From the NCBI RefSeq assembly GCF_019345465.1, contig NZ_JAHKRC010000017.1:1-64000 (forward strand): a stretch of 64,000 bases of DNA, read 5' to 3'. The DNA comes from Pseudomonas sp. NKUCC02_KPG (GTDB taxonomy: Bacteria > Pseudomonadota > Gammaproteobacteria > Pseudomonadales > Pseudomonadaceae). Position numbers and translations under genes: made by a program. Position 1 is the first letter of the stretch. The number at the start of each line of letters is the position of its first letter. This document shows, piece by piece, positions 1-64,000 of the stretch. The notes beneath the pieces are model-generated. The model saw nothing but the letters and a program-made list of their open reading frames with translations, had not been told where the DNA came from and made no database searches.

Positions 1-50
1 GGGGGGGGGGGGGGGGGGCGCCGGCCCCGCCCCCCCCCCCCCGCTCCCAC
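1..50. other. Homopolymer contig edge with REP tail
   Basis: Eighteen G residues are followed by a nearly pure C/G stretch, ending in CCCGCTCCCAC. Those last 11 bases match the outer end of the palindromic repeats found elsewhere in the window (for example near 2796-2806 and 59990-60000). The likely reading is a contig that ends inside such a repeat with low-quality homopolymer bases added. No gene is visible here. Confidence 0.75.
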
Positions 51-53
51 GGG

Positions 54-662
54 TCAAACCAATAAACCCTGACGCTCGATAAACGCCACGATGGCATCCA
101 GGCCAAGCCCGGTCTTTTGGTTGCTGAACACAAACGGCTTTTCGCCGCGCATGCGCCGCGTGTCGCTGTCCATCAGTTCCAGCGAGGCGCCCACCAGTGG
201 CGCCAGGTCGATCTTGTTGATCACCAGTAAGTCGGATTTACAGATCCCCGGTCCCCCCTTGCGTGGCAATTTGTCCCCGGCGGACACGTCGATCACGTAG
301 ATCGTCAGGTCGGACAGTTCCGGGCTGAAGGTGGCCGACAAGTTATCCCCACCCGATTCCACCAGAATCAGGTCCAGCCCCGGAAAACGGCGGTTCAACT
401 GATCCACGGCTTCCAGGTTGATCGACGCATCTTCACGAATCGCCGTGTGCGGGCAACCACCGGTTTCAACCCCGATAATGCGCTCCGGGGCCAGCGCCTC
501 ATTGCGCACCAGAAAGTCGGCATCTTCACGGGTATAGATATCGTTGGTGACGACGGCCAGGTTGTACTTATCGCGCAACGCCAGGCACAGGGCCAGGGTG
601 AGTGCGGTTTTGCCGGAGCCCACCGGGCCACCGATGCCAACACGCAAAGGCTGTGTGTTCAT
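54..662 (-). CDS. ureG: Urease accessory GTPase UreG
   Basis: UreG is the SIMIBI-class GTPase that, with UreD and UreF, inserts nickel into the urease active site using GTP and the nickel carried by UreE. The 202-residue protein has the P-loop GPVGSGKT (residues 12-19), the Cys70-Pro71-His72 metal-binding motif, an ESGGDN loop (102-107) and the guanine-specificity NKID (149-152). Length is normal for the family. An AGGAGA ribosome site sits 8 bases before the ATG. It follows ureF by 9 bases and is the last gene of ureEFG. The neighbour beyond it is cut off by the window edge. Confidence 0.97.
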
Positions 663-671
663 TACATTCTC

Positions 672-1346
672 CTAGGAACGAAACAGGCGGCTGTACTGGC
701 GCTCGTGGGCCATGCTCGCCAACGACAGGCCGAAAGCGGCGCTGCCCAAGTGGGATGAGTCGAGGGTGCTGGCGTGTTGCTGTGCCTGTTGCAGGGCGGG
801 CGACAACTCACTGGTCATGCGTTGGGCCGCTTGCTGGCCCAGTGGCAGGGTTTTCATCAGTACCGCCAGTTGGTTTTCCAGCCAGCTCCAGAGCCAGGCG
901 GCCAGCGCGTCTGCAGGACTGATGCCCCAGGCGCGTGCAGCCAATGCCCAGCCAAGCGCCAGATGTGGCTCACGCTGTTGTGCGAGAAACAACCGTGCGG
1001 GCTCGTCCAGTTCCGGCAAACCGGTGAGCAACTGTTGCAAGGAATAGCCCATTTGCCGGCTTTCCTGATGCAGTTCGCGGGTTTCACGGCTGGCGCGCTG
1101 TTCATCGCACAGCCGCTGCAAGGTGTTCCAGTCCTGGTCGGCCGCCGCCTGGCAATGGGCGAGCAGCAACGGCGCTTCGAAGCGGGCCAGATTGAGCAGC
1201 AATTGATCGCTGATCCAGCGCGCGGCCGTCACAGGATCAGTGACACGGCCATTCTCGACGGCCATTTCCAGCCCTTGGGAATAGCTGTAGCCACCGATGG
1301 GCAGTTGCGGGCTGGCCAAGCGCAACAGCGCCCAGGCCGGATTCAC
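672..1346 (-). CDS. ureF: Urease accessory protein UreF
   Basis: UreF is the all-helical accessory protein that bridges UreD and UreG in the cytoplasmic activation complex and gates GTP hydrolysis during nickel delivery. The 224-residue sequence has the family's N-terminal block PQLPIGGYSYSQGLE and a C-terminal tail rich in conserved His, Ser and Arg, and is full length. The start is GTG at 1346-1344 and overlaps the ureE stop (GTGA), so translation is probably coupled. ureG follows after 9 bases. The identification rests on the conserved N-terminus and the ureE-F-G order. Confidence 0.95.
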   Translation of the reverse strand: MNPAWALLRLASPQLPIGGYSYSQGLEMAVENGRVTDPVTAARWISDQLLLNLARFEAPLLLAHCQAAADQDWNTLQRLCDEQRASRETRELHQESRQMGYSLQQLLTGLPELDEPARLFLAQQREPHLALGWALAARAWGISPADALAAWLWSWLENQLAVLMKTLPLGQQAAQRMTSELSPALQQAQQHASTLDSSHLGSAAFGLSLASMAHERQYSRLFRS

Positions 1347-1843
1347 AGGCGAACGCCAAATTGATGCAGGCGCGGCGCGTAGTTGAAGTCCTCTTCACCC
1401 GCACGGGAGTGATGATGGCCGCCGCCATAGGCGCCGTGTTCCGGTTGAAATGGCGCTTCAATGGCCTCGGTGTGTGCACCCAATTGCTCCAGCATGGCCT
1501 TGAGCACATAGTCATCGAGCAGGCGCAACCAGCCATCACCCACTTGCAGGGCAACATGGCGGTTGCCCAGGTGATAAGCCGCACGGGTCAGTTCAAAGGC
1601 ATCGCGGCAGGTGACATGCAGCAGTTTTTCCGGGCTGGCGCACACGCGTACGATTCGTCCGTCCTGGGCCTGGAGAAATTCGCCGTCATTCAAGGGCGCC
1701 TGGCCGCGGTCAAGGAACAGTCCCACGTCTTCGCCACTGCTGCTGAAACAGCGCAGGCGGCTTTTGCTCCGGGCTTCGAAGTTGAGGTGTAGCTCGGCGC
1801 TCCACACGGGGTGGGGCTGGATTCTGCGATGAATCACCAACAT
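1343..1843 (-). CDS. ureE: Urease nickel metallochaperone UreE
   Basis: UreE is a dimeric nickel-binding chaperone that hands nickel to UreG. The ATG at 1843 gives 166 residues beginning MLVIHRRI and has AGGA 9 bases upstream; an ATG 24 bases further up has no ribosome site. The C-terminus carries a short His cluster (GGGHHHSRAGEE), the usual nickel-binding tail. It is the first gene of ureEFG and overlaps ureF by 4 bases. The 160 bases upstream hold a sigma-54 type promoter and an NtrC-like site, so nitrogen control independent of the main urea operon is likely. Confidence 0.95.
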   Translation of the reverse strand: MLVIHRRIQPHPVWSAELHLNFEARSKSRLRCFSSSGEDVGLFLDRGQAPLNDGEFLQAQDGRIVRVCASPEKLLHVTCRDAFELTRAAYHLGNRHVALQVGDGWLRLLDDYVLKAMLEQLGAHTEAIEAPFQPEHGAYGGGHHHSRAGEEDFNYAPRLHQFGVRL

Positions 1844-1909
1844 CGGAAGGCATCCTGCAATTGACATTACCCAAGCCAGAGCAAGGGGCTTGCCAACCCG
1901 GGTGACGGG

Positions 1910-1925
1910 TGCAAATACAGGCCCA
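1910..1925 (-). promoter_or_regulatory. Candidate sigma-54 promoter for ureEFG
   Basis: Read on the minus strand the bases are TGGGCCTGTATTTGCA. They have the invariant GG (1924-1923), exactly 10 bases, then GC (1912-1911), and a good TTGCA -12 element; the -24 element matches TGGCAC at 4 of 6 positions. The predicted start is near 1898, about 55 bases before ureE. This is a pattern match only. Confidence 0.5.
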
Positions 1926-1981
1926 AAAAGGGTGCAGGACGATGAGGGTGTTCCAAACGGGTGCGCAGGGGGTGCGAAGGC

Positions 1982-1996
1982 GCACCAACACAGTGC
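1982..1996. promoter_or_regulatory. NtrC-like enhancer site
   Basis: GCAC, 7 bases, GTGC: the half-sites and spacing of the classical NtrC site, embedded in the longer palindrome GCGCAC/GTGCGC. It lies about 85-100 bases upstream of the predicted ureE transcription start and just outside the desT stop codon, a usual enhancer distance. It supports the sigma-54 promoter call, but one site alone can arise by chance in GC-rich DNA. Confidence 0.45.
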
Positions 1997-2004
1997 GCCA
2001 ACGA

Positions 2005-2637
2005 TTACTCCGTGCTGCCCAAACCTTTCCAGTGCTTGAGCCCGATAAAGATAAATCGCAGCTGCTGGCTGATTTTGGCCTGGGGTTGCAGGTGATCGGG
2101 CAGGGTGTCAGCAGGCGGATCGATCACGTCGGGCAGGGCGGCAAACACGCTTTTGACCACCAGATCGGCGATCACGGTCAGGCCGGCATGGTCCAGGTGC
2201 TGCAACTTGGGCTTGGAGCCAAGATCTGCTGCCAGGTCCGACGTGATGTCTTCACGCAGTGCGCCAATGGCCTGGCGAACCGGTTGGGAACCGCCGTACT
2301 GCTCGCGGGCCAAAAACAGAAACTGCGAGCGATTGGCCTCTACCACGTCGAGAAAGATGCGCACCGACGCGTTGATCACGCCGCCCATGAACAGTTCGTT
2401 GTGGCGCACCAGGCGAATAGTTTCGCGAAAGGTCTGGCCGACTTCACTGACCAGTGCCAGGCCCAACTGGTCCATGTCGCTGAAGTGACGATAAAAACCG
2501 GTAGGCACGATGCCCGCCGTTTTTGCGACTTCGCGCAGGCTCAGGCTGCCAAAGCCGCGGCCCGATTCCATCAAGTGGCGGGCAGCATCCATCAGCGCAA
2601 GGCGGGTTTGTTGCTTCTGTTCGGCGCGGGGCAGCAT
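2005..2637 (-). CDS. desT: TetR-family repressor, DesT-like
   Basis: DesT is a TetR repressor that senses the ratio of saturated to unsaturated acyl-CoA and represses the DesCB acyl-CoA desaturase. The N-terminal helix-turn-helix is clear (LSLREVAKTAGIVPTGFYRH, about residues 33-52), followed by a helical ligand-binding domain. In PAO1 desT lies next to ureE, as here. The PAO1 neighbours desB and desC are absent on the other side; a small secreted-protein gene lies there, so the regulated desaturase must be elsewhere. The start is uncertain: ATG at 2637 (210 residues) or TTG at 2658 (217 residues). Neither has a strong ribosome site. Confidence 0.8.
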   Translation of the reverse strand: MLPRAEQKQQTRLALMDAARHLMESGRGFGSLSLREVAKTAGIVPTGFYRHFSDMDQLGLALVSEVGQTFRETIRLVRHNELFMGGVINASVRIFLDVVEANRSQFLFLAREQYGGSQPVRQAIGALREDITSDLAADLGSKPKLQHLDHAGLTVIADLVVKSVFAALPDVIDPPADTLPDHLQPQAKISQQLRFIFIGLKHWKGLGSTE

Positions 2638-2717
2638 CGGGGCTGGTATTCCAGACAAGTACAGCGGCGCACTCTAGCAAATCGGCTTTGATGGCGTCGA
2701 ACGGTGTGCTGCACAAA

Positions 2718-2806
2718 GTGTGGGGGCGGGCTCGCTCTCGATGCAGGCGGCGTGTTCTATCGGGCTATCGACGGGGATGCTGTTGCGAGCAGGCCCGCTC
2801 CCACAC
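2718..2806. repeat. REP-type palindromic pair (family A)
   Basis: Starts GTGTGGGGGCGGGCTCGCTC and ends GCGAGCAGGCCCGCTCCCACAC, two inverted arms about 90 bases apart (REPIN layout). It lies between the secreted-protein gene and desT, both on the minus strand. The left arm is more degenerate than in other copies. Confidence 0.85.
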
Positions 2807-2817
2807 AAACAGATGAC

Positions 2818-3090
2818 TCAGCTTGCACGTTGATTGCGCTCGGCCAGACGATCAGCGCCACCTTCGGCGACAAACTGATTGCTTGGGGTGCGATCGTAGC
2901 CATCTTCAGCGACGCGATTTTGCTGATCCAGGGTACGTTGCGCGCCATCTTCAGCCACCGGGTTGAGGGGTTGGCTCAACGTGCTCGATGCAGGTTGTAC
3001 CATTGGGGTTGGCTCGTCGTCGGCTGGCAGGGCAAAAGCGTTGACGGCGAAAAGTGAAAGGGTAAGGCCAAGCAGTAATGGGCGTTTCAT
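2818..3090 (-). CDS. Small secreted protein with VAEDG repeats
   Basis: The 90-residue product starts at ATG 3090, with GGAG 9 bases upstream; an earlier ATG at 3114 lacks one. Residues 1-20 form a signal peptide (hydrophobic LLLGLTLSLFAVNAFA), so export is expected. The mature part carries three imperfect copies of VAE(D/G)GxxR with acidic/Gln spacers: VAEDGAQR, VAEDGYDR and VAEGGADR. There are no cysteines or recognisable enzymatic motifs. I recall similar AEGGxDR-repeat proteins in Pseudomonas annotated as phage infection protein, but I cannot support that role from sequence. It is a single gene, separated from desT by a REPIN. Confidence 0.75.
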   Translation of the reverse strand: MKRPLLLGLTLSLFAVNAFALPADDEPTPMVQPASSTLSQPLNPVAEDGAQRTLDQQNRVAEDGYDRTPSNQFVAEGGADRLAERNQRAS

Positions 3091-3344
3091 GGTGTGTGCT
3101 CCGTAGCAGTGCAACTAAGTAGGTGTTGTGGCAATGCTACGCTTGGCTACCGGATATCAAAGTTCATACGGGCAATGGTGATAATCGACAGAATTGATTG
3201 TTCAGATTCGGGGGCTCTAGCCTGAGGCTTCCGAGGTTTTTTACACGAAAGTCGTACCGGGGTTAAACCTTCAGACGTCTTTGCCAGTCGTACATTTAGA
3301 GGCGTCGTAACTGGGACGTTGAGTCGAATTCAAGGAGCCGCGAC

Positions 3345-5411
3345 ATGACGCGCACCCGTAAAACCCTTGCCTGGACAGGCGGTATTCTCGTGCTGTTGGT
3401 GGCCGTGCTGGTGGTGATTCTCGCTACCTTCGACTGGAACCGCATCAAGCCGACCCTCAACACCAAAGTGTCCGAAATCCTTCATCGCCCGTTTGCCATC
3501 AACGGTGATCTGGCCGTGCGCTGGCAGCGTGAAGAGGACGAGGGCGGGTGGCGCGCCTGGGTGCCCTGGCCCCATGTGATTGCCCAAGACCTGACCCTTG
3601 GCAATCCTGAATGGTCGAAAACGGCGCAAATGGCCAGCCTCAAGAAAGTCGAGCTGCGCCTGTCGCCGCTGGCACTGCTGACCCAAACGGTGGATATCCC
3701 GCGCATCAACCTGACCGAGCCCAGCGCCAACCTTGAGCGTCTGGCCGATGGCCGGGCGAACTGGAACTTCACGTTCGACCCCAAGGACCCGAACGCCGAG
3801 CCGTCAGCGTGGACCGTTGATATAGGCGCCATCGGCTTCGACAAGGGCCACGTGACGTTAAATGACCAAACCCTCAAAGCCCGACTGGATGTGCTGATCG
3901 ATCCACTGGGCAAACCTGTCCCCTTCAGGGAAATCGTCGGCGAAGCGGACGCGAAAAAGGCCCTGGAGAAAGGTGGCCAGGCGCAAGACTATGCCTTCGC
4001 CCTCAAGGTCAAAGGCCAGTACCACGACCAGAAACTCAACGGTACGGGCAAGATTGGCGGCCTGCTGGCCTTGCAGGACGCGACCAGGCCTTTCCCGCTG
4101 CAAGCCCAGGTCAGCATTGCCGATACACAGGTAGCGCTGGCCGGGACCTTGACCGATCCGCTGAATCTGGGAGCGCTGAACCTGCGCCTGAAGCTGGCCG
4201 GTACCAGCCTGAGCAACCTCTATCCGTTGACCGGCGTGACCTTGCCGGATTCACCGCCGTACTCGACCGACGGGCATTTGATCGCCCAATTGCGTGACCC
4301 CGGTGGAGCCACCTTCAGCTATGAAAACTTCAACGGCAAAATCGGTAGCAGTGATATTCACGGCGACCTGAAATACGTGGCCAGCCAGCCGCGGCCGAAG
4401 CTGTCTGGCAAGCTGGTGTCCAACCAACTGCTGATGGCTGACCTGGCTCCTTTGATCGGCGCCGACTCCAACACCCAGCAAAAGGCCCGGGGCGGTGAAA
4501 GCAAGCAGCCAGCGGGTAAAGTGCTGCCGGTCGAAGAATTTCGCACCGAGCGCTGGCGCGACATGGACGCCGACGTTGAACTCACCGGCAAGCGCATCGT
4601 GCAGAGCGCCGAGTTGCCGTTTACCGACCTGTTCACCCATCTGGTACTCAATGACGGCGAGCTGAGCCTTGAGCCGCTGCGCTTTGGCGTGGCGGGCGGC
4701 AAGCTGGATGCGCAGATCCGCCTCAATGGTCGTGCGACGCCGTTGAAAGGCAGCGCCAAATTGACGGCGCGCAACTTCAAGCTCAAGCAGCTGTTTCCCA
4801 CGTTTGAACCGATGAAGACCAGCTTCGGTGAACTCAATGGCGATGCCACGATTGCCGGGACCGGCAACTCGGTGGCCAAGTTGTTGGGTACTGCCAATGG
4901 TGATTTGAAAATGATCATCAATGATGGCGCCATCAGTCGCAGCCTGATGGAGATAGCTGGCTTGAACGTGGGCAACTACGTGGTGGGCAAGATTTTTGGC
5001 GACGAAGACGTCAAAATCAACTGCGCGGCAGCGGACTTCGGGATCAAGAGCGGTCTGGCCAGCTCCCGGCTGTTTGTGTTCGATACCGAGAACGCGATTA
5101 TCTACATCGACGGTACGGTCAACTTCGCCACCGAGCAGCTCGACTTGAAAATCACCCCTGAGTCCAAGGGCCTGCGCTTGTTTTCGCTGCGTTCACCGCT
5201 GTATGTGCGCGGCACCTTCGCCAACCCTTCGGCGGGTGTGCAAGCCGTACCGTTGCTGTTGCGCGGTGCCGGCATGGTGGCGCTGGGCGTGATTGCAGGC
5301 CCGGCGGCAGGGTTGCTGGCATTGGTTGCGCCAAGTGGCGGCGAGCCCAACCAGTGCGCGCCACTGCTGCAGCAAATGCAGCAGGGCAAAGTGCCGAAAA
5401 CGGTGAAATAA
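3345..5411 (+). CDS. AsmA-family protein
   Basis: Proteins of the AsmA/YhdP/TamB superfamily are anchored in the inner membrane and reach into the periplasm, where they are thought to help move phospholipid to the outer membrane. The 688-residue sequence has one N-terminal membrane anchor (residues 9-29, LVAVLVVILATF), then the family signature FDWNRIKPTLNTKVSEILHR and a long beta-rich region. The C-terminal AsmA_2-like part (LKITPESKGLRLFSLRSP) is followed by a hydrophobic Gly/Ala segment and a Cys-containing tail. The start has AAGGAG 7 bases upstream. It stands alone: the upstream gene is divergent and the downstream gene convergent. The exact substrate is unknown. Confidence 0.88.
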   Translation: MTRTRKTLAWTGGILVLLVAVLVVILATFDWNRIKPTLNTKVSEILHRPFAINGDLAVRWQREEDEGGWRAWVPWPHVIAQDLTLGNPEWSKTAQMASLKKVELRLSPLALLTQTVDIPRINLTEPSANLERLADGRANWNFTFDPKDPNAEPSAWTVDIGAIGFDKGHVTLNDQTLKARLDVLIDPLGKPVPFREIVGEADAKKALEKGGQAQDYAFALKVKGQYHDQKLNGTGKIGGLLALQDATRPFPLQAQVSIADTQVALAGTLTDPLNLGALNLRLKLAGTSLSNLYPLTGVTLPDSPPYSTDGHLIAQLRDPGGATFSYENFNGKIGSSDIHGDLKYVASQPRPKLSGKLVSNQLLMADLAPLIGADSNTQQKARGGESKQPAGKVLPVEEFRTERWRDMDADVELTGKRIVQSAELPFTDLFTHLVLNDGELSLEPLRFGVAGGKLDAQIRLNGRATPLKGSAKLTARNFKLKQLFPTFEPMKTSFGELNGDATIAGTGNSVAKLLGTANGDLKMIINDGAISRSLMEIAGLNVGNYVVGKIFGDEDVKINCAAADFGIKSGLASSRLFVFDTENAIIYIDGTVNFATEQLDLKITPESKGLRLFSLRSPLYVRGTFANPSAGVQAVPLLLRGAGMVALGVIAGPAAGLLALVAPSGGEPNQCAPLLQQMQQGKVPKTVK

Positions 5412-5426
5412 GCCCTGCAGAACGGA

Positions 5427-5513
5427 TGTGGCCGCTGCCACCGCAAGGCCTTTGCCTTGAATGCCAAAGAGGGCCGCTGCGCTGCCCATAGCAGCCTGCG
5501 GCAGCGGCGACAG
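5427..5513. repeat. Degenerate REP-type pair (family B)
   Basis: Left arm TGTGGCCGCTGCCACCGCAAG and right arm GCAGCCTGCGGCAGCGGCGAC resemble the family B repeats (TGTAGTCGCTG ... CAGCGACTACA) but have lost the TAGTC ends. It separates the convergent AsmA and EamA genes and may act as a terminator for both. Confidence 0.6.
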
Positions 5514-5528
5514 GTTGAGACAGAGCGA

Positions 5529-6404
5529 TCAGGCTTTGCGAAGTGGCGTAGTCCACCGTTCCGACAGAATCACACCGCCCAGGGTCAGTGCGCCGCCAAT
5601 CAGGTGGTAGGCATGCAATTGCTCTTTCAACACCACGGCAGCAATCAGTGCCGTAATCAACGGCAACAGATTGAAAAACAGCGTGGTGCGACTCGGGCCC
5701 AGGGTGGCGACGGCTTTCATCCAGGCCAAGGGCGCGATCATCGACGCCAGCACACAGGCGTAGAGCACCAGTCCCATGTTGTGAACGGTCGGGCCGACCT
5801 TGGTGGAGGCCAGGTACAGCGGGAACAGCACCACAATCGCCACGAGCACCTGCATGTACAGCATCTGCAGTGGCGGCAGGCGCAGCTGCCATTTTTTCAG
5901 CAGCGTGCTGTAAATCGCGTAGGCCAGGGTGGCGACCAGCATCATCGCGTCGCCCAGGTTCAGGCCATGATCGAGCAAGGCCGCAAGACTGCCGCTCGAC
6001 ACCACCACCAGTACCCCGACAAACGACACAATGGCGCCCACCAATGCTCCGGCCGTCAGGCGCTGGCCCAGGCTGATGATCGACATCGCAAGCACCATCA
6101 ATGGCATCAGCGACAGGATAATGCCCATATTGGTGGCTGAGGTCCGGGCTGCCGCGTAGTAGGCCAGGCTTTGGTAAATCGCCATGCCAAGCACGCCGAG
6201 GACGAAGATCTTGCCCAGGTTCGCACGGATGACAGGCCAGTTGGCCATGACCGGTTTGAGCATAAAGGGCGTGAACAGAAGGCCGGCCAGCAGCCAGCGG
6301 TAAAAGCCGATTTCGGAGGGGAAGATTGCGCCCACTGCCAACTTGTTAATCACGGTATTGCCGGCCCAGATAAAAATGGCCAGTAGCGGGTAAGCGTATT
6401 GCAT
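5529..6404 (-). CDS. EamA/DMT-family transporter
   Basis: A drug/metabolite-transporter superfamily permease, predicted to export a small metabolite or amino acid across the inner membrane. The 291 residues form about ten hydrophobic helices in two homologous halves, each an EamA domain. The second half starts near LGDAMMLVATLAYAIYSTLLKKW and ends with the typical LKEQLHAYHLIGGALTLGGVIL stretch. Length is normal. The start is either ATG 6404 or GTG 6416, with no clear ribosome site for either. It is not in an operon. The family is too broad to name the substrate. Confidence 0.88.
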   Translation of the reverse strand: MQYAYPLLAIFIWAGNTVINKLAVGAIFPSEIGFYRWLLAGLLFTPFMLKPVMANWPVIRANLGKIFVLGVLGMAIYQSLAYYAAARTSATNMGIILSLMPLMVLAMSIISLGQRLTAGALVGAIVSFVGVLVVVSSGSLAALLDHGLNLGDAMMLVATLAYAIYSTLLKKWQLRLPPLQMLYMQVLVAIVVLFPLYLASTKVGPTVHNMGLVLYACVLASMIAPLAWMKAVATLGPSRTTLFFNLLPLITALIAAVVLKEQLHAYHLIGGALTLGGVILSERWTTPLRKA

Positions 6405-6564
6405 CAGGACAACCACACGATTAATAAGCGGCGATTATCCACTGTCAGCCAGCAAGTCGCGATGTTTGAGCGCCAGAGGGTGCAACGGATAACGATGTAA
6501 CAGAGTTTGTCTACACTTCAGTGAATTGCGCTGCCACTTGGCGCGTCAACAAGGAGAAAACTCC

Positions 6565-6846
6565 ATGAAGATGTTGCGTGTTCCTCTGCTGCTGATCGGT
6601 CTGCTGCTGTGCTCCCAGGGTTTTGCGGCCACTGCCCAGCAGAACAAAATGACCACCTGTAACGCTGACGCCAGTGCCAAAGCCCTCAAGGGTGATGAGC
6701 GCAAAGCCTTTATGAGCACCTGCCTCAAAGCCAAACCGGCCACGCAGCAAGACAAAATGAAAACCTGCAACGCCACCGCCGGTACCCAGGACCTCAAGGG
6801 CGATGCGCGCAAAGCCTTCATGAGTGATTGCCTGAAGAAAAAATAA
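6565..6846 (+). CDS. psiF: PsiF-repeat periplasmic protein
   Basis: The protein has 93 residues with a signal peptide (1-21, LLIGLLLCSQGFAA) and two tandem PsiF repeats, each of the form (N/D)KMxTCNA...LKGDxRKAFMSxCLK, with two cysteines per repeat that probably pair in the periplasm. PsiF was named in E. coli as phosphate-starvation inducible; its biochemical role is unknown. The ATG at 6565 has AAGGAG 8 bases upstream. I looked for a Pho box in the 150 bases upstream and did not find one, so phosphate control is not supported here. Confidence 0.88.
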   Translation: MKMLRVPLLLIGLLLCSQGFAATAQQNKMTTCNADASAKALKGDERKAFMSTCLKAKPATQQDKMKTCNATAGTQDLKGDARKAFMSDCLKKK

Positions 6847-6855
6847 AGCCTGCCT

Positions 6856-7004
6856 GTGTAGCCGCTGAGGAGCGGAGCGAGGCTGCGATCGAGGACGTAG
6901 TCCTCGTAAACCCGTAAAACTCGGCAAGTCTGAAAAGCAGAGTGGCTGCATTTACGACGACTACGTCGCCGATCGCAGCCTCGCTCCGCTCCTCAGCGGC
7001 TACA
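6856..7004. repeat. Long family B palindrome
   Basis: Two arms that are perfect inverses over 34 bases, from GTAGCCGCTGAGGAGCGGAG to CTCCGCTCCTCAGCGGCTAC, flank about 80 bases that include further short complements (GACGTAGTC/GACTACGTC). It sits between psiF and the AI-2E-family gene, both on the plus strand, and could end psiF transcription. Confidence 0.88.
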
Positions 7005-7083
7005 AGGGGTGTGTAAATTCTAGTGCTCCCCGCCGAAGGCTGGCAGACTGCCTTTCCTTTCACGCTGTCAGTTTTGAGGCTGT

Positions 7084-8094
7084 ATGCCATCGTTTTCTCA
7101 GCGTCACATCGTGTTGGCCAGCTACATCATCATTGCTGGCGGCTTGCTACTGGTCTTTCCGTTGCGTTTGTTGCCCAGCCTGCTGGCAGGGTTGTTGGTG
7201 TTCGAACTGGTCAACATGCTCACCCCCCAACTGCAGCGCCTGATTGCCGGGCGTCGTGCGCGGTGGCTGGCAGTGGCGTTGCTGGGCACGCTGATTGTCA
7301 GTGTGCTGGCGCTGATTTTTGCCGGAGCCATCAGCTTTTTGCTGCATGAAGCCGAAAACCCTGGGGCCTCACTCAACAAATTCATGGCCGTGGTTGACCG
7401 GGCTCGGGGTCAATTGCCGCCGTTTCTGGACAGTTACCTGCCTGCCAGCGCTGCCGAGTTTCGGATTGCCATCGGGCAGTGGATGAACAAGCACCTCAGC
7501 GATCTGCAACTGGTGGGCAAAGACGCGGCACACATGTTCGTGACCCTGCTGATCGGCATGGTGCTGGGGGCCATCATGGCCTTGCAGACCATTCCCGATA
7601 TCAGCCGTCGCAAGCCGCTGTCTGCCGCGCTGTTCGAGCGTCTGCACCTGCTGGTACAGGCGTTTCGCAATATCGTGTTCGCGCAGATCAAGATTGCGCT
7701 GCTCAACACCGCGTTTACCGGAGTCTTTCTGGCTGTGATCCTGCCGCTGCTTGGCGTTCACTTGCCGCTGACCAAAACCCTGATCGTGCTGACCTTCCTG
7801 CTGGGCTTGCTGCCGGTGATAGGCAACCTGATCTCCAACACGCTGATCACCATAGTCGGCTTGTCGCTGTCGATCTGGGTGGCGGTGGGTGCGTTGGGCT
7901 ACCTGATCGTTATCCACAAGCTGGAGTACTTTCTCAACGCCAGAATTGTGGGCGGGCAGATCAGCGCCAAATCGTGGGAATTGCTGCTGGCGATGCTGGT
8001 ATTCGAGGCCGCCTTCGGCCTGCCCGGTGTGGTAGCCGGGCCGATTTACTATGCGTACCTGAAGAGTGAGTTGAAGCAGGTGGGGCTGGTTTAA
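7084..8094 (+). CDS. AI-2E family transporter (PerM/YdiK type)
   Basis: A polytopic inner-membrane protein of the AI-2E exporter family, which includes TqsA, PerM and YdiK. Members variously export autoinducer-2 or exchange ions, so the substrate is unassigned. The 336 residues have seven to eight hydrophobic segments, with a hydrophilic region at about 95-150. The family's C-terminal block runs from LLGLLPVIGNLISNTLITIVGL through HKLEYFLNARIVGGQI to FGLPGVVAGPIYYAYLK. The ATG at 7084 follows a weak GAGG. It is transcribed alone and converges with the Hsp70-like gene across a strong palindrome. Confidence 0.88.
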   Translation: MPSFSQRHIVLASYIIIAGGLLLVFPLRLLPSLLAGLLVFELVNMLTPQLQRLIAGRRARWLAVALLGTLIVSVLALIFAGAISFLLHEAENPGASLNKFMAVVDRARGQLPPFLDSYLPASAAEFRIAIGQWMNKHLSDLQLVGKDAAHMFVTLLIGMVLGAIMALQTIPDISRRKPLSAALFERLHLLVQAFRNIVFAQIKIALLNTAFTGVFLAVILPLLGVHLPLTKTLIVLTFLLGLLPVIGNLISNTLITIVGLSLSIWVAVGALGYLIVIHKLEYFLNARIVGGQISAKSWELLLAMLVFEAAFGLPGVVAGPIYYAYLKSELKQVGLV

Positions 8095-8097
8095 CAG

Positions 8098-8138
8098 CTC
8101 ACCCTGACCCTCTCCCGGTGGGAGAGGGTTGGGGTGAG
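8098..8138. terminator. Palindrome between convergent genes
   Basis: CTCACCCTGACCCTCTCCC pairs with GGGAGAGGGTTGGGGTGAG at 17 of 19 positions around a 3-base loop. It lies 4 bases after the AI-2E-family stop and 5 bases before the stop of the convergent yegD-like gene, so it probably terminates both. It has no T-run and is unrelated to repeat families A and B. Confidence 0.65.
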
Positions 8139-8142
8139 GGTA

Positions 8143-9417
8143 TTAGCCGTAACGCTTTTTAGCTTCAATCGCCAAACCGCTGCCGATGCTGCCGAAGATG
8201 TTGCCTTCAACGTGTCGGGCATTGGGCAGCATGGCCGCTACGCTCTGGCGCAATGCCGGAATGCCGCTCGAACCCCCGGTGAAGAACACTGTATCCACCT
8301 GCTCGACACCCACGCCTGCACTGGTGAGCAGGTTGGTCACGCTGTTGCGGATGCGCTCCAGCTGATTGTCGATGGCGGCTTCGAACATCCCGCGGCTCAA
8401 GTCCACGCTCAGCCCCGCTTCAACCCGATCCAGCGGCAAGTGACGGCTGTCGTTGTGGGTCAACTGGATCTTGGTTTCTTCGATTTCCATCGCCAGCCAG
8501 TGACCGGCACGCTGCTCGATCAGCTTGAACAGACGGTCGATGCCACCGGTGTCTTCAATGTCGTAGCGCATGCTGCCCAGGGCCAACTGGGATTTTTGCG
8601 AGTACACCGAGTTGATGGTGTGCCAGGTCGCCAGGTTCATGTGGTGGCTGGTGGGCATGTAGGCCCCGCTTTTCATGCGGCTGCCGTAGCCGAACAGCGG
8701 CATCACGCCTTGCAGGCTCAGTTGTTTGTCGAAGTCGGTCCCGCCCACGTGCACACCGCCGGTGGCGAGGATATCGTCCTGGCGGTTGTCCATGCCACGA
8801 CGCTCGGGCGACAGACGCACCAGCGAGAAGTCGGAGGTACCGCCACCGATGTCGACGATCAGTACCAGCTCTTCGCGTTCGATAGTGGACTCATAGTCGA
8901 ATGCCGCCGCGATCGGTTCGTACTGGAAGGACACTTCTTTGAACCCGATGGCACGGGCCACGTCGGTCAGGGTGTTTTCGGCTTCCTGGTCGGCCAGGGG
9001 ATCGTCATCGACGAAAAAAACCGGGCGTCCCAGCACCACTTCTTCAAATTCTCGACCGGCGGTCGCTTCGGCGCGTTTTTTAAGCTGAGCGATAAACAGC
9101 CCCAGCAAGTCCTTGAACGGCATCGCCGTGCCCAGAACGCTGGTGTCGTGCTTGATCAGCTTGGAGCCCAGCAGGCTCTTGAGCGAGCGCATCAGGCGGC
9201 CTTCGTAGCCTTCCAGGTACTCATGCAGCGCCAGACGGCCATACACCGGGCGGCGTTCTTCAATATTGAAGAACACCACTGAGGGCAGGGTGATCTTGTC
9301 GTCCTCCAGCGCGATGAGGGTTTCCACGCCTGGGCGAAGCCAGCCGACGGTGGAGTTGGACGTGCCGAAGTCGATACCGCAGGCACGTGCTGGAGAGGCG
9401 CTTTTCATGTCTTTCAT
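8143..9417 (-). CDS. yegD: Hsp70-family protein, YegD-like
   Basis: A DnaK relative with the actin-like ATPase fold. Phosphate loop 1 is GIDFGTSNSTVGW (residues 14-26), phosphate loop 2 is IVDIGGGTSDFSLV, and the adenosine loop is FFTGGSSGIPAL. At 424 residues it has the nucleotide-binding domain but not the beta-sandwich substrate domain and lid of DnaK (about 640 residues), matching the E. coli YegD group. Its client is unknown. Next door, divergently, is the CbpA/CbpM co-chaperone pair, but YegD has not been shown to work with them. ATG 9417 is used; ATG 9408 is an alternative. Confidence 0.88.
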   Translation of the reverse strand: MKDMKSASPARACGIDFGTSNSTVGWLRPGVETLIALEDDKITLPSVVFFNIEERRPVYGRLALHEYLEGYEGRLMRSLKSLLGSKLIKHDTSVLGTAMPFKDLLGLFIAQLKKRAEATAGREFEEVVLGRPVFFVDDDPLADQEAENTLTDVARAIGFKEVSFQYEPIAAAFDYESTIEREELVLIVDIGGGTSDFSLVRLSPERRGMDNRQDDILATGGVHVGGTDFDKQLSLQGVMPLFGYGSRMKSGAYMPTSHHMNLATWHTINSVYSQKSQLALGSMRYDIEDTGGIDRLFKLIEQRAGHWLAMEIEETKIQLTHNDSRHLPLDRVEAGLSVDLSRGMFEAAIDNQLERIRNSVTNLLTSAGVGVEQVDTVFFTGGSSGIPALRQSVAAMLPNARHVEGNIFGSIGSGLAIEAKKRYG

Positions 9418-9505
9418 GTTCCGGTTAAAAAACGGCCGCGCAGTGTATGTCAGACCGCTGAAGAATCGAAGGGCGACGATTCGCTAATTCGTAGGTTTTA
9501 ATCCA

Positions 9506-9533
9506 CTTGAAAGACTATCCTTCACCCCCAAAC
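9506..9533 (+). promoter_or_regulatory. Candidate sigma-32 promoter for cbpA
   Basis: CTTGAAA (9506-9512), 13 bases, then CCCCAAAC (9526-9533). The first element is a perfect heat-shock -35 and the second keeps the CCCC core of the CCCCATNT -10, with allowed spacing. It faces cbpA, 178 bases before the ATG, in an otherwise featureless 290-base gap. This is a pattern match only. Confidence 0.55.
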
Positions 9534-9710
9534 TTCCAGACATTGGCTTGGTAGTTGTCAGGCGATTGAGTGAAGCCCGTAGGCTGCCGATAAACTTTTG
9601 CAGCGGCGTTCCGTCACATGATTGAGACCGGTCAATCGACAGGCCGGTCAGCCAGAGCATTTTGGGTGACCTGGAACGGCGCGATATTGATAACGGATGG
9701 TGATCCTTAC

Positions 9711-10622
9711 ATGGACTTCAAAGACTATTACAAGATCCTGGGTGTCGAGCCCACGGCTGACGACAAGGCGATCAAGACCGCCTATCGCAAGCTGGCGCGC
9801 AAATATCACCCGGATGTCAGCAAGGAAAAGGACGCCGAGAGCAAGTTCAAGGACGTCAACGAAGCGTATGAAGCACTGAAAAGTGCCGAAAAACGCGCGG
9901 AATACGATGAGATTCGTCAGTACGGCCAGCATGGCCAGCCCTTCCAGGGGCCGCCGGGCTGGCAGGGTCATTCCAGTGGTGGTTTCGAGAATAACGGCGA
10001 TTTTTCAGACTTTTTCAGCTCGATCTTCGGTTCGCGCGGCAATGGATTTGGTGGGCAATCGGGCCGCAGTGCGGGCCGTCGCGGGCAGGATGTAGAAATG
10101 GAATTGCCGATTTTTCTTGAAGAAACCCTGTCTGGTGAGTCGAAGCAGATCAGCTTCCAGATCGGCGATACCAGCAAGACCCTGAGCGTGAAAATTCCTG
10201 CCGGTGTGACCGACGGCGAACGCATCCGCCTTAAAGGGCAGGGCGCGCCGGGCATGGGCGGCGGAGCAAACGGTGATCTGTACCTGATCATCCGTTTTGC
10301 GCCGCACCCTAAATTCGATGTCGAAGGCCACGACCTGGTCATCACGGTGCCATTGGCCCCGTGGGAAGCTGCGCTGGGCACCAAGGTGGCGATACCGACC
10401 CTGACCAGCAAGGTGATGATGACCATTCGCCCTGACAGCCAGAGCGGTCAGCGCTTGCGCATCAAGGGCCACGGCCTGGCGGACAAGAAAGGCCAGCGCG
10501 GTGATTTGTATGCCCAATTGAAAGTGGTCATGCCCAAACAGACCGACGAGGCCACCAAAGCACTGTGGCAAGAACTCGCCGACAAAGCTGCATTTGACCC
10601 GAGAGAACAATGGAGTAACTGA
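9711..10622 (+). CDS. cbpA: Curved-DNA-binding co-chaperone CbpA
   Basis: CbpA is a DnaJ-type co-chaperone that stimulates DnaK ATPase and also binds nucleoid DNA. The 303-residue protein has a J-domain at 5-70 with His33-Pro34-Asp35, then a Gly/Phe-rich linker (about 80-125, including [18 protein letters not shown]) and two C-terminal substrate-binding barrels. There is no zinc-finger region, which separates it from DnaJ. Translation starts at [10 protein letters not shown] (ATG 9711); an open frame extends to 9618 but the family N-terminus decides the start. cbpM follows after 2 bases. A heat-shock-type promoter lies upstream. Confidence 0.93.
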
Positions 10623-10624
10623 TC

Positions 10625-10930
10625 ATGAGCAGCACCCTGATCGTTCAGCTGGACATGGAAAGGTTCTGCGAAGAGGCCAATATCCCGGCCACTTACGTGA
10701 TAGAGATTGTCGAACACGGAATTATCGAACCTCAGGGCCGCACGCCTGACGTGTGGCGTTTTGAAGACTACGAATTGGTCATCGCCAGGCGTGCGGCCAA
10801 GCTGCGTGATGATCTGCACATAGAGTGGGAAGGCGTCGCCCTGGCGCTGGACCTGCTCGAAGAAGTGCAGCAGTTGCGGGCCGAAAACCAGCGGCTCAAG
10901 CAGCAGTTGGGGCGCTTTGTGACGCAATAG
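10625..10930 (+). CDS. cbpM: CbpA modulator CbpM
   Basis: CbpM binds the J-domain of CbpA and inhibits both its co-chaperone and DNA-binding activity. The 101 residues form a MerR-like winged helix (FCEEANIPATYVIEIVEHGIIEP, then WRFEDYELVIARRAAKLRDDL), ending in a Leu-rich coiled coil (LLEEVQQLRAENQRLKQQL). GGAG lies 9 bases before the ATG, and only 2 bases separate it from the cbpA stop, so the two are co-translated. Size and position match E. coli CbpM. Confidence 0.93.
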   Translation: MSSTLIVQLDMERFCEEANIPATYVIEIVEHGIIEPQGRTPDVWRFEDYELVIARRAAKLRDDLHIEWEGVALALDLLEEVQQLRAENQRLKQQLGRFVTQ

Positions 10931-10948
10931 AAGCATGCCCACAGGCTT

Positions 10949-11035
10949 TGTGGGCGCTGGCTTACCTGCGATGCAGACGACGCGGTCTGACGGCACATCG
11001 CGGTGATGCCATCGCGAGCAAGCCCGCTCCCACAG
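10949..11035. repeat. REP-type pair (family A), diverged left arm
   Basis: The right arm ATCGCGAGCAAGCCCGCTCCCACAG is canonical. The left arm TGTGGGCGCTGGCTTACCTGCGATG is a diverged version. A small hairpin (GCCCAC/GTGGGC, 10937-10955) overlaps it and may end cbpAM transcription. It lies between the convergent cbpM and histidine kinase genes. Confidence 0.8.
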
Positions 11036-11040
11036 ATGGC

Positions 11041-12174
11041 TCAGGTGTTTCTAGGCAACACCACGGTAAACGTCGTGCCCTCGGCTTCGGTCGAGGTCAC
11101 GTCGATGCTGCCCTTATGGGCGTCCACCACTTCCTTGATGATAAACAGGCCAAGCCCCAGGCTGGTCGACGTGCCCGGCTGGGTGATGTCTTCGCTCGGG
11201 CTGCGTACCAGCGGGTCGAACAGGGTGGCAATGGCGTCCTGGGCAATGGGCAGGCCAAGGTTGTGGACGCGCAAGGTCACGTCGCTCGCGTCCCCGCTCA
11301 GGCTCAACGTCACCTGGCCTTTGCGGGCACCGTGCTGCAGCGCATTGCCGATCAGGTTCTGAAGCAGCTGCCCCAGCCTGCGCGGATCCCAATGGCCTTG
11401 CACATCGCCTTCAACCTGCAGCCTCGGGGCGCGGTCGGGTTGCCCGGCACAGGCTTCGTCCAGCGCTGCCTGGCAGGCGACGGCCAAATCCATGGCCTTG
11501 GGTTCAATCGGCAGGTTGCTGCCCAGGCGGCTGCGCACAAACTCCAGCAGGTCATTGACCATCGTCCCCATATGGCGGGCACCATTCTTGATGGCCAGCA
11601 CATAATTCAACGCATCGGCGTCGAGCCGGGCTTTGCGTTCCAGCATTTCAGTGGACATGCTCACCGCCTGCAGCGGTGCGCGCAGGTCATGGCCGAGGAT
11701 GGCGAGGAAGATATCCCGCGAGCGGTTTACCTGTTCGGCGTAGGCCGCCGTTGACTCGGCCAGGGCCTGATCGATGGCCTCGTTGAAACGGATCATGTCC
11801 TGCATGTGCGAGAGGGCCGGGGCGTCGATGCTGGCGACCCACAGGCGGATCACGCAGGCGCGCAAATGGCGGAACTCCGAGGTCATCTGTACCAGATCAA
11901 ACCCCACGGTATGGCGCAGTTCGCCGTGGCTGGCGGCGGCTTCATCCAGGGCGGGACTGGTCTCGGGGCCTTCGCCCTCGGCCTTGGCCTGCTGCTCGCT
12001 GGCCGTTTGCGCAGTGTTCATGTCCCGGGATGCGGCCAGCAGGATCTCCTTGGCATGGTCGCGCAACGCCAGGCTGGTCATGGAGTCGGCAGCCGGTGTG
12101 ATGGTTTCGGCAAATTGCTCCCATTCATCGACGATACGATCAACATTGTGAACGATGAATTCAGATAGGCGCAT
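11041..12174 (-). CDS. Soluble histidine kinase with RsbRD-like sensor domain
   Basis: The 377-residue protein has no membrane segment. Residues about 5-140 are helical and resemble the RsbRD N-terminal sensor domain (IVDEWEQFAETI; HTVGFDLVQMTSEFRHLR). A HisKA domain follows with FLAILGHDLRAPLQAVS (phospho-acceptor His162). The HATPase domain has an intact N-box (LLQNLIGNALQHG) and a C-terminal G2-type loop (TSLGLGLFIIKEVV). The start is probably ATG 12174 (AAGG 9 bases away) rather than GTG 12180. No response regulator is adjacent, so it is an orphan. It lies downstream of ureC on the same strand, separated by a hairpin. Signal and partner are unknown. Confidence 0.85.
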   Translation of the reverse strand: MRLSEFIVHNVDRIVDEWEQFAETITPAADSMTSLALRDHAKEILLAASRDMNTAQTASEQQAKAEGEGPETSPALDEAAASHGELRHTVGFDLVQMTSEFRHLRACVIRLWVASIDAPALSHMQDMIRFNEAIDQALAESTAAYAEQVNRSRDIFLAILGHDLRAPLQAVSMSTEMLERKARLDADALNYVLAIKNGARHMGTMVNDLLEFVRSRLGSNLPIEPKAMDLAVACQAALDEACAGQPDRAPRLQVEGDVQGHWDPRRLGQLLQNLIGNALQHGARKGQVTLSLSGDASDVTLRVHNLGLPIAQDAIATLFDPLVRSPSEDITQPGTSTSLGLGLFIIKEVVDAHKGSIDVTSTEAEGTTFTVVLPRNT

Positions 12175-12260
12175 GGCCACAAACCTTGCTGCAAGAGCGG
12201 CTGTATTGAAAGGTGACGCATCTTAACGCCAAAAGCAGCTTTTCAATACAACCGCCAATC

Positions 12261-12276
12261 CCCTGCAAACGCAGGG
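12261..12276 (-). terminator. Hairpin after ureC
   Basis: CCCTGC-AAAC-GCAGGG, a perfect 6-bp stem with a 4-base loop, starts 3 bases past the ureC stop. There is no T-run, so it may be only a partial terminator. A second inverted repeat (GTATTGAAA / TTTCAATAC, about 12206-12249) lies just beyond. Confidence 0.4.
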
Positions 12277-12278
12277 CA

Positions 12279-13979
12279 TCAGAACAGAAAGTAGCGCTGT
12301 GCCATCGGCAACACATCAGCCGGTTCACACCACAGCAACACACCGTCGGCCTTGACCTGATAGGTCTGGGGGTCGACTTCGATCCTGGGCAAATAACCGT
12401 TGTGAATCAGGTCGGTTTTTTGCACATCACGGCAGCCCTTGACCACCGCGATTTGCTTTTGCAAACCCAGCGCTGCGGGTACGCCTGCGTCGAAAGCGGC
12501 CTGGCTGATAAAGGTCAGGCAGGTGGCATGGCGCGAGCCACCGTAGCTGGCGAACATCGGGCGGTAATGCACGGGTTGCGGGGTGGGGATGGAGGCGTTG
12601 GGATCACCCATCAGGCTTGCGGCAATGGCGCCACCCTTGAGGATCAGCGTGGGCTTGACCCCAAAAAACGCCGGGCGCCACAGCACCAGATCGGCCCACT
12701 TGCCCACCTCGATCGACCCCACTTCATGGCTCACGCCGTGGGTGATGGCCGGGTTGATGGTGTACTTGGCGATGTAGCGTTTGGCGCGGAAGTTATCGTT
12801 GCCCACGGCATCTTCGGGCAATGGGCCGCGCTGCTTCTTCATTTTGTCGGCGGTCTGCCAGGTGCGGGTGATCACTTCGCCCACCCGGCCCATCGCCTGG
12901 CTGTCGGAGCTGATCATCGAGAACGCGCCCAAGTCATGGAGGATGTCCTCGGCGGCAATGGTTTCGCGGCGAATACGGCTTTCGGCGAAAGCCACGTCCT
13001 CGGCGATGCTCGGGTCGAGGTGATGGCACACCATCAACATGTCGAGGTGTTCGTCGATGGTGTTGCGGGTAAAGGGCCGGGTCGGGTTGGTGGAGCTGGG
13101 CAGCACATTGACCAGGCCGCAGGCCTTGATGATGTCCGGCGCATGGCCGCCACCGGCCCCTTCGGTGTGATAGGTGTGGATGGTGCGGCCCTTGAAGGCG
13201 GCGAGGGTGGTTTCGACAAAGCCCGACTCGTTCAGGGTGTCGCTGTGAATCGCCACTTGCACGTCATACAGGTCGGCGACATTCAGGCAGTTGTCGATGG
13301 ACGCGGGGGTGGTGCCCCAGTCTTCGTGCAGCTTGAGGCCGATGGCCCCGGCCTCGACCTGTTCGATCAGCGGTTGCGGCAGGCTGGCGTTGCCCTTGCC
13401 GGTAAAGCCCATGTTCATCGGGAACGAATCGGCGGCCTGGAGCATGCGCGCCATATGCCAGGGGCCTGGGGTGCAGGTGGTGGCATTGGTGCCGGTGGCC
13501 GGGCCGGTGCCGCCGCCGATCATGGTGGTGACGCCGCTGTTGAGCGCTTCTTCGATCTGCTGCGGGCAGATGAAGTGGATATGGGTGTCGATACCGCCTG
13601 CGGTGAGGATCATGCCTTCGCCCGCGATCACTTCGGTGCTGGCGCCGATGGCAATGGTCACATTGGGCTGGATATCCGGGTTGCCGGCTTTGCCGATGGC
13701 GTGGATGCGACCGTTCTTGAGGCCCACATCGGCCTTGACGATGCCCCAGTGATCGATGATCAGTGCGTTGGTGATCAGGGTGTCGACCACCTCGCTGGCG
13801 AGCAGCTGACTTTGGCCCATACCGTCGCGAATCACTTTGCCGCCGCCAAACTTCACTTCTTCTCCGTAGGTGGTGAAGTCCTGCTCGACCTCGACCCACA
13901 GCTCGGTATCGGCCAAACGAACCTTGTCACCTACGGTGGGGCCGAACATGTCGGCGTAGGCCTGACGGGATATTTTCAT
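12279..13979 (-). CDS. ureC: Urease alpha subunit UreC
   Basis: The catalytic subunit of urease, which hydrolyses urea to ammonia and carbamate at a two-nickel centre in the cytoplasm. It has 566 residues from [23 protein letters not shown] 13979 has AGGA 7 bases upstream. All active-site residues are visible: nickel ligands His133 and His135 (THIHF), the carbamylated Lys216 (GLKLHED), His245, His271 and Asp359, and the flap Cys318-His319. Each is one less than in the Klebsiella enzyme. It is the last gene of the urea operon; a family B repeat lies between ureB and ureC. Confidence 0.99.
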
Positions 13980-14005
13980 GGTCGGTTCCTGTGTGTGATT
14001 CACTT

Positions 14006-14092
14006 TGTAGTCGCTGCCGAAGGCTGCGAGCAGATTTGTAAGGAAGTCGGGAAACGGGTTGCGGTGCAACCCTTCGCAGCCTGCGGCAGCGA

Positions 14093-14098
<6 letters not shown>
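14006..14098. repeat. Family B repeat overlapping ureB stop
   Basis: TGTAGTCGCTGCCGAAGGCTGCGA on the left and TCGCAGCCTGCGGCAGCGACTACA on the right. The right end contains the ureB stop codon (TAG at 14095-14093, minus strand), so the repeat forms the last bases of ureB and all but 26 bases of the ureB-ureC spacer. Confidence 0.88.
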
Positions 14099-15473
<1,375 letters not shown>

Positions 15474-15482
15474 GGCGCGGCC

Positions 15483-15785
15483 TCAGGCGATGGGTTGATG
15501 GACAGTGACCAGTTTTGTGCCGTCCGGGAAGGTGGCCTCGACCTGGATGTCGGGGATCATTTCCGGGATGCCTTCCATCACCTGATCGCGGGTCAGCAGG
15601 GTGGTGCCGTAGTGCATCAGTTCGGCCACGGTGCGGCCATCGCGGGCGCCTTCGAGCAGGGCGGCCGAGATATAGGCGATGGTTTCCGGGTAATTGAGCA
15701 TCACACCGCGGGCCAGTCGACGTTCCGCCAGCAGGCCGGCGGTGAAGATCAGCATCTTGTCTTTTTCGCGAGGGGTCAGGTCCAT
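15483..15785 (-). CDS. ureA: Urease gamma subunit UreA
   Basis: The 100-residue gamma subunit of urease starts [20 protein letters not shown] and continues with the conserved [21 protein letters not shown] and [21 protein letters not shown]. Full length for a three-subunit urease. An open frame extends to 15911 but overlaps ureD and has no family sequence, so ATG 15785 is used. A REP half-element lies between ureD and ureA. Confidence 0.98.
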
Positions 15786-15820
15786 GATCGGGTCCGTGTT
15801 CGGCAGTTTAAAAATGTTGA

Positions 15821-15833
15821 GTGTGGGAGCGGG
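15821..15833. repeat. Isolated REP half (family A)
   Basis: GTGTGGGAGCGGG, a single family A arm, sits in the 52-base ureD-ureA spacer, 5 bases beyond the ureD stop on the minus strand. No partner arm is seen, so it is probably the remnant of a REPIN. Confidence 0.6.
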
Positions 15834-15837
15834 CGGC

Positions 15838-16677
15838 TCAAGTACTCCAGATCCTGGGGGCCAGCGCTTCTCGCCCCAGCAGCGCCGGACGCAACAGACG
15901 CCATAAATCAATCAGCCAGGCCCGTGCCTGCAAGGCTTCACCCGCCAGGCAGCGGGCTACCAGCAAACCCGGTAACTGGGTCAAGTCGCCGCGCACCGGA
16001 TTGGGCAGCGAGCGACAGGTTTCCAGTAATTGGGCGCTGATCTCGCCCGTCACCAGCAACGTGGCAAACACCGGGTTGCCGTCCAGGCCAATGGGCGAAT
16101 CCAGCAGCCCGTCGCCGCCCACAATGCGCTGGCGCTCATGCCAGAGCAGTTGGCCGTCGCGGCGCAGATCCAGCCGCGACTGGAAGTGCCCGTGCTCGAA
16201 ACGCTCGCCACTGGCCAGTCGACCCAGCGCCACCATGTCCCAGTAAAACAACCGGGCATCGCCCTCAAGTTCGATACGGGTCGAGAGTTCGGCCTGGGCC
16301 GCGCTGAAGACGATGGTTTCTTGTGGCAGCCATTCCAGAGTCGCGCCGGGTGCGACCTTCAATGTCAGGTTCTGACAGGCTGGCCCGGCAGCGCGATACC
16401 ATTTGGCCGCACCGGGGCTGGTCAGTTGTGCCCAGGCATCCGGGCCGACGCTGGCACTGATGTTGAGTTGATCGCCACCGGCAATCCCGCCCGGTGGATG
16501 GACGATGATGTGCTGGCAAACCTGCGGCCCTTCGGCGTACAGGTGCTTTTGCACCCGCAACGGGCCGACATGACGACGCAGGGTAGGGCGCGTGCTGTCG
16601 CCAAAACGGCCATAGCCCAGCTCCAGCTCGGCGTGCCAGCTGGGGGTGAACAATGGAGCGTTGGCAGGCAGGTTCAT
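15838..16677 (-). CDS. ureD: Urease accessory protein UreD
   Basis: UreD is the scaffold that binds the urease apoprotein and recruits UreF and UreG for nickel insertion. The 279 residues have the family landmarks [35 protein letters not shown], and [17 protein letters not shown], with the C-terminal [26 protein letters not shown] 16677 is followed directly by the canonical N-terminus. It lies 32 bases after urtE and begins the enzyme half of the operon, while its partner genes ureEFG are more than 10 kb away. Confidence 0.96.
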
Positions 16678-16709
16678 ATGTAGGACTTTTCACTAAATAG
16701 AGACGCAGA

Positions 16710-17408
16710 TTAAATCGTTACCAGCCCGCGTACACCTTCTGTTTGCATATTTTCGCCACGGCCTTGCTGCACGATTTCGCCCCGTGACATCACCAGATAC
16801 TGGTCAGCCAGTTCCTCGGCAAAATCATAAAACTGCTCCACCAGCAAAATCGCCATATCCCCCCGTGCGGCGAGCATTTTGATCACGGCCCCGATCTCCT
16901 TGATCACCGAAGGCTGGATGCCTTCAGTCGGCTCATCGAGGATCAGCAAGCGCGGACGGCTGGCCAGCGCGCGGCCAATGGCCAATTGTTGCTGCTGGCC
17001 ACCGGACAAATCGCCGCCGCGTCGATGCTTCATTTGCAGCAATACCGGGAACAGCTCGTAGATAAACGCCGGAACCTCCCTGGCCTCGGAACCGGGGAAC
17101 CGCGAGAGGCCCATGAGCAGGTTTTCCTCCACCGTCAGGCGCCCGAAAATCTCCCGGCCCTGGGGCACGTAAGCGATACCGGAGTGGACCCGCTGGTGGG
17201 GTTTGAGCGTGGTGATGGTTTTACCTTCCCACTGCACATCGCCTTCCTTGACCGGCAGCAAGCCCATCAGGCATTTGAGCAATGTGGTTTTGCCCACGCC
17301 ATTGCGGCCCAGCAGGCAAGTGACCTCGCCGACTTTCACTTCAAACGACAGACCACGCAGGATGTGGCTGCCGCCGTAGTACTGATGCAGTTTCTGGACG
17401 TTTAGCAT
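16710..17408 (-). CDS. urtE: Urea ABC transporter ATPase UrtE
   Basis: One of the two LivF/LivG-type ATPases that power urea import at the inner membrane. The 232 residues contain Walker A GRNGVGKTT, the signature LSGGQQQQLAIGRAL, Walker B LLILDEPTEGIQPSVI and the H-loop replacement typical of LivF (MAILLVEQFYDFA). The EGIQPSVI stretch is characteristic of UrtE. It is the last transporter gene; a family B repeat separates it from urtD, and ureD follows. Confidence 0.96.
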   Translation of the reverse strand: MLNVQKLHQYYGGSHILRGLSFEVKVGEVTCLLGRNGVGKTTLLKCLMGLLPVKEGDVQWEGKTITTLKPHQRVHSGIAYVPQGREIFGRLTVEENLLMGLSRFPGSEAREVPAFIYELFPVLLQMKHRRGGDLSGGQQQQLAIGRALASRPRLLILDEPTEGIQPSVIKEIGAVIKMLAARGDMAILLVEQFYDFAEELADQYLVMSRGEIVQQGRGENMQTEGVRGLVTI

Positions 17409-17438
17409 GTTGATTTCCTTTTTGAACTGCGCCGCTTC

Positions 17439-17540
17439 TGTAGCCGCTGCCGGAGGCTGCGATCGAGCGCGTAGCGGTCGCGCTCTTGAAATGGTTGAAG
17501 CCCCTTCGGGCCTTATCGCAGCCTTCGGCAGCGACTACAG
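17439..17540. repeat. Family B repeat between urtD and urtE
   Basis: TGTAGCCGCTGCCGGAGGCTGCGATCG opposite CGCAGCCTTCGGCAGCGACTACAG, with a Pro/Phe-like internal filler. It lies inside the urt operon and could stabilise or attenuate the mRNA between urtD and urtE. Confidence 0.85.
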
Positions 17541-17548
17541 GTAATCAT

Positions 17549-18394
17549 TCAGCGGCCCAGATACACCTCGATGACCCGCTCATTCGCCTGAACCTGTTCC
17601 AGCGAGCCCTCGGCCAACACGCTGCCTTGGTGCAGCACGGTCACATGGTCGGCAATCGAGCCGACAAACCCCATGTCGTGTTCCACCACCATCAGCGAAT
17701 GCTTGCCCGCCAGGCTCTTGAACAGTTCGGCGGTGAACTCGGTTTCGGCGTCGGTCATGCCCGCCACCGGTTCGTCGAGCAGCAACAGTTGCGGGTCTTG
17801 CATCAACAGCATGCCGATTTCCAGAAACTGCTTCTGGCCGTGGGACAACAACCCGGCAGGTCGATGGGCCGAGCCGCTCAGGCGGATGGTGTGCAGCACT
17901 TCGCCGATGCGGTCCTTCTGCTCGCCGCTCAGCGTTGCCCGCAGGCTGGCCCACACCGACTTGTCGGTCTTTTGCGCCAGCTCCAGGTTTTCAAACACGC
18001 TCAAGGCTTCGAACACCGTGGGCTTCTGGAACTTGCGCCCGATCCCGGCCTGGGCAATCTGCACTTCACTCATCTGGCGCAGGTCCAGGGTTTCGCCGAA
18101 CCAGGCCTGCCCTTCGCTGGGCCGGGTCTTGCCGGTGATCACGTCCATCATGGTGGTCTTGCCCGCGCCATTGGGGCCGATGATGCAGCGCAATTCGCCA
18201 ACGCCGATGTACAGGTTGAGGTTGTTCAGCGCTTTGAAGCCATCGAAGCTGACGCTGATGTCTTCCAGGGTCAGGATGGTGCCGTGGCGGGTGTTCAGGC
18301 CCGGTTCAACGCGCTGGCCAAAGCTGATGGCGTCACGGCTGCTGCCCGCGTCTTTGTTGGGGTCGAGGATGGGTTCGAGCATGACATTCCTCAT
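17549..18394 (-). CDS. urtD: Urea ABC transporter ATPase UrtD
   Basis: LivG-type ATPase of the urea importer. From ATG 18394 the protein has 281 residues: an about 40-residue N-terminal extension, Walker A GPNGAGKTTM, signature LSHGQKQFLEIG, Walker B LLLLDEPVAGMTDAE and H-loop VVEHDMGFV. The ATG overlaps the urtC stop (ATGA), which favours this start; ATG 18382 (277 residues) is an alternative. A longer open frame reaches 19087 in another frame of urtC and is not coding upstream of 18394. Confidence 0.95.
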   Translation of the reverse strand: MRNVMLEPILDPNKDAGSSRDAISFGQRVEPGLNTRHGTILTLEDISVSFDGFKALNNLNLYIGVGELRCIIGPNGAGKTTMMDVITGKTRPSEGQAWFGETLDLRQMSEVQIAQAGIGRKFQKPTVFEALSVFENLELAQKTDKSVWASLRATLSGEQKDRIGEVLHTIRLSGSAHRPAGLLSHGQKQFLEIGMLLMQDPQLLLLDEPVAGMTDAETEFTAELFKSLAGKHSLMVVEHDMGFVGSIADHVTVLHQGSVLAEGSLEQVQANERVIEVYLGR

Positions 18395-19470
18395 TGGTCG
18401 GCCTTTTTCTTCATCAGGCCGATCACGCCTTTGGGCAGGTACAGGGTCACGATGATGAACAGCGCCCCCAGGAAGAACAGCCAGTATTCGGGGAAGGCCA
18501 CGGTGAACCAGCTTTTCATGCCGTTGACCACGCCTGCACCCAGCAGCGGGCCGATCAGGGTGCCGCGTCCACCCAGGGCTACCCACACGGCGGCTTCGAT
18601 GGAGTTGGTCGGCGACATTTCGCCGGGGTTGATGATGCCGACTTGCGGCACATACAAGGCACCGGCCAGACCGCACAGCACAGCGCTCAACACCCACACA
18701 AACAGCTTGAAGCCACGGGGGTCGTAGCCGCAGAACATCAGGCGGTTTTCCGCATCGCGCAGCGCGGTCAGTACGCGGCCAAACTTGCTGCGCGCCAGCC
18801 GCCAGCCGAGAAACAGACTGACCACCAGCAACAGCACCGTGGCGAAGAACAGCGCGGCACGGGTGCCGGGTTCGGTGATGCCAAAGCCCAGGATGCTGCG
18901 AAAGTTGGTGAAGCCGTTGTTGCCGCCAAACCCGGTTTCGTTGCGGAAAAACAGCAGCATCCCGGCGAAGGTCAGGGCCTGGGTCATGATCGAGAAATAC
19001 ACGCCCTTGATTCGCGAGCGGAAGGCGAAAAAGCCGAACACCAGTGCCAGCAAGCCGGGAGCCAGTACCACCAGGCACATGGCCCACCAGAAGTGTTCGG
19101 TGCCGACCCAGTACCAGGGCAGTTCAGTCCACGACAAAAAGGTCATGAAGGCGGGCAATTCATCGCCCGAGGCCTGGCGCATCAGGTACATGCCCATCGC
19201 GTAGCCACCCAGGGCGAAGAACAAACCGTGACCCAGGGACAGCAGCCCGGCGTAGCCCCAGACCAGATCCAGCGCCAGCGCGACAATGGCGTAGCAGAGG
19301 ATCTTGCCCACCAGCGTGAGGGTGTAGGCCGAGACCTGAAACGGGCTGTCGGCAGGCAACAGGGAGAGCAGCGGCAAGGCCAGCAACACCAGCAGGACCA
19401 GGCCACCCACCAGGGTTGTAACGGTGGGCCCGGCTTTTTGTGCCGCAGTGACCATCAGAGGCTGATTCAT
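18391..19470 (-). CDS. urtC: Urea ABC transporter permease UrtC
   Basis: LivM-type inner-membrane permease subunit for urea. The 359 residues hold about ten hydrophobic helices, with the LivM landmarks GYAGLLSLGHGLFFALGGYA, LTFAGMLLFFRNETGFGGNNG and LGGRGTLIGPLLGAGVV. A charged C-terminus (LMKKKADQ) ends in the ATGA overlap with urtD. Its start overlaps the urtB stop by one base (TGATG). It works with UrtB as a heterodimeric channel. Confidence 0.96.
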   Translation of the reverse strand: MNQPLMVTAAQKAGPTVTTLVGGLVLLVLLALPLLSLLPADSPFQVSAYTLTLVGKILCYAIVALALDLVWGYAGLLSLGHGLFFALGGYAMGMYLMRQASGDELPAFMTFLSWTELPWYWVGTEHFWWAMCLVVLAPGLLALVFGFFAFRSRIKGVYFSIMTQALTFAGMLLFFRNETGFGGNNGFTNFRSILGFGITEPGTRAALFFATVLLLVVSLFLGWRLARSKFGRVLTALRDAENRLMFCGYDPRGFKLFVWVLSAVLCGLAGALYVPQVGIINPGEMSPTNSIEAAVWVALGGRGTLIGPLLGAGVVNGMKSWFTVAFPEYWLFFLGALFIIVTLYLPKGVIGLMKKKADQ

Positions 19471-20972
19471 CAGTCGATCACCCGTCCTTTAAGCGCGAAG
19501 AGCCCTTGCGGACGCTTCTGGATAAACAGAATGATCAGCCCCAGGATCAGGATTTTGCCCAGCACGGCGCCGATCTGCGGTTCAAGAATCTTGTTGGCGA
19601 TGCCCAGGCCAAAGGCCGCGTAAACAGTGCCTGCCAGTTGCCCGACACCGCCCAGCACCACCACCAGGAACGAGTCGATGATGTAGCCCTGGCCCAGGTC
19701 CGGGCCGACATTGCCGACCTGGCTCAAGGCCACGCCGCCGAGCCCGGCAATCCCCGAGCCGAGGCCGAAGGCGAGCATGTCCACACGCCCGGTGGGTACG
19801 CCGCAGCAGGCGGCCATGTTGCGGTTCTGGGTGACGGCGCGAACATTGAGGCCCAGGCGAGTCTTGTTCAGCAGCAGCCAGGTCAGTACCACCACGGCCA
19901 ATGCGAAGACGATGATCACCAGGCGGTTGTACGGCAGTACAAGGTTGGGCAGCACTTGCAGCCCGCCCGACAGCCATGCCGGGTTGGCCACTTCAACGTT
20001 TTGTGCACCGAACAGGACGCGTACCAGCTGGATCAGGATCAGGCTGATGCCCCAGGTGGCGAGCAGGGTTTCCAGTGGACGGCCGTAGAGGTGACGAATG
20101 ATCGTGCGCTCCAGCACCATGCCCACGGCAGCGGTGACAAAGAACGCGACCGGCAATGCCAGCAAGGGGTAGAACTCGATGGCGCCAGGAGCAAAGCGCT
20201 GGAACAGCAACTGCACGCAGTACGTGGAATAGGCACCGAGCATCAGCATCTCGCCGTGGGCCATATTGATCACCCCCAGCAGGCCGAAGGTAATGGCCAG
20301 CCCGAGTGCCGCCAGCAGCAGAATCGACCCCAGGGACAAACCACTGAACGCCTGCCCCAGCAGGTCGCCGATCAGCAGTTTGCGCTTGACCTGGGACAGG
20401 CTGGTTTCGGCGGCGGTGTGTACCGTGGCATCGGTTTCGACGCCGGGTTGCAGCAGGGTTTCAAGACGGGTGCGGGCCAGCGGTTCGCCGGTTTCTCCGA
20501 GCAGGCGCACGGCGGCCAGACGCACGGCAGGGTCGGGGTCGACCAGTTGCAGATTGGCCAGCGCCAGGCTCAGGGCGGTGTGTACATCGCTGTCGGTTTC
20601 GCCAGCCAGTTGCCGGTCGAGGAATGAGAGTTGTGCAGGGCTTGCGGATTTTTGCAGGTGTTGCGCCGCACTCAGGCGCAGCTTGGGATCGCTGGCAAGC
20701 AACTGATGGCTGGCCAATGCCGTGTCGATCAGCCCGCGCAGACGGTTGTTCAGGCGCAGGGTTTTGGACTGGCCGTCTACCGTGAGCTGACCTTGTTGCA
20801 GGCTGTTGATCAGTTCGACGCGGGCAGGGACGGGGTGCGCGGCCCAGCGTTCGAGCAGTTGGGCCTGCTGTGAATTGTTGGCAGCGGCGAAGTCGCTGGC
20901 GTCATCGGCCTGTGCGGCCAGGGGCAGCAACAGCAGTAGCGCGACGATAACGCGGTAAAGGGCAGTGGGCAT
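19470..20972 (-). CDS. urtB: Urea ABC transporter permease UrtB
   Basis: LivH-type permease with the long N-terminal extension found in UrtB of proteobacteria. The 500 residues start with a signal-like segment (MPTALYRVIVALLLLLPLAAQA). About 190 soluble residues rich in HEAT-like helices follow (DPDPAVRLAAVRLLGETGEPLARTRLE), probably periplasmic. The eight-helix LivH domain (INMAHGEMLMLGAYSTY; VDMLAFGLGSGIAGLGGVAL) comes last. ATG 20972 has AAGG upstream; the frame extends to 21008 without support. Confidence 0.94.
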   Translation of the reverse strand: MPTALYRVIVALLLLLPLAAQADDASDFAAANNSQQAQLLERWAAHPVPARVELINSLQQGQLTVDGQSKTLRLNNRLRGLIDTALASHQLLASDPKLRLSAAQHLQKSASPAQLSFLDRQLAGETDSDVHTALSLALANLQLVDPDPAVRLAAVRLLGETGEPLARTRLETLLQPGVETDATVHTAAETSLSQVKRKLLIGDLLGQAFSGLSLGSILLLAALGLAITFGLLGVINMAHGEMLMLGAYSTYCVQLLFQRFAPGAIEFYPLLALPVAFFVTAAVGMVLERTIIRHLYGRPLETLLATWGISLILIQLVRVLFGAQNVEVANPAWLSGGLQVLPNLVLPYNRLVIIVFALAVVVLTWLLLNKTRLGLNVRAVTQNRNMAACCGVPTGRVDMLAFGLGSGIAGLGGVALSQVGNVGPDLGQGYIIDSFLVVVLGGVGQLAGTVYAAFGLGIANKILEPQIGAVLGKILILGLIILFIQKRPQGLFALKGRVID

Positions 20973-21011
20973 AGTTATGGCCTTGCACAGATAGAAGCAA
21001 TTCAACACACC

Positions 21012-21097
21012 TGTGGGAGCGGGCTTGCTCGCGATTCAGGCAACGCGGTCTTTCAGTGAAACCGTGTTGATTGCATCGCGAGCAAGCCCGCTCCCAC
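21012..21097. repeat. REP-type pair (family A) between urtA and urtB
   Basis: TGTGGGAGCGGGCTTGCTCGCGATTC opposite GCATCGCGAGCAAGCCCGCTCCCACA, two near-perfect inverted arms 34 bases apart. It sits just downstream of urtA inside the operon, a common place for mRNA-stabilising REPs that raise the binding-protein level relative to the permeases. Confidence 0.9.
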
Positions 21098-21121
21098 AAA
21101 AGCACAACGATGAGGCTGGCC

Positions 21122-22387
21122 TCAGTTACCCTTCACCGCGTAATCCGGCTTTTTGTCGTTGCCCGAGATGTAAGGGCTCCACGGCTGGGCGCGGATCGGG
21201 CCTTCGGTCTGCCACACCACGCTGAACTGACCGTCAGGCTGGATCTCGCCGATCATCACCGGCTTGTGCAGGTGGTGGTTGGTCTTGTCCATCGTCAGGG
21301 TGTAGCCCGACGGCGCGGCAAACGTCTGGCCGGCAAGGGCTTCGCGCACTTTATCCACGTCGGTGGACTTGGCTTTTTCGGCGGCCTGGGCCCACATGTG
21401 AATGCCCACGTAGGTGGCTTCCATCGGGTCGTTGGTCACGGCTTTGTCGGCGCCCGGCAGGTTGTGTTTCTTGGCGTAGGCTTTCCAGTCGGCGACGAAC
21501 TTATCGTTGGCCGGGTTCTCTACCGACTGGAAGTAGTTCCAGGCGGCCAGGTTGCCCACCAGCGGTTTGGTGTCGATGCCGCGCAGTTCCTCTTCACCCA
21601 CCGAGAACGCGATCACCGGAACGTCGGTGGCTTTCAGGCCCTGGTTGGCCAGCTCTTTATAGAACGGCACGTTGGAGTCGCCGTTGACCGTGGAGATCAC
21701 CGCCGTTTTGCCGCCTGCCGAGAACTTTTTGATGTTGGACACGATGGTCTGGTAATCGCTGTGGCCAAACGGGGTGTAGACCTCTTCGATGTCCTTGTCG
21801 GCCACGCCTTTGGAGTGCAGGAACGCGCGCAGGATCTTGTTGGTGGTGCGCGGGTACACGTAGTCGGTGCCCAGCAACACAAAGCGCTTGGCACTGCCGC
21901 CGTCTTCGCTCATCAGGTATTCAACGGCCGGAATGGCCTGCTGGTTAGGGGCTGCACCGGTGTAGAACACGTTGGGCGACATCTCTTCGCCTTCGTATTG
22001 CACCGGGTAAAACAGCAGGCCGTTGAGTTCTTCAAACACCGGCAATACCGATTTGCGCGACACCGACGTCCAGCAACCGAATACCACGGCCACTTTGTCC
22101 TGGGTCAGCAACTGGCGGCCCTTTTCGGCAAACAGAGGCCAGTTGGAGGCCGGGTCCACCACCACCGCTTCGAGCATCTTGCCGTTGACGCCGCCCTTGG
22201 CATTGATCTCGTCAATGGTCATCAGCGCCATGTCTTTGAGCGAGGTTTCGGAGATCGCCATGGTTCCGGACAGGGAATGCAAAATCCCCACCTTGATGGT
22301 CTCGGCGGCTTGCACCGTCCAGGTCAGGCCCAATGCCGCGATGGAGGCGGTCAGGGTGAAAGCCTTGATCAAGCTGCGACGCTTCAT
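21122..22387 (-). CDS. urtA: Urea ABC transporter substrate-binding protein UrtA
   Basis: Periplasmic urea receptor of the Leu/Ile/Val-binding type. The 421-residue precursor begins with a signal peptide (residues 1-27) containing RRSLIK, which resembles a twin-arginine motif, and ending WTVQAAE. The mature part reads IKVGILHSLSGTMAISETSL, then VVFGCWTSVSRKSVLPVFEE and LLGTDYVYPRTTNKI, all UrtA hallmarks. ATG 22387 has GGAG 7 bases upstream. It is the first gene of the urea operon, behind a sigma-54 promoter. Nitrogen limitation is the expected inducing condition. Confidence 0.97.
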   Translation of the reverse strand: MKRRSLIKAFTLTASIAALGLTWTVQAAETIKVGILHSLSGTMAISETSLKDMALMTIDEINAKGGVNGKMLEAVVVDPASNWPLFAEKGRQLLTQDKVAVVFGCWTSVSRKSVLPVFEELNGLLFYPVQYEGEEMSPNVFYTGAAPNQQAIPAVEYLMSEDGGSAKRFVLLGTDYVYPRTTNKILRAFLHSKGVADKDIEEVYTPFGHSDYQTIVSNIKKFSAGGKTAVISTVNGDSNVPFYKELANQGLKATDVPVIAFSVGEEELRGIDTKPLVGNLAAWNYFQSVENPANDKFVADWKAYAKKHNLPGADKAVTNDPMEATYVGIHMWAQAAEKAKSTDVDKVREALAGQTFAAPSGYTLTMDKTNHHLHKPVMIGEIQPDGQFSVVWQTEGPIRAQPWSPYISGNDKKPDYAVKGN

Positions 22388-22445
22388 GGTGCGATCTCCA
22401 GGTATCTGATTTTTAGAGGATTGATCTGAACACTGAGAAGGTCTT

Positions 22446-22462
22446 AGCAAGGGCTGTGCCGG
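22446..22462 (-). promoter_or_regulatory. Sigma-54 promoter for the urt-ure operon
   Basis: On the minus strand: CCGGCACAGCCCTTGCT. The GG (22460-22459), 10-base spacer and GC (22448-22447) are exact. The full element differs from TGGCAC-N5-TTGCW at one position. It lies about 60 bases before urtA, with a predicted start near 22435. Confidence 0.75.
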
Positions 22463-22515
22463 AGTTGAAATAAGGCTCTGCAACGGGGCTTTGCGCGAAA
22501 ATCGGGCGTCATGGC

Positions 22516-22551
22516 GCACCAGTTGGGGGCTTGAGTGCGCTGCCTTGGTGC
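22516..22551. promoter_or_regulatory. Tandem NtrC-like sites upstream of urtA
   Basis: Two 15-base sites of the form GCAC-N7-GTGC, each with one mismatch: 22516-22530 (GCAC-N7-GGGC) and 22537-22551 (GCGC-N7-GTGC). Their starts are 21 bases apart, two helical turns, and they lie about 80-115 bases upstream of the predicted sigma-54 start. That arrangement is typical of an NtrC enhancer. Confidence 0.6.
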
Positions 22552-22590
22552 CAGGCAGGCATAAATCGCCTGCCTGGGGCCGTTCGCCCC
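22551..22590 (+). promoter_or_regulatory. Double hairpin in the DUF4329 gene leader
   Basis: CCAGGCAGGC-ATAAATC-GCCTGCCTGG is a perfect 10-bp stem with a 7-base loop (22551-22577). It is followed by GGGGC-CGTTC-GCCCC (22576-22590), which shares two bases with it. Neither has a T-run. They lie about 85 bases before the downstream coding start and could shield the divergent urtA promoter or fold in the leader mRNA. Confidence 0.4.
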
Positions 22591-22673
22591 AGGAGGGGGC
22601 GGTTTCGCAGGGCAACTTAACTATTTACCGCCCGCTCAGCCCACGGCTCTTGATGATGAAAGGAGATCTGGCC

Positions 22674-25600
22674 TTGGCCGATCTCCCTTCTTTGATCAAG
22701 GATGCCATTGCTATGGACTACACCGAGAACCGTGAAAAGCGCAACGCACATCCCAATGTGCGAACCGTATTGCCGACGCTAAGCCCGGCCTTTATCAATG
22801 CCGATGATGCCGCCCGCTTTGCCCACCAACTGATCGCGGACTACCGCACCGTCGAGTACGGTGGCGCTATCCTCCAAGACACCCAGGGACGCTATTTCGC
22901 AACACGCCCGGTAAGAGGAAGACAAAGCTCGTTTGATCCGACATTGGTCATTTCAACCGATGCCACAGGTATGTTCATCACCCCCCCCGGTTATACCTGC
23001 GTGGCCTTGTACCATTCGCACCCGGCGAACTACGACAAGCTGCAAGGTGTTTTAAAATCATGGCCACCCCAGGACATTCAAACCGCCATCAACAGCTTTT
23101 CTACTGCGGACATGGTGCTCAATCGGCTCAATGCCTATTTTGCTGTCGCCCATTATTTGTCGGGGGTCAATGGCTCGCTGCTCAAATACATCGCCAGCGG
23201 ATCGCCTCTGGAAGAAGCGCTCACAGAACGAATTGCCCTCGATACCAGCGAGGGGAAACTGACATTTCCCACCATCGCCCAATACATCCAGGCGGCAGCC
23301 AGGGTCGGGACGTTACGGGTGATTCAGTCCACTGAAATATGGGGCGCAAAGCCGGGGCTGTTGCGGGGGGACTTCAAGGTGTTCACACCGTCAGAGTCTC
23401 TGGATATTGCCCCGGTGATCGTGCAGCAGCCCGCGTTTGGGCCTATCAGTGAGAGCATCGAGCAGGCCGTCAAAGAGATGCGGGCGCGGGTCAATCAAAC
23501 CAGTGACAGCGTGTACGGGATCATCCTCGAACACAAAGGCCAGCCCGTGTTTGTCGCTTCGGAACCGGTTTCGGGGGAGCTGGATTTCTCGCTGTCGAAG
23601 ATTTTCCCCTCGACGGCCTCCACTCCGGGTCTCATACCCCCTTATTACGAGGTGGCAGGCTTGTATTGCCGCGACGGTTTTTACCGCGATCCGAGCCTGG
23701 TGCCTGTGCAAGAGCCTTCGGTATTCAAGAATTTCCTGTTTCCCCAGGCCCTGGCCAATGGGGTCAAGGCTGCCCAGGCATTGGCCGGGCCATCGGCCGC
23801 GCGCGCAGTGCCGCTGTTTATCTGCACCACCGATGGCGCTGTCCTGAAATACGTCTCGACGTTGACCCCGGCCGAGCAAACCTTGCTGGCGCCGCTCACC
23901 CAGGGTGAGGGGTTGGCGATTACGCGGGAGCTGCTCAGCGGCGTGACGCTCACCAGCGCGTTTATTCGCGAGCTTTCCCGCGTGGGCGAGTTAAGCGTGC
24001 TGCACACCAGTGACTTGTGGAGCAGGGAGGGGCGGGTGACACCCGTCTGGCAACCCTATGATGGCTTTTACCGGCGGGCCATGAGCCCGTCTTTCATCTC
24101 GGCTGATGATGCCGCGCGTTACGCCCACGAACAGATTGCCGGGCGAGATGACAAGGTCTACGGCGGCCTGATCTATCAGCGGCTGGACAATCGTTTTGTC
24201 GCCACTGAGCCCCTGGCCTGCCATAACGAGAGCTTCGATCCCGCCTGCGTGCTGCCACCAGAACTCATCGCCCTCACCCCCCACGGGTGTGCCGTGGTGG
24301 CGGTTTATCACACCCACCGTGTGCATCCGTTGTGGCTGTGGCGTTCAGCCTCGCAGGAACAGGTGTGGCGCAACATGCTTGAACCCCACGAGCTCAATGC
24401 GGCCATCCGGGATCGTGAGTGGGCCAGCATCCGCTATTTTTCGGCGCGCAACGGCACCTTGCTCAAATACACCCCCAGCGACTCTCCCCTTGAACGGGCG
24501 CTGCGCACGCAGATCGCGCCGCCTGTGGAGCATCCCGAAAATGTTCGGCGCAACGCGATGCACATGACCCTGCGGGCCAACTCGATCAAACCCGTGGACT
24601 ACGTTCGTCAGGTCGCTCAGGCGGGGGATTTGCAGGTTGTGGTGGGCAGTGCGTTGTGGGGGCAGCCCGGCAAGGTAGCGGCGGACTTCAAGCCGGGTGC
24701 CGTGCCAGCTGCGACAGAGGCGCTACGGCCTCTGGCTTGCAGCCCGGTATTTACTCAATTGGAAGATGCCGTGCGCTATGTGCACAACGGTCTGACGTTT
24801 GCGCAAACGTCTCAATACGGGGTGATACTCGCCAGTCTTCACGGGGACGAATACGTAGCGACCCTGCCACTGGAAGGCGGGGAATTTACCCTGGACCGAT
24901 TGTTTGCCCGGGATGCAGTGACCGACCAGCACCGACTGCCGCCGGGTTTCAAGCTCCAGGCCGTCTATGTGGCAGCCCCCAGGGTGGCGGCAGGCGTGGA
25001 AGGGTTGGACACCAGGCGCATTTACGAGGCATTTGTGTCGCCGGTGGATTTCGCCCGGGCACTGGCGCTCAGTGACAGTATCAAGGCGCAAATTGGTTTG
25101 GTGCCTGCGGCTGCGGTGCTTTACCTGTCCAGCAGCGACGGTGCGCTGTTGCGCTATATCGACAGGTCATCGCAGGTGCAGTTGGCCAGCGGCGTATTCA
25201 GGGAGGGCGGTCAGGCCACGCTTGATCAACTGACAGCCCTGCGGCTCACGCCGCTGGACTATGTGCGCAAGGTGGCGATGGCGGGTGATTTACAGGTGAT
25301 CAAAACCAACCCGGTCTGGACCCGTGCGGGGCGTGTCAGCGCGGGCTGGCAACCTTATGGTCTGGAAGTGCCCGCTGCGACGGCCAGCAACATCCGGTTC
25401 TTTGCCTTGGGCCCCGTGTTCAGTCACCCCGACGATGCGGCGCGGTATGAGCATCAACACCTCAAGCATCCGTGCGTGGCCAATATGATGGGGGGCGTGT
25501 TGCGTCACCCCGATTACGACACTTACGTGGCCCTGCAATTGATGGAAAACGATGAGCCGGTGAATGTGGCACAGATGATTCTGGGTACGCACTTGTCGCT

Positions 25601-26150
25601 GCCGAACGTGCCGGCTGCCAGAACGGTGTTGCCCGGTGGCTATGCCATCAAATCCCTGCATTTCGCCCGTGAAGTCAGCGGGCAGGTGGCGGGCACTGCG
25701 ATTGAAACCAATCTGCTGAAAAACATGTTTTGGCCGGTCGACATTTGCTACGCCACCCGAACACTTCACCGGGAGTTGAGCGACGTCAGTGTTGATTTTC
25801 TGTACCTCTCGACCGATGACGGTGGGCTGTTGAGGTACTGGCGCGGTGACAAAGAGGCCAATGACCGGCTGTGTGAATATGTGAGCGGCGCCAGTGTCAC
25901 CTACGAGCGCTACTTCATTGAAAACAGCAGCCCGACCCGAACCCCGGCCCTGCCCAGCGATACCCTGACCCGTGTGCTCAACTCAGGCGGTCTGCGGGTA
26001 TTGGAACCGAGCAGCACCTGGCCGCGAGCCGGGGCGGTCAACACCCGCCTTACCGTGTCGACGCAACCTGTGGCGTTTGACTATGAAGGCACGACCCCCG
26101 GTATGCCGGTGGTGCAGTTGAAAGTGGGGCCGGTGCGCGATGAGCTTTAG
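22674..26150 (+). CDS. Giant protein with five DUF4329-like units
   Basis: I do not know a function for this 1158-residue protein. It consists of five tandem units of about 200-230 residues starting near residues 36, 252, 470, 687 and 910. Each opens with a block like SPxFxxxDDAARYAHxxI then YGGxI...VATxP, continues to a hydrophobic strand, then G(T/A)LL(K/R)Y, and ends GxLxVxxxxxxWxxxGxV. The opening block resembles DUF4329, known mainly from C-termini of Rhs-type and other polymorphic proteins. Unit 1 has Glu61, YHSHP (His114, His116) and a downstream SWPPQDI, like a JAMM metalloprotease. Unit 3 has only HTH (546-548), and units 2, 4 and 5 have lost it. No signal peptide or membrane segment is seen. 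The start chosen is TTG 22674, 8 bases after a perfect AAAGGAG; ATGs at 22653, 22656 and 22713 are weaker. The stop overlaps the convergent permease stop. Confidence 0.8.
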   Translation: MADLPSLIKDAIAMDYTENREKRNAHPNVRTVLPTLSPAFINADDAARFAHQLIADYRTVEYGGAILQDTQGRYFATRPVRGRQSSFDPTLVISTDATGMFITPPGYTCVALYHSHPANYDKLQGVLKSWPPQDIQTAINSFSTADMVLNRLNAYFAVAHYLSGVNGSLLKYIASGSPLEEALTERIALDTSEGKLTFPTIAQYIQAAARVGTLRVIQSTEIWGAKPGLLRGDFKVFTPSESLDIAPVIVQQPAFGPISESIEQAVKEMRARVNQTSDSVYGIILEHKGQPVFVASEPVSGELDFSLSKIFPSTASTPGLIPPYYEVAGLYCRDGFYRDPSLVPVQEPSVFKNFLFPQALANGVKAAQALAGPSAARAVPLFICTTDGAVLKYVSTLTPAEQTLLAPLTQGEGLAITRELLSGVTLTSAFIRELSRVGELSVLHTSDLWSREGRVTPVWQPYDGFYRRAMSPSFISADDAARYAHEQIAGRDDKVYGGLIYQRLDNRFVATEPLACHNESFDPACVLPPELIALTPHGCAVVAVYHTHRVHPLWLWRSASQEQVWRNMLEPHELNAAIRDREWASIRYFSARNGTLLKYTPSDSPLERALRTQIAPPVEHPENVRRNAMHMTLRANSIKPVDYVRQVAQAGDLQVVVGSALWGQPGKVAADFKPGAVPAATEALRPLACSPVFTQLEDAVRYVHNGLTFAQTSQYGVILASLHGDEYVATLPLEGGEFTLDRLFARDAVTDQHRLPPGFKLQAVYVAAPRVAAGVEGLDTRRIYEAFVSPVDFARALALSDSIKAQIGLVPAAAVLYLSSSDGALLRYIDRSSQVQLASGVFREGGQATLDQLTALRLTPLDYVRKVAMAGDLQVIKTNPVWTRAGRVSAGWQPYGLEVPAATASNIRFFALGPVFSHPDDAARYEHQHLKHPCVANMMGGVLRHPDYDTYVALQLMENDEPVNVAQMILGTHLSLPNVPAARTVLPGGYAIKSLHFAREVSGQVAGTAIETNLLKNMFWPVDICYATRTLHRELSDVSVDFLYLSTDDGGLLRYWRGDKEANDRLCEYVSGASVTYERYFIENSSPTRTPALPSDTLTRVLNSGGLRVLEPSSTWPRAGAVNTRLTVSTQPVAFDYEGTTPGMPVVQLKVGPVRDEL

Positions 26151-27157
26151 CGTTTACGCATCAAGCCAATAAAGAACAGCCCGCCTATCGCTGCCGTGGC
26201 CACGCCGATGGGCAGGTCCTCGGGAGCGATCAGGGTGCGGGCCGCCACATCGACCCACACCAGAAACACGCTGCCCAGCAGCGCCGACACCGGCAATAAA
26301 CGCCGGTGTTCGGCGCCCACCAAACGCCGCGCAATGTGCGGGATCATCAGGCCGACAAAGCCGATCGAACCGCTGATAGCCACCAGTACGCCGGTCATCA
26401 GCGAGGCGATCAAAAACACCCGCAAGCGTACGTTGCGCGCATTCAGGCCCAGGGTCACGGCGGTCTGCTCGCCAGCCATCAGGGCGTTCAACGGGCGGGC
26501 CATGCCCAGCAGCAACACCAGCCCCAGCAGCACGCTGGCGCTGGGGGTGGCCAGCAGTTCCCAGCGCGCCAGGCCCAGCCCGCCGAGCATCCAGAACAGC
26601 ACGGCGGAGCTGGCGCGATGGTCGCCCAAAAACAGCAGCGTGTTGGCCACAGCCATCATCACAAATGACACCGCGACCCCGCATAACAGCAGGCGGTCAC
26701 TGTCCAGGCGGCCATGACGGCTGGCGATCGCCAGTACCAGCAGCATGCTCAACAAGGCCCCGATAAACGCGGCGATGGGCAGGGTCAGCAGGCCGACGAT
26801 TTCGCCCACATGCAGCACAACAATCACAGCACCCAGGGTGGCGCCACTGGTCACGCCGAGCAGGTGCGGGTCAGCCAGCGGGTTGCGGGTGACCGCTTGC
26901 AGCACGGCGCCGATCAATGCCAGCCCGGCACCCACCAGCGCTCCCAGCAGCATGCGCGGCACGCGGATCAGCCACACGATGTGCTCCTGCCCCGGGCTCC
27001 AGCTCACGTCGCCAAGGCCGAACAGCTTGTTCAGCAAAATGTGCCACACCACGTCCACCGGCACCCGCGCCGGGCCAAAACCCAGCGACACCACGCACGA
27101 CACCAGCAGCAGTGCGCCGAGGCCGATCAGCAACAGGGCGTAGCGACGAGCCATCAT
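26147..27157 (-). CDS. FecCD-family ABC transporter permease
   Basis: Inner-membrane permease of the BtuC/FecCD/HemU family, which imports iron-siderophore, haem, cobalamin or metal chelates. The 336 residues have ten hydrophobic helices and the family motifs RVPRMLLGALVGAGLALIGAVLQAVTRNPLADPHLLGV and GSIGFVGLMIPHIARRLVG. It overlaps the binding-protein gene by 4 bases (ATGA). Order and sequence match PAO1 PA2914-PA2912 as I recall them. Substrate is unresolved: corrinoid, cobalt or a zinc chelate are all possible given cob genes nearby and a Zur-like operator at the receptor gene. Its stop overlaps the stop of the DUF4329 gene. Confidence 0.92.
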   Translation of the reverse strand: MMARRYALLLIGLGALLLVSCVVSLGFGPARVPVDVVWHILLNKLFGLGDVSWSPGQEHIVWLIRVPRMLLGALVGAGLALIGAVLQAVTRNPLADPHLLGVTSGATLGAVIVVLHVGEIVGLLTLPIAAFIGALLSMLLVLAIASRHGRLDSDRLLLCGVAVSFVMMAVANTLLFLGDHRASSAVLFWMLGGLGLARWELLATPSASVLLGLVLLLGMARPLNALMAGEQTAVTLGLNARNVRLRVFLIASLMTGVLVAISGSIGFVGLMIPHIARRLVGAEHRRLLPVSALLGSVFLVWVDVAARTLIAPEDLPIGVATAAIGGLFFIGLMRKR

Positions 27158-28104
27158 TGTGGGTGAAAGCCTTTGGCCAGAGTTTCGATGGCGAACACGT
27201 TGTCGATACCCGGCGTGGCTTGCACATAAGGGATGACGATAAAGCGCTTGTTACGGATGGCGTCCACCGATTGCAGGGCCGGGTTGGTTTCCAGGAAACG
27301 TTGTTTCTGCTCGGCCGTGACTTCGCTGTAGTCGACAATCACGATCACCTCGGGGTTGCGCTCGACCACGGTTTCCCAGTTGATGCGGGTCCAGCTGGCG
27401 TCGATGTCGCTGAGGATGTCATTGCCGCCTGCCGCTTCGATCAGGGCGTGGGGGATGCCCAGCTTGCCCGAGGTCATGGCACGGTCTTCGCCGCTGTCAT
27501 ACAGAAACACCCGGGGTTTTGTGGCGGGCAAGGAGGCTTGTACCTCGGCGATTTTTTGCTGCATGTGCACGACCACCTCATGGGCGCGGTCTTGCACGTT
27601 GAAGATCCTGCCCAGGTTGAGCAAGTCGTCGTAGGTGTCTTGCAGGCTGGCAGGCGGGCGCTTCATCACGAAAGCGCAGGACTCGGTCAGCTCATACACA
27701 TTGATGCCCAGCGGAGTCAGGGTTTGCGGGGTCAGGTCGCCGCCTACGCGCATGCCGTAATCCCAGCCGGCGAAGAAGAAGTCGACGTTGGCATTGAGCA
27801 GGGTTTCCACCGACGGGTATTTGCTGGCCAGTTCCGGCAGGCCGTCGAGGATCACGTTCATCTCGGGCGTCACCGCCTTCCAGCCACTGATGCCGCTGTA
27901 GCCGGCCATATGCGGCTTGAGGCCCAGGGCGAGCATCATCCGGGTCATGTTGATGTCGTGGCTGACCGCGTGCTTCGGGGCCTGGGTAAAGGTCACGTCG
28001 CGGTTGCAGCTCTTGATCGTCAGCGGGTACTGCGTGGTCTGGGCCTGGGCCAGTTGGGCACCCAATACGGCGCAAAGGCCGAGTGCGAGGCGGATCAGCT
28101 TCAT
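27154..28104 (-). CDS. Periplasmic binding protein for the FecCD-type importer
   Basis: A BtuF/FecB-type (cluster A-II) substrate-binding protein of 316 residues. The signal peptide is residues 1-21 (MKLIRLALGLCAVLGAQLAQA), with no lipobox Cys. The mature protein keeps the family fold landmarks: VTFTQAPKHAVSHDINMTRMMLALGL at the front, PEVIVIVDYSEVTAEQKQRF and a C-terminal RFIVIPYVQATPG. ATG 28104 overlaps the ATPase stop (ATGA). It delivers the ligand from the TonB receptor to the permease. Several His residues lie in the mature part, but I cannot assign a metal site. Confidence 0.9.
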   Translation of the reverse strand: MKLIRLALGLCAVLGAQLAQAQTTQYPLTIKSCNRDVTFTQAPKHAVSHDINMTRMMLALGLKPHMAGYSGISGWKAVTPEMNVILDGLPELASKYPSVETLLNANVDFFFAGWDYGMRVGGDLTPQTLTPLGINVYELTESCAFVMKRPPASLQDTYDDLLNLGRIFNVQDRAHEVVVHMQQKIAEVQASLPATKPRVFLYDSGEDRAMTSGKLGIPHALIEAAGGNDILSDIDASWTRINWETVVERNPEVIVIVDYSEVTAEQKQRFLETNPALQSVDAIRNKRFIVIPYVQATPGIDNVFAIETLAKGFHPQ

Positions 28105-28889
28105 GGTTGGGTTATCCAGGTAATGCGCGGGTAGCCGGACAGCGGGTGGTCGTCGATCAATGCCGCTACGCCAAAGACATCGCGCAACAGTTCGACGGTC
28201 AGCACTTCGCGCGGGGTGCCGCTGGCGATGATCTTGCCGTGGTTGATCACGTACAGCCGGTCGCAAAACGCGGCGGCCAGGTTGAGGTCATGAATGCTGG
28301 CCAGGGTGCCGATCTTCAGGCGCTTGACCAGTTGCAGCAGCTCCAGCTGATAGCGCGGGTCGAGGTGATTGGTCGGCTCGTCGAGGATCAACAGTTCGGG
28401 TTGCTGGGTCAGGGCCCGGGCGAGGATCACACGCTGTTTTTCACCCCCCGAGAGGGTGGCGAAGGCGTGGTCTTCAAAGCCGTTGAGGCCGACTGACTGG
28501 AGAGCGTTTTTGGCCAGTTCACGGTCGGCTTCGGTGTCGCCGTCGAACAGGCCCTTGTGCGGGGTACGGCCCATGGCGACGACTTCATCGACGGTCAGGC
28601 CAAAGGCATCGGGAAATTCCTGCAATACCACCGCAATGCGCCGGGCGCACCAGCGGGGCGATTGCTGCCAGAGGTTGTGCGGGCCCAGATGGACCTCGCC
28701 TGACTCGGGTTTGCTGAAGCGATAAGCGCAGCGCAACAGGCTGGTCTTGCCGCTGCCGTTCGGGCCGATCAACCCCACGAACTCACCTGCCGCGACGTGC
28801 AGGTTGGCATCACGCAGCTTGAACTGGTGATGACAATGGCCGTGGCCCAAAGGGGTCCAGGCGAGTTGGGTGAGGGTGAGGCGGGTCAT
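28101..28889 (-). CDS. ABC importer ATPase, FecE/BtuD type
   Basis: Cytoplasmic ATPase of the same importer, 262 residues. Walker A GPNGSGKTSLL, Q-loop VVLQEF, signature LSGGEKQRVILARAL, Walker B LLILDEPTNHLDPRYQ and the H-loop SIHDLNLAAAF are intact. An unusual His-rich stretch (GHGHCHHQF) lies near residues 16-24, between the first beta strand and Walker A. It is the first of three overlapping genes (ATPase, binding protein, permease), separated from the TonB receptor by a family B repeat. Confidence 0.92.
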   Translation of the reverse strand: MTRLTLTQLAWTPLGHGHCHHQFKLRDANLHVAAGEFVGLIGPNGSGKTSLLRCAYRFSKPESGEVHLGPHNLWQQSPRWCARRIAVVLQEFPDAFGLTVDEVVAMGRTPHKGLFDGDTEADRELAKNALQSVGLNGFEDHAFATLSGGEKQRVILARALTQQPELLILDEPTNHLDPRYQLELLQLVKRLKIGTLASIHDLNLAAAFCDRLYVINHGKIIASGTPREVLTVELLRDVFGVAALIDDHPLSGYPRITWITQP

Positions 28890-28923
28890 AAAAATCCGGG
28901 TTGGCCAATATTGAGAAAGATCC

Positions 28924-29069
28924 CTGTAGTCGCTGACGAGGTACGAGGCTGCGATCGAGTGCGAAGCGCTCGTAAAACCTGAGGTCTCAATGCAACTGAT
29001 ACCCCGAGGCGCCTGGTTTGCGACTGCTTCGCACTCGATCGCAGCCTCGTACCTCGTCAGCGACTACAG
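28924..29069. repeat. Long family B palindrome between ATPase and receptor genes
   Basis: CTGTAGTCGCTGACGAGGTACGAGGCTGCGATCGAGTGCGAAGC is opposed by a near-perfect inverse ending CGTCAGCGACTACAG, with about 60 bases between. It fills most of the 187-base gap between the receptor gene and the ABC genes and could lower read-through between them. Confidence 0.9.
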
Positions 29070-29075
29070 ATTCGG

Positions 29076-31190
29076 TCAGAAGGCGTAGTCTGCGGTCACG
29101 AAGAGCGAGCGCGGCTCGCCCATGATCCATTGCTGGCCGTTATTGTATTGGGTTACGGCGTACTGGCGGTTGAACAAATTGTTCAGGCGCAGCCCCAGGG
29201 TGGTTCCAGGCAACGCTTTCCAGCTGACGGTGGCGTCTACCACGGTGTAGCTCGGCAGCTCGACGGTATTGGCCATGTCGGCATAACGCGAGTCGACATA
29301 ACGCACGCCAGCCCCTGCGTTCACGTCATCGGTAAAGGCCTTGCTCAACCACAGGTTGGCAGTGCGACGGGGTACGTCGGTGGGGCGATTGCCCTTGCGC
29401 GATACCCCTTCGTCATCGAATGTGTCGTACTGCGCGCGCACCACCGAGGCATTGGCCTGCAACTGCCAGCGGTGGGGCAGTTGCAGATCAAGGTTGGCTT
29501 CCAGGCCGCTGGAGGACTGCTCGCCGACTTGCTGTGATTTGCCCGGATTGTTCGGGTCGGACGTGATCAGGTCTTTCTTGACGATGTGATACGCTGCCAC
29601 TGTCCATTCGCCACGCTGGTCCCAGAACATCTGCTTGAAGCCGATTTCGGTCTGGCGGGCGCGGGCCAGGTCGAAGACCTGCTCGTCCGGGTACAGGCTG
29701 ATCAGCCCGGCCACCCCATCAACGCTGGTGGCCTGCTGTGCATAGATCGACATGTCCGGCGTCAACTCATACACCAGTCCGACTTTCCAGCTGTTGGCCG
29801 ACAGGCTGCGGTCGCTGCGTGTGTCTTTGACCAGATCATTGTTGTCCAGGTGCACGATGTCGCGCCTCACTCCCGTCACCAACGACAACTGATCCGTCAG
29901 CTCGGTGCGGTTTTCGGCAAACAGCGAGACCTGTTGCGTGGTGGTCTTGAACTGGTCGAGGTACGGCGAGCGGCTTTCGAACTGGCCACGATCCGGGTGG
30001 TACAGGTCGATCGGCTGGCCGTTGTTCACATCGGTGTACGGCGAGTTGCTGTGCAGGTTGAAGTGGATACGGTTGTAGTCCGCCCCCACCAGGGTTCTGC
30101 TTTTGAGGCCGAACAGGTCGTGGTTGAGGGTAAAGGTCTGGCGGTCGCCGACCTGTTCCTGCTCATGTTTGATGCTGAAGTAACCGCTGCGCAGCAAGGT
30201 CTGGCGGTCTTCATTCCAGGCATGGCGCTCGGCGTTCTGCCAGCGGCGCTGGGCCTTGAGGTAATAAAGCTCGTTGCTGGCGCTGAGGTCGTCGCTGATC
30301 TGCCATTCGGTGTTCAGGCGCGTCCACTGGTCGTTGTAATGCAGCTTGGCATCGCGCACGTTGTAGTTCTTGTCGCGCAGGCTCTTGTGATAACGGCCAT
30401 TGATCAGCGGCACACCAAAGTCGTTCTGCGGCTCCTGGTCGCCGTAGTCGTGGCTCAGGGTGAATGCCAGGTCGTCGTTGGCCTGCCAGCGCAGGGCGGC
30501 ACTGATAAAGGTGTTTTCGGAGTCGCCGTGGTCGATCCAGCCATTGCTCTGCGTGTGGTTGATGTTCAACCGGTAGCTCAGGGTGTCGGTGAGCGAGCCT
30601 CCACTGTCCAGCGCCTGTTGGCGGGCATCGTAGGAGCCGTAGCCCAGGCGGACATGGTTCTCGATTTCACCGCTGAAGGGTTTTTTCGGGATCACGTTGA
30701 TCACCGCGCCGGTGGCACCTTCGCCATACAACACTGAGGCCGGGCCGCGGAGCACGTCGATGCGTTCCACCGACCAGTCGTCCACCGGGAACGTTACGGT
30801 GCCTGCGCCGCTGTACATGCGAATCCCGTCATACAACTGCATCACCGAACCCTGGCCCACAAAGCCCCGGGCCGAGTACGACGAACCGCCGTTGCCCGGT
30901 GTGCCGGTGTTGCTGATGCCGGTGGTACGGGTCACGGCGTCCTGCACACTGCGGTCACCACGGGCACGGATTTGCGCACCGGTCAGGCTTTCGACGCTGG
31001 CCGGTGTCTGGAGGCTGTTGAGGTTCAGGCGCGAACCGGCGCTGGTGGCGGTCTTGAGGTCGATGCTTTCACGATCGACTTCAGGGGCGGTAATACTCGC
31101 GGCTGGCAATATCAGGGAAGGGGCACTGTCATCGGCCTGGGCGCTGTTCATCGCCAGCAGGCAGAGGCTGGAAAAAAGGTACGTGTTCAT
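29076..31190 (-). CDS. TonB-dependent siderophore-type receptor
   Basis: Outer-membrane gated barrel of the FhuA/siderophore subfamily. It has 704 residues: a short signal peptide (about 1-19), a plug domain (about 50-160, with VQDAVTRTTGI, DGIRMY and ERIDVLRGPASVLYGEGATGAVINV) and a beta barrel ending in the aromatic VTADYAF. ATG 31190 is the only start before an in-frame stop. I recall PA2911 as the PAO1 counterpart, next to PA2912-2914, and those genes as zinc-responsive; I could not check either. A Zur-like palindrome lies 76 bases upstream. The ligand is unknown. Confidence 0.9.
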   Translation of the reverse strand: MNTYLFSSLCLLAMNSAQADDSAPSLILPAASITAPEVDRESIDLKTATSAGSRLNLNSLQTPASVESLTGAQIRARGDRSVQDAVTRTTGISNTGTPGNGGSSYSARGFVGQGSVMQLYDGIRMYSGAGTVTFPVDDWSVERIDVLRGPASVLYGEGATGAVINVIPKKPFSGEIENHVRLGYGSYDARQQALDSGGSLTDTLSYRLNINHTQSNGWIDHGDSENTFISAALRWQANDDLAFTLSHDYGDQEPQNDFGVPLINGRYHKSLRDKNYNVRDAKLHYNDQWTRLNTEWQISDDLSASNELYYLKAQRRWQNAERHAWNEDRQTLLRSGYFSIKHEQEQVGDRQTFTLNHDLFGLKSRTLVGADYNRIHFNLHSNSPYTDVNNGQPIDLYHPDRGQFESRSPYLDQFKTTTQQVSLFAENRTELTDQLSLVTGVRRDIVHLDNNDLVKDTRSDRSLSANSWKVGLVYELTPDMSIYAQQATSVDGVAGLISLYPDEQVFDLARARQTEIGFKQMFWDQRGEWTVAAYHIVKKDLITSDPNNPGKSQQVGEQSSSGLEANLDLQLPHRWQLQANASVVRAQYDTFDDEGVSRKGNRPTDVPRRTANLWLSKAFTDDVNAGAGVRYVDSRYADMANTVELPSYTVVDATVSWKALPGTTLGLRLNNLFNRQYAVTQYNNGQQWIMGEPRSLFVTADYAF

Positions 31191-31265
31191 CGGGGCAGTG
31201 AGTCGCTTATTTCAAGAGGTGTCCCCGCTGCCTCCTGGCGGCGGGTAATGGAGCTTAAATTACTT

Positions 31266-31280
31266 TGTTATACAGTAACA
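31266..31280. promoter_or_regulatory. Zur-like operator
   Basis: TGTTATACAGTAACA: perfect TGTTA/TAACA arms around a 5-base centre. Its core GTTATACAGTAAC agrees with the gammaproteobacterial Zur core GTTATAWTATAAC at 10 of the 12 defined positions. It lies in an AT-rich patch 76-90 bases upstream of the receptor gene, inside the 165-base gap after the PepSY gene. Confidence 0.6.
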
Positions 31281-31355
31281 CTTATTTCGGGTGTGATACT
31301 GGCGTTCCATTATAGCAATGGCTCTGGAATGCGCCTCTCGGATGCCTCATGCGCA

Positions 31356-32732
31356 TTATGAGAGGTGCTCACGTGGGCGTTTATTGCGGATCAACAGCAG
31401 CAAACGATCAAGCACCCACACCGCAACCAGGGAAGCGGCTACCAGCGGGAACACAATTGCCAGGGCGAGCATGATGACCACGCCGGTTTTCCAGGTCGGC
31501 AAATCATGACGCAACGGCGGTACGCCCAGGCGACCTTGGGGCCTGCGCTTCCACCAGATCACCAGACCGCTGACCGAGCTGAGCAGGATCATCAGGCACA
31601 CCACCAGGATTGCGATCTGGTTCAGCGAGCCGAAGAGTTTGCCCTCGTGCAGCATCACCCCCATTTCAGTGGCGCGGGCGACAGGGCCGTAGTGCTGCCA
31701 GCGCACATCCGCCAGCACCTGGCCGGTGTATTGATCAACATGCAGGGTGGCATCGTTGCGCGGGTCGTCGGCGAAGACGGCCACGGTAAAGACGCCGGTG
31801 GCGGTGGTTGGCAGCGTGATGCTGTAGCCGGGTTCGACCTTGCGCTCGATGGCAGTGTCGACCACGTCCTGCAACGTGATGCCCGGTGCCGCCGGGCCGC
31901 TTGGCATGGCGCCGTGGCCCATGTGTTCGGCATGGGCCCCGGAGACCGGCATCGGCGTATTTTCCAGCGCCCAGGGCACGGTTTGGCGAGTGACGGTGTT
32001 GAGGCTGCGGGCCTCAATATCCGACGTGGGTACGTTGTTCCACATCGCTGCCGGGAACTGGTTCCACACGTCGGCGTATTGCTTGCCCCAGAAGCCGGTC
32101 CAGGTCATGCCGCTGATCAGCATGAACAGCAGCAGGGCAGCGCCCCAGAAACCGGTCACGGCGTGAAAGTCGCGCCACAGCACGCGTCCGCGACGGCTCA
32201 GGCGTGGCCACAGTATCCCGGCGGCCGATTGCCCCCTTGGCCACCACAGGTACAGGCCGGAAACCACCAGCACCACGCCCCAGCCTGCAGCCAGCTCCAC
32301 CAGCCGGTCGCCGAGGGTGCCGATCATCAGCTCGCCATGCAGCGCCCGGGCCACGGCTTGCAGGTTGAGCTTGGCGTCTTGCTCGCCCCGTATGGCGCCG
32401 CTGTACGGGTTGATGAACACGTTGAGCTCACGCCCGTCGTTGTGGAGCACGAACTGAGCACTGCGTTCAGGATTGATCGGCGGCAGGTACTGGCTGATGT
32501 GGCCTTGTGGATAAGCGGCTTGCACGCGGCTGAGCTGTTCATCGGCGCTGAGGCTGTGATGGGCCGGGGTGACGTTGAGCAGATGGTCGTACATCAGGGA
32601 GTCAAGCTGGGGCTTGAACAGGTAGATAATCCCGGTCAGCGCCAGCAGGATCATGAAGGGGGCGACAAACAGGCCGGCATAGAAATGCCAGCGCCAGGCC
32701 AGGTTGTAGAAAGACGGTGTTGGTTGGCTCAT
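31356..32732 (-). CDS. PepSY-associated transmembrane protein
   Basis: A four-helix inner-membrane protein of the PepSY_TM family (PiuB-like), often encoded with TonB receptors and thought to act as a reductase or in periplasmic metal handling. The 458 residues open with LAWRWHFYAGLFVAPFMILLALTGIIYLFKPQLD. Periplasmic PepSY regions and two middle helices with VTGFWGAALLLFMLISGMTW follow. A His/Met-rich loop (HAEHMGHGAMPSG) could bind copper. ATG 32732 has GGAG 9 bases upstream. It lies downstream of oprC on the same strand, separated by a REPIN, and is probably the last gene of the copper block. Confidence 0.88.
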   Translation of the reverse strand: MSQPTPSFYNLAWRWHFYAGLFVAPFMILLALTGIIYLFKPQLDSLMYDHLLNVTPAHHSLSADEQLSRVQAAYPQGHISQYLPPINPERSAQFVLHNDGRELNVFINPYSGAIRGEQDAKLNLQAVARALHGELMIGTLGDRLVELAAGWGVVLVVSGLYLWWPRGQSAAGILWPRLSRRGRVLWRDFHAVTGFWGAALLLFMLISGMTWTGFWGKQYADVWNQFPAAMWNNVPTSDIEARSLNTVTRQTVPWALENTPMPVSGAHAEHMGHGAMPSGPAAPGITLQDVVDTAIERKVEPGYSITLPTTATGVFTVAVFADDPRNDATLHVDQYTGQVLADVRWQHYGPVARATEMGVMLHEGKLFGSLNQIAILVVCLMILLSSVSGLVIWWKRRPQGRLGVPPLRHDLPTWKTGVVIMLALAIVFPLVAASLVAVWVLDRLLLLIRNKRPREHLS

Positions 32733-32770
32733 GTGAGCGGCTCCGCAAGGTTGCATTGTTTATTTTTTAG

Positions 32771-32857
32771 TGTGGGAGCGGGCTTGCGCGCGATGCCGGC
32801 AGCGCGGTCTGTCTGGCTGACCGCGATGATGCAATCGCGAGCAAGCCCGCTCCCACA
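32771..32857. repeat. REP-type pair (family A) after oprC
   Basis: TGTGGGAGCGGGCTTGCGCGCGATGC opposite GCAATCGCGAGCAAGCCCGCTCCCACA, with GCGCGGTC/GACCGCG filler pairing. It lies between oprC and the PepSY gene. Confidence 0.9.
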
Positions 32858-32874
32858 GAGGGTGGCGACTTGCG

Positions 32875-34932
32875 TCAGAAACTCACATCCACCTTGGTCC
32901 ACAAGGTGCGGCCCGGTTCATTGATCGCCCTCGGGTCATTGGCCGGGTAGCCGTAACCGGCGTTGCCCGCCATGTTCAGGTGCTCGCTGTAGTTTTTATC
33001 CAGCAGGTTGTCGACGCCGGCGCTGACCTTGAGGTTTTTGTTGATGCGGTAGGCGCCATTGAGCGAGAACACGCCAAAACCTGCACTTTTGTCGAAATCC
33101 TTGCCCACTACGTTGCCCGCATTGCGGTCGATACGGCCCTGCGGTGCGACCACCCGCCACAAGGCGCCTGCACTCCAGTCAGCTTCGCTGTAGGTCAGGC
33201 CCAGACGGGTGTCCAGCGGCGGCATTTGAGGCAATGCCTTGCCATCGCTGGTGTTCTTGCCCCAAGCGTAGGCCAGGGTGGCGTCGGCTTTCCAGTTGGA
33301 GGTCAGCTGATAAGCCGCACCCACTTCACCGCCCATGATCCGGGCGTTGATGTTCTGCGCCTGAGAGTAGCCCTGGGCGTAGTCGAACAAGATGTAGTCC
33401 TGGACTATGCCCGCGTAGGCCGATGCCCAAGCTTCCAGATTCTGGGTTTTGTATTGCAGGCCCACGTCCAGCTGGGTGGTTTTTTCGGGCTTGATGGCAT
33501 CGAACGCGTTCACCGAGCCGGCCGGGCCCGAGCTTGGGGAAAACAGTTCCCAGTAATCCGGGAAGCGTTGGGTGTGGCCCAGACCTGCGTACAGCGTGGT
33601 CGGGCTATCGGCCAGGTCGTGCTCATAGCGTACAAAGCCGCTGGGCAGGGTGTCGGCTCGGGTTTTGTCCAGGGTCGGGTTGGGTTTGCTCATCATTCCC
33701 GAGCCCAGGCGCGCGCGGTAATCCTTGGCAGAAGCTCGATCCAGGCGGGCGCCGCCGATTACCCGGTCACGCTCGGCGGCGTACCAGGTCAGTTCGCCAA
33801 ATGCACCATAGTTGTGGAAGTCGGCGTCTTTGCTCCAGTTCTTATCCTTGTAGGTGTCGATGCCCATGCCAGAACGTTTGCGGTGTTCGTTGGTTTGCGC
33901 ATCGATGCCGCTGATCAACTGGTAGTCAGCCCAGCGCCAGGTGGCCTTGACCCGTGCGCCAAGGGTTCGGCGGTCGACGTTGGACGCCATCGGCCCCGCC
34001 ATCATGCCGGTGCCCGACGGGGTGCGCAGGGTGTAGTTGTCCATCACATGGTCAGCGTAGTTGTAGTAGACCTGAGCTTCGATCTTGTCGAGAACGTCGC
34101 CGATATTGGACTTCTCAAAGCGCAGCCCCAGGCTTTCTCGCTTGTACTGGCTGCCATCCATGCCGCGGCCTGCAGAGCGGGCTTCGCCATCGCCCTTGCC
34201 AGCGGTCAGTTCCAGCAGGGTGTCGGCGTCCGGGGTCCAGCCGAGGGCGATATCGCCGTTCCACTTGTCGTAGCGCGAGGGCACGGTGTCGCCATTGCCG
34301 TCTTTGTAGTCGTCGGCATGAGCGGTGTTGCCGATCACCCGTACATAACCCAGCGGACCACCGGCGGCGGCATCGATGGTTTTGTCGAAGCGGCCGTTGG
34401 AGCCGGCCAGCAGGCTGGCGTTGACCCGTGTGCCGAGTTCGCCGAAGTGCTCGGGCTCACGTTCGAACAGGATGGTGCCCGCGGATGCGCCAGGCCCCCA
34501 AAGCACTGTTTGCGGGCCTTTGATCACGGTGAGCTTGTCGTAGGTTTCGGGGGAGATATAGGACGTTGGCGCGTCCATGCGGCCGGGGCAGGCACCGAGC
34601 ATCATGCCGCCGTTGGTGAGGATGTTCAGGCGCGAACCGAACATGCCGCGCAACACCGGGTCGCCATTGGTACCGCCGTTGCGGATCAGGGCGAAGCCGG
34701 GGATGGTTTTCAGGTAATCACCGCCATCACTGGCGGGCACCGGCTGGCGCGGATCTTTGGGGTTGGTGACGACGGTCAGGGGCGAACTGGGCGCGACGGC
34801 GGTGATCACCAGCGGGCTCAATTCATGGGTGTGCCCGGCCTGTTCGTCGGCCACGGCGGTGGACGCCAGAATTGCGCAGCTCAGGGTGCCAAGGGCAAAA
34901 GGTAAACGGGAGGCAGCAGTAAAACGGGACAT
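32875..34932 (-). CDS. oprC: TonB-dependent copper receptor OprC
   Basis: OprC (NosA) is the outer-membrane channel that binds and imports copper. It has 685 residues from ATG 34932, with a signal peptide to about residue 29 (ILASTAVADE); a TTG start at 34950 and ATG at 34938 are alternatives. The plug carries the diagnostic NGGMMLGACPGRMDAPTSYI, whose Cys-x3-Met matches the copper-binding motif described for OprC. A plug segment TVIKGPQTVLWGPGASAGTI follows, and the barrel ends WTKVDVSF. It is co-directional with two DUF2946 genes and a PCu(A)C chaperone, a coherent copper block. I saw no copper-regulator box. Confidence 0.93.
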   Translation of the reverse strand: MSRFTAASRLPFALGTLSCAILASTAVADEQAGHTHELSPLVITAVAPSSPLTVVTNPKDPRQPVPASDGGDYLKTIPGFALIRNGGTNGDPVLRGMFGSRLNILTNGGMMLGACPGRMDAPTSYISPETYDKLTVIKGPQTVLWGPGASAGTILFEREPEHFGELGTRVNASLLAGSNGRFDKTIDAAAGGPLGYVRVIGNTAHADDYKDGNGDTVPSRYDKWNGDIALGWTPDADTLLELTAGKGDGEARSAGRGMDGSQYKRESLGLRFEKSNIGDVLDKIEAQVYYNYADHVMDNYTLRTPSGTGMMAGPMASNVDRRTLGARVKATWRWADYQLISGIDAQTNEHRKRSGMGIDTYKDKNWSKDADFHNYGAFGELTWYAAERDRVIGGARLDRASAKDYRARLGSGMMSKPNPTLDKTRADTLPSGFVRYEHDLADSPTTLYAGLGHTQRFPDYWELFSPSSGPAGSVNAFDAIKPEKTTQLDVGLQYKTQNLEAWASAYAGIVQDYILFDYAQGYSQAQNINARIMGGEVGAAYQLTSNWKADATLAYAWGKNTSDGKALPQMPPLDTRLGLTYSEADWSAGALWRVVAPQGRIDRNAGNVVGKDFDKSAGFGVFSLNGAYRINKNLKVSAGVDNLLDKNYSEHLNMAGNAGYGYPANDPRAINEPGRTLWTKVDVSF

Positions 34933-35029
34933 AAGCATTCCAATATTCAAGCGAATACAACACGGCCACGCACCTGCGGCTGTCTAAGCAGCGCCTGCAG
35001 GTTGGCCGGATGAAGAGTTGTGTCGGTGC

Positions 35030-35401
35030 TTAAAGGAATACAGGCGGTGCGCGGGAGCGGGCGCCGGGGAAGACCGGTTGCCGGGCATGGCCCAGGCGGG
35101 GGTTGGCAGCCAGATAGCTGTTGAGTGTTGGCGCGCTGTGAAGGGCCAGGTCGGGCGTGCCGGGCAGTGCCGGGCAACTGAACAGCAACGTGCAGTAGCC
35201 GCACTTTGCCCAGATGGCATGGTGGTCGGTGGAGGGTTGTTTATGTTCGGCGTGCGCAGACATGTCCATGCCCATATCCATCGACATGGGCATTGGCATG
35301 GAGTCGTGATGATCCATCGGCATCGACTGGGAAATCAGCGGGCCGATAAAGATCATCAACATGGCAAACAGGCTCAGCCAGCTGCCGCGAATGGGCGACA
35401 T
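35030..35401 (-). CDS. DUF2946 protein (copper-associated)
   Basis: A 123-residue protein with one N-terminal membrane or signal segment (LSLFAMLMIFIGPLISQ). A His/Met-rich stretch (MPMDHHDSMPMPMSMDMGMD) looks like a copper-binding tail, and WAKCGYCTLLFSCPALPG carries the DUF2946 CxxC signature. ATG 35401 is preferred to an ATG 27 bases upstream because AGG lies 7-9 bases before it. It lies between the PCu(A)C chaperone gene and oprC. The family is of unknown function but usually sits with copper genes; periplasmic copper binding is inference. Confidence 0.85.
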   Translation of the reverse strand: MSPIRGSWLSLFAMLMIFIGPLISQSMPMDHHDSMPMPMSMDMGMDMSAHAEHKQPSTDHHAIWAKCGYCTLLFSCPALPGTPDLALHSAPTLNSYLAANPRLGHARQPVFPGARSRAPPVFL

Positions 35402-35449
35402 GGTGTGCCTGGCGCGAGGTTCGCGCACGGGGGTCAGAAACCTTGGCCG

Positions 35450-35944
35450 TTAGTGGGCGTGCATGTGTTCCATGCTGTCGGCCGGGGCCTGTTTCTGCAC
35501 ATTGACCTCAACCGGTACGGCGCCTGCCTTTTCAAAATGCAGGGTCAGCGGGAAGTGCTTGCCGTCCTGCAGCAGGCTGCGGTCCTTGAGGCCGAACATC
35601 ATCACGTGGTACGCCATGGGCGCAAACGTGACGGTGCCACCGGGCGGCACGTCGACGCTGGCCACGGGCAGCATTTTCATCAAGTCGCCCTCCATCACGT
35701 GCTGATGCAGTTCGGCTTTATCGGCAATGGGCGTGTCGACGCTGACCAGGCGGTCGGCGCTGCTGCCGGTGTTGTGAATGACGAAATAGGCAGCCACGGT
35801 CGGGGCGTTGGGCGGCAGTTCTTGCGACCAGGGGTGGGCGATTTCAAGGTCGCCGCTTTTGTATTCATGGGCGTTGGCAAAACAGGCAGGCAGCAACACA
35901 GCCGCCGCGATCACGACGTGCTTGAACAGGGAAAGGTTCAACAT
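35450..35944 (-). CDS. Periplasmic copper chaperone PCu(A)C
   Basis: Small cupredoxin-like chaperone that passes Cu(I) to the CuA site of cytochrome oxidase or to other periplasmic acceptors. The 164-residue precursor has a signal peptide (1-25, AAAVLLPACFANA). It carries the family's His/Met ligands spread over LHQHVMEGDLMKMLPV and FAPMAYHVMMFGL, the H-M...H-x-M arrangement, and a His/Met tail (SMEHMHAH). ATG 35944 has GGAG 8 bases upstream. The flanking DUF2946 genes and oprC suggest a joint copper-uptake role rather than oxidase assembly alone. Confidence 0.92.
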   Translation of the reverse strand: MLNLSLFKHVVIAAAVLLPACFANAHEYKSGDLEIAHPWSQELPPNAPTVAAYFVIHNTGSSADRLVSVDTPIADKAELHQHVMEGDLMKMLPVASVDVPPGGTVTFAPMAYHVMMFGLKDRSLLQDGKHFPLTLHFEKAGAVPVEVNVQKQAPADSMEHMHAH

Positions 35945-35994
35945 GGCAATTCTCCGGAACGATTCAAAACGCAAAGGGGTTGCGAGGATGAAGA

Positions 35995-36393
35995 TCAGAC
36001 CAGGGGTGAGGCGCGGGGGTTGAGGCTCGGCCATTGCTGGCGCGGGGTGGGGCGTTTGAGGTGATCGGGGACCAGGCTGTGGCCGTGCTCGATGGCTGCA
36101 AAATACAGCGAGGGAACATGCGCGGGCAACGCCACCAGCGGGGCTGCGCCTGAACAGCACCAGCAATGCTGCATGGTGGAGTGTTCGTCTTTCTGGCTGT
36201 CGCCGGCGTCAAGCTTGCCCAGGGAAACGGCGACCATCTTGGTGCCGGTGGAGGAGCAAAAGCTGCTCCACATGAATTGCTCGGTTGCAGCGTTTTTGGC
36301 GTCACCCATCGCGCCGGCCGTCGACATGGCGAGCATGTTGAACAGCACTGCAAAGCAGGCGATCCAGGCAAATGCAAACCGTTGTCGGGACAT
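35995..36393 (-). CDS. DUF2946-type secreted protein
   Basis: The 132-residue product begins with a hydrophobic signal (FAFAWIACFAVLFNMLAMSTAGA). It is followed by EQFMWSSFCSSTGTKMVAVSL and HSTMQHCWCCSGAAPLVALP, the Cys/His pattern of DUF2946 (CxxC-like). The start is ATG 36393 or ATG 36405; both have weak ribosome sites. It is the first gene of the copper block, followed after 50 bases by the PCu(A)C gene. It probably binds copper through the HCWCC cluster, by inference. Confidence 0.8.
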   Translation of the reverse strand: MSRQRFAFAWIACFAVLFNMLAMSTAGAMGDAKNAATEQFMWSSFCSSTGTKMVAVSLGKLDAGDSQKDEHSTMQHCWCCSGAAPLVALPAHVPSLYFAAIEHGHSLVPDHLKRPTPRQQWPSLNPRASPLV

Positions 36394-36525
36394 GAGCAAT
36401 TCCATGAGTGAAGCGATCAGTCGGCTATTTAGCCTGAATGATCGGCGTAAGTAAAAAGAGCAGGTGTGGCGAAGTGTCGCGCAAGTATAGCGGATGCGGG
36501 TTTTGTACTCCTCATCGGGCCAATC

Positions 36526-36612
36526 TGTGGGAGCGGGCTTGCTCGCGATGGCATCTGCTGGTTTTACCAAGCAGACCGCGTCGTTTGCATCGCAGGCAAG
36601 CCAGCTCCCACA
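36526..36612. repeat. REP-type pair (family A) between copper block and cobK
   Basis: TGTGGGAGCGGGCTTGCTCGCGATGG opposite GCATCGCAGGCAAGCCAGCTCCCACA. The right arm has two changes. It fills most of the 232-base gap; the remaining 130 bases next to the DUF2946 gene hold its presumed promoter, but I see no clear box. Confidence 0.88.
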
Positions 36613-36625
36613 GGTTGGGGGCTGT

Positions 36626-37357
36626 TCACAACAAACAACGTTCCTGCGCCAACGCCTCCAGCACGTCCTTGGTCGTCAAAAACTCCCGATCCACCTGTGC
36701 CAACACCGGCCGCTTGAGGATCAACACGGGCACCCCGCGTTCACGGGCCACTTCCAGCTTGGGCTCGGTGGCGCTGCTGCCGCTGTTCTTGCTGATCAAC
36801 ACATCGATCCGGCGCTGCTCGAACAAGGCGCGCTCTTCGTCGATCAGGAACGGGCCCCGTGCGCCGATCACTTCGCAACGCTCATTGCTCGGATAGACGT
36901 CGAGGGCGCGCAAGGTCCAGAACTGCTGTTCGGGGATCTCATGCACATGCTCCAGCGGCTCGCGGCCCAAGGTGAACAGCGGGCGCTTGAAAGGCTTGAG
37001 GGCTTGGACCAGTTCGCTCCAGTGCGCCACTTCGCGCCAGTCATCATCCGGTTGCGCAACCCACGCGGGGCGGCGCAGGGCCCAGCACGGGATAGTGCTG
37101 GCGGCCGCGGCGAGGGCCGCGTTCTGGCTGATTTGCGCGGCGTAGGGGTGAGTGGCGTCCAGCAGCAAATCGATACCCTCGTCGCGAATGTATCGGGCCA
37201 GACCTTCAGCGCCGCCATAACCGCCCACCCGTACCTCGCAGGTCAGGTCGGTCGGCACCCGGCCTACACCGGCCAGGCTGTAGACATGCTGCGGGCCCAG
37301 GGTGCGGGCGATGGCCAGCGCTTCGGTGACGCCACCGAGCAACAGTATCCGTTTCAT
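36626..37357 (-). CDS. cobK: Precorrin-6A reductase CobK
   Basis: NADPH-dependent reduction of precorrin-6A to dihydroprecorrin-6 in aerobic cobalamin synthesis. The 243 residues begin with the family's [17 protein letters not shown] and contain [25 protein letters not shown] and a C-terminal [33 protein letters not shown], all standard CobK/CbiJ motifs. It overlaps cbiD by 4 bases (ATGA) and is the last gene of cobL-cbiD-cobK. Confidence 0.95.
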
Positions 37358-38451
37358 GCAAAGGCTCCTGCGTGGCCAACGATCCCGCCCTGACGGTCGA
37401 TGGCAAATACTTCAACCTGCACCTGGGCAGGCACCACGCTGCGGGCAAAATCCAGTGCGTGCTGGCACACCGCATCGCCCAGCGCGATACCTGCCGCGCT
37501 GGCCATCGCCAAGGCTTGCTGGCTGGTGTTGGCCTGACGAATCGCCTCTTGCAGCGCCTGGTCTGCACCCATGTCGGCGGCCCACCGGGCCAGTTGTGGC
37601 AGGTCGATGCTGGAGTGACGGCTGTGCAGGTCCATATGCCCGGCAGCCAGCTTGCTGATTTTTCCGAAGCCGCCGCAAATGCTCAACTTATCCACAGGGA
37701 CTTTGCGCAGGTGCTTGAGTACCGCGCCGACGAAGTCACCCATTTCGATCAGGGCGATTTCAGGCAGGTTGTACACCCGGCGCATGGTGTCTTCGCTGGC
37801 ATTGCCGGTGCAGGCGGCGATATGCAGGTAGCCATTGGTTTTGGCCACGTCGATGCCTTGATGGATCGAGGCGATATAGGCTGCGCAGGAAAACGGGCGG
37901 ACAATGCCGCTGGTGCCCAGGATCGACAGCCCGCCGAGAATGCCCAGGCGCGGATTCATGGTTTTCAGGGCCAGGGCTTCGCCGTCCTGCACGTTGACGG
38001 TCACTTCAAAGCCGCCGTTGTAATTCAGCTCGCTGGCCAGTTGCTGCAAATGGTCGGTGATCATCTTGCGCGGCACCGGATTGATCGCCGGCTCGCCCAC
38101 GTTCAGCACCAGCCCCGGACGGGTCACGGTGCCGACGCCGCGTCCGGCGACAAAACCGATACCCGGTTCCGGGCGCAGGCGCACCCGCGAGTACAGCAGT
38201 GCGCCGTGGGTGACGTCCGGGTCGTCGCCCGCATCCTTGATGGTGCCCGCTTCGGCACCGTCTTCGCTCAGGCGGCAGAACTCCAGGCGCATCTGCACTT
38301 TTTTACCCTTGGGCAAGGTGATTTCCACCGCGTCGTGGCTGGCGCCGCCCAGCAGCAAGCGGGCAGCGGCCAGGCTGGTGGCGGTGGCGCAGCTGCCGGT
38401 GGTCAGGCCACTGCGCAGCGGAGCGGGTTGTTCGCCGGTTTCGTCACGCAT
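37354..38451 (-). CDS. cbiD: Precorrin-5B C1-methyltransferase CbiD
   Basis: CbiD methylates C1 of the corrin precursor after ring contraction. The 365 residues begin near the glycine-rich [23 protein letters not shown] and include [31 protein letters not shown] and the late [18 protein letters not shown]. It overlaps cobL by 8 bases and cobK by 4. CbiD is the form named from the anaerobic pathway; Pseudomonas uses it in an otherwise aerobic set (CobG present, CobF absent). Confidence 0.95.
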
Positions 38452-39655
38452 CGAGGGGTTTGGTCACGTCTAGAAGAGTAATGGGCAACGCCTGGCGCCA
38501 GGTGTCGAACTCGCCCAAGGGTTGTGCCTGGGCGATGTGGACCCGTGTCAGCTCACCGCCATGGCGCTCACGCCAGCTCATCAAGAGCATTTCACTTTGC
38601 AGGGTGACGGCATTGGCCACCAGTCGCCCGCCGGGCTTGAGCTGCTGCCAGCACGTGTCGAGCACACCTTCGCGGGTCACGCCGCCGCCAATAAAGATCG
38701 CGTCCGGGCGCTCCAGTCCTTCAAGGGCTTGCGGGGCCTTGCCACGAATCAGTTGCAAGCCGGGTACGCCCAGGGCATCGCGGTTGTGTTCAATCAATTG
38801 CTGGCGCCCGGTATCCGCTTCAATCGCCAGGGTGCGGCAGCTGGGCCAGGTGCGCATCCACTCGATGCCAATCGAGCCGCTGCCCGCGCCCACGTCCCAG
38901 AGCAATTGGCCGGGCAAGGGGGCAAGGCGGGCAAGGGTGATGGCGCGCACATCGCGCTTGGTCAGCTGGCCGTCATGGGCAAAGGCGCTGTCGGGGAGCC
39001 CGCCGGTGCGTGACAGCGGCTGGGCGCTGTCGTCGGCCAGGCAGTCGATGGCAATCAAGTTAAGGGCGGCGATGGGCGGGTCGCTCCAGTCATTGGCACT
39101 GGCTTCTACCCGTCGTTCCGCCGGGCCGCCCACGTGTTCCAGCACATGCAGGCGGCTGGGGCCAAAGCCGCGTTCGCGCAGCAGGGCGGCGATGGCGGCC
39201 GGGCTTTTACCGTCATTGCTCAAGACCAGCAGGCGTACGCCGCTGTGCAGGTGCGCGTTAAGGGCCGCCACCGGGCGGGCCACCACAGACAGCGTGACCA
39301 CGTCCTGCAGTGGCCAACCCAGGCGAGCGGCCGCCAGCGAGAAGGATGACGGTGACGACAGCACTTGCATCTCATCGCTGGCAATCACTCGCGCCAGGCT
39401 GGCGCCGACCCCAAACAGCATCGGGTCGCCGCTGGCCAGAACGCAGACCGGCTGGCCGCGCAATGCCAGCACTGGCGCCAGGGAAAAGGGACTTGGCCAC
39501 GCTTGGCGTTCGGCGCGAATACAGGCGGGCAGCAGGTTGAGCTGACGCTGGGCGCCGAACACCGTGGCTGCGCCGAGCAAGGTGCGACGCGCATTTTTGC
39601 CCAGCCCGCTAAAGCCGTCTTCACCGATTCCCACAATTGTTAGCCAGGGCGACAT
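38444..39655 (-). CDS. cobL: Precorrin-6Y C5,15-methyltransferase CobL
   Basis: Bifunctional enzyme that methylates C5 and C15 and removes the C12 acetate carboxyl. The 403 residues comprise an N-terminal CbiE tetrapyrrole-methylase domain ([31 protein letters not shown]; about 1-195) and a C-terminal CbiT Rossmann methyltransferase domain ([16 protein letters not shown]; about 220-403). ATG 39655 has AGAGG upstream; a long frame continues to 39961 without CobL sequence. It is first in cobL-cbiD-cobK and divergent from cobG across 178 bases, in which I found no cobalamin riboswitch signature. Confidence 0.95.
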
Positions 39656-39833
39656 GCCAATCCTCTTGTTCAACGCCAAATGTTCCATCCGCCAGCGGGT
39701 CTGCATGGCCCGTGGAATCAGGCCGCATGATAGCGCAGCCTTGGGCTGCAGATGCCTTGTGCATTCATTCCGTCCGGCAGGCTTTTCATGAGGCTGTCCA
39801 AAGCAGGCATAATGCGCCACCTGCAATAGCGAA

Positions 39834-41186
39834 TTGCCTGCTCTGGATAACCCTTTGATTTTGCCACCTGAACCTTCTGTCACGACGCCTGTGCGCCCTT
39901 CGGCGTGCCCGGGGTTACTGCGCATTGTCCAGGCGATGGATGGCGGTATCTGTCGGGTCAAGCTGGACGGCGGCTCTATAACGGCCGCACAGGCGCTCGC
40001 GGTGGCCGATGTTAGCCAGCGCTATGCCAGTGGTGTGATCGAGGCGACTAACCGGGGCAACCTGCAAATTCGAGGGGTTGGTCCGCAGCATGCCGCGTTG
40101 ATCGGTCCCTTGCTGGACGCAGGGCTGGGGCCCGCCACGGCTGCCAGTGATGATGTGCGCAACCTGATGCTCAGCCCCACGGCAGGTATTGACCGGGATC
40201 TGTTGATCGATACCTGGCCTCTGGCCCATCAAGTCCTCGACAGCCTGCAAAACACGGCGCATTTTGCCGAGTTGTCCGCCAAGTTCGCCGTGCAACTGGA
40301 CGGCGGTGAAGCGCTGGCGATGCTTGAACATCATCACGACCTTTGGTTGTCTGCCGTTGACCTAAATGGCCAGACGCTACTGGCCTTTGGTCTGGCAGGC
40401 TGCCCGGCACACGATCCTGCCCTGGCTGGCGTGCCCGTCGAGCACGGGCATGCAGTGGTGCTGGCGGTACTTACGCTGTTCCTCGACCTGGCCCGCCCCG
40501 AGCACATGCGCATGCGCCACCTGCTCAAAGAGCTGCCGGTCGAGACGTTTATGGCGCAGTTGGCACAGCGCCTGCCGGTACCGCTCATCGCGCTTTCGAG
40601 CTGGCGACGGGAGCCCGGCGCGGCGTCCTTGCACATCGGGACGTACCCACAACGCGACACGGACCGGGTCTATATCGGCGCCGCTCCGCCGCTGGGTCGG
40701 CTGAGTGCGACCATGCTTGAGGGGTTGGCGCATCTGGCCCGGGAGTATGGTGATGGCACGCTGCGGTTTACCCCGTGGCAAAGTGTGCTGCTGCCCAACC
40801 TGCGGGCTGCAGATGCGCCAACCGTCACGCGCCAGTTACACGGGCTGGGGTTGAGCTGTGATGCGGCCCTGCCGCTGGCGCACCTGATCGCCTGCACCGG
40901 CTCCAGCGCCTGTGCCAAAGGCCTGGCCGACACCAAGCAGGATGCTCGCCAGTTGGCCGCGTTGTTGACTGCGCCCAAGACGATCCATTTGACCGGCTGC
41001 CTGCGTTCTTGCGCGGCAGCCCATGTCGCGCCGGTCACATTGCTGGCCGTGGCGCCCGGTCATTACGACCTTTATTTACGTGCCCCAGAGCAGCCGGGAT
41101 TCGGTGTTCTGCGTGAGCGCAACCTTACTATTGAAGCGGCAGGCGCCTGGCTTGAGGCCCGCCAACGGAGCAACACCGATGATTGA
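39834..41186 (+). CDS. cobG: Precorrin-3B synthase CobG
   Basis: Oxygen-dependent monooxygenase that makes precorrin-3B, the step marking the aerobic B12 pathway. The roughly 450 residues show two sulfite/nitrite-reductase ferredoxin-like halves: [21 protein letters not shown] at the front and [14 protein letters not shown] [4Fe-4S]/sirohaem-type Cys cluster lies near the end ([13 protein letters not shown], then [13 protein letters not shown]). The start is uncertain: the frame opens with TTG 39834, and TTGs at 39855 and 39861 are alternatives; no ATG precedes the conserved region. It overlaps cobH by 8 bases. Confidence 0.93.
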
Positions 41187-41805
41187 TTACATCCGCGATG
41201 GTCAAGAGATCTATCGCAACTCGTTCGCCATTATTCGTGCCGAGGCCAACCTGGACAGCATCCCGGTGGATCTGGAAAAACTCGCGGTGCGGGTGATTCA
41301 TGCCTGCGGCATGGTCGACGCCATTGAAGACCTGCGCTTTTCTCCGGGTGCAGGCAAGGCCGGGCGCGATGCCCTGGCCGCTGGCGCTGCAATTTTGTGC
41401 GATGCGCGCATGGTCTCCGAAGGCGTCACCCGTACCCGCTTGCCGGCCAACAACCCGGTGATTTGTACCCTGCGTGAAGAAGGCGTGCCCGAACTGGCGC
41501 TGGAAAAGGGCAACACCCGCTCGGCCGTGGCCCTTGAGCTGTGGCGCCCGTATCTGGAAGGCAGTGTGGTGGTGATCGGCAACGCGCCCACCGCGCTGTT
41601 TTACCTGCTGGAAATGATCGACGCAGGCGCGCCCAAACCAGCGCTGATCCTGGGCTTCCCGGTGGGGTTTGTTGGCGCGGCTGAGTCCAAGGCCATGCTG
41701 GCGGCAGACAGTCGCGGCGTGCCGTTTGTGATCATGCAGGGCCGCCGTGGCGGCAGCGCGATGGCCGCCGCCGCGGTCAATGCACTGGCAACGGAGATCG
41801 AATAA
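41179..41805 (+). CDS. cobH: Precorrin-8X methylmutase CobH
   Basis: Moves the C11 methyl to C12 to give hydrogenobyrinic acid. The 208 residues start [16 protein letters not shown]. The catalytic His41 is in [32 protein letters not shown] and [16 protein letters not shown] are conserved. ATG 41179 lies inside the end of cobG and its stop overlaps the cobI start by one base (TAATG), so the three are coupled. Confidence 0.97.
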
Positions 41806-42536
41806 TGACGCAGCCAGGACGTTTGATCGGTCTGGGCGTTGGCCCCGGGGACCCGGAGCTGATTACCGTTAAAGCCTTGCGCCTGCTGCGTGAGTCGCCG
41901 GTGGTGGCGTACTTCGTCGCCAAGGGCAAAAAGGGCAATGCCTTCGGCATCATCGAAGCTCATCTGCAAGACGCGCAAACCCAGATGCCGCTGGTGTATC
42001 CGGTGACCACTGAAGCGTTGCCCGAGCCATTGTCGTACGAGCAGGTGATCAGCGATTTTTACGATCAGGCTGCCGTCGAAGTGGCCGTGCATCTGGACGC
42101 CGGTCGCGATGTGGCGGTGATCTGCGAAGGCGACCCGTTCTTCTATGGTTCCTACATGTACCTGCACGACCGTCTGGCCCAGCGTTTTGAAGCGCAGGTA
42201 GTGCCGGGCGTGTGCTCGATGCTGGGTGGCGCCTCGGTGCTGGGCGTGCCGCTGGTGTATCGCAATCAGAGCCTGTCGGTGCTCTCGGGCGTGCTGCCCC
42301 ATGACGAACTCAAGTCGCGCCTGGCGGTTGCCGATGCGGCGGTGATCATGAAACTGGGCCGCAACTTTCATAAGGTGCGTGAAGTGCTGGGTGAACTGGG
42401 GCTGGCCGAGCGTGCGCTGTATGTCGAGCGCGCCACCATGAGCAATCAGAAAATCGTCCCACTCAACGAAGTGGAACCGATGTCTTCGCCGTACTTCTCG
42501 CTGATCATCGTGCCCGGCGAACGGTGGCAGGGATGA
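41805..42536 (+). CDS. cobI: Precorrin-2 C20-methyltransferase CobI
   Basis: S-adenosylmethionine-dependent methylation of precorrin-2 at C20, giving precorrin-3A. The 243 residues have the tetrapyrrole-methylase motifs [20 protein letters not shown] near the N-terminus, [19 protein letters not shown], and [19 protein letters not shown]. Its stop overlaps the cobJ start (ATGA). The length is normal. Confidence 0.97.
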
Positions 42537-44200
42537 GTCGTCCAGCGCCAGCCATTGTCATTCTGGGCAATGGCAGCCTGAATACCGCGCAGCGTATTCA
42601 ACAGTGCTATCCCGAGGCGCTGATTTACGGTCTTGCAGGGCGGGTTGAGGACGTTGATCGCGGTTACAGCGATTTTGGCGCCACCCTGCGTGAGCTGTAT
42701 CAACAGGGCACACCGATTATTGCGCTGTGCGCGGCGGGGATTGTGATCCGCACGCTGGCACCGTTGTTGCTGGAGAAGGGCGCCGAGCCGCCGGTACTGG
42801 CCGTGGCCGAAGACGCCAGCGCGGTGGTGCCGCTGCTGGGCGGGCTGGGTGGCGTGAATGATATGGCCCGCAATATCGCTGCAGGCCTGGGTATTGCCCC
42901 GGCAATTACCACCAGTGGTGAGCTGCGTTTTGGCACCTGCCTGCTCAATCCGCCAGCGGGTTATGCGCTGGGTGATCTTGAGCTGGGCAAGCGCTTTGTC
43001 TCGGACCTGCTGGCGGGCGAGTCGGTGCGGATCGAAGGGGATGCGCCATGGCTGGCCAGCGCTCAACTGCCTGAAAGTCAGCAGGCACGGCTGGCCATTC
43101 ATATTGGCAGTGCCGAACGTGAACCGGCCGCCGACGAACTGCTGATCTATCCCCGTAATGTGCTGGTGAAAGTGGCTGCTGAAGTGTTGCCACAGGCCAT
43201 TCGCCAGGCCTTGCATAACGCGAAGCTGGCGTGGCAATCACTGGCGTGCATCGTCGCCGACGATACCTTGATGGCCAGCGCGCAATTGCGTGAAACAGCC
43301 CTTGAACTGGCGGTGCCCCTGCGCTTTGTCAGCGCGGGTGAGCCGGTAGTGCCTGCTGTCTGGCGCGAGGTGGGCAATGACATGTCCCTGGGCGTTGCCC
43401 CCGCGCCATTGGACCCGTTGCAGCTGGGTCGGGCCCGTGGCCGTCTGGCCGTGATCGGCCTGGGCCCTGGCGCCGCCGAGTTGATGGTGCCTGCGGTCAA
43501 GGCCGAGCTGGCGCGGGCCAATGATGTGTTGGGCTATGAGACGTATGTGCGCATGGCCGGCCCGTTTCGCGACGATCAGGTGATGCATTGCACCGATAAC
43601 CGCGAAGAGATGCAGCGCGCCCGCCATGCGTTTGAGCTGGCGGCCCAGGGTCGTTCGGTGGTGGTGGTGTCTTCGGGGGATCCGGGGGTGTTTGCCATGG
43701 CGGCGGCCGTGCTTGAGGCCTTGCACGAGTCCACGGACCCGCAGTGGCACAGCGTTGACCTGGAGATGTTGCCGGGGGTGTCGGCCTCGCTGGCCACGGC
43801 GGCGCAGGCGGGAGCGCCGTTGGGGCATGACTTCTGCGTGATGTCGCTGTCGGACAACCTCAAGCCGTGGAGCATCATTGAAAAGCGACTGGACCTGGCC
43901 GCTGAGGCGGATCTGGCGCTGGCGTTCTACAACCCGATTTCCCGTTCGCGCCCGTGGCAGCTGGGCGTGGCGCTGGATATCGTCAGGCGCCATCGCACGG
44001 CGCAAACACCGGTGGTACTGGGGCGCGATATCGGTCGTCCGGGGCAGACCCTGCGGGTGACTACGCTGGGTGAGTTGACGCCGGATCAGGTGGATATGCG
44101 CACGATGGTGCTGGTGGGGTCGTCGACCACCTGCACATTCCCGCGGGTCGATGGCACGCAGTGGGTGTACACGCCGCGCTGGTATGGCGAGAAACCCTGA
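42533..44200 (+). CDS. cobJ: CbiG-like/precorrin-3B C17-methyltransferase fusion CobJ
   Basis: C17 methylation and ring contraction of precorrin-3B. The 555-residue protein is twice the size of a lone CobJ. Residues about 1-300 resemble CbiG ([53 protein letters not shown]). Residues about 305-555 are the methylase ([55 protein letters not shown]). This fused form is usual for Pseudomonas. In the aerobic pathway the CbiG part has no required step, so its role here is unclear. Start ATG 42533 overlaps cobI. Confidence 0.95.
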
Positions 44201-44208
44201 CAAAAGCC

Positions 44209-44306
44209 TGTAGTCGCTGAGGAGCGGAGCGAGGCTGCGAGGGGTTGCGCAGCGACCCTGCTTGAAGGTCCTTCGGCCCTTATCGCAGCCTGCGGCAGCG
44301 ACTACA
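44209..44306. repeat. Family B repeat after cobJ
   Basis: TGTAGTCGCTGAGGAGCGGAGCGAGGCTGCGA on the left and TCGCAGCCTGCGGCAGCGACTACA on the right. The arms come from two subtypes (GAGGAGCGG versus CGGCAGC), so they pair only at their ends. It lies 8 bases after the cobJ stop. Confidence 0.85.
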
Positions 44307-44391
44307 CGTGGTGTTCAGGCCTTGGAAATCAGTCATTTCGTACGACGTTTCGCTTTCATTCTCGTGAAACATCCGAGAAGATTCCGCTCGC

Positions 44392-44420
44392 TTGCGCCTG
44401 TCCATTTCGGGGAATAGTCT
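44392..44420 (+). promoter_or_regulatory. Possible sigma-70 promoter for the DUF6124 leader
   Basis: TTGCGC (44392-44397), 17 bases, TAGTCT (44415-44420). It has ideal spacing and modest matches. The predicted start is within a few bases of 44427, where the first hairpin of the leader begins. Confidence 0.35.
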
Positions 44421-44426
44421 CGGCCA

Positions 44427-44640
44427 ATCGCTGCAAAATCAGCGATCGGGTTTAGTAGCCCGGCTTTAGTGTTTGGCGCAAGGCGCCACCTTTTCGAGGC
44501 GCTTTTTTACGGCCTGCGTTTTATGGTGGCCGTGCGCAGGGTGCCCTCGGGCACGCCGGTTCCCAAACACGCCGGTCTACTAACCTGTGCACGGCTGCCA
44601 CCCATTTGTTTAGTAGCGAAAAGTGGCAGCTCCCTTAACG
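44427..44640 (+). ncRNA. Structured leader RNA upstream of DUF6124 gene
   Basis: About 214 bases of dense complementarity. A 7-bp hairpin ATCGCTG/CAGCGAT spans 44427-44446. A long-range helix pairs 44452-44464 with 44571-44583 (12 of 13 positions) and stacks on a perfect 8-bp helix, 44469-44476 with 44563-44570. Inside are ACGGCC/GGCCGT (44509-44514, 44528-44533) and GTGCC/GGCAC (44541-44554). A final hairpin GCTGCCAC/GTGGCAGC (44594-44601, 44623-44630) holds in its loop TTTAGTAGC, an exact repeat of the 5' arm at 44451-44459. CTACTAA (44577-44583) can therefore pair with either copy, and the second choice makes a pseudoknot. It ends 16 bases before the coding start. I do not recognise a named family. 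Confidence 0.6.
44483..44508 (+). terminator. Terminator-like hairpin within the leader
   Basis: GCGCC, 10-base loop, GGCGC, then TTTTTT (44503-44508): an intrinsic-terminator layout. Its 5' arm can also pair with GGCGC at 44475-44479 (3-base loop), a possible antiterminator. This hints at transcription attenuation ahead of the DUF6124 gene. The stem is only 5 bp. Confidence 0.45.
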
Positions 44641-44656
44641 TGTTTGGAGTTAAGCC

Positions 44657-45004
44657 ATGAAAAAAATCACCCCCGATCCCCCTGCTTTACCCCTCGATGC
44701 TGCTGACAGTCACGACCCGTTGCTGGATCGTGCCGCCGTCGAACGTGCGCTCAATTACTACCTGCAAAACCATAAGCCTTATCGCCCTATAGGCACGGCC
44801 ATGCTGGCCATCCCGAACAGTGTCAATTCAGAAGCGGCTTTGGCCCAGGCGTCAGACTTGTTGCGCTGTGCGGGTGCCTGCGCGAATGAGGTGGGGAATG
44901 GCTTGAGCGGGCCTGCGCGCGATTTGGTGTTGTCGGTCATGCACCTGGTGGAGCTGGCCAAGGGGTATGTCGACAAGTCGCTGGACACGCTGGCAACGCA
45001 CTAA
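44657..45004 (+). CDS. DUF6124-family protein
   Basis: A 115-residue cytoplasmic protein of the Pseudomonas-specific DUF6124 (formerly DUF3077-like) type, function unknown. It has an acidic/proline N-terminus (MKKITPDPPALPLDAADSHD) and a middle block LDRAAVERALNYYLQ. Two predicted helices follow, SEAALAQASDLLRCAGACANEVGNGL and ARDLVLSVMHLVELAKGYVDKSL. No catalytic motif or signal peptide is visible. GGAG lies 7 bases before the ATG. It is a single gene, preceded by the long folded leader. Such genes are often multicopy in Pseudomonas as I recall, which could be tested by search. Confidence 0.8.
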   Translation: MKKITPDPPALPLDAADSHDPLLDRAAVERALNYYLQNHKPYRPIGTAMLAIPNSVNSEAALAQASDLLRCAGACANEVGNGLSGPARDLVLSVMHLVELAKGYVDKSLDTLATH

Positions 45005-45010
45005 GGCAGC

Positions 45011-45036
45011 ACGCGCCTGATTGGCGACAGGCGCGT
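45011..45036. terminator. Terminator between DUF6124 and marC genes
   Basis: ACGCGCCTG-8 bases-CAGGCGCGT, a perfect 9-bp stem, lies between two convergent stops (45004 and 45042). There is no long T-run; it probably serves both genes. Confidence 0.6.
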
Positions 45037-45041
45037 CATTG

Positions 45042-45638
45042 TCAGGGAACCATGTAGCCCCGGATCCCGGTGAAGATGATCTGGGCCGCCAGGGCGCAGA
45101 CAAACAGGCCCATCAGGCGACTGACGATCTGCAGCCCCTGTTCGCCCAGTATCCGTTCGATTCGGTTGGAGAGGTAAAGCACCACGCCAACCGTCAGGCT
45201 CGCCAGCGCAATACTGGTGATCGCCATCAGCTTGTCGTCCCAATGGGGCTGACTGACCCCCATGACCAGCAACGCACCAATGGTGCCGGGGCCGACGGTC
45301 AGCGGAATGGTCAGCGGAACTATGGTCACGTCTTGCTGCACGTTGTCGGTCTGGACGGCCGATTTACCCTGGGCCATGCCCAGTGCCGAAATAAACAGCA
45401 CGCTGCCGGCACCGATGCGGAAGGCGTCGACGGTAATGCCAAACACATTGAAGATCGCGCGCCCAAACAGGTACAGCAGTACGCTGGAGATCAGCGTTGC
45501 CAGCGCCACCTTCCAGGCCAGGCGACGGCGTTCCTTGTTCGAGTAACCCCGGGTCAGGCTGATAAAGCACGACAGCACGAAAAACGGGCTGTAGAGCACC
45601 AGCATCTTCAAATACACACTGAACAGCATATGAAGCAT
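45042..45638 (-). CDS. MarC-family integral membrane protein
   Basis: A 198-residue protein with six hydrophobic helices of the MarC/YhgN/YchE family (UPF0056). The landmark PLTIPLTVGPGTIGALLVMG is present, together with ISLTRGYSNKERRRLAWKVA and a C-terminal RLMGLFVCALAAQIIFTGI. The family's function is unknown; earlier links to multiple antibiotic resistance have not held up. It is encoded between the DUF6124 gene and retS, in its own short unit. Confidence 0.9.
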   Translation of the reverse strand: MLHMLFSVYLKMLVLYSPFFVLSCFISLTRGYSNKERRRLAWKVALATLISSVLLYLFGRAIFNVFGITVDAFRIGAGSVLFISALGMAQGKSAVQTDNVQQDVTIVPLTIPLTVGPGTIGALLVMGVSQPHWDDKLMAITSIALASLTVGVVLYLSNRIERILGEQGLQIVSRLMGLFVCALAAQIIFTGIRGYMVP

Positions 45639-45697
45639 GGTCTTGGCTCATATCGAAGGGGGGGCGCCCGAAAGTCTATCAGGGGATCGGCTGTCTG

Positions 45698-48478
45698 TTA
45701 GGACAGTTGTGCCGTGGATTGACGCAACTCACGTTGTTCAACCCAAAACTCCACCAGTTCTCGCAGTTGCGACAGTTCTACGGGTTTGGACATGTGGCCG
45801 TCCATGCCGGCCTGACGGGCGCGCTCCTTGTGTTCGGTGAGGATGTGCGCGGTCAATGCGACCACCGGGGTGCGTATGCGCTGATGGCTGACTTCCCAGG
45901 CGCGCAATTGCTCCGTGGCTGAGAAACCGTCCAGCACGGGCATTTCACAGTCCATCAGCACCAGATCGTATTGCCGGGCTTTCATGGCTTTGAGTGCTTC
46001 TTCACCGTTGCAGGCGGTGTCCGGGTTCAGGTTGAGCTTGCCCAGCATGCCGCGAATGACCTTGGTGGAGATGTTGTTGTCTTCGGCCACCAGGATGCGA
46101 AAGTCATTGGGCACTGAAACAGGCACGGCGGCGGGGCCGTTGGCGGTGGTGTGCGCGGTGGCATGGCCCTTGTTGCGTTGGGTCAGCTCATCGGCCAGGG
46201 TGGTTTTGAGGGTGTAGCCGGCCACCGGTTTGGCGAGGATGCGTTTGATCCCGCAGTTGCGTGCAATGATCTTGCTCGGTGCGTTGCTGATCCCCGTGAG
46301 CATGACCAGCAGGATGTCGTGGTTCAGGCTCGGGTCTTCCTTGATTTTGGCGGCCAGTTGCATGCCGGTCATGCCGGGCATGTTCTGGTCCAGCAGCACG
46401 ATGTCGAAGTAATCACGCAAGTGGGCCTTGGTGCGCAGCAAGGCCAGGGCTTCCTTGCCCGATGCCGCAGCACTGACATTCAAACCCCAGGCGCAACATT
46501 GCTGTACCAGCACTTTGCGGCAGGTGTCATTGTCGTCCACCACCAGCACCCGTGCGCCCTTGAGCGGGCTGTCCAGGTCGGAAGTCGGGTGCTCAAGGTG
46601 TTGCGGGTCCAGGGGCAGTGTCAGCCACAGGTTGCTGCCGGTGGTTTGTCCGGGCTTTATGCCGAATTCACCGCCCATCAACATGATCAGCTGGCGAGCG
46701 ATCACCAGGCCCAGATGGCCTCCCAGGCGGGTCGCGGCGAGGAAGTTCTTGCTGTGCAATTCGGCGTGCAACAGGGCATCACGCTCCTGTTCATCCATCG
46801 GTTGGCCAGAGTCCTGAATGGCAATGCGCAGTCGCGGCGGGCCACTGCGTTCCTCCAGTGCGACAACGATGAGGATCTCGCCCTCGTCAGTCTTTTTCAG
46901 GGAACTTTCGAGCAGGCTCAGCAGTGTTTGGCGCAAACGCGTAGGGTCACCGCTGATGACCCGTGGCACTTGTGGCTGGATAAAACTGATGAGTTCGACG
47001 TTCTGCTGTTCGGCCTTGGTGCGAAAAATACTCAGGCAGTCTTCGATCAGGGCATTGAGATCGAATTGCACGTCATCAAGCTCGATTTGCCCCGATTCGA
47101 GCTTGGAAATATCGAGAATTTCGTTAATCAGTGTCAGCAGTTCGTTACCCGCACTGTGGATGGTCTGGACGTAGTCCCGTTGCTTGACCGACAGCGGCGT
47201 GCCCAACAGTAGCTCGGTCATGCCCAGCACCCCGTTCATGGGGGTGCGGATTTCATGGCTGATCTTGGCCAGAAACTCGGCCTTGGCATTCACTTCGGCA
47301 TTACTGGCGGCCAGCTCGCGGCTAATACTGAATTGGGCCTGGGTAATGCTGCGGTTGCGCTCGCTCAGGGCGATGCTCATCAGCAACCCGCTGATGCAGA
47401 TGATCACCATCAGGGCCAGGACCAGCTCCTGCGGCGCGATAAGGGTCAAGCCCAGCAACGCGGGGAGAATCACCAGGGTGCCGATGTTGAAAATCACCAT
47501 CGCCATGACAAACATGCGCGCGGGCCGATAGCCCTTTTGCCAGTGGTAGACCGAGACGGCCAGGATGCTGACGCTTGCCAGTCCGACCAGGGCGTAGGTC
47601 ATCACGTTCAGCGGCAGATTATCGATAAACAGGAGCAACAGGCCGCCGAGGCCGATGATCAGGATATCCAGCAGCAGCAGCTTGTGCAGCCGGTGCGCAC
47701 CACGGGTCGAGAAAAAGCTGTAGGTAAACATCAGCCCGCAAGGGGCTGTCAGCAGCAGCGTCAGGTACGCGCCGGGGGTCTGGATGGCGTGCCAGTCAGG
47801 GAGCCAGGGGTCCAGCAGGTTCAGGAACAGCGCCGAACTGGCCATCAGCAGGATTTCACAGATGGCCAGCCACAGGCTGCTGGGCGAACGGCTGAAGGCG
47901 AAGCGAATAAGGTTGTGCAGCAACAGCATCGACATGCAGCCCAGCAGCAAGCCATAGAGCAAGGGCTTGGTCTGGTTGGCAGCCAGCATGACGGCAGTGT
48001 CGAGGGTAATGTGGGGGCGCAACTGATGGTCCGAGACCATGCGCAGGTAGACATCCAGAGGTTGTGAGCTTTGGGGCAGGGGCAGCAGGTAGTCGCTGCT
48101 GGGCACGGGCTTGCTGTTGATGGGCAATGCCGTGCCGGTGTTGGTCTGGCTGATCAGTTTTTGATCATCGAAGACATACATGTCGAGGTTTGCCAGATCG
48201 GGGGCGAATATCCGCAGGATCTGTTCATGCTTGTCGGGTTGCAGGTGTACCCGCAGCCACAGGGCTTCGCCGGGTTCTGCAGCGGCTATTCGGTCGAGTT
48301 CGACAGGGCTGAACTGGCTGGATAGCCGGGGTGAGCGCACATCACTCAGTTGCAGGGTAGCCTGAGGGTCTGGCAATACAGACCAACTGGTACCTGATGC
48401 AGCCTGCACAGGCATCATGCCGAGCACAGAGCCCAGCAACGTGATGGTAAAAGCTATGGCGATCCTGAGCCAGCGCAC
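45698..48478 (-). CDS. retS: Hybrid sensor RetS
   Basis: RetS is an inner-membrane hybrid sensor that blocks GacS by direct binding, keeping RsmY/RsmZ low and favouring motility and virulence over biofilm. The 926 residues contain a signal segment (1-27), a periplasmic 7TMR-DISMED2 domain (about 30-165), seven membrane helices (about 172-372), HisKA with KISHEIRTPMNGVLG (His408), an HATPase-like region, and two receiver domains with Asp697 and Asp843. The HATPase N-box asparagine is missing (SLLESSLKKT at about 521-530) and the G1 box reads DSGQP, so kinase activity is doubtful. It lies beside purD as in PAO1. Confidence 0.93.
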   Translation of the reverse strand: MRWLRIAIAFTITLLGSVLGMMPVQAASGTSWSVLPDPQATLQLSDVRSPRLSSQFSPVELDRIAAAEPGEALWLRVHLQPDKHEQILRIFAPDLANLDMYVFDDQKLISQTNTGTALPINSKPVPSSDYLLPLPQSSQPLDVYLRMVSDHQLRPHITLDTAVMLAANQTKPLLYGLLLGCMSMLLLHNLIRFAFSRSPSSLWLAICEILLMASSALFLNLLDPWLPDWHAIQTPGAYLTLLLTAPCGLMFTYSFFSTRGAHRLHKLLLLDILIIGLGGLLLLFIDNLPLNVMTYALVGLASVSILAVSVYHWQKGYRPARMFVMAMVIFNIGTLVILPALLGLTLIAPQELVLALMVIICISGLLMSIALSERNRSITQAQFSISRELAASNAEVNAKAEFLAKISHEIRTPMNGVLGMTELLLGTPLSVKQRDYVQTIHSAGNELLTLINEILDISKLESGQIELDDVQFDLNALIEDCLSIFRTKAEQQNVELISFIQPQVPRVISGDPTRLRQTLLSLLESSLKKTDEGEILIVVALEERSGPPRLRIAIQDSGQPMDEQERDALLHAELHSKNFLAATRLGGHLGLVIARQLIMLMGGEFGIKPGQTTGSNLWLTLPLDPQHLEHPTSDLDSPLKGARVLVVDDNDTCRKVLVQQCCAWGLNVSAAASGKEALALLRTKAHLRDYFDIVLLDQNMPGMTGMQLAAKIKEDPSLNHDILLVMLTGISNAPSKIIARNCGIKRILAKPVAGYTLKTTLADELTQRNKGHATAHTTANGPAAVPVSVPNDFRILVAEDNNISTKVIRGMLGKLNLNPDTACNGEEALKAMKARQYDLVLMDCEMPVLDGFSATEQLRAWEVSHQRIRTPVVALTAHILTEHKERARQAGMDGHMSKPVELSQLRELVEFWVEQRELRQSTAQLS

Positions 48479-48577
48479 GGCGAAATCCCTTCGTAAAGTG
48501 AAGCCAGATGATAACTATGCGCGGGCCTGGAATAGTTAGGCAAGGGCAGGCAGCCCCCGCCTATCTATGTGGATTGC

Positions 48578-49876
48578 TTATTCCTGGTCGTCACCGCGTT
48601 CGCGTGCAATAGCTCGGTAGCCAATATCGTTACGGTAGAAGCAACCTTCCCACTCGATGGCCTTGGCCAGTTCGTAGGCCTTGTGTTGTGCCGCTTCAAC
48701 GGTGTCACCCATTGCGGTTGCGCACAGTACTCGGCCACCCGAGGTTACGACTTCACCGGCTTGATTAAGTGCCGTACCTGCATGGAAAACCTTGCCTTCC
48801 AGCTTTGCTGCGGCATCCAGACCGTGGATGACCGTGCCCTTGGCGTAATCGCCAGGGTAGCCACCGGCAGCCAGGACGATGCCCAGGCTTGGGCGCGGAT
48901 CCCATTGCGCTTCAACCTTGTCCAGCGCCTGGGCCAGTGCGGCCTCAACCAGCAGCACCAGGCTCGATTGCAGACGCAGCATCACCGGTTGGGTTTCAGG
49001 GTCGCCGAAGCGGCAGTTGAACTCGATGACTTTCGGGTTGCCGGCTTTGTCGATCATCAGGCCTGCGTACAGGAAACCGGTGTAGACGTTACCTTCGTCA
49101 GCCATGCCGCGCACGGTAGGCCAGATCACCAGATCCATCACGCGCTGGTGAACGTCGGCGGTCACGACCGGGGCAGGGGAGTAAGCGCCCATGCCGCCGG
49201 TGTTCGGGCCGGTGTCGCCATCGCCAACACGTTTGTGGTCCTGGCTGGTGGCCATTGGCAGAACGTTCTTGCCGTCGACCATCACGATGAAGCTGGCTTC
49301 TTCGCCGTCGAGGAACTCTTCGATCACGACCCGTGAACCGGCTTCGCCAAAGGCGTTGCCTGCGAGCATGTCGCGTACGGCGTCTTCGGCTTCGGTCAGG
49401 GTCATGGCGACGATTACGCCTTTACCTGCGGCCAGGCCGTCGGCCTTGATCACGATCGGCGCGCCGACTTTCTGCAGATAAGCCAGAGCCGGTTCGATTT
49501 CAGTGAAATTCTGGTAGTCGGCGGTCGGGATCTTGTGGCGTGCCAGGAAGTCCTTGGTGAACGCCTTGGAGCCTTCCAGCTGAGCAGCGCCGGCGGTAGG
49601 GCCGAAGCAGTCCAGGCCACGGGCGCGGAACAGATCTACCACACCGGCTACCAGAGGTACTTCCGGACCCACGATGGTCAGGGAGACATTCTTCTCGGCG
49701 AAATCTGCCAGCTGCTCAAGGGCCAGCACGTCGATGGCGACGTTCTCGCATTTGGCTTCAATGGCGGTGCCGGCGTTGCCCGGGGCAACGAATACTTTAG
49801 CGACACGTGGGTCCTGAGCTACTTTCCAGGCCAGTGCGTGTTCGCGGCCACCGCTGCCAATGATCAAAACATTCAT
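48578..49876 (-). CDS. purD: Phosphoribosylamine-glycine ligase PurD
   Basis: ATP-grasp ligase that joins glycine to phosphoribosylamine, step two of purine synthesis. The 432 residues begin MNVLIIGSGGREHALAWKVA and include FVAPGNAGTA, KADGLAAGKGVIVAMT, EEFLDGEEASFIVMVDG and FNCRFGDPETQPVML. ATG 49876 has GAGG upstream; the frame to 49966 runs through a family B repeat and is not coding. It lies downstream of purH, separated by that repeat. Confidence 0.97.
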   Translation of the reverse strand: MNVLIIGSGGREHALAWKVAQDPRVAKVFVAPGNAGTAIEAKCENVAIDVLALEQLADFAEKNVSLTIVGPEVPLVAGVVDLFRARGLDCFGPTAGAAQLEGSKAFTKDFLARHKIPTADYQNFTEIEPALAYLQKVGAPIVIKADGLAAGKGVIVAMTLTEAEDAVRDMLAGNAFGEAGSRVVIEEFLDGEEASFIVMVDGKNVLPMATSQDHKRVGDGDTGPNTGGMGAYSPAPVVTADVHQRVMDLVIWPTVRGMADEGNVYTGFLYAGLMIDKAGNPKVIEFNCRFGDPETQPVMLRLQSSLVLLVEAALAQALDKVEAQWDPRPSLGIVLAAGGYPGDYAKGTVIHGLDAAAKLEGKVFHAGTALNQAGEVVTSGGRVLCATAMGDTVEAAQHKAYELAKAIEWEGCFYRNDIGYRAIARERGDDQE

Positions 49877-49927
49877 TTCAAAAACCTCGGATGACGCTGA
49901 ATTCTGGTGAGCACCGCAACCTGAGCC

Positions 49928-50021
49928 TGTAGTCGCTGCCGAAGGCTGCGAAGGGTTGCGAAGCAACCCGTTATCTCAGGCTCCCTGCAAATCCCATCGC
50001 AGCCTTCGGCAGCGACTACAG
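49928..50021. repeat. Family B repeat between purH and purD
   Basis: TGTAGTCGCTGCCGAAGGCTGCGA opposite TCGCAGCCTTCGGCAGCGACTACAG, a perfect inverse over 24 bases with inner complement GGGTTGC/GCAACCC. It fills the purH-purD gap. Confidence 0.9.
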
Positions 50022-50044
50022 GGTTGCGGTGCGCTCAAAAGTGA

Positions 50045-51652
50045 TTAGTGACGGAAGTGGCGCATGCCGGTGAACACCATGGCAATACCGGCTTCGTCTG
50101 CAGCTGCAATCACTTCGCTGTCACGCATCGAGCCGCCCGGCTGGATCACCGCAGTGATACCGGCCTTGGCCGCGTTGTCGATGCCGTCACGGAACGGGAA
50201 GAAGGCGTCCGATGCCATGACGGCACCCTGTACTTGCAGACCGGCGTGCTCGGCCTTGATCGCGGCAATACGGGCCGAGTTTACGCGGCTCATCTGGCCC
50301 GCGCCGACACCGATGGTCTGACGGCCCTTGGCGTAGACGATGGCGTTGGACTTCACGTACTTGGCTACTTTCCAGGCGAAGATCAGGTCGTTGATCTCTT
50401 GCTCGGTCGGTGCGCGCTTGGTCACGACTTTCAGGTCTTCGCTGCCGATCATCTCGATGTCACGGCTTTGAACCAGCAGGCCGCCGTTGACGCGCTTGAA
50501 GTCCCAGGCCGGGGCGCGATCTTCGCTCCACTGACCGCAGGCCAGCAGGCGCACGTTGGCTTTGGCCGCGACGATGGCGCGGGCTTCCTCGCTCACGGAC
50601 GGGGCGATGATCACTTCAACGAACTGACGCTCAACAATGGCCTTGGCCGTTTCGGCGTCCAGTTCACGGTTGAAGGCGATGATGCCGCCGAACGCCGATT
50701 CGGTATCCGTGGCGTAAGCCAGTTCGTACGCCTGGCGGATGCCGCCTTCAGCGTCCGGGCTCACGGCTACGCCGCACGGGTTGGCGTGCTTGACGATCAC
50801 GCAAGCCGGTTTGACGAAGCTTTTTACGCATTCCAGCGCGGCGTCGGTGTCGGCCACGTTGTTGAACGACAGTTCCTTGCCTTGCAGCTGGGTTGCCGTC
50901 GCGATGCTGACTTCGGTCGGCTTGGCTTCAACGTAGAACGCCGCTTTCTGGTGCGGGTTCTCGCCGTAGCGCATTTCCTGGGCCTTGATGAACTGGCTGT
51001 TGAAGGTGCGCGGGAACAGGCCGCGGTCTTCGGTGCTCAGTACTTCAGCGGCCTGGTTCACGGTGCCCAGGTAGTTGGCGATCATGCCGTCGTAGGCCGC
51101 GGTGTGTTCAAACGCCTTGAGCATCAGGTCGAAACGCTGTGCGTAGGTCAGGCCACCGGCCTTGAGGTTTTCCAGAACGTTGGCGTAATCGCTGGCATTC
51201 ACCACGATGGCCACGTCTTTGTGGTTTTTTGCAGCCGAACGGACCATGGTCGGGCCGCCGATGTCGATGTTCTCGATGGCGGTCGGCAGGTCGCAGCCTG
51301 GCTTGGAGATGGTGGCTTCGAACGGGTAGAGGTTAACGGCTACCAGGTCGATCGGCTTGATGCCGTGCTCGCTCATGATGTCGTCATCGATGCCGCGACG
51401 GCCCAGAATGCCACCGTGGATTTTCGGGTGCAGGGTTTTCACCCGACCGTCCATCATTTCTGCAAAGCCGGTGTAGTCCGCCACTTCAACGGCGGCTACG
51501 CCGTTGTCTTGCAGCAGCTTGAACGTACCGCCAGTGGACAGGATCTCGACGCCGAGGGCTTCCAGTTCACGGGCGAAATCAAGGATTCCGGTTTTGTCGG
51601 AAACGCTGATTAGAGCGCGGCGGATCGGCAGGCGGGTAGTCTGATCGGTCAT
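50045..51652 (-). CDS. purH: Bifunctional AICAR transformylase/IMP cyclohydrolase PurH
   Basis: Catalyses the last two steps of IMP synthesis. The 535 residues from [20 protein letters not shown] form the N-terminal MGS-like cyclohydrolase ([33 protein letters not shown]) and the C-terminal AICARFT domain ([64 protein letters not shown]). ATG 51652 is chosen by homology over upstream ATGs at 51664 and 51685. It ends with the usual FTGMRHFRH. Confidence 0.98.
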
Positions 51653-51683
51653 CTCGATTTCCATCAAAAGCAAAGGAGTCAGC

Positions 51684-51716
51684 AAAAAAGGCGGCCTGTT
51701 TTATCAGGACGCCTTT
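51684..51716 (-). terminator. Rho-independent terminator of fis
   Basis: On the minus strand AAAGGCGTCCTG-loop-CAGGCCGCCTTTTTT: a GC-rich stem with an unpaired GC mismatch, followed by six T. It starts 18 bases after the fis stop and precedes purH, so dusB-fis and purH are separate units. Confidence 0.85.
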
Positions 51717-51733
51717 CAGGTTTGATTGAATGC

Positions 51734-52054
51734 TTACAGCAGATCGTACTGTTTGAGCTTTTTGCGCAAGGTGCCGCGATTGAGGCCCAGCAGCTCGGAG
51801 GCCTTGGTCTGGTTGCCCTTGACGTAGTTCATGACGCACTCGAGAAGGGGAGCCTCGACTTCGGAAAGTACCAGGTTGTAGACGTCCGTGACTTCAGCGC
51901 CCTCCAGGTGGGCGAAATAATTGTGCAGCGCCTTTTCGACACTCCCGCGAAGGGTCTGGCCTTCTTCGCTCGGTGTATTGAGGTGCTGTTTCAAGTTGAC
52001 GTTGTCGCTCACGGGCGTTGTTCCACTCACTAATGTCTCGGTCATCATCGTCAT
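51734..52054 (-). CDS. fis: Nucleoid protein Fis
   Basis: Small homodimeric DNA-bending protein that shapes the nucleoid and activates rRNA and other promoters. The 106 residues end in the almost invariant helix-turn-helix [20 protein letters not shown], with [15 protein letters not shown] before it. ATG 52054 overlaps the dusB stop (ATGA); ATGs at 52048 and 52045 are alternatives. The dusB-fis pairing is the standard gammaproteobacterial operon, and a strong terminator follows. Confidence 0.97.
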
Positions 52055-53064
52055 GCGGCCACCCATCCTTCGTCCCCTGTTACCAGGCTCTTGTGTCGTT
52101 CGGCGAAAAACGCCTGAACGTTGGCGCATTGTGCTTCCGTATCTTCTAAACGATTGAAGTGGGCGCGAAACTCCTTGGCGCCCGGCAAGGTTGCCAGATA
52201 CCAGCCGACATGCTTGCGGGCAATGCGTACGCCCAGCACCTCCCCATAGAAGGTATGCAATGCAGTCAGGTGCTCCAGCAGAATACGTTCCACTTCACTC
52301 AACTGCGGTGCCGGCATCAGTTGCCCGGTGCGCAGAAAGTGATCAATTTCGCGGAAAATCCAGGGCCGCCCTTGAGCCGCCCTGCCTATCAATAGTCCGT
52401 CAGCCCCGGTCGCGTTCAACACGTGCAGGGCCTTGTGGGGTGAATCAATGTCGCCGTTGGCAAAGACCGGTATCGACACCGCCTGCTTGATCGCGGCAAT
52501 GGTGTCGTACTCGGCTTCGCCGGTGTACAGGTCGGCACGGGTTCTGCCGTGCACCGCCAGAGCGGTAATGCCGGCCTGTTCGGCGATCTTTGCCACCGTA
52601 ATGCCGTTCTTGTTGTCCCGGTCCCAGCCGGTACGGATCTTCAGGGTAACCGGCACATCAACCGCAGCCACGACGGCCTGCAGGATCTCGTTTACCAGTG
52701 CTTCATCTTTTAGCAACGCGGAGCCGGCGGCCTTGTTGCAGACCTTTTTTGCCGGGCAACCCATGTTGATGTCAATTATCTGTGCGCCCAGTTCCACATT
52801 GGCCCTGGCGGCGTCTGCCAGCATTTGCGCGTCACCGCCGGCGATCTGTACCGAGCGTGGCTCGGGATCACCGTCGTGAATCATGCGCAGGCGCGATTTG
52901 CGGCTGTTCCAGAGACTCATGTCACTGGTGACCATTTCCGAAACAACCAGGCCTGCACCCATCCGTCGACAAAGCTGACGAAAGGGCTGGTCGGTGACAC
53001 CCGCCATAGGGGCGAGAATCAAACCGTTGTGCAATGTATATGGGCCGATGCGTACCGCCGACAT
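52051..53064 (-). CDS. dusB: tRNA-dihydrouridine synthase B
   Basis: FMN- and NADPH-dependent reduction of uridine in tRNA. The 337 residues show [18 protein letters not shown], the active-site Cys in [45 protein letters not shown] and [17 protein letters not shown]. It overlaps fis by 4 bases, so it is the promoter-proximal gene of dusB-fis. Length and motifs are full. Confidence 0.97.
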
Positions 53065-53183
53065 AGGACTTCCCTGTTGTGGGGCCGGATCTTGGGAGTT
53101 CGAAAAAGGGTTGGCATGATACCCGCTCTCGATGACTGGTTAAAGACGCAATTGGATGAATTTTGAACAATTAGCCGCAAGAC

Positions 53184-53242
53184 ACAAACCGCAAGCGGCA
53201 AGTGGGGGGCTAAGAGCCCGGCACTTGCCGCTTGCGGTTTGT
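53184..53242. terminator. Perfect 21-bp inverted repeat upstream of dusB
   Basis: ACAAACCGCAAGCGGCAAGTG and its exact inverse flank a 17-base loop that itself contains GGGCT/AGCCC. It lies between the stop of the DUF3426 gene (53262) and dusB (53064) on the same strand. It may terminate the former, although only a few T residues follow. Confidence 0.6.
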
Positions 53243-53261
53243 CACTCAAAGCGTAGCGCGG

Positions 53262-54515
53262 TTATTCGGGCGAGTGAAAACTCAGGCTGTAGTTCACGGC
53301 CTTGGGACCCGGGTCGAGGATGTCCAGCGCAATATGGATGGGGGTTTGCGGGGGCATTTCGGCTTTTGACAAATCCCCGGTCAGGTATTCGCCGGGTTTA
53401 AACCGACGACTGGCAATCATTTTGCCGTTGAGGTCGGCAAAACGCAGTTCCAGTAACGGGAAGGGCTGGGAGAACGGTGCGCGGTTGTAGAGGATGGCAT
53501 CCACCACCAGCGCTCCGGTGAACTCGGGATGGCTGCGCACCACCAGATTGCTGCTTTTGATGCGGTCGATATCGACTTTGGACGGCACCGTGCAGCCGAT
53601 CTGCGGACACAGTTGCTGGAAGATCGGACGGTATTGATCCTGGCGTGCCAGCTCGTCGAAGTGGTTGGCAATGTACTGCCCGGCCAATGCCGCCGCGGCC
53701 AGCAATACCAGCAAGGTCCAGAGCAGGCGCTTGCCCCAGGGGGTACGGCGCTTCTGCCAGTCCAGGTGCAGCGGATCGTCGACCAGATCCATCAACGGAT
53801 CTTCGCGCATGGCTGGCTCGCTGCGCTTGCGCTTGTCTTTGCTGACCGGCGCAGGTTCAGGGAGCTCGTCGTCATCGTCATCGGTCGCCGACAGGCGCTC
53901 GCCCGGCAGCGGCGGCTCAAGGTCGTCGTCCAGCGAAAGCTGGAGCGGCGGTGTGTCGTCCGGTTCGTCGAGGTCCAATGACACTGACGGTTCGGTACGC
54001 CCTGTCTTGGAGAGCTCTACGGCTTTTTCGGCATCCTTGGCCGTCTCGGCGCGGTCGGCTGCAGATTCACTGAACAGGCTGTCAGACCATTCGTTTTCTT
54101 CAGCGTCATTGCTTTCGCGACGAGCACTCAGTGAGCTGCTTTTGGGCGTGTGGGGCTGGCCGAAGCTTTTGCTGGGCTGTATTTCACGCTCTTCGAGCTT
54201 GGCCAGCTCTTCGTCCAGATCCAGATGGTCGAGGTCCATCGCGTTGGCCTGCCACGGTGCCGGGCTGGCCGGCACAGGTGTGGCAGGGGCCTGGACGGGT
54301 GTCGGCTCGATTACTTCGGGCGCGGCAACGGCAGGAGTCACCACGGCGGGCGGCTGCTCTGTTTCAGTGCTCTGGTTCAGCAGTTGCTGTGCGGCATTGA
54401 ACACTTGCAGGCAGGCGCCGCAGCGCACCACTCCGCGAGCCATGCCCAATTGGGCGTGGCGCACGCGAAAGCTGGTTTGGCAATGTGGGCACTGGGTAAC
54501 GAAGCTATCGTTCAT
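53262..54515 (-). CDS. Zinc-ribbon and DUF3426 membrane protein
   Basis: A 417-residue protein of unknown function conserved beside prmA in Pseudomonas. The N-terminus is an MJ0042-type zinc ribbon (CPHCQTSF at 9-16 and RCGACLQVF at about 32-40). A long acidic/proline low-complexity stretch (about 65-245) follows. One membrane helix comes next (WTLLVLLAAAALAGQYIANHF, about 267-287), then the DUF3426 domain (LCPQIGCTVPSKVDIDRIKSSNLVVRSHP ... FKPGEYLTGDL), probably periplasmic. The layout suggests a cytoplasmic metal or RNA-binding head coupled to an outer domain; that is inference. Confidence 0.85.
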   Translation of the reverse strand: MNDSFVTQCPHCQTSFRVRHAQLGMARGVVRCGACLQVFNAAQQLLNQSTETEQPPAVVTPAVAAPEVIEPTPVQAPATPVPASPAPWQANAMDLDHLDLDEELAKLEEREIQPSKSFGQPHTPKSSSLSARRESNDAEENEWSDSLFSESAADRAETAKDAEKAVELSKTGRTEPSVSLDLDEPDDTPPLQLSLDDDLEPPLPGERLSATDDDDDELPEPAPVSKDKRKRSEPAMREDPLMDLVDDPLHLDWQKRRTPWGKRLLWTLLVLLAAAALAGQYIANHFDELARQDQYRPIFQQLCPQIGCTVPSKVDIDRIKSSNLVVRSHPEFTGALVVDAILYNRAPFSQPFPLLELRFADLNGKMIASRRFKPGEYLTGDLSKAEMPPQTPIHIALDILDPGPKAVNYSLSFHSPE

Positions 54516-54545
54516 GCGGCCATCCGGATTGAGCAGGCGTGCATT

Positions 54546-55424
54546 CTAGCGCCGACGGCCACTGATGCGCACCCAGCCATCGCGATTGGCAATCGGATCC
54601 AGATCGAAGTCCTTGGCGTACGCCGCAGCCACTTCTTCGCCCTGTTCGGCGAGGATGCCCGACAGTGCCAGGCGGCCACCCGGCTTGACCAGGCTCGACA
54701 ATTGCGGTGCGAGGGATACCAGCGGGCCTGCCAGGATGTTGGCAACCACCACGTCGGCCTGAACCTGTGGCAGGTCTTCAGGCAGGTACAACGGGAACAG
54801 TGCTTCGGCGACATTGTTGCGCCCGGCGTTATCGCGGGAGGCTTCCAGCGCCTGCACGTCGATATCGGTGCCGATGGCTTCCCTGGCGCCCAGCAGCAGG
54901 GCGGCAATGGCCAGAATCCCCGAGCCGCAGCCGAAGTCCAGCACGTTGCAGTCTTTCAAATCCTGGCCGTCGAGCCATTCCAGGCACAGTGCGGTGGTCG
55001 GGTGGGTGCCGGTGCCGAACGCCAGGCCCGGATCGAGCAGCAGGTTGACCGCATCAGGTTCCGGGGCTGCGTGCCAGCTTGGCACGATCCACAGGCGCTG
55101 GCCGAAGCGCATCGGATGGAAGTTGTCCATCCAGCTGCGCTCCCAGTCCTGGTCTTCGATGACTTCGGCGTGGTGTTCAGGCAGTGGCGAGCCGGTGAGC
55201 AGTTCCAGATGGGACAGCACGAGGTCGGCTTCGGTGCCGCCTTCGAACAATGCCAGCAAATGGGTGTGCGACCACAGGGGGGTAGTGTTGAGTTCAGGTT
55301 CGAAAATCGGTTGATCTTCGGCGTCCATGAACGTCACAGAAACGGCACCGACTTCGAGGAACGCGTCTTCGTAGGTTTCGGCTTGTTCCGGGCTGATGGC
55401 GAGGCGTACTTGCAGCCAAGGCAT
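54546..55424 (-). CDS. prmA: Ribosomal protein L11 methyltransferase PrmA
   Basis: Trimethylates ribosomal protein L11. The 292 residues from [16 protein letters not shown] comprise an N-terminal substrate-recognition domain and a C-terminal Rossmann methyltransferase with [21 protein letters not shown] and [22 protein letters not shown] 55424 has AAAGGTG 7 bases upstream, better than the GTG at 55433. The DUF3426 gene follows after 30 bases. Confidence 0.96.
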
Positions 55425-55547
55425 GGCGGGCACCTTTGAAAAATAGGAGTGTGCAGCCGGTCGGGCTGCGAGAAGCGCGCAAGTTTACGCGAGCGGGCAG
55501 GCAGGGGGGTAATCAAAAACGATGAAAAGCGATCACGGCTGCGCACC

Positions 55548-55581
55548 CCATCGCAGCCTCGTACCTCGTCAGCGACTACAG
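55548..55581. repeat. Single family B half-repeat
   Basis: CATCGCAGCCTCGTACCTCGTCAGCGACTACAG matches the right arm of the element at 28924-29069 almost base for base. No left arm is seen; a short CGATCACGGCTGCG stretch before it may be what remains. Confidence 0.75.
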
Positions 55582-55599
55582 GTATTGCAAACTCAGAAA

Positions 55600-55629
55600 C
55601 AACAAAGCCGCTCGAAAGCGGCTTTGTTG
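55600..55629 (-). terminator. Terminator of accBC
   Basis: CAACAAAGCCGCT-CGAA-AGCGGCTTTGTTG: a perfect 13-bp stem with a tetraloop, 14 bases past the accC stop. On the minus strand it is followed by the T-rich TTTCT. It is near-symmetric, but only the minus strand has a gene ending here. Confidence 0.85.
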
Positions 55630-55643
55630 ATCGGATGACAAAC

Positions 55644-57002
55644 TTACTGGTTAGCCAGTTTGTGTTCCAGGTAGTGAATGTTGACGCCGCCTTTGCAGAA
55701 GCCTTCGTCATTCACCAGGTCGCGGTGCAGCGGGATGTTGGTCTTGATACCGTCGACCACGATTTCGTCCAGGGCATTGCGCATGCGCGCCATGGCTTCG
55801 TCACGGGTCGACCCCCAGGTGATCAGCTTGCCGATCAGGGAGTCGTAGTTGGACGGAACCTTGTAGCCGCTGTACAGGTGCGAATCGACGCGAACGCCGT
55901 TGCCGCCCGGAGCGTGGAAGTGCTTGACCATGCCAGGGCTCGGCATGAACGTCGCAGGGTCTTCAGCGTTGATCCGGCACTCCAGCGAGTGACCGTGAAT
56001 GTTCACGTCAGCCTGGGTGAAGGACAGCTTGTTACCGGCTGCGATGCTCAACATCTCTTTCAGGATGTCGATGCCAGTAACCATTTCAGACACCGGGTGC
56101 TCTACTTGCACACGAGTGTTCATCTCGATGAAGTAGAAGCGACCGTTTTCGTACAGGAACTCGAAAGTACCCGCGCCACGGTAGTTGATGTCGACACAGG
56201 CTTTTACGCAGCGAGCCAGAACTTCAGCGCGTGCGGTTTCGTCGATGCCCGGTGCCGGTGCTTCTTCCAGCACTTTCTGGTGACGACGTTGCAGCGAGCA
56301 ATCGCGGTCGCCCAGGTGGATCGCGTTACCCTGGCCATCGGAAATGACCTGAACTTCCACGTGACGTGGGTTGGTCAGGTATTTTTCGAGGTAGACCATC
56401 GGGTTGCTGAACCAGGCGCCGGCTTCTTCGCGGGTCTGCTTGGCAGCTTCGATCAGGTCTTCTTCACGGTGTACAACGCGCATGCCACGGCCACCGCCGC
56501 CGCCTGCTGCCTTGATGATCACCGGGTAGCCGACTTCACGGCCGATGCGCAGTGCGGTTTCTTCGTCTTCAGGCAGCGGGCCGTCAGAACCTGGAACCGT
56601 AGGTACGCCTGCAGCGATCATGGCGTGCTTGGCCGAAACCTTGTCGCCCATCAGGCGAATGGTGTCGGCTTTCGGGCCGATGAAGGCAAAGCCGGATTTC
56701 TCGACTTGCTCGGCGAAATCGGCGTTTTCAGCCAAAAAGCCGTAGCCCGGGTGAATCGCCGTGGCGCCGGTCACTTCAGCGGCCGCGATGATGGCCGGAA
56801 TGTGCAGGTAAGACAGGTTGGCCGGTGCCGGGCCGATGCAGACGGTTTCGTCTGCCAGACCCAGGTGCATCAGCTCTTTGTCGGCAGTGGAGTACACCGC
56901 GACGGTCTTGATCCCCATTTCCTTGCACGCCCGCAGGATGCGCAAAGCAATCTCGCCACGGTTGGCGATCAGGACTTTTTCCAGCTTCTGAGGCTTCAGC
57001 AT
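55644..57002 (-). CDS. accC: Acetyl-CoA carboxylase biotin carboxylase subunit
   Basis: ATP-dependent carboxylation of biotin on AccB, the first half-reaction of fatty-acid synthesis. The 452 residues start [20 protein letters not shown] and show the ATP-grasp glycine loop [48 protein letters not shown] and the C-terminal [15 protein letters not shown] 57002 has GGGGAG upstream. It lies 17 bases after accB and ends the operon. Confidence 0.98.
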
Positions 57003-57019
57003 CGTTGGCTCCCCGCGGT

Positions 57020-57481
57020 TCAAACGATGGTGAACAGCGGTTGGTCGAACTCAACCGGCTGACCGTTTTCGACCAGGATGGATTCGATAACGCCGGCTTT
57101 TTCAGCCGTGATGTGGTTCATCATTTTCATCGCTTCAACGATGCAAATGGTGTCGCCAACCTTGACGGTCTGGCCAACTTCAACGAAGGCAGGCGAGGTT
57201 GGAGCCGGGGTGCGGTAGAACGTACCGACCATTGGCGACTTGACCACAAAACCGTTCAGTTTTGGTGCAGCAGGCGCTTCGGTCACGGTGGCAACCGGAG
57301 CAACAGCAACGGGAGCCGCGGCTGGAGCTTGTTGCATTGGTGCCGGTGCGTAGAACTGCTGAGCTGGAGTCTTGCTGTGACGGCTGATGCGTACGGACTC
57401 TTCGCCTTCTTTAATTTCCAGCTCGTCGATGCCGGACTCTTCCAGCAGTTCGATCAGCTTCTTAACTTTACGGATATCCAT
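57020..57481 (-). CDS. accB: Biotin carboxyl carrier protein AccB
   Basis: Carrier subunit of acetyl-CoA carboxylase. The 153 residues have an N-terminal helical domain ([20 protein letters not shown]), an Ala/Pro-rich linker (about 39-75) and a biotinyl domain with the EAMKMMN motif, biotin attaching at Lys119. ATG 57481 follows aroQ by 25 bases. Standard aroQ-accB-accC order. Confidence 0.98.
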
Positions 57482-57506
57482 GAATCGTCAACTCCCAATG
57501 GGTCTG

Positions 57507-57962
57507 TCAGGGGCGTTTAGCTTGTAGTTCAAGCTGTTCCAGGGCGGCCTCCAAGGCCAGTCGATAACCGCTGGCGCCAAGGCCGCAGATCACACCTACC
57601 GCAACGTCGGAGAAGTAGGAGTGATGGCGGAAAGGTTCGCGTTTGTGCACGTTAGACAAATGCACTTCGATGAATGGGATGCTCACCGCCAGCAGCGCGT
57701 CACGTAATGCCACGCTGGTGTGGGTAAAAGCCGCCGGGTTGATCAGAATAAAGTCCACGCCTTCGTTGCGGGCAGCGTGTACGCGGTCGATCAATTCATA
57801 CTCGGCATTGCTTTGCAGGTAGAGCAAATGGTGGCCGGCATCACGGGCTCTCTGTTCCAGATCCTGATTGATTTGCGCCAGGGTAGTTGCGCCGTAGACG
57901 CCCGGCTCGCGGGTGCCAAGCAGGTTCAGGTTGGGGCCGTGCAGTACCAGAAAAGTCGCCAT
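57507..57962 (-). CDS. aroQ: Type II 3-dehydroquinate dehydratase
   Basis: Dehydrates 3-dehydroquinate in the shikimate pathway. The 151 residues include [24 protein letters not shown] with the lid Arg and Tyr, [31 protein letters not shown] and [22 protein letters not shown] with the catalytic His. It heads the aroQ-accB-accC operon. The 130 bases upstream to dsbD presumably hold the promoter; no box stands out. Confidence 0.97.
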
Positions 57963-58092
57963 CTGCTGTTCCTTATTATCTATGTGCAGTTGTCAGTGCC
58001 GGGCGACTATGCCGAAAAGCGGATTCGCTGTCCAGTTAACTGCAATAGCCAGCACGATGACCGATGTTCGCGAAAAGTTTGTGACCGGTGCT

Positions 58093-59859
58093 CTAGATCT
58101 GGTCATTCGCGATAGCGACACGTTCGGCGAAGTCTGCGGCATTGATCTCGCCGATGACCCGCTGGTCACTTTTTTCGGCGCCGTTTTTTCCGAAGAACAT
58201 CAGCGCTGGCGGGCCGAACAATGAGTAGTGATCGAGCAGGGCACGTTGCTCGGCATTGCTGGCAGTGATATCGAAACGCACCAGCCGATAACCTTTGAGC
58301 AGATCGACCACGCGGGGGTTGTTCAACACTTCGTGCTCGATCACTTTGCAACTGATGCACCAGTCGGCGTACCAGTCCAGCAACAGTGGCTGACCAGCGG
58401 CCTTGGCCTGAGCCAGTGCGCTATCCAGCTCGGCCGGGGTGCTGACGGTCAGCCACTGGTCGGCCGGTTGGGCGCTGGCGGTCACTGCCGTGTTTGCGGG
58501 TTGCGACTGGCCGATGGGGTTGAACGGATCACTTTGACCGCTCAGTGCGCCGTACCAGCAGGCCAGTCCATAGACCAGCAAAAACAGCCCGAGTAACTGG
58601 GCCAGACGCTGGCGCGGGGCTTTAGCGGTAAATTCCAGGGTGCCGAGAAACACGCTCACGCCCGCCGCCAGCGCACCGATCAGAAGCAAGGTCACGGGCC
58701 CCGGCAATACGCGGCTGAGCAAGCCAATGGCCAGGCCGAGCAGCAGCACGCCAATGGCGTTTTTCACATTGACCAGCCAAGGCCCGCTTTTCGGCAGCCA
58801 GGCCGCGCCACCGGTGGCGACCAGCAGCAGCGGCGCACCCATGCCCAGACCGAGGGCGAACAGCTTCAAGCCACCCCCCAGCGCATCGCCACTGGCACTG
58901 ATATAGAGCAAGGCCCCGGCCAGCGGAGCCGACACGCAAGGTGACACCAGCAGGCTGGAGACCACGCCCAGCACGGCGGCTCCCCACAGCGAACCACCCT
59001 GAGTGCGATTGGCCACGCGATCGAGGCGATTGCTGATGGCTTGCGGCAATTTCAGCTCAAACACGCCAAACATCGCGAGGGCAAAAACCCCGAAAAACAG
59101 GGCAAATGGCACCAGTACCCACACCGATTGCAGGCGTGCCTGCAGATTGAGCTGAGCCCCGAACAGGCCCATCAGGGCGCCCAGCAAGGCAAAGCACGCA
59201 GCCATCGGCAGCACGTAGGCCAGTGACAGGCTGAAACCGCGCAAGCCGCCGACCTGGCCCCGCAATACCACGCCGGACAGAATCGGCAGCATCGGCAAGA
59301 CGCAGGGGGTGAACGTCAGGCCAATACCTGCGAGGAAAAACAGAGCCAGTTCGCGCCAGTTCCACGATTTTTCGGGTTGGCCGGTGGCAGGGGGGGCGGT
59401 GCCCTCGATGGTCAGTCGCTCGGTTTCAGGCGGGTAGCACAGGCCCTTGTCGGCGCAGCCCTGGTAGGTGACCACGAGGGTGAAAGGGCGCGAATCGTTG
59501 GCCGGGCGCGGGATATCCACATCGAGAATGCCGTGATAGACCTCGACGTTGCCAAAGTATTCGTCGTGTTTTGCTTCGCCGGGAGGCAGTTGCGCGGCGC
59601 CCAGGGCGATGTCGGCAGGTTCGGTCTTGAAGGCGAACTTGTGCCGATACAGGTAGTAGCCTTCGGTGGGTACAAAGCGCAGCTTTATCGACTCGGGTGT
59701 ACTGCTGATCAGGTTGAGCTTGAACGCTTCGCGAACCGGCAAGAAGTCGCTGCTGTTATTGATTGCACCCAGGGTCGCACTGGGTCGGTTATCCAGTAAC
59801 CCCGCGCCCAGGGCGGGCACGGCAAACAGCAAACACAGAAGCAGAAACAGGCGGCGCAT
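58093..59859 (-). CDS. dsbD: Thiol:disulfide interchange protein DsbD
   Basis: Carries electrons from cytoplasmic thioredoxin to periplasmic DsbC, DsbG and CcmG. The 588 residues start with a signal peptide. The periplasmic alpha domain has its Cys pair in CADKGLCYPPETE, the eight-helix beta domain has Cys in FTPCVLPMLPIL and LVSPCVSAPLAG, and the C-terminal thioredoxin-like gamma domain has WCISCKVIEHEV. ATG 59859 begins the signal sequence MRRLFLLLCLLFAVPALG; the frame continues to 59904 without support. Matches PAO1 dipZ next to aroQ. Confidence 0.96.
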   Translation of the reverse strand: MRRLFLLLCLLFAVPALGAGLLDNRPSATLGAINNSSDFLPVREAFKLNLISSTPESIKLRFVPTEGYYLYRHKFAFKTEPADIALGAAQLPPGEAKHDEYFGNVEVYHGILDVDIPRPANDSRPFTLVVTYQGCADKGLCYPPETERLTIEGTAPPATGQPEKSWNWRELALFFLAGIGLTFTPCVLPMLPILSGVVLRGQVGGLRGFSLSLAYVLPMAACFALLGALMGLFGAQLNLQARLQSVWVLVPFALFFGVFALAMFGVFELKLPQAISNRLDRVANRTQGGSLWGAAVLGVVSSLLVSPCVSAPLAGALLYISASGDALGGGLKLFALGLGMGAPLLLVATGGAAWLPKSGPWLVNVKNAIGVLLLGLAIGLLSRVLPGPVTLLLIGALAAGVSVFLGTLEFTAKAPRQRLAQLLGLFLLVYGLACWYGALSGQSDPFNPIGQSQPANTAVTASAQPADQWLTVSTPAELDSALAQAKAAGQPLLLDWYADWCISCKVIEHEVLNNPRVVDLLKGYRLVRFDITASNAEQRALLDHYSLFGPPALMFFGKNGAEKSDQRVIGEINAADFAERVAIANDQI

Positions 59860-59913
59860 AGGAATCTCGCAAGTCGAACGTGCGGGCATGATAGCGCGGT
59901 GCATGGGTATGTG

Positions 59914-60000
59914 TGTGGGAGCGGGCTTGCTCGCGATTGCATCACCGTAGTCATGGAGGTAGACCGAGTCGTCTGCATCGCGAGCAAGCCCGCTCCCACA
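59914..60000. repeat. REP-type pair (family A) between dsbD and ctpL
   Basis: TGTGGGAGCGGGCTTGCTCGCGATTGC opposite GCATCGCGAGCAAGCCCGCTCCCACA, with GACTCGG-like filler. It begins 55 bases upstream of dsbD and ends 12 bases after the ctpL stop, probably terminating ctpL. Confidence 0.9.
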
Positions 60001-60011
60001 AGGGGCGCGGG

Positions 60012-61973
60012 TTACACCCGAAACGCCTGCACCGCGGTGTTGAGTTCTGACCCCAACGTCAGTAGCTGCTGGCTCTGGTCGCGGGCAATGCCGATGCGTT
60101 GCAGGTTTTCGTCCCCCAGCACGTGAATGCGCTCGCTGTGATCGCGAATCTCGCTGACGGCGCCCGTTTGTTGTGCCGTGACGTCGGCAATGCGCACGGC
60201 GGTGTCTGAGATGGTTGCAATCGCCCCGACAATCTCATCCAGGGCACCGTCCGCGTCCTGGGCTTGCTGGGCGGTGGCCTGGGCGTGGGTCACTTGCGCA
60301 CGGATGCCCTCGACCGATTGGCGGGCGGCCAGTTGCAGCCCGCCAATGAGTACCTGTATTTCGTTGGTCGCACCCGCAGTACGTTGCGCCAGGGAACGCA
60401 CCTCTTCGGCGACCACCGCAAAGCCACGGCCCATTTCACCGGCGCGGGCAGCCTCGATGGCGGCATTGAGCGCCAGCAGATTGGTCTGGTCCGCAATGGA
60501 GCGAATCACGGTCAGGACCCCGCCGATGGTGGCCGATTCTTCTGCAAGACGTTCGATGGTCTGCGCATTGCCTTGCACTTCTCCCACCAGGGCGTGCAGC
60601 CCGGTCAGGCTCTGGCCGATCACACGTTGCCCTTGTGCCACGGCCAGCCCCGCGCTGCGACTGGCGTCGGCGGCCTGGCTGGCATCGCCAGCCACCTGAG
60701 AAATGGTGGCCTCCAGCTCACCCAGTGCGTCGCGGATTTGCGTGGTATCACCTGCCTGGCGTTGTGCGCCGCTGTGCAGGCCCGTGCTCAGTTCGGCCAG
60801 GGTCTGGCTGCTGCCGGCAACCTGCTCGGCATTCAGGCGCAGGGTGCCCACCAGATTCACCAGATAGCTGCGCAGCCGGTTGAGTGATGATTCGATGTCG
60901 CGCAATTCCCGGTTGGTTTTGCCCAGCTGAATGTCGCGGCTGAAGTCACCCTCGGCCCATGTCGAAAGCAGCGGTGCCAAATACGTCAGCACCCGCGCCA
61001 GTTTGCGTTGCAGGGTGTCGATCAGCAGCGCAATCAGCAGGATCAGGCCAATCATCAGTCCCTGAATCAACCGCACTTCGTTCTGGATCTGCCCGTGTTC
61101 GGCGCGTACCACCGGCTCCAGCCCGGCGATGGCCTGCTGCACTGCATCGAGTTTCAGGTGGGTGGCGGCGCTGAGTTGAGCGCGTTGTTCTATCTGGTTC
61201 CGGGTGCGCTTGAGCTCCGCCGGGTAGCGGCTCAGCAGGCTGTTGAGTTCGCGCTTGAGGCCAATTCCGGCGTCTTCGGCCTGGGCTGTGGCGGTGGATT
61301 CCAGGCCCATCATCGCGGCAAAGTCGTCGGTGTCCGAAGCGCTTTTGCTGCTGACCCCCAGCAGGGGCAAGGCGTCGATTTGCCGGACCTGGCGCTCAAT
61401 GCCGTCCAGCTCACGCGCCACGTCGCCCGCCAGCTCACTGCGCCCGCTACTGACCAGCTTGTCGCGAGCAAGAGACAGCTTGGCCAAGTGTTGCGAGGCG
61501 CCAAGCAACCAGGGCAGGTAGGCGCGGGCCTCGGGTGAGGCGGCATCGCTGGCGTACTGGCTGAGTTGTTCGAGGCTGGCGCCCAGCTCGCGTTCGGCTT
61601 GCAGCAGCAAGGCCTGGGGATCACCGGCCAATTTGCCGGCAGCCAGCAATTGGGTATTGCTGTAGGTGCTCAGGTCTTCAAGGCTGGGGCGCAGCGCATC
61701 GGCCAGCGCCACAGGTAATGGCTTGAGTTCGTCCTTGAGCGTGTCGAGGGCGCTGTTGGCATCGCTCAGGCGCAGGGCATCGCCGCTGGCCAGGTAGTCC
61801 TCGATATTGCGTGCCACCTTATTCTGGAACTGCTGCGAGAGGCTCAGGTAGCGTTCCATCAACAGGAAGGGCCGTTCCAGTGCCTGTTGTGACCACCACA
61901 AGGTTGCGCCCAGGGCGAGGCACACGGCGACCAGCAACAGTGTGTTGAGATTGGTTAGCAGCTTCAGGCGCAT
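60012..61973 (-). CDS. ctpL: Methyl-accepting chemotaxis protein, CtpL-like
   Basis: An inner-membrane chemoreceptor. The 653 residues have a first membrane helix (9-27, [19 protein letters not shown]) and a large helical periplasmic sensor (about 30-300), with a second helix at [23 protein letters not shown]-like region and the cytoplasmic signalling hairpin [40 protein letters not shown] follow. PAO1 PA4844 (CtpL, inorganic phosphate and chloroethylene taxis) holds the same place between dsbD and gcbA. The ligand here is inferred from that synteny only. No CheR-binding pentapeptide is seen at the C-terminus. Confidence 0.88.
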
Positions 61974-62053
61974 GTGGGATTTTGCCTACAACACAGTCAG
62001 AAGCGGCAGAAGTTATTGCACTTAAGTTACAGCGGTATGACGGAAAACTGGGG

Positions 62054-63697
62054 TTACGAGCAAATAGTGGCAATTGGCCTTGTCTGGGTGAAGCGCTGCA
62101 CCTGATTGCGGCCGCTGTTCTTGGCCCGGTAAAGGGCTTCGTCTGCCTGTGAGGCCATCAGCAGGCTGTCAGCCTCGTCCTGCATTTGCACCACGCCGGC
62201 GCTGAACGAGCACGACAGATCGGTCGGCTGGGCGGGGTAGTGAATCTCCGAAAAACGTTGGCGAATCTGATTGAGCACCTTGTAAGCCGACTCTTGGTCC
62301 GTATCGGGCATCACAATCGCAAACTCTTCGCCGCCGTATCGGCCAATAAAGTCGGTTTTACGCAGGCGTTGCTTGAGAAACAACGCCAGGCTTTTGATCA
62401 CCCGATCGCCCATTGGGTGGCCGTAGCCATCGTTGACGTGTTTGAAGTGGTCCAGGTCGAGCATCGCAAAGCTCAATGGACGATTTTCACGGCGCGCGCG
62501 AAAGGTGCAGTCTTCGAGCAGTTGAAGGATATGGGTGTGGTTATACAGCCCGGTCAGGCTGTCCCGCACCATGCGCGCCTTGAGGTGGCGGGCACGGGCG
62601 GCCCGATTGCGTACGGTGGTGATCAGATGGCGCGGCTGGATGGGTTTGGTCAGGAAGTCATCGCCGCCTTCGCTCATGGCGTCGAGTTGCTTGTCCATGT
62701 CGTCTTCGGCTGACAGATAAATGATCGGCACACTCACATAGCGATCGTTGTGGCGGATGACCTTGGCCAGCTCGGTGCCCGTACAGCTGGGCATGTACAT
62801 GTCGAGGATGATCAGGTCCGGCTGGAAGTCTGCAAGCTGGGCCATGGTCTGGATCGGATCGGTCAGGGTGCGGGTGACAATTCCCGCGCTGTTGAGCAGG
62901 CGCTCGGTAAGCAACGTCTGTGCCCGGGAGTCGTCAATGATCAGCACTTTGTAAGGCTCGTACTGAGCGACACAGGTCAGCACTTCGACCTTTTCCATCA
63001 GGCTGGACGCTTCGAGTGTGCCGGTCATGAACGCTTGCCCTCCTGCGCGCACGGCGGCCAGGCGCGTCGGGGTGTCGGTTTCATGCAGGCTGAAAAACAG
63101 CAGCGGCAGTTTCTGCTCAAGGCCGACCTGGGCTTCGGCGGCCAGTTCCAGGCCAAGGCCCGGACCGCCGAAATCAACGTCCATCACAATTGCGGCCGGA
63201 TGGCGCTCGGCCATGGCGTGGCGAAAGCTCATCGGGTTGCTGAAGGCCTGGACGCTGAGTTCAAAAAACTCCAGTTGCCTGGCCAGGCGGTCCGCCCGCT
63301 CCAGGTCCTGCAGCAAGATATACACAGGCTTGCGCAGCGGCGGCAGGCGGATGTTGGCGTCCACGTCGCCCTGGCGCAGGCCGGTGCGCGACAGGCGCTG
63401 CATCAAACGGTTGAGCTCGGTGATGAGCTGGCTGCTCAGGCGACTTTGATTGGCTGCCATGTCTTGCAGCGCAACGTTGATCGCCCGAGCCAGCTCGGTG
63501 TGCTCCGGCTGTTCAAAACGCTTGGCAAAACGCAGCAGGCGCAGGTTGGCGTCGTCGAGTTCGGCCAGGCTTGCGGGTGACCATTCATTAGCTTGTAAAC
63601 GCTGCCAGAGCTCAAGGATCTGGCGTGCCTGGTGGGTGACACGCTGGGCAAAGTGGTGTTTCAGGCGTTCGCGACTGGGGTCTTCTAGCTCTGTCAT
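62054..63697 (-). CDS. gcbA: Diguanylate cyclase response regulator GcbA
   Basis: Makes cyclic di-GMP and, in P. fluorescens, promotes surface attachment. The 547 residues contain an N-terminal helical region (about 1-110, perhaps Hpt-like). Next comes a degenerate receiver (PVYILLQDLERADRLARQLEF) and a complete receiver (YKVLIIDDSRAQTLL; LIILDMYMPS with the phospho-acceptor Asp; LTKPIQ). The GGDEF domain has the active motif RYGGEEF and an upstream RKTD inhibitory site. PAO1 PA4843 lies at the same position next to ctpL. ATG 63697 has no strong ribosome site. Confidence 0.9.
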   Translation of the reverse strand: MTELEDPSRERLKHHFAQRVTHQARQILELWQRLQANEWSPASLAELDDANLRLLRFAKRFEQPEHTELARAINVALQDMAANQSRLSSQLITELNRLMQRLSRTGLRQGDVDANIRLPPLRKPVYILLQDLERADRLARQLEFFELSVQAFSNPMSFRHAMAERHPAAIVMDVDFGGPGLGLELAAEAQVGLEQKLPLLFFSLHETDTPTRLAAVRAGGQAFMTGTLEASSLMEKVEVLTCVAQYEPYKVLIIDDSRAQTLLTERLLNSAGIVTRTLTDPIQTMAQLADFQPDLIILDMYMPSCTGTELAKVIRHNDRYVSVPIIYLSAEDDMDKQLDAMSEGGDDFLTKPIQPRHLITTVRNRAARARHLKARMVRDSLTGLYNHTHILQLLEDCTFRARRENRPLSFAMLDLDHFKHVNDGYGHPMGDRVIKSLALFLKQRLRKTDFIGRYGGEEFAIVMPDTDQESAYKVLNQIRQRFSEIHYPAQPTDLSCSFSAGVVQMQDEADSLLMASQADEALYRAKNSGRNQVQRFTQTRPIATICS

Positions 63698-63963
63698 ATC
63701 CTGGCTGCTGGTAAGTGAGCATGCTGAAATGAAATAGTGGCTCTATGCTAGCAGCTCGTTTCAAATGTACGAGTTTCTACTTGAAATTAACGGGTGGGTA
63801 GCCATTTTGCCCATCGCCCGCGTGCTTGTTCTATAGTGCCGGGCGTAAATGGCCCCTGCGATACGGCAGGAAGCCCGGCCCCGATTTAAAAGCGTGCACC
63901 CAAGGCACGATGGGTTAGGGTTATGGTCGAACCGTTGAATCAAGCAGATGAAAGGACATAGCC

Positions 63964-64000
63964 ATGCTGGACTGGAAAAAACGTGAGGGCAGTGCCCGCG
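63964..64000 (+). CDS. Truncated CDS at right edge
   Basis: Only the first 12 codons are in the window (MLDWKKREGSAR). AAAGGA lies 8 bases before the ATG, so the start is well supported. The 266 bases before it, back to gcbA, hold a possible promoter (TTGCCC near 63807, TATAGT near 63832, spacing 19) and otherwise nothing I recognise. The product cannot be assigned from this fragment. Confidence 0.6.
   Translation, partial: MLDWKKREGSAR

Follow-up and report, generated by a model that had tools for sequence, protein, structure and literature searches.

A leader of the immI type with a C4 antisense RNA upstream of a DUF6124 gene in Pseudomonas sp. NKUCC02_KPG, very probably one copy of a chromosomal cassette family

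We analyzed a 64,000-nt stretch of the genome of Pseudomonas sp. NKUCC02_KPG (positions 1 to 64,000 of contig NZ_JAHKRC010000017.1), which is called the window here. It contains a gene for a 115-aa DUF6124 protein behind a long leader, with a CbiG_N/tetrapyrrole-methylase gene (cobJ) upstream and a MarC gene on the opposite strand downstream. An initial annotation had described the leader as a regulatory RNA whose pairings exclude each other and which precedes a gene of unknown function, and in this it was right. The following features were found at the locus:

44329..45040, plus strand: whole dispersed cassette, comprising the likely promoter, a1/b1, C4, a2/b2, the DUF6124 gene and an end hairpin (from the ends of shared similarity)
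44337..44352, plus strand: element TTCGTACGACGTTTCG with palindrome TCGTACGA near the left end, a possible operator (from motif occurrence)
44414..44421, plus strand: likely -10 promoter element ATAGTCTC (from enrichment of a TATAGTCT-like motif and a similar -10 in phage P1)
44414..44466, plus strand: a1/b1 target RNA element, Rfam c4-a1b1 (RF03163; 62.9 bits, gathering threshold 46.7)
44451..44459, plus strand: a1 box TTTAGTAGC, complementary to a'
44469..44476, plus strand: b1 box GTGTTTGG, complementary to b'
44475..44509, plus strand: GGCGC/GCGCC/GGCGC-T6 terminator-like hairpin, overlapping an alternative hairpin that begins in b1 (read in the sequence; match to the isrK model)
44519..44605, plus strand: C4 antisense RNA (RF01695; 82.3 bits, gathering threshold 45)
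44563..44570, plus strand: b' loop CCAAACAC, pairing with b1 and b2
44576..44583, plus strand: a' strand TCTACTAA, of which CTACTAA (44577-44583) pairs with a1 and a2
44594..44630, plus strand: alternative hairpin of the C4 3' arm with GTGGCAGC, a2 displayed in the loop (8 of 8 pairs)
44609..44617, plus strand: a2 box TTTAGTAGC (pairing with a'; own-versus-foreign test)
44640..44647, plus strand: b2 box GTGTTTGG, overlapping the Shine-Dalgarno GGAG at 44646-44649 (pairing with b'; own-versus-foreign test)
44657..45004, plus strand: DUF6124 gene, 115 aa (PF19619; 50.4 bits, cut-off 27)
45011..45036, plus strand: end hairpin ACGCGCCT...AGGCGCGT, right end of the cassette (arms conserved)

A letter-by-letter check of the helices proposed in the initial annotation bore them out: the long helix (44452-44464 with 44571-44583) is paired at 12 of 13 positions, and both the 8-bp helix (44469-44476 with 44563-44570) and the last hairpin (44594-44601 with 44623-44630) at 8 of 8. 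The second copy of TTTAGTAGC is also real, this sequence occurring on the plus strand of the window at 44451 and 44609 only. A further repeat had gone unnoticed, namely that of GTGTTTGG. This sequence, which forms the 5' strand of the 8-bp helix, recurs at 44640-44647 over the Shine-Dalgarno GGAG and has one more distant copy in the window at 46924. Since TTTAGTAGC and GTGTTTGG each recur downstream, both boxes flank the C4 RNA on each side. The terminator-like hairpin, with its T6 at 44503-44508, can be read in the sequence but is absent from the list of a consensus terminator scan, which returned three terminator-like sites in 1.8 kb against 1.5 expected; few other loci have structures resembling it. 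As calculated with ViennaRNA, the leader folds at -102.5 kcal/mol compared to a mean of -81.7 for shuffles (z -4.3) and surpasses all 200 dinucleotide shuffles. The TATAGTCT-like motif (at least 6 of 8 positions), which was picked after the loci had been seen, lies upstream of C4 in 69 of 105 loci and at control offsets in 12 to 19 of 105. A 63-aa frame overlapping the leader (44469-44660) was rejected as a leader peptide, Pfam and PHROG giving no match.

In a full Rfam scan, the C4 match extends over the full model (1-87) and both it and c4-a1b1 exceed their thresholds, and isrK (RF01394) matches marginally at 44427-44508 (50.2 bits, threshold 50). The initial annotation had recognised no described class, and a match to a known family is the outcome that it had itself set against its reading. 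With respect to membership of RF01695, a' and b' are complementary to the linked target boxes, and GG stands at one of the two expected processed-end positions in all 105 C4 loci. In the "long helix", the antisense strand (a', b') is paired with its upstream target (a1, b1). This helix competes with the stem of C4 itself, and this pairing in cis is predicted to be slightly better than the C4 stem (-100.7 kcal/mol unconstrained versus -96.8 with the C4 stem forced, in a folding run separate from that above).

The order of parts in the leader is the same as in immI of phage P1 (a1 b1 - c4 - a2 b2 - icd - ant; record AF234172), and the two also have in common the two inner hairpins of C4 and the position of b2 at the ribosome-binding site. 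The annotated -10 of P1 c4 is TATAGT, and the likely -10 of the window is of a similar kind. Counted from the end of C4 (its core in the window taken as 44524-44600), a2, b2 and the start codon lie at +9, +40 and +57, close but not equal to a2, b2 and the icd start of P1 at +4, +33 and +51, whereas a1 and b1 (-73 and -55) are nearer to C4 than in P1 (-88 and -74), by 15 and 19 nt. Unlike P1 immI, the module of the window is chromosomal and present in many copies, and the place of icd is taken by DUF6124. Homology of DUF6124 to P1 Icd was rejected, no similarity being detectable. P1 immI also contains ant, whereas no such gene adjoins here, the next one being the MarC gene. A further likeness, drawn from the Rfam model with its marginal score, is to isrK of Salmonella Gifsy-1, in which a1/b1-like hairpins are likewise followed by a terminator; the DUF6124 gene downstream is a difference. 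The immunity RNA of satellite phage P4 is of the C4 type and controls replication genes, whereas the C4 of the window precedes a DUF6124 gene.

According to the available portions of two reports, in P1 and P7 b' occludes the ribosome-binding site, a' provides specificity and RNase P trims the precursor (PMC5320573, PMC12197685). The presence of the C4 class in Proteobacteria, including Pseudomonadales, has been published, as the available text of PMC2864571 and PMC5320573 indicates. In the latter, Acinetobacter baumannii AB5075 is described as having 21 Group 1 C4-like sRNAs, multi-copy and chromosomal, for which RNA-seq shows expression and apparent processing at GGW. It thus resembles NKUCC02_KPG in having many C4 RNAs with a variable a' loop on one chromosome (PMC5320573, available portion). 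The same portion of that report leaves their targets open and describes no linked cognate target or gene, whereas here each C4 was tested against its own linked boxes.

The genome of NKUCC02_KPG has eight C4 RNAs, each followed after 51 to 55 nt by the start of a gene, and five DUF6124 matches, four of them above the cut-off. Seven of the eight C4-linked genes were scanned, and they comprise three DUF6124 genes (one frameshifted), one DUF3077 gene and three without a Pfam match. In L006, the C15 copy, the A run after the DUF6124 start codon is one base shorter, so that the frame is broken, and the C4 is intact. No C4 was found in the scanned flanks of two DUF6124 genes of this genome, one of which is below the Pfam cut-off. 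Beyond this genome, C4 was detected in 54 of the 59 genomes of a same-genus sample (0 to 54 copies each), in 28 of the 39 genomes and 16 of the 19 genera of a family sample, and in six of the 94 genomes of a class sample. These six include NKUCC02_KPG, the sole genome of the class sample with DUF6124; the other five have one to three C4 copies each. None occurs in 14 control genomes. The expansion of C4 is therefore mainly one of the Pseudomonas family of bacteria. A laxer scan gave 55 C4 loci in genome G049 and 42 in G005, the two large sets used below. As a separate observation, a 3.2-Mb genome of another genus in the family sample (G083) has 15 C4 matches among only 63 first-look candidates, perhaps an independent expansion. 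In other gammaproteobacteria, C4 precedes a gene of the SymE toxin type (L231; 48.8 bits, cut-off 29) and a 205-aa Bro-N protein (L230; 35.2 bits, cut-off 25.6). In L228, a C4 is followed by a small protein with weak similarity to CsrA (16.8 bits, below the cut-off of 27).

The other outcome that the initial annotation had set against its reading, a lack of conservation in front of further DUF6124 genes, did not occur: a C4 lies just upstream in 28 of the 29 DUF6124 loci found in named Pseudomonas genomes with peptides of the window protein, L061 being the exception. It is likewise upstream of all 11 relatives on viral contigs, which may be host flanks because several are near contig ends. In G049, 54 linked ORFs (one of the 55 loci has none) include 32 DUF6124, three Bro-N and two DUF3077 (E 0.01) members; these Pfam counts come from G049, not G005. 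Three of the linked members match phage anti-repressor families, and these are presumably the Bro-N ones. A gene start at a median of 51 nt past the end of the Rfam match was obtained for 54 of 55 loci in G049 and 40 of 42 in G005, a count that is biased because the start-choosing script favoured starts near 51; at 39 loci where the start was set by protein match, the distance is 46 to 69 nt.

To score the codes, every C4 loop was compared with all linked regions in its own genome, and the best uninterrupted pairing (G-U allowed) was taken. For b' and the Shine-Dalgarno region, the own and foreign means are 18.8 and 12.2 in G049 (55 loci), 19.2 and 12.4 in G005 (42 loci), and 19.9 and 12.4 in NKUCC02_KPG (8 loci). 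The own mean was reached by 0, 0 and 1 of 10,000 permutations, respectively, and that of a' with a2 by 0, 0 and 6; for the upstream boxes, no permutation was as good in G049 and G005, and 71 (a') and 69 (b') were in NKUCC02_KPG. These counts serve as a guide and not as strict probabilities, since related loci are not independent. In a second set of 36 distinct loci (39 less three duplicates), own pairings average 22.3 and foreign ones 14.2, with 0 of 10,000 permutations as good. Thus, the C4s match their own downstream boxes beyond chance. Privacy of the code is incomplete. By run score, 18 of 55, 19 of 42 and 6 of 8 C4s (G049, G005 and NKUCC02_KPG) pair strictly best with their own Shine-Dalgarno region, and since this is only a part of them, cross-talk is likely. 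By duplex energy in NKUCC02_KPG, six of eight C4s upstream and five of eight downstream rank their own target first in the row, with L008, L010 and L011 having better foreign downstream partners. The b' loops form 36 clusters among 55 loci (the largest with 11), 25 among 42 and seven among eight. Weak own fits were seen in L044/L083 (5 bp) and L170 (6 bp), and the best pairing run of L136 lies upstream of its Shine-Dalgarno.

The codes also change. Three near-identical cassettes of NKUCC02_KPG vary at 30 of the 61 columns in boxes (27 of 36 in the b boxes) versus 67 of 646 other columns, the box columns having been set by hand after viewing the alignment. Between G049 and G005, 17 pairs of loci are syntenic on both flanks (32 one-flank pairs were excluded), and 14 remain after dropping three that involve the ambiguous L121. 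Among these 14, b' is kept in nine and changed in five. In all five the partner box has changed as well, and swapped pairings fall below both cognate ones in 10 of 10 cases, the closest being b' of L128 on L149 (19.6 versus cognate values of 20.7 and 25.7); two of the cognate fits, those of L170 and L136 noted above, are poor. Paralogue pairs keep b' in 3 of 44 cases compared to 9 of 14 orthologue pairs, a comparison given little weight because the groups are not matched for age. For the proteins, the pooled dN/dS is 0.12 over 12 of the 14 gene pairs (in two, the gene is too short), so the linked proteins tested are under purifying selection. The codes thus change in a coordinated manner, and the proteins are conserved.

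The nearest named relative of the window DUF6124 protein is in Pseudomonas psychrophila (98% identity). The predicted structure of DUF6124 is helical (mean pLDDT 77.7), and a fold search was uninformative (best PDB match E 1.8, best viral match E 0.4). By sequence, DUF6124 is likely homologous to DUF3077; homology to the L008 protein of NKUCC02_KPG was not detected. One of the two DUF6124 genes of NKUCC02_KPG with C4-free scanned flanks (L206, 9329-10468) is divergent from a gene for a repressor with HTH and S24-peptidase domains, and the genes around it look like ones for amino-acid catabolism. Three observations hint at a role as a phage regulator or a growth-affecting protein, namely the Bro-N members, the C4 that precedes a SymE-type gene and the S24 repressor next to one DUF6124 gene; we regard this as a lead and not as a result. 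Phage records gave no match for the window DUF6124, an N-terminal piece of a G049 DUF6124, a DUF3077 protein or the C4 DNA of the window, the last being an insensitive search with 87 bases. Among plasmid records, three Pseudomonas plasmids have weak DUF6124 matches. DNA resembling the leader at 72 to 76% identity is present on four Pseudomonas plasmids (NZ_LR822050.1, NZ_AP022475.1, NZ_CP135972.1 and NZ_CP014061.1), and therefore the module seems to travel on plasmids as well.

The limits of the cassette were examined by comparing the window with 17 loci, taken from near relatives and from viral contigs. Similarity begins at 44318-44337 in 14 of the 17 (L052 and L053 reach 44199 and 44209 via a REP-like block, and L061 begins at the gene) and stops at 45036-45041 in 14 of the 17, the other three running off their contigs. 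None of the 17 has the cobJ-marC flanks of the window. The sites are not all independent, as L052 is at the C12 site and L056 at the C15 site of NKUCC02_KPG. TTCGTACGACG is found in 13 of 14 printed left ends, and both arms of the hairpin ACGCGCCT...AGGCGCGT are exact in 12 of 13 printed right ends, L209 having one change. The exact 16-base TTCGTACGACGTTTCG occurs in NKUCC02_KPG in the three full cassettes only, and the left motif does not characterise the cassettes of G049 and G005. As a general operator it was rejected, its short form being no commoner than a reversed control in G049, G005, G486 and G258. At the cobJ-marC site, seven relatives were aligned: six lack the cassette and have 59 to 173 bases separating the flank matches, and the seventh matched on a single side; in further relatives the gap exceeds 1 kb. 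Paralogue similarity in G049 and G005 (26 and 18 pairs) ends at medians of about -206 and +400 around C4, and these ends scatter widely, so that sharp ends are established for near relatives only. No transposase is present inside the cassette and no target duplication was seen by eye in the printed ends and empty sites; as regards an insertion sequence or MITE, it is the common ends that are present. The copy numbers of the repeats R200, R26 and R178 of Pseudomonas fluorescens, as given in the available portion of PMC2718517, invite the idea that one of them corresponds to the C4 cassettes. The REP-like block just upstream of the window cassette (44209-44316) has parts repeated at several further positions of the genome and is carried in the C12 copy.

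Taken together, it is very probable that the leader is an immI-type C4 antisense module and one copy of a chromosomal cassette family, whose members seem to use codes of their own to silence the linked genes. We infer that a single transcript would run from the promoter through a1/b1, C4 and a2/b2 into the DUF6124 gene. Its C4 part would form a long stem that encloses two hairpins and, by analogy with P1 and A. baumannii and in keeping with the 5' GG, would be excised as an RNA of about 77 nt. The b' loop could then pair with b2 over the Shine-Dalgarno and the a' strand with a2, and translation of DUF6124 would be blocked as a consequence; complementarity and covariation are seen for these pairings. 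Pairing with a1/b1 on the same or the next transcript would probably add early termination or titration. An RNA that arises as a by-product of the operon would thus keep its DUF6124 gene silent. Many operons would each carry their own code, the cassette family having presumably spread within the Pseudomonas family, with the code boxes changing together after copying. Co-folding limited to nested pairs stabilises C4 with either target by no more than 1 to 2 kcal/mol over the separate folds and does not predict the a'/b' pairing; since loop-loop contacts are beyond this model, it is evidence neither for nor against them.

The C4 class is known, and what is unusual here is its scale in Pseudomonas genomes. 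In the open-licence literature, we found no publication on DUF6124 or on chromosomal C4 families of Pseudomonas, and a single one on DUF3077, which concerns a different context. The present results link DUF6124, DUF3077 and several unnamed, uncharacterised Pseudomonas protein families to one known control mechanism, and this offers a route to the function of these families. Dozens of natural sense-antisense pairs per genome should be useful for studying how RNA specificities are kept separate, and the target question in A. baumannii gets a testable answer, the first candidate being the gene that follows each C4 after about 50 nt. A bolder idea, which we hold as tentative and think somewhat doubtful, is that Pseudomonas has a mobile, self-insulating library of antisense switches. 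A genome would contain up to dozens of C4 cassettes, and each of these would silence a small protein of its own that resembles an anti-repressor or affects growth. Codes would diverge once a cassette has been copied, since copies with a common code could silence one another. If so, the C4 cassettes together may form a repertoire that senses phages or stress, and DUF6124 and DUF3077 would be the effectors of a heteroimmunity system moved to the chromosome.

Among other explanations, the cassettes may be selfish and resemble toxin-antitoxin systems, with C4 as the antitoxin RNA of a growth-affecting protein and the unit persisting because its loss is costly. This is compatible with the antisense-module reading and has a real, if minor, chance of being correct. 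Sharp-ended cassettes at several sites in near relatives, the C4 before a SymE-type toxin gene in another gammaproteobacterium and the three C4-linked Bro-N genes of G049 agree with it. So do the C4 loci without an open gene of at least 60 aa by our own selection rule (7 of 55, 6 of 42 and 1 of 8), C4 being near or below the Rfam threshold at 4 of these 14. For a type I system, the antisense arrangement is present in the sequence, but DUF6124 belongs to no known toxin family in Pfam or PADLOC, a PADLOC search for defence systems with four proteins gave no match, and toxicity is putative. The two DUF6124 genes of NKUCC02_KPG with C4-free flanks also argue against it.

Alternatively, the main role of the C4s could be in trans, where they would form a permanent stock of RNAs directed at incoming phages or other transcripts, the linked gene being secondary. 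The many copies and many codes would suit such a role, and for A. baumannii the authors raise both possibilities in the available portion of PMC5320573. However, we consider this unlikely: C4s fit their own linked genes, the tested linked genes are under purifying selection, and the phage records searched match neither the C4 DNA of the window, within the limits of an 87-base query, nor DUF6124.

The initial annotation had favoured a riboswitch, attenuator or protein-responsive leader acting in cis, with the long helix and the last hairpin as two states of one sensing molecule. The helices are real, the cis fold has the lowest predicted energy, the terminator-like hairpin after b1 overlaps an alternative hairpin, and the C4 3' arm can pair with the sequence just downstream in 44 of 105 loci. 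For G049 (55), G005 (42) and NKUCC02_KPG (8), in that order, such runs of at least 7 pairs occur in 23, 18 and 3 loci versus 2, 0 and 0 in a control region; own pairing beats foreign in G049 only (1, 704 and 1,129 of 10,000 permutations as good). Nevertheless, this account is very unlikely. No riboswitch family was above threshold in the Rfam scan, and the loops that a riboswitch should conserve are the most variable parts across the three near-identical cassettes of NKUCC02_KPG. Because of this variability and the Rfam matches, riboswitch or attenuator was rejected as the main reading, and the best fit is an antisense RNA flanked on either side by copies of its target. General intrinsic attenuation before C4 was rejected too: terminator-like hairpins occur in just 6 of 55, 7 of 42 and 4 of 8 loci (shuffles 2.5, 1.8 and 0.6) within the 80 nt before C4, where in the window the a1 hairpin was caught and not the T6 hairpin. 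Such attenuation is perhaps an extra of some subfamilies.

That the modules are decaying remnants of prophage immunity regions with no present function is extremely improbable, since, although the module is phage-type and some genes are broken, the pooled dN/dS and the coordinated code change speak against it and the tested neighbours in the window are cobalamin-type and MarC genes, not phage genes.

Far from the leader, the window also has an Rfam match to 5_ureB_sRNA at 13547-13832 (116 bits).
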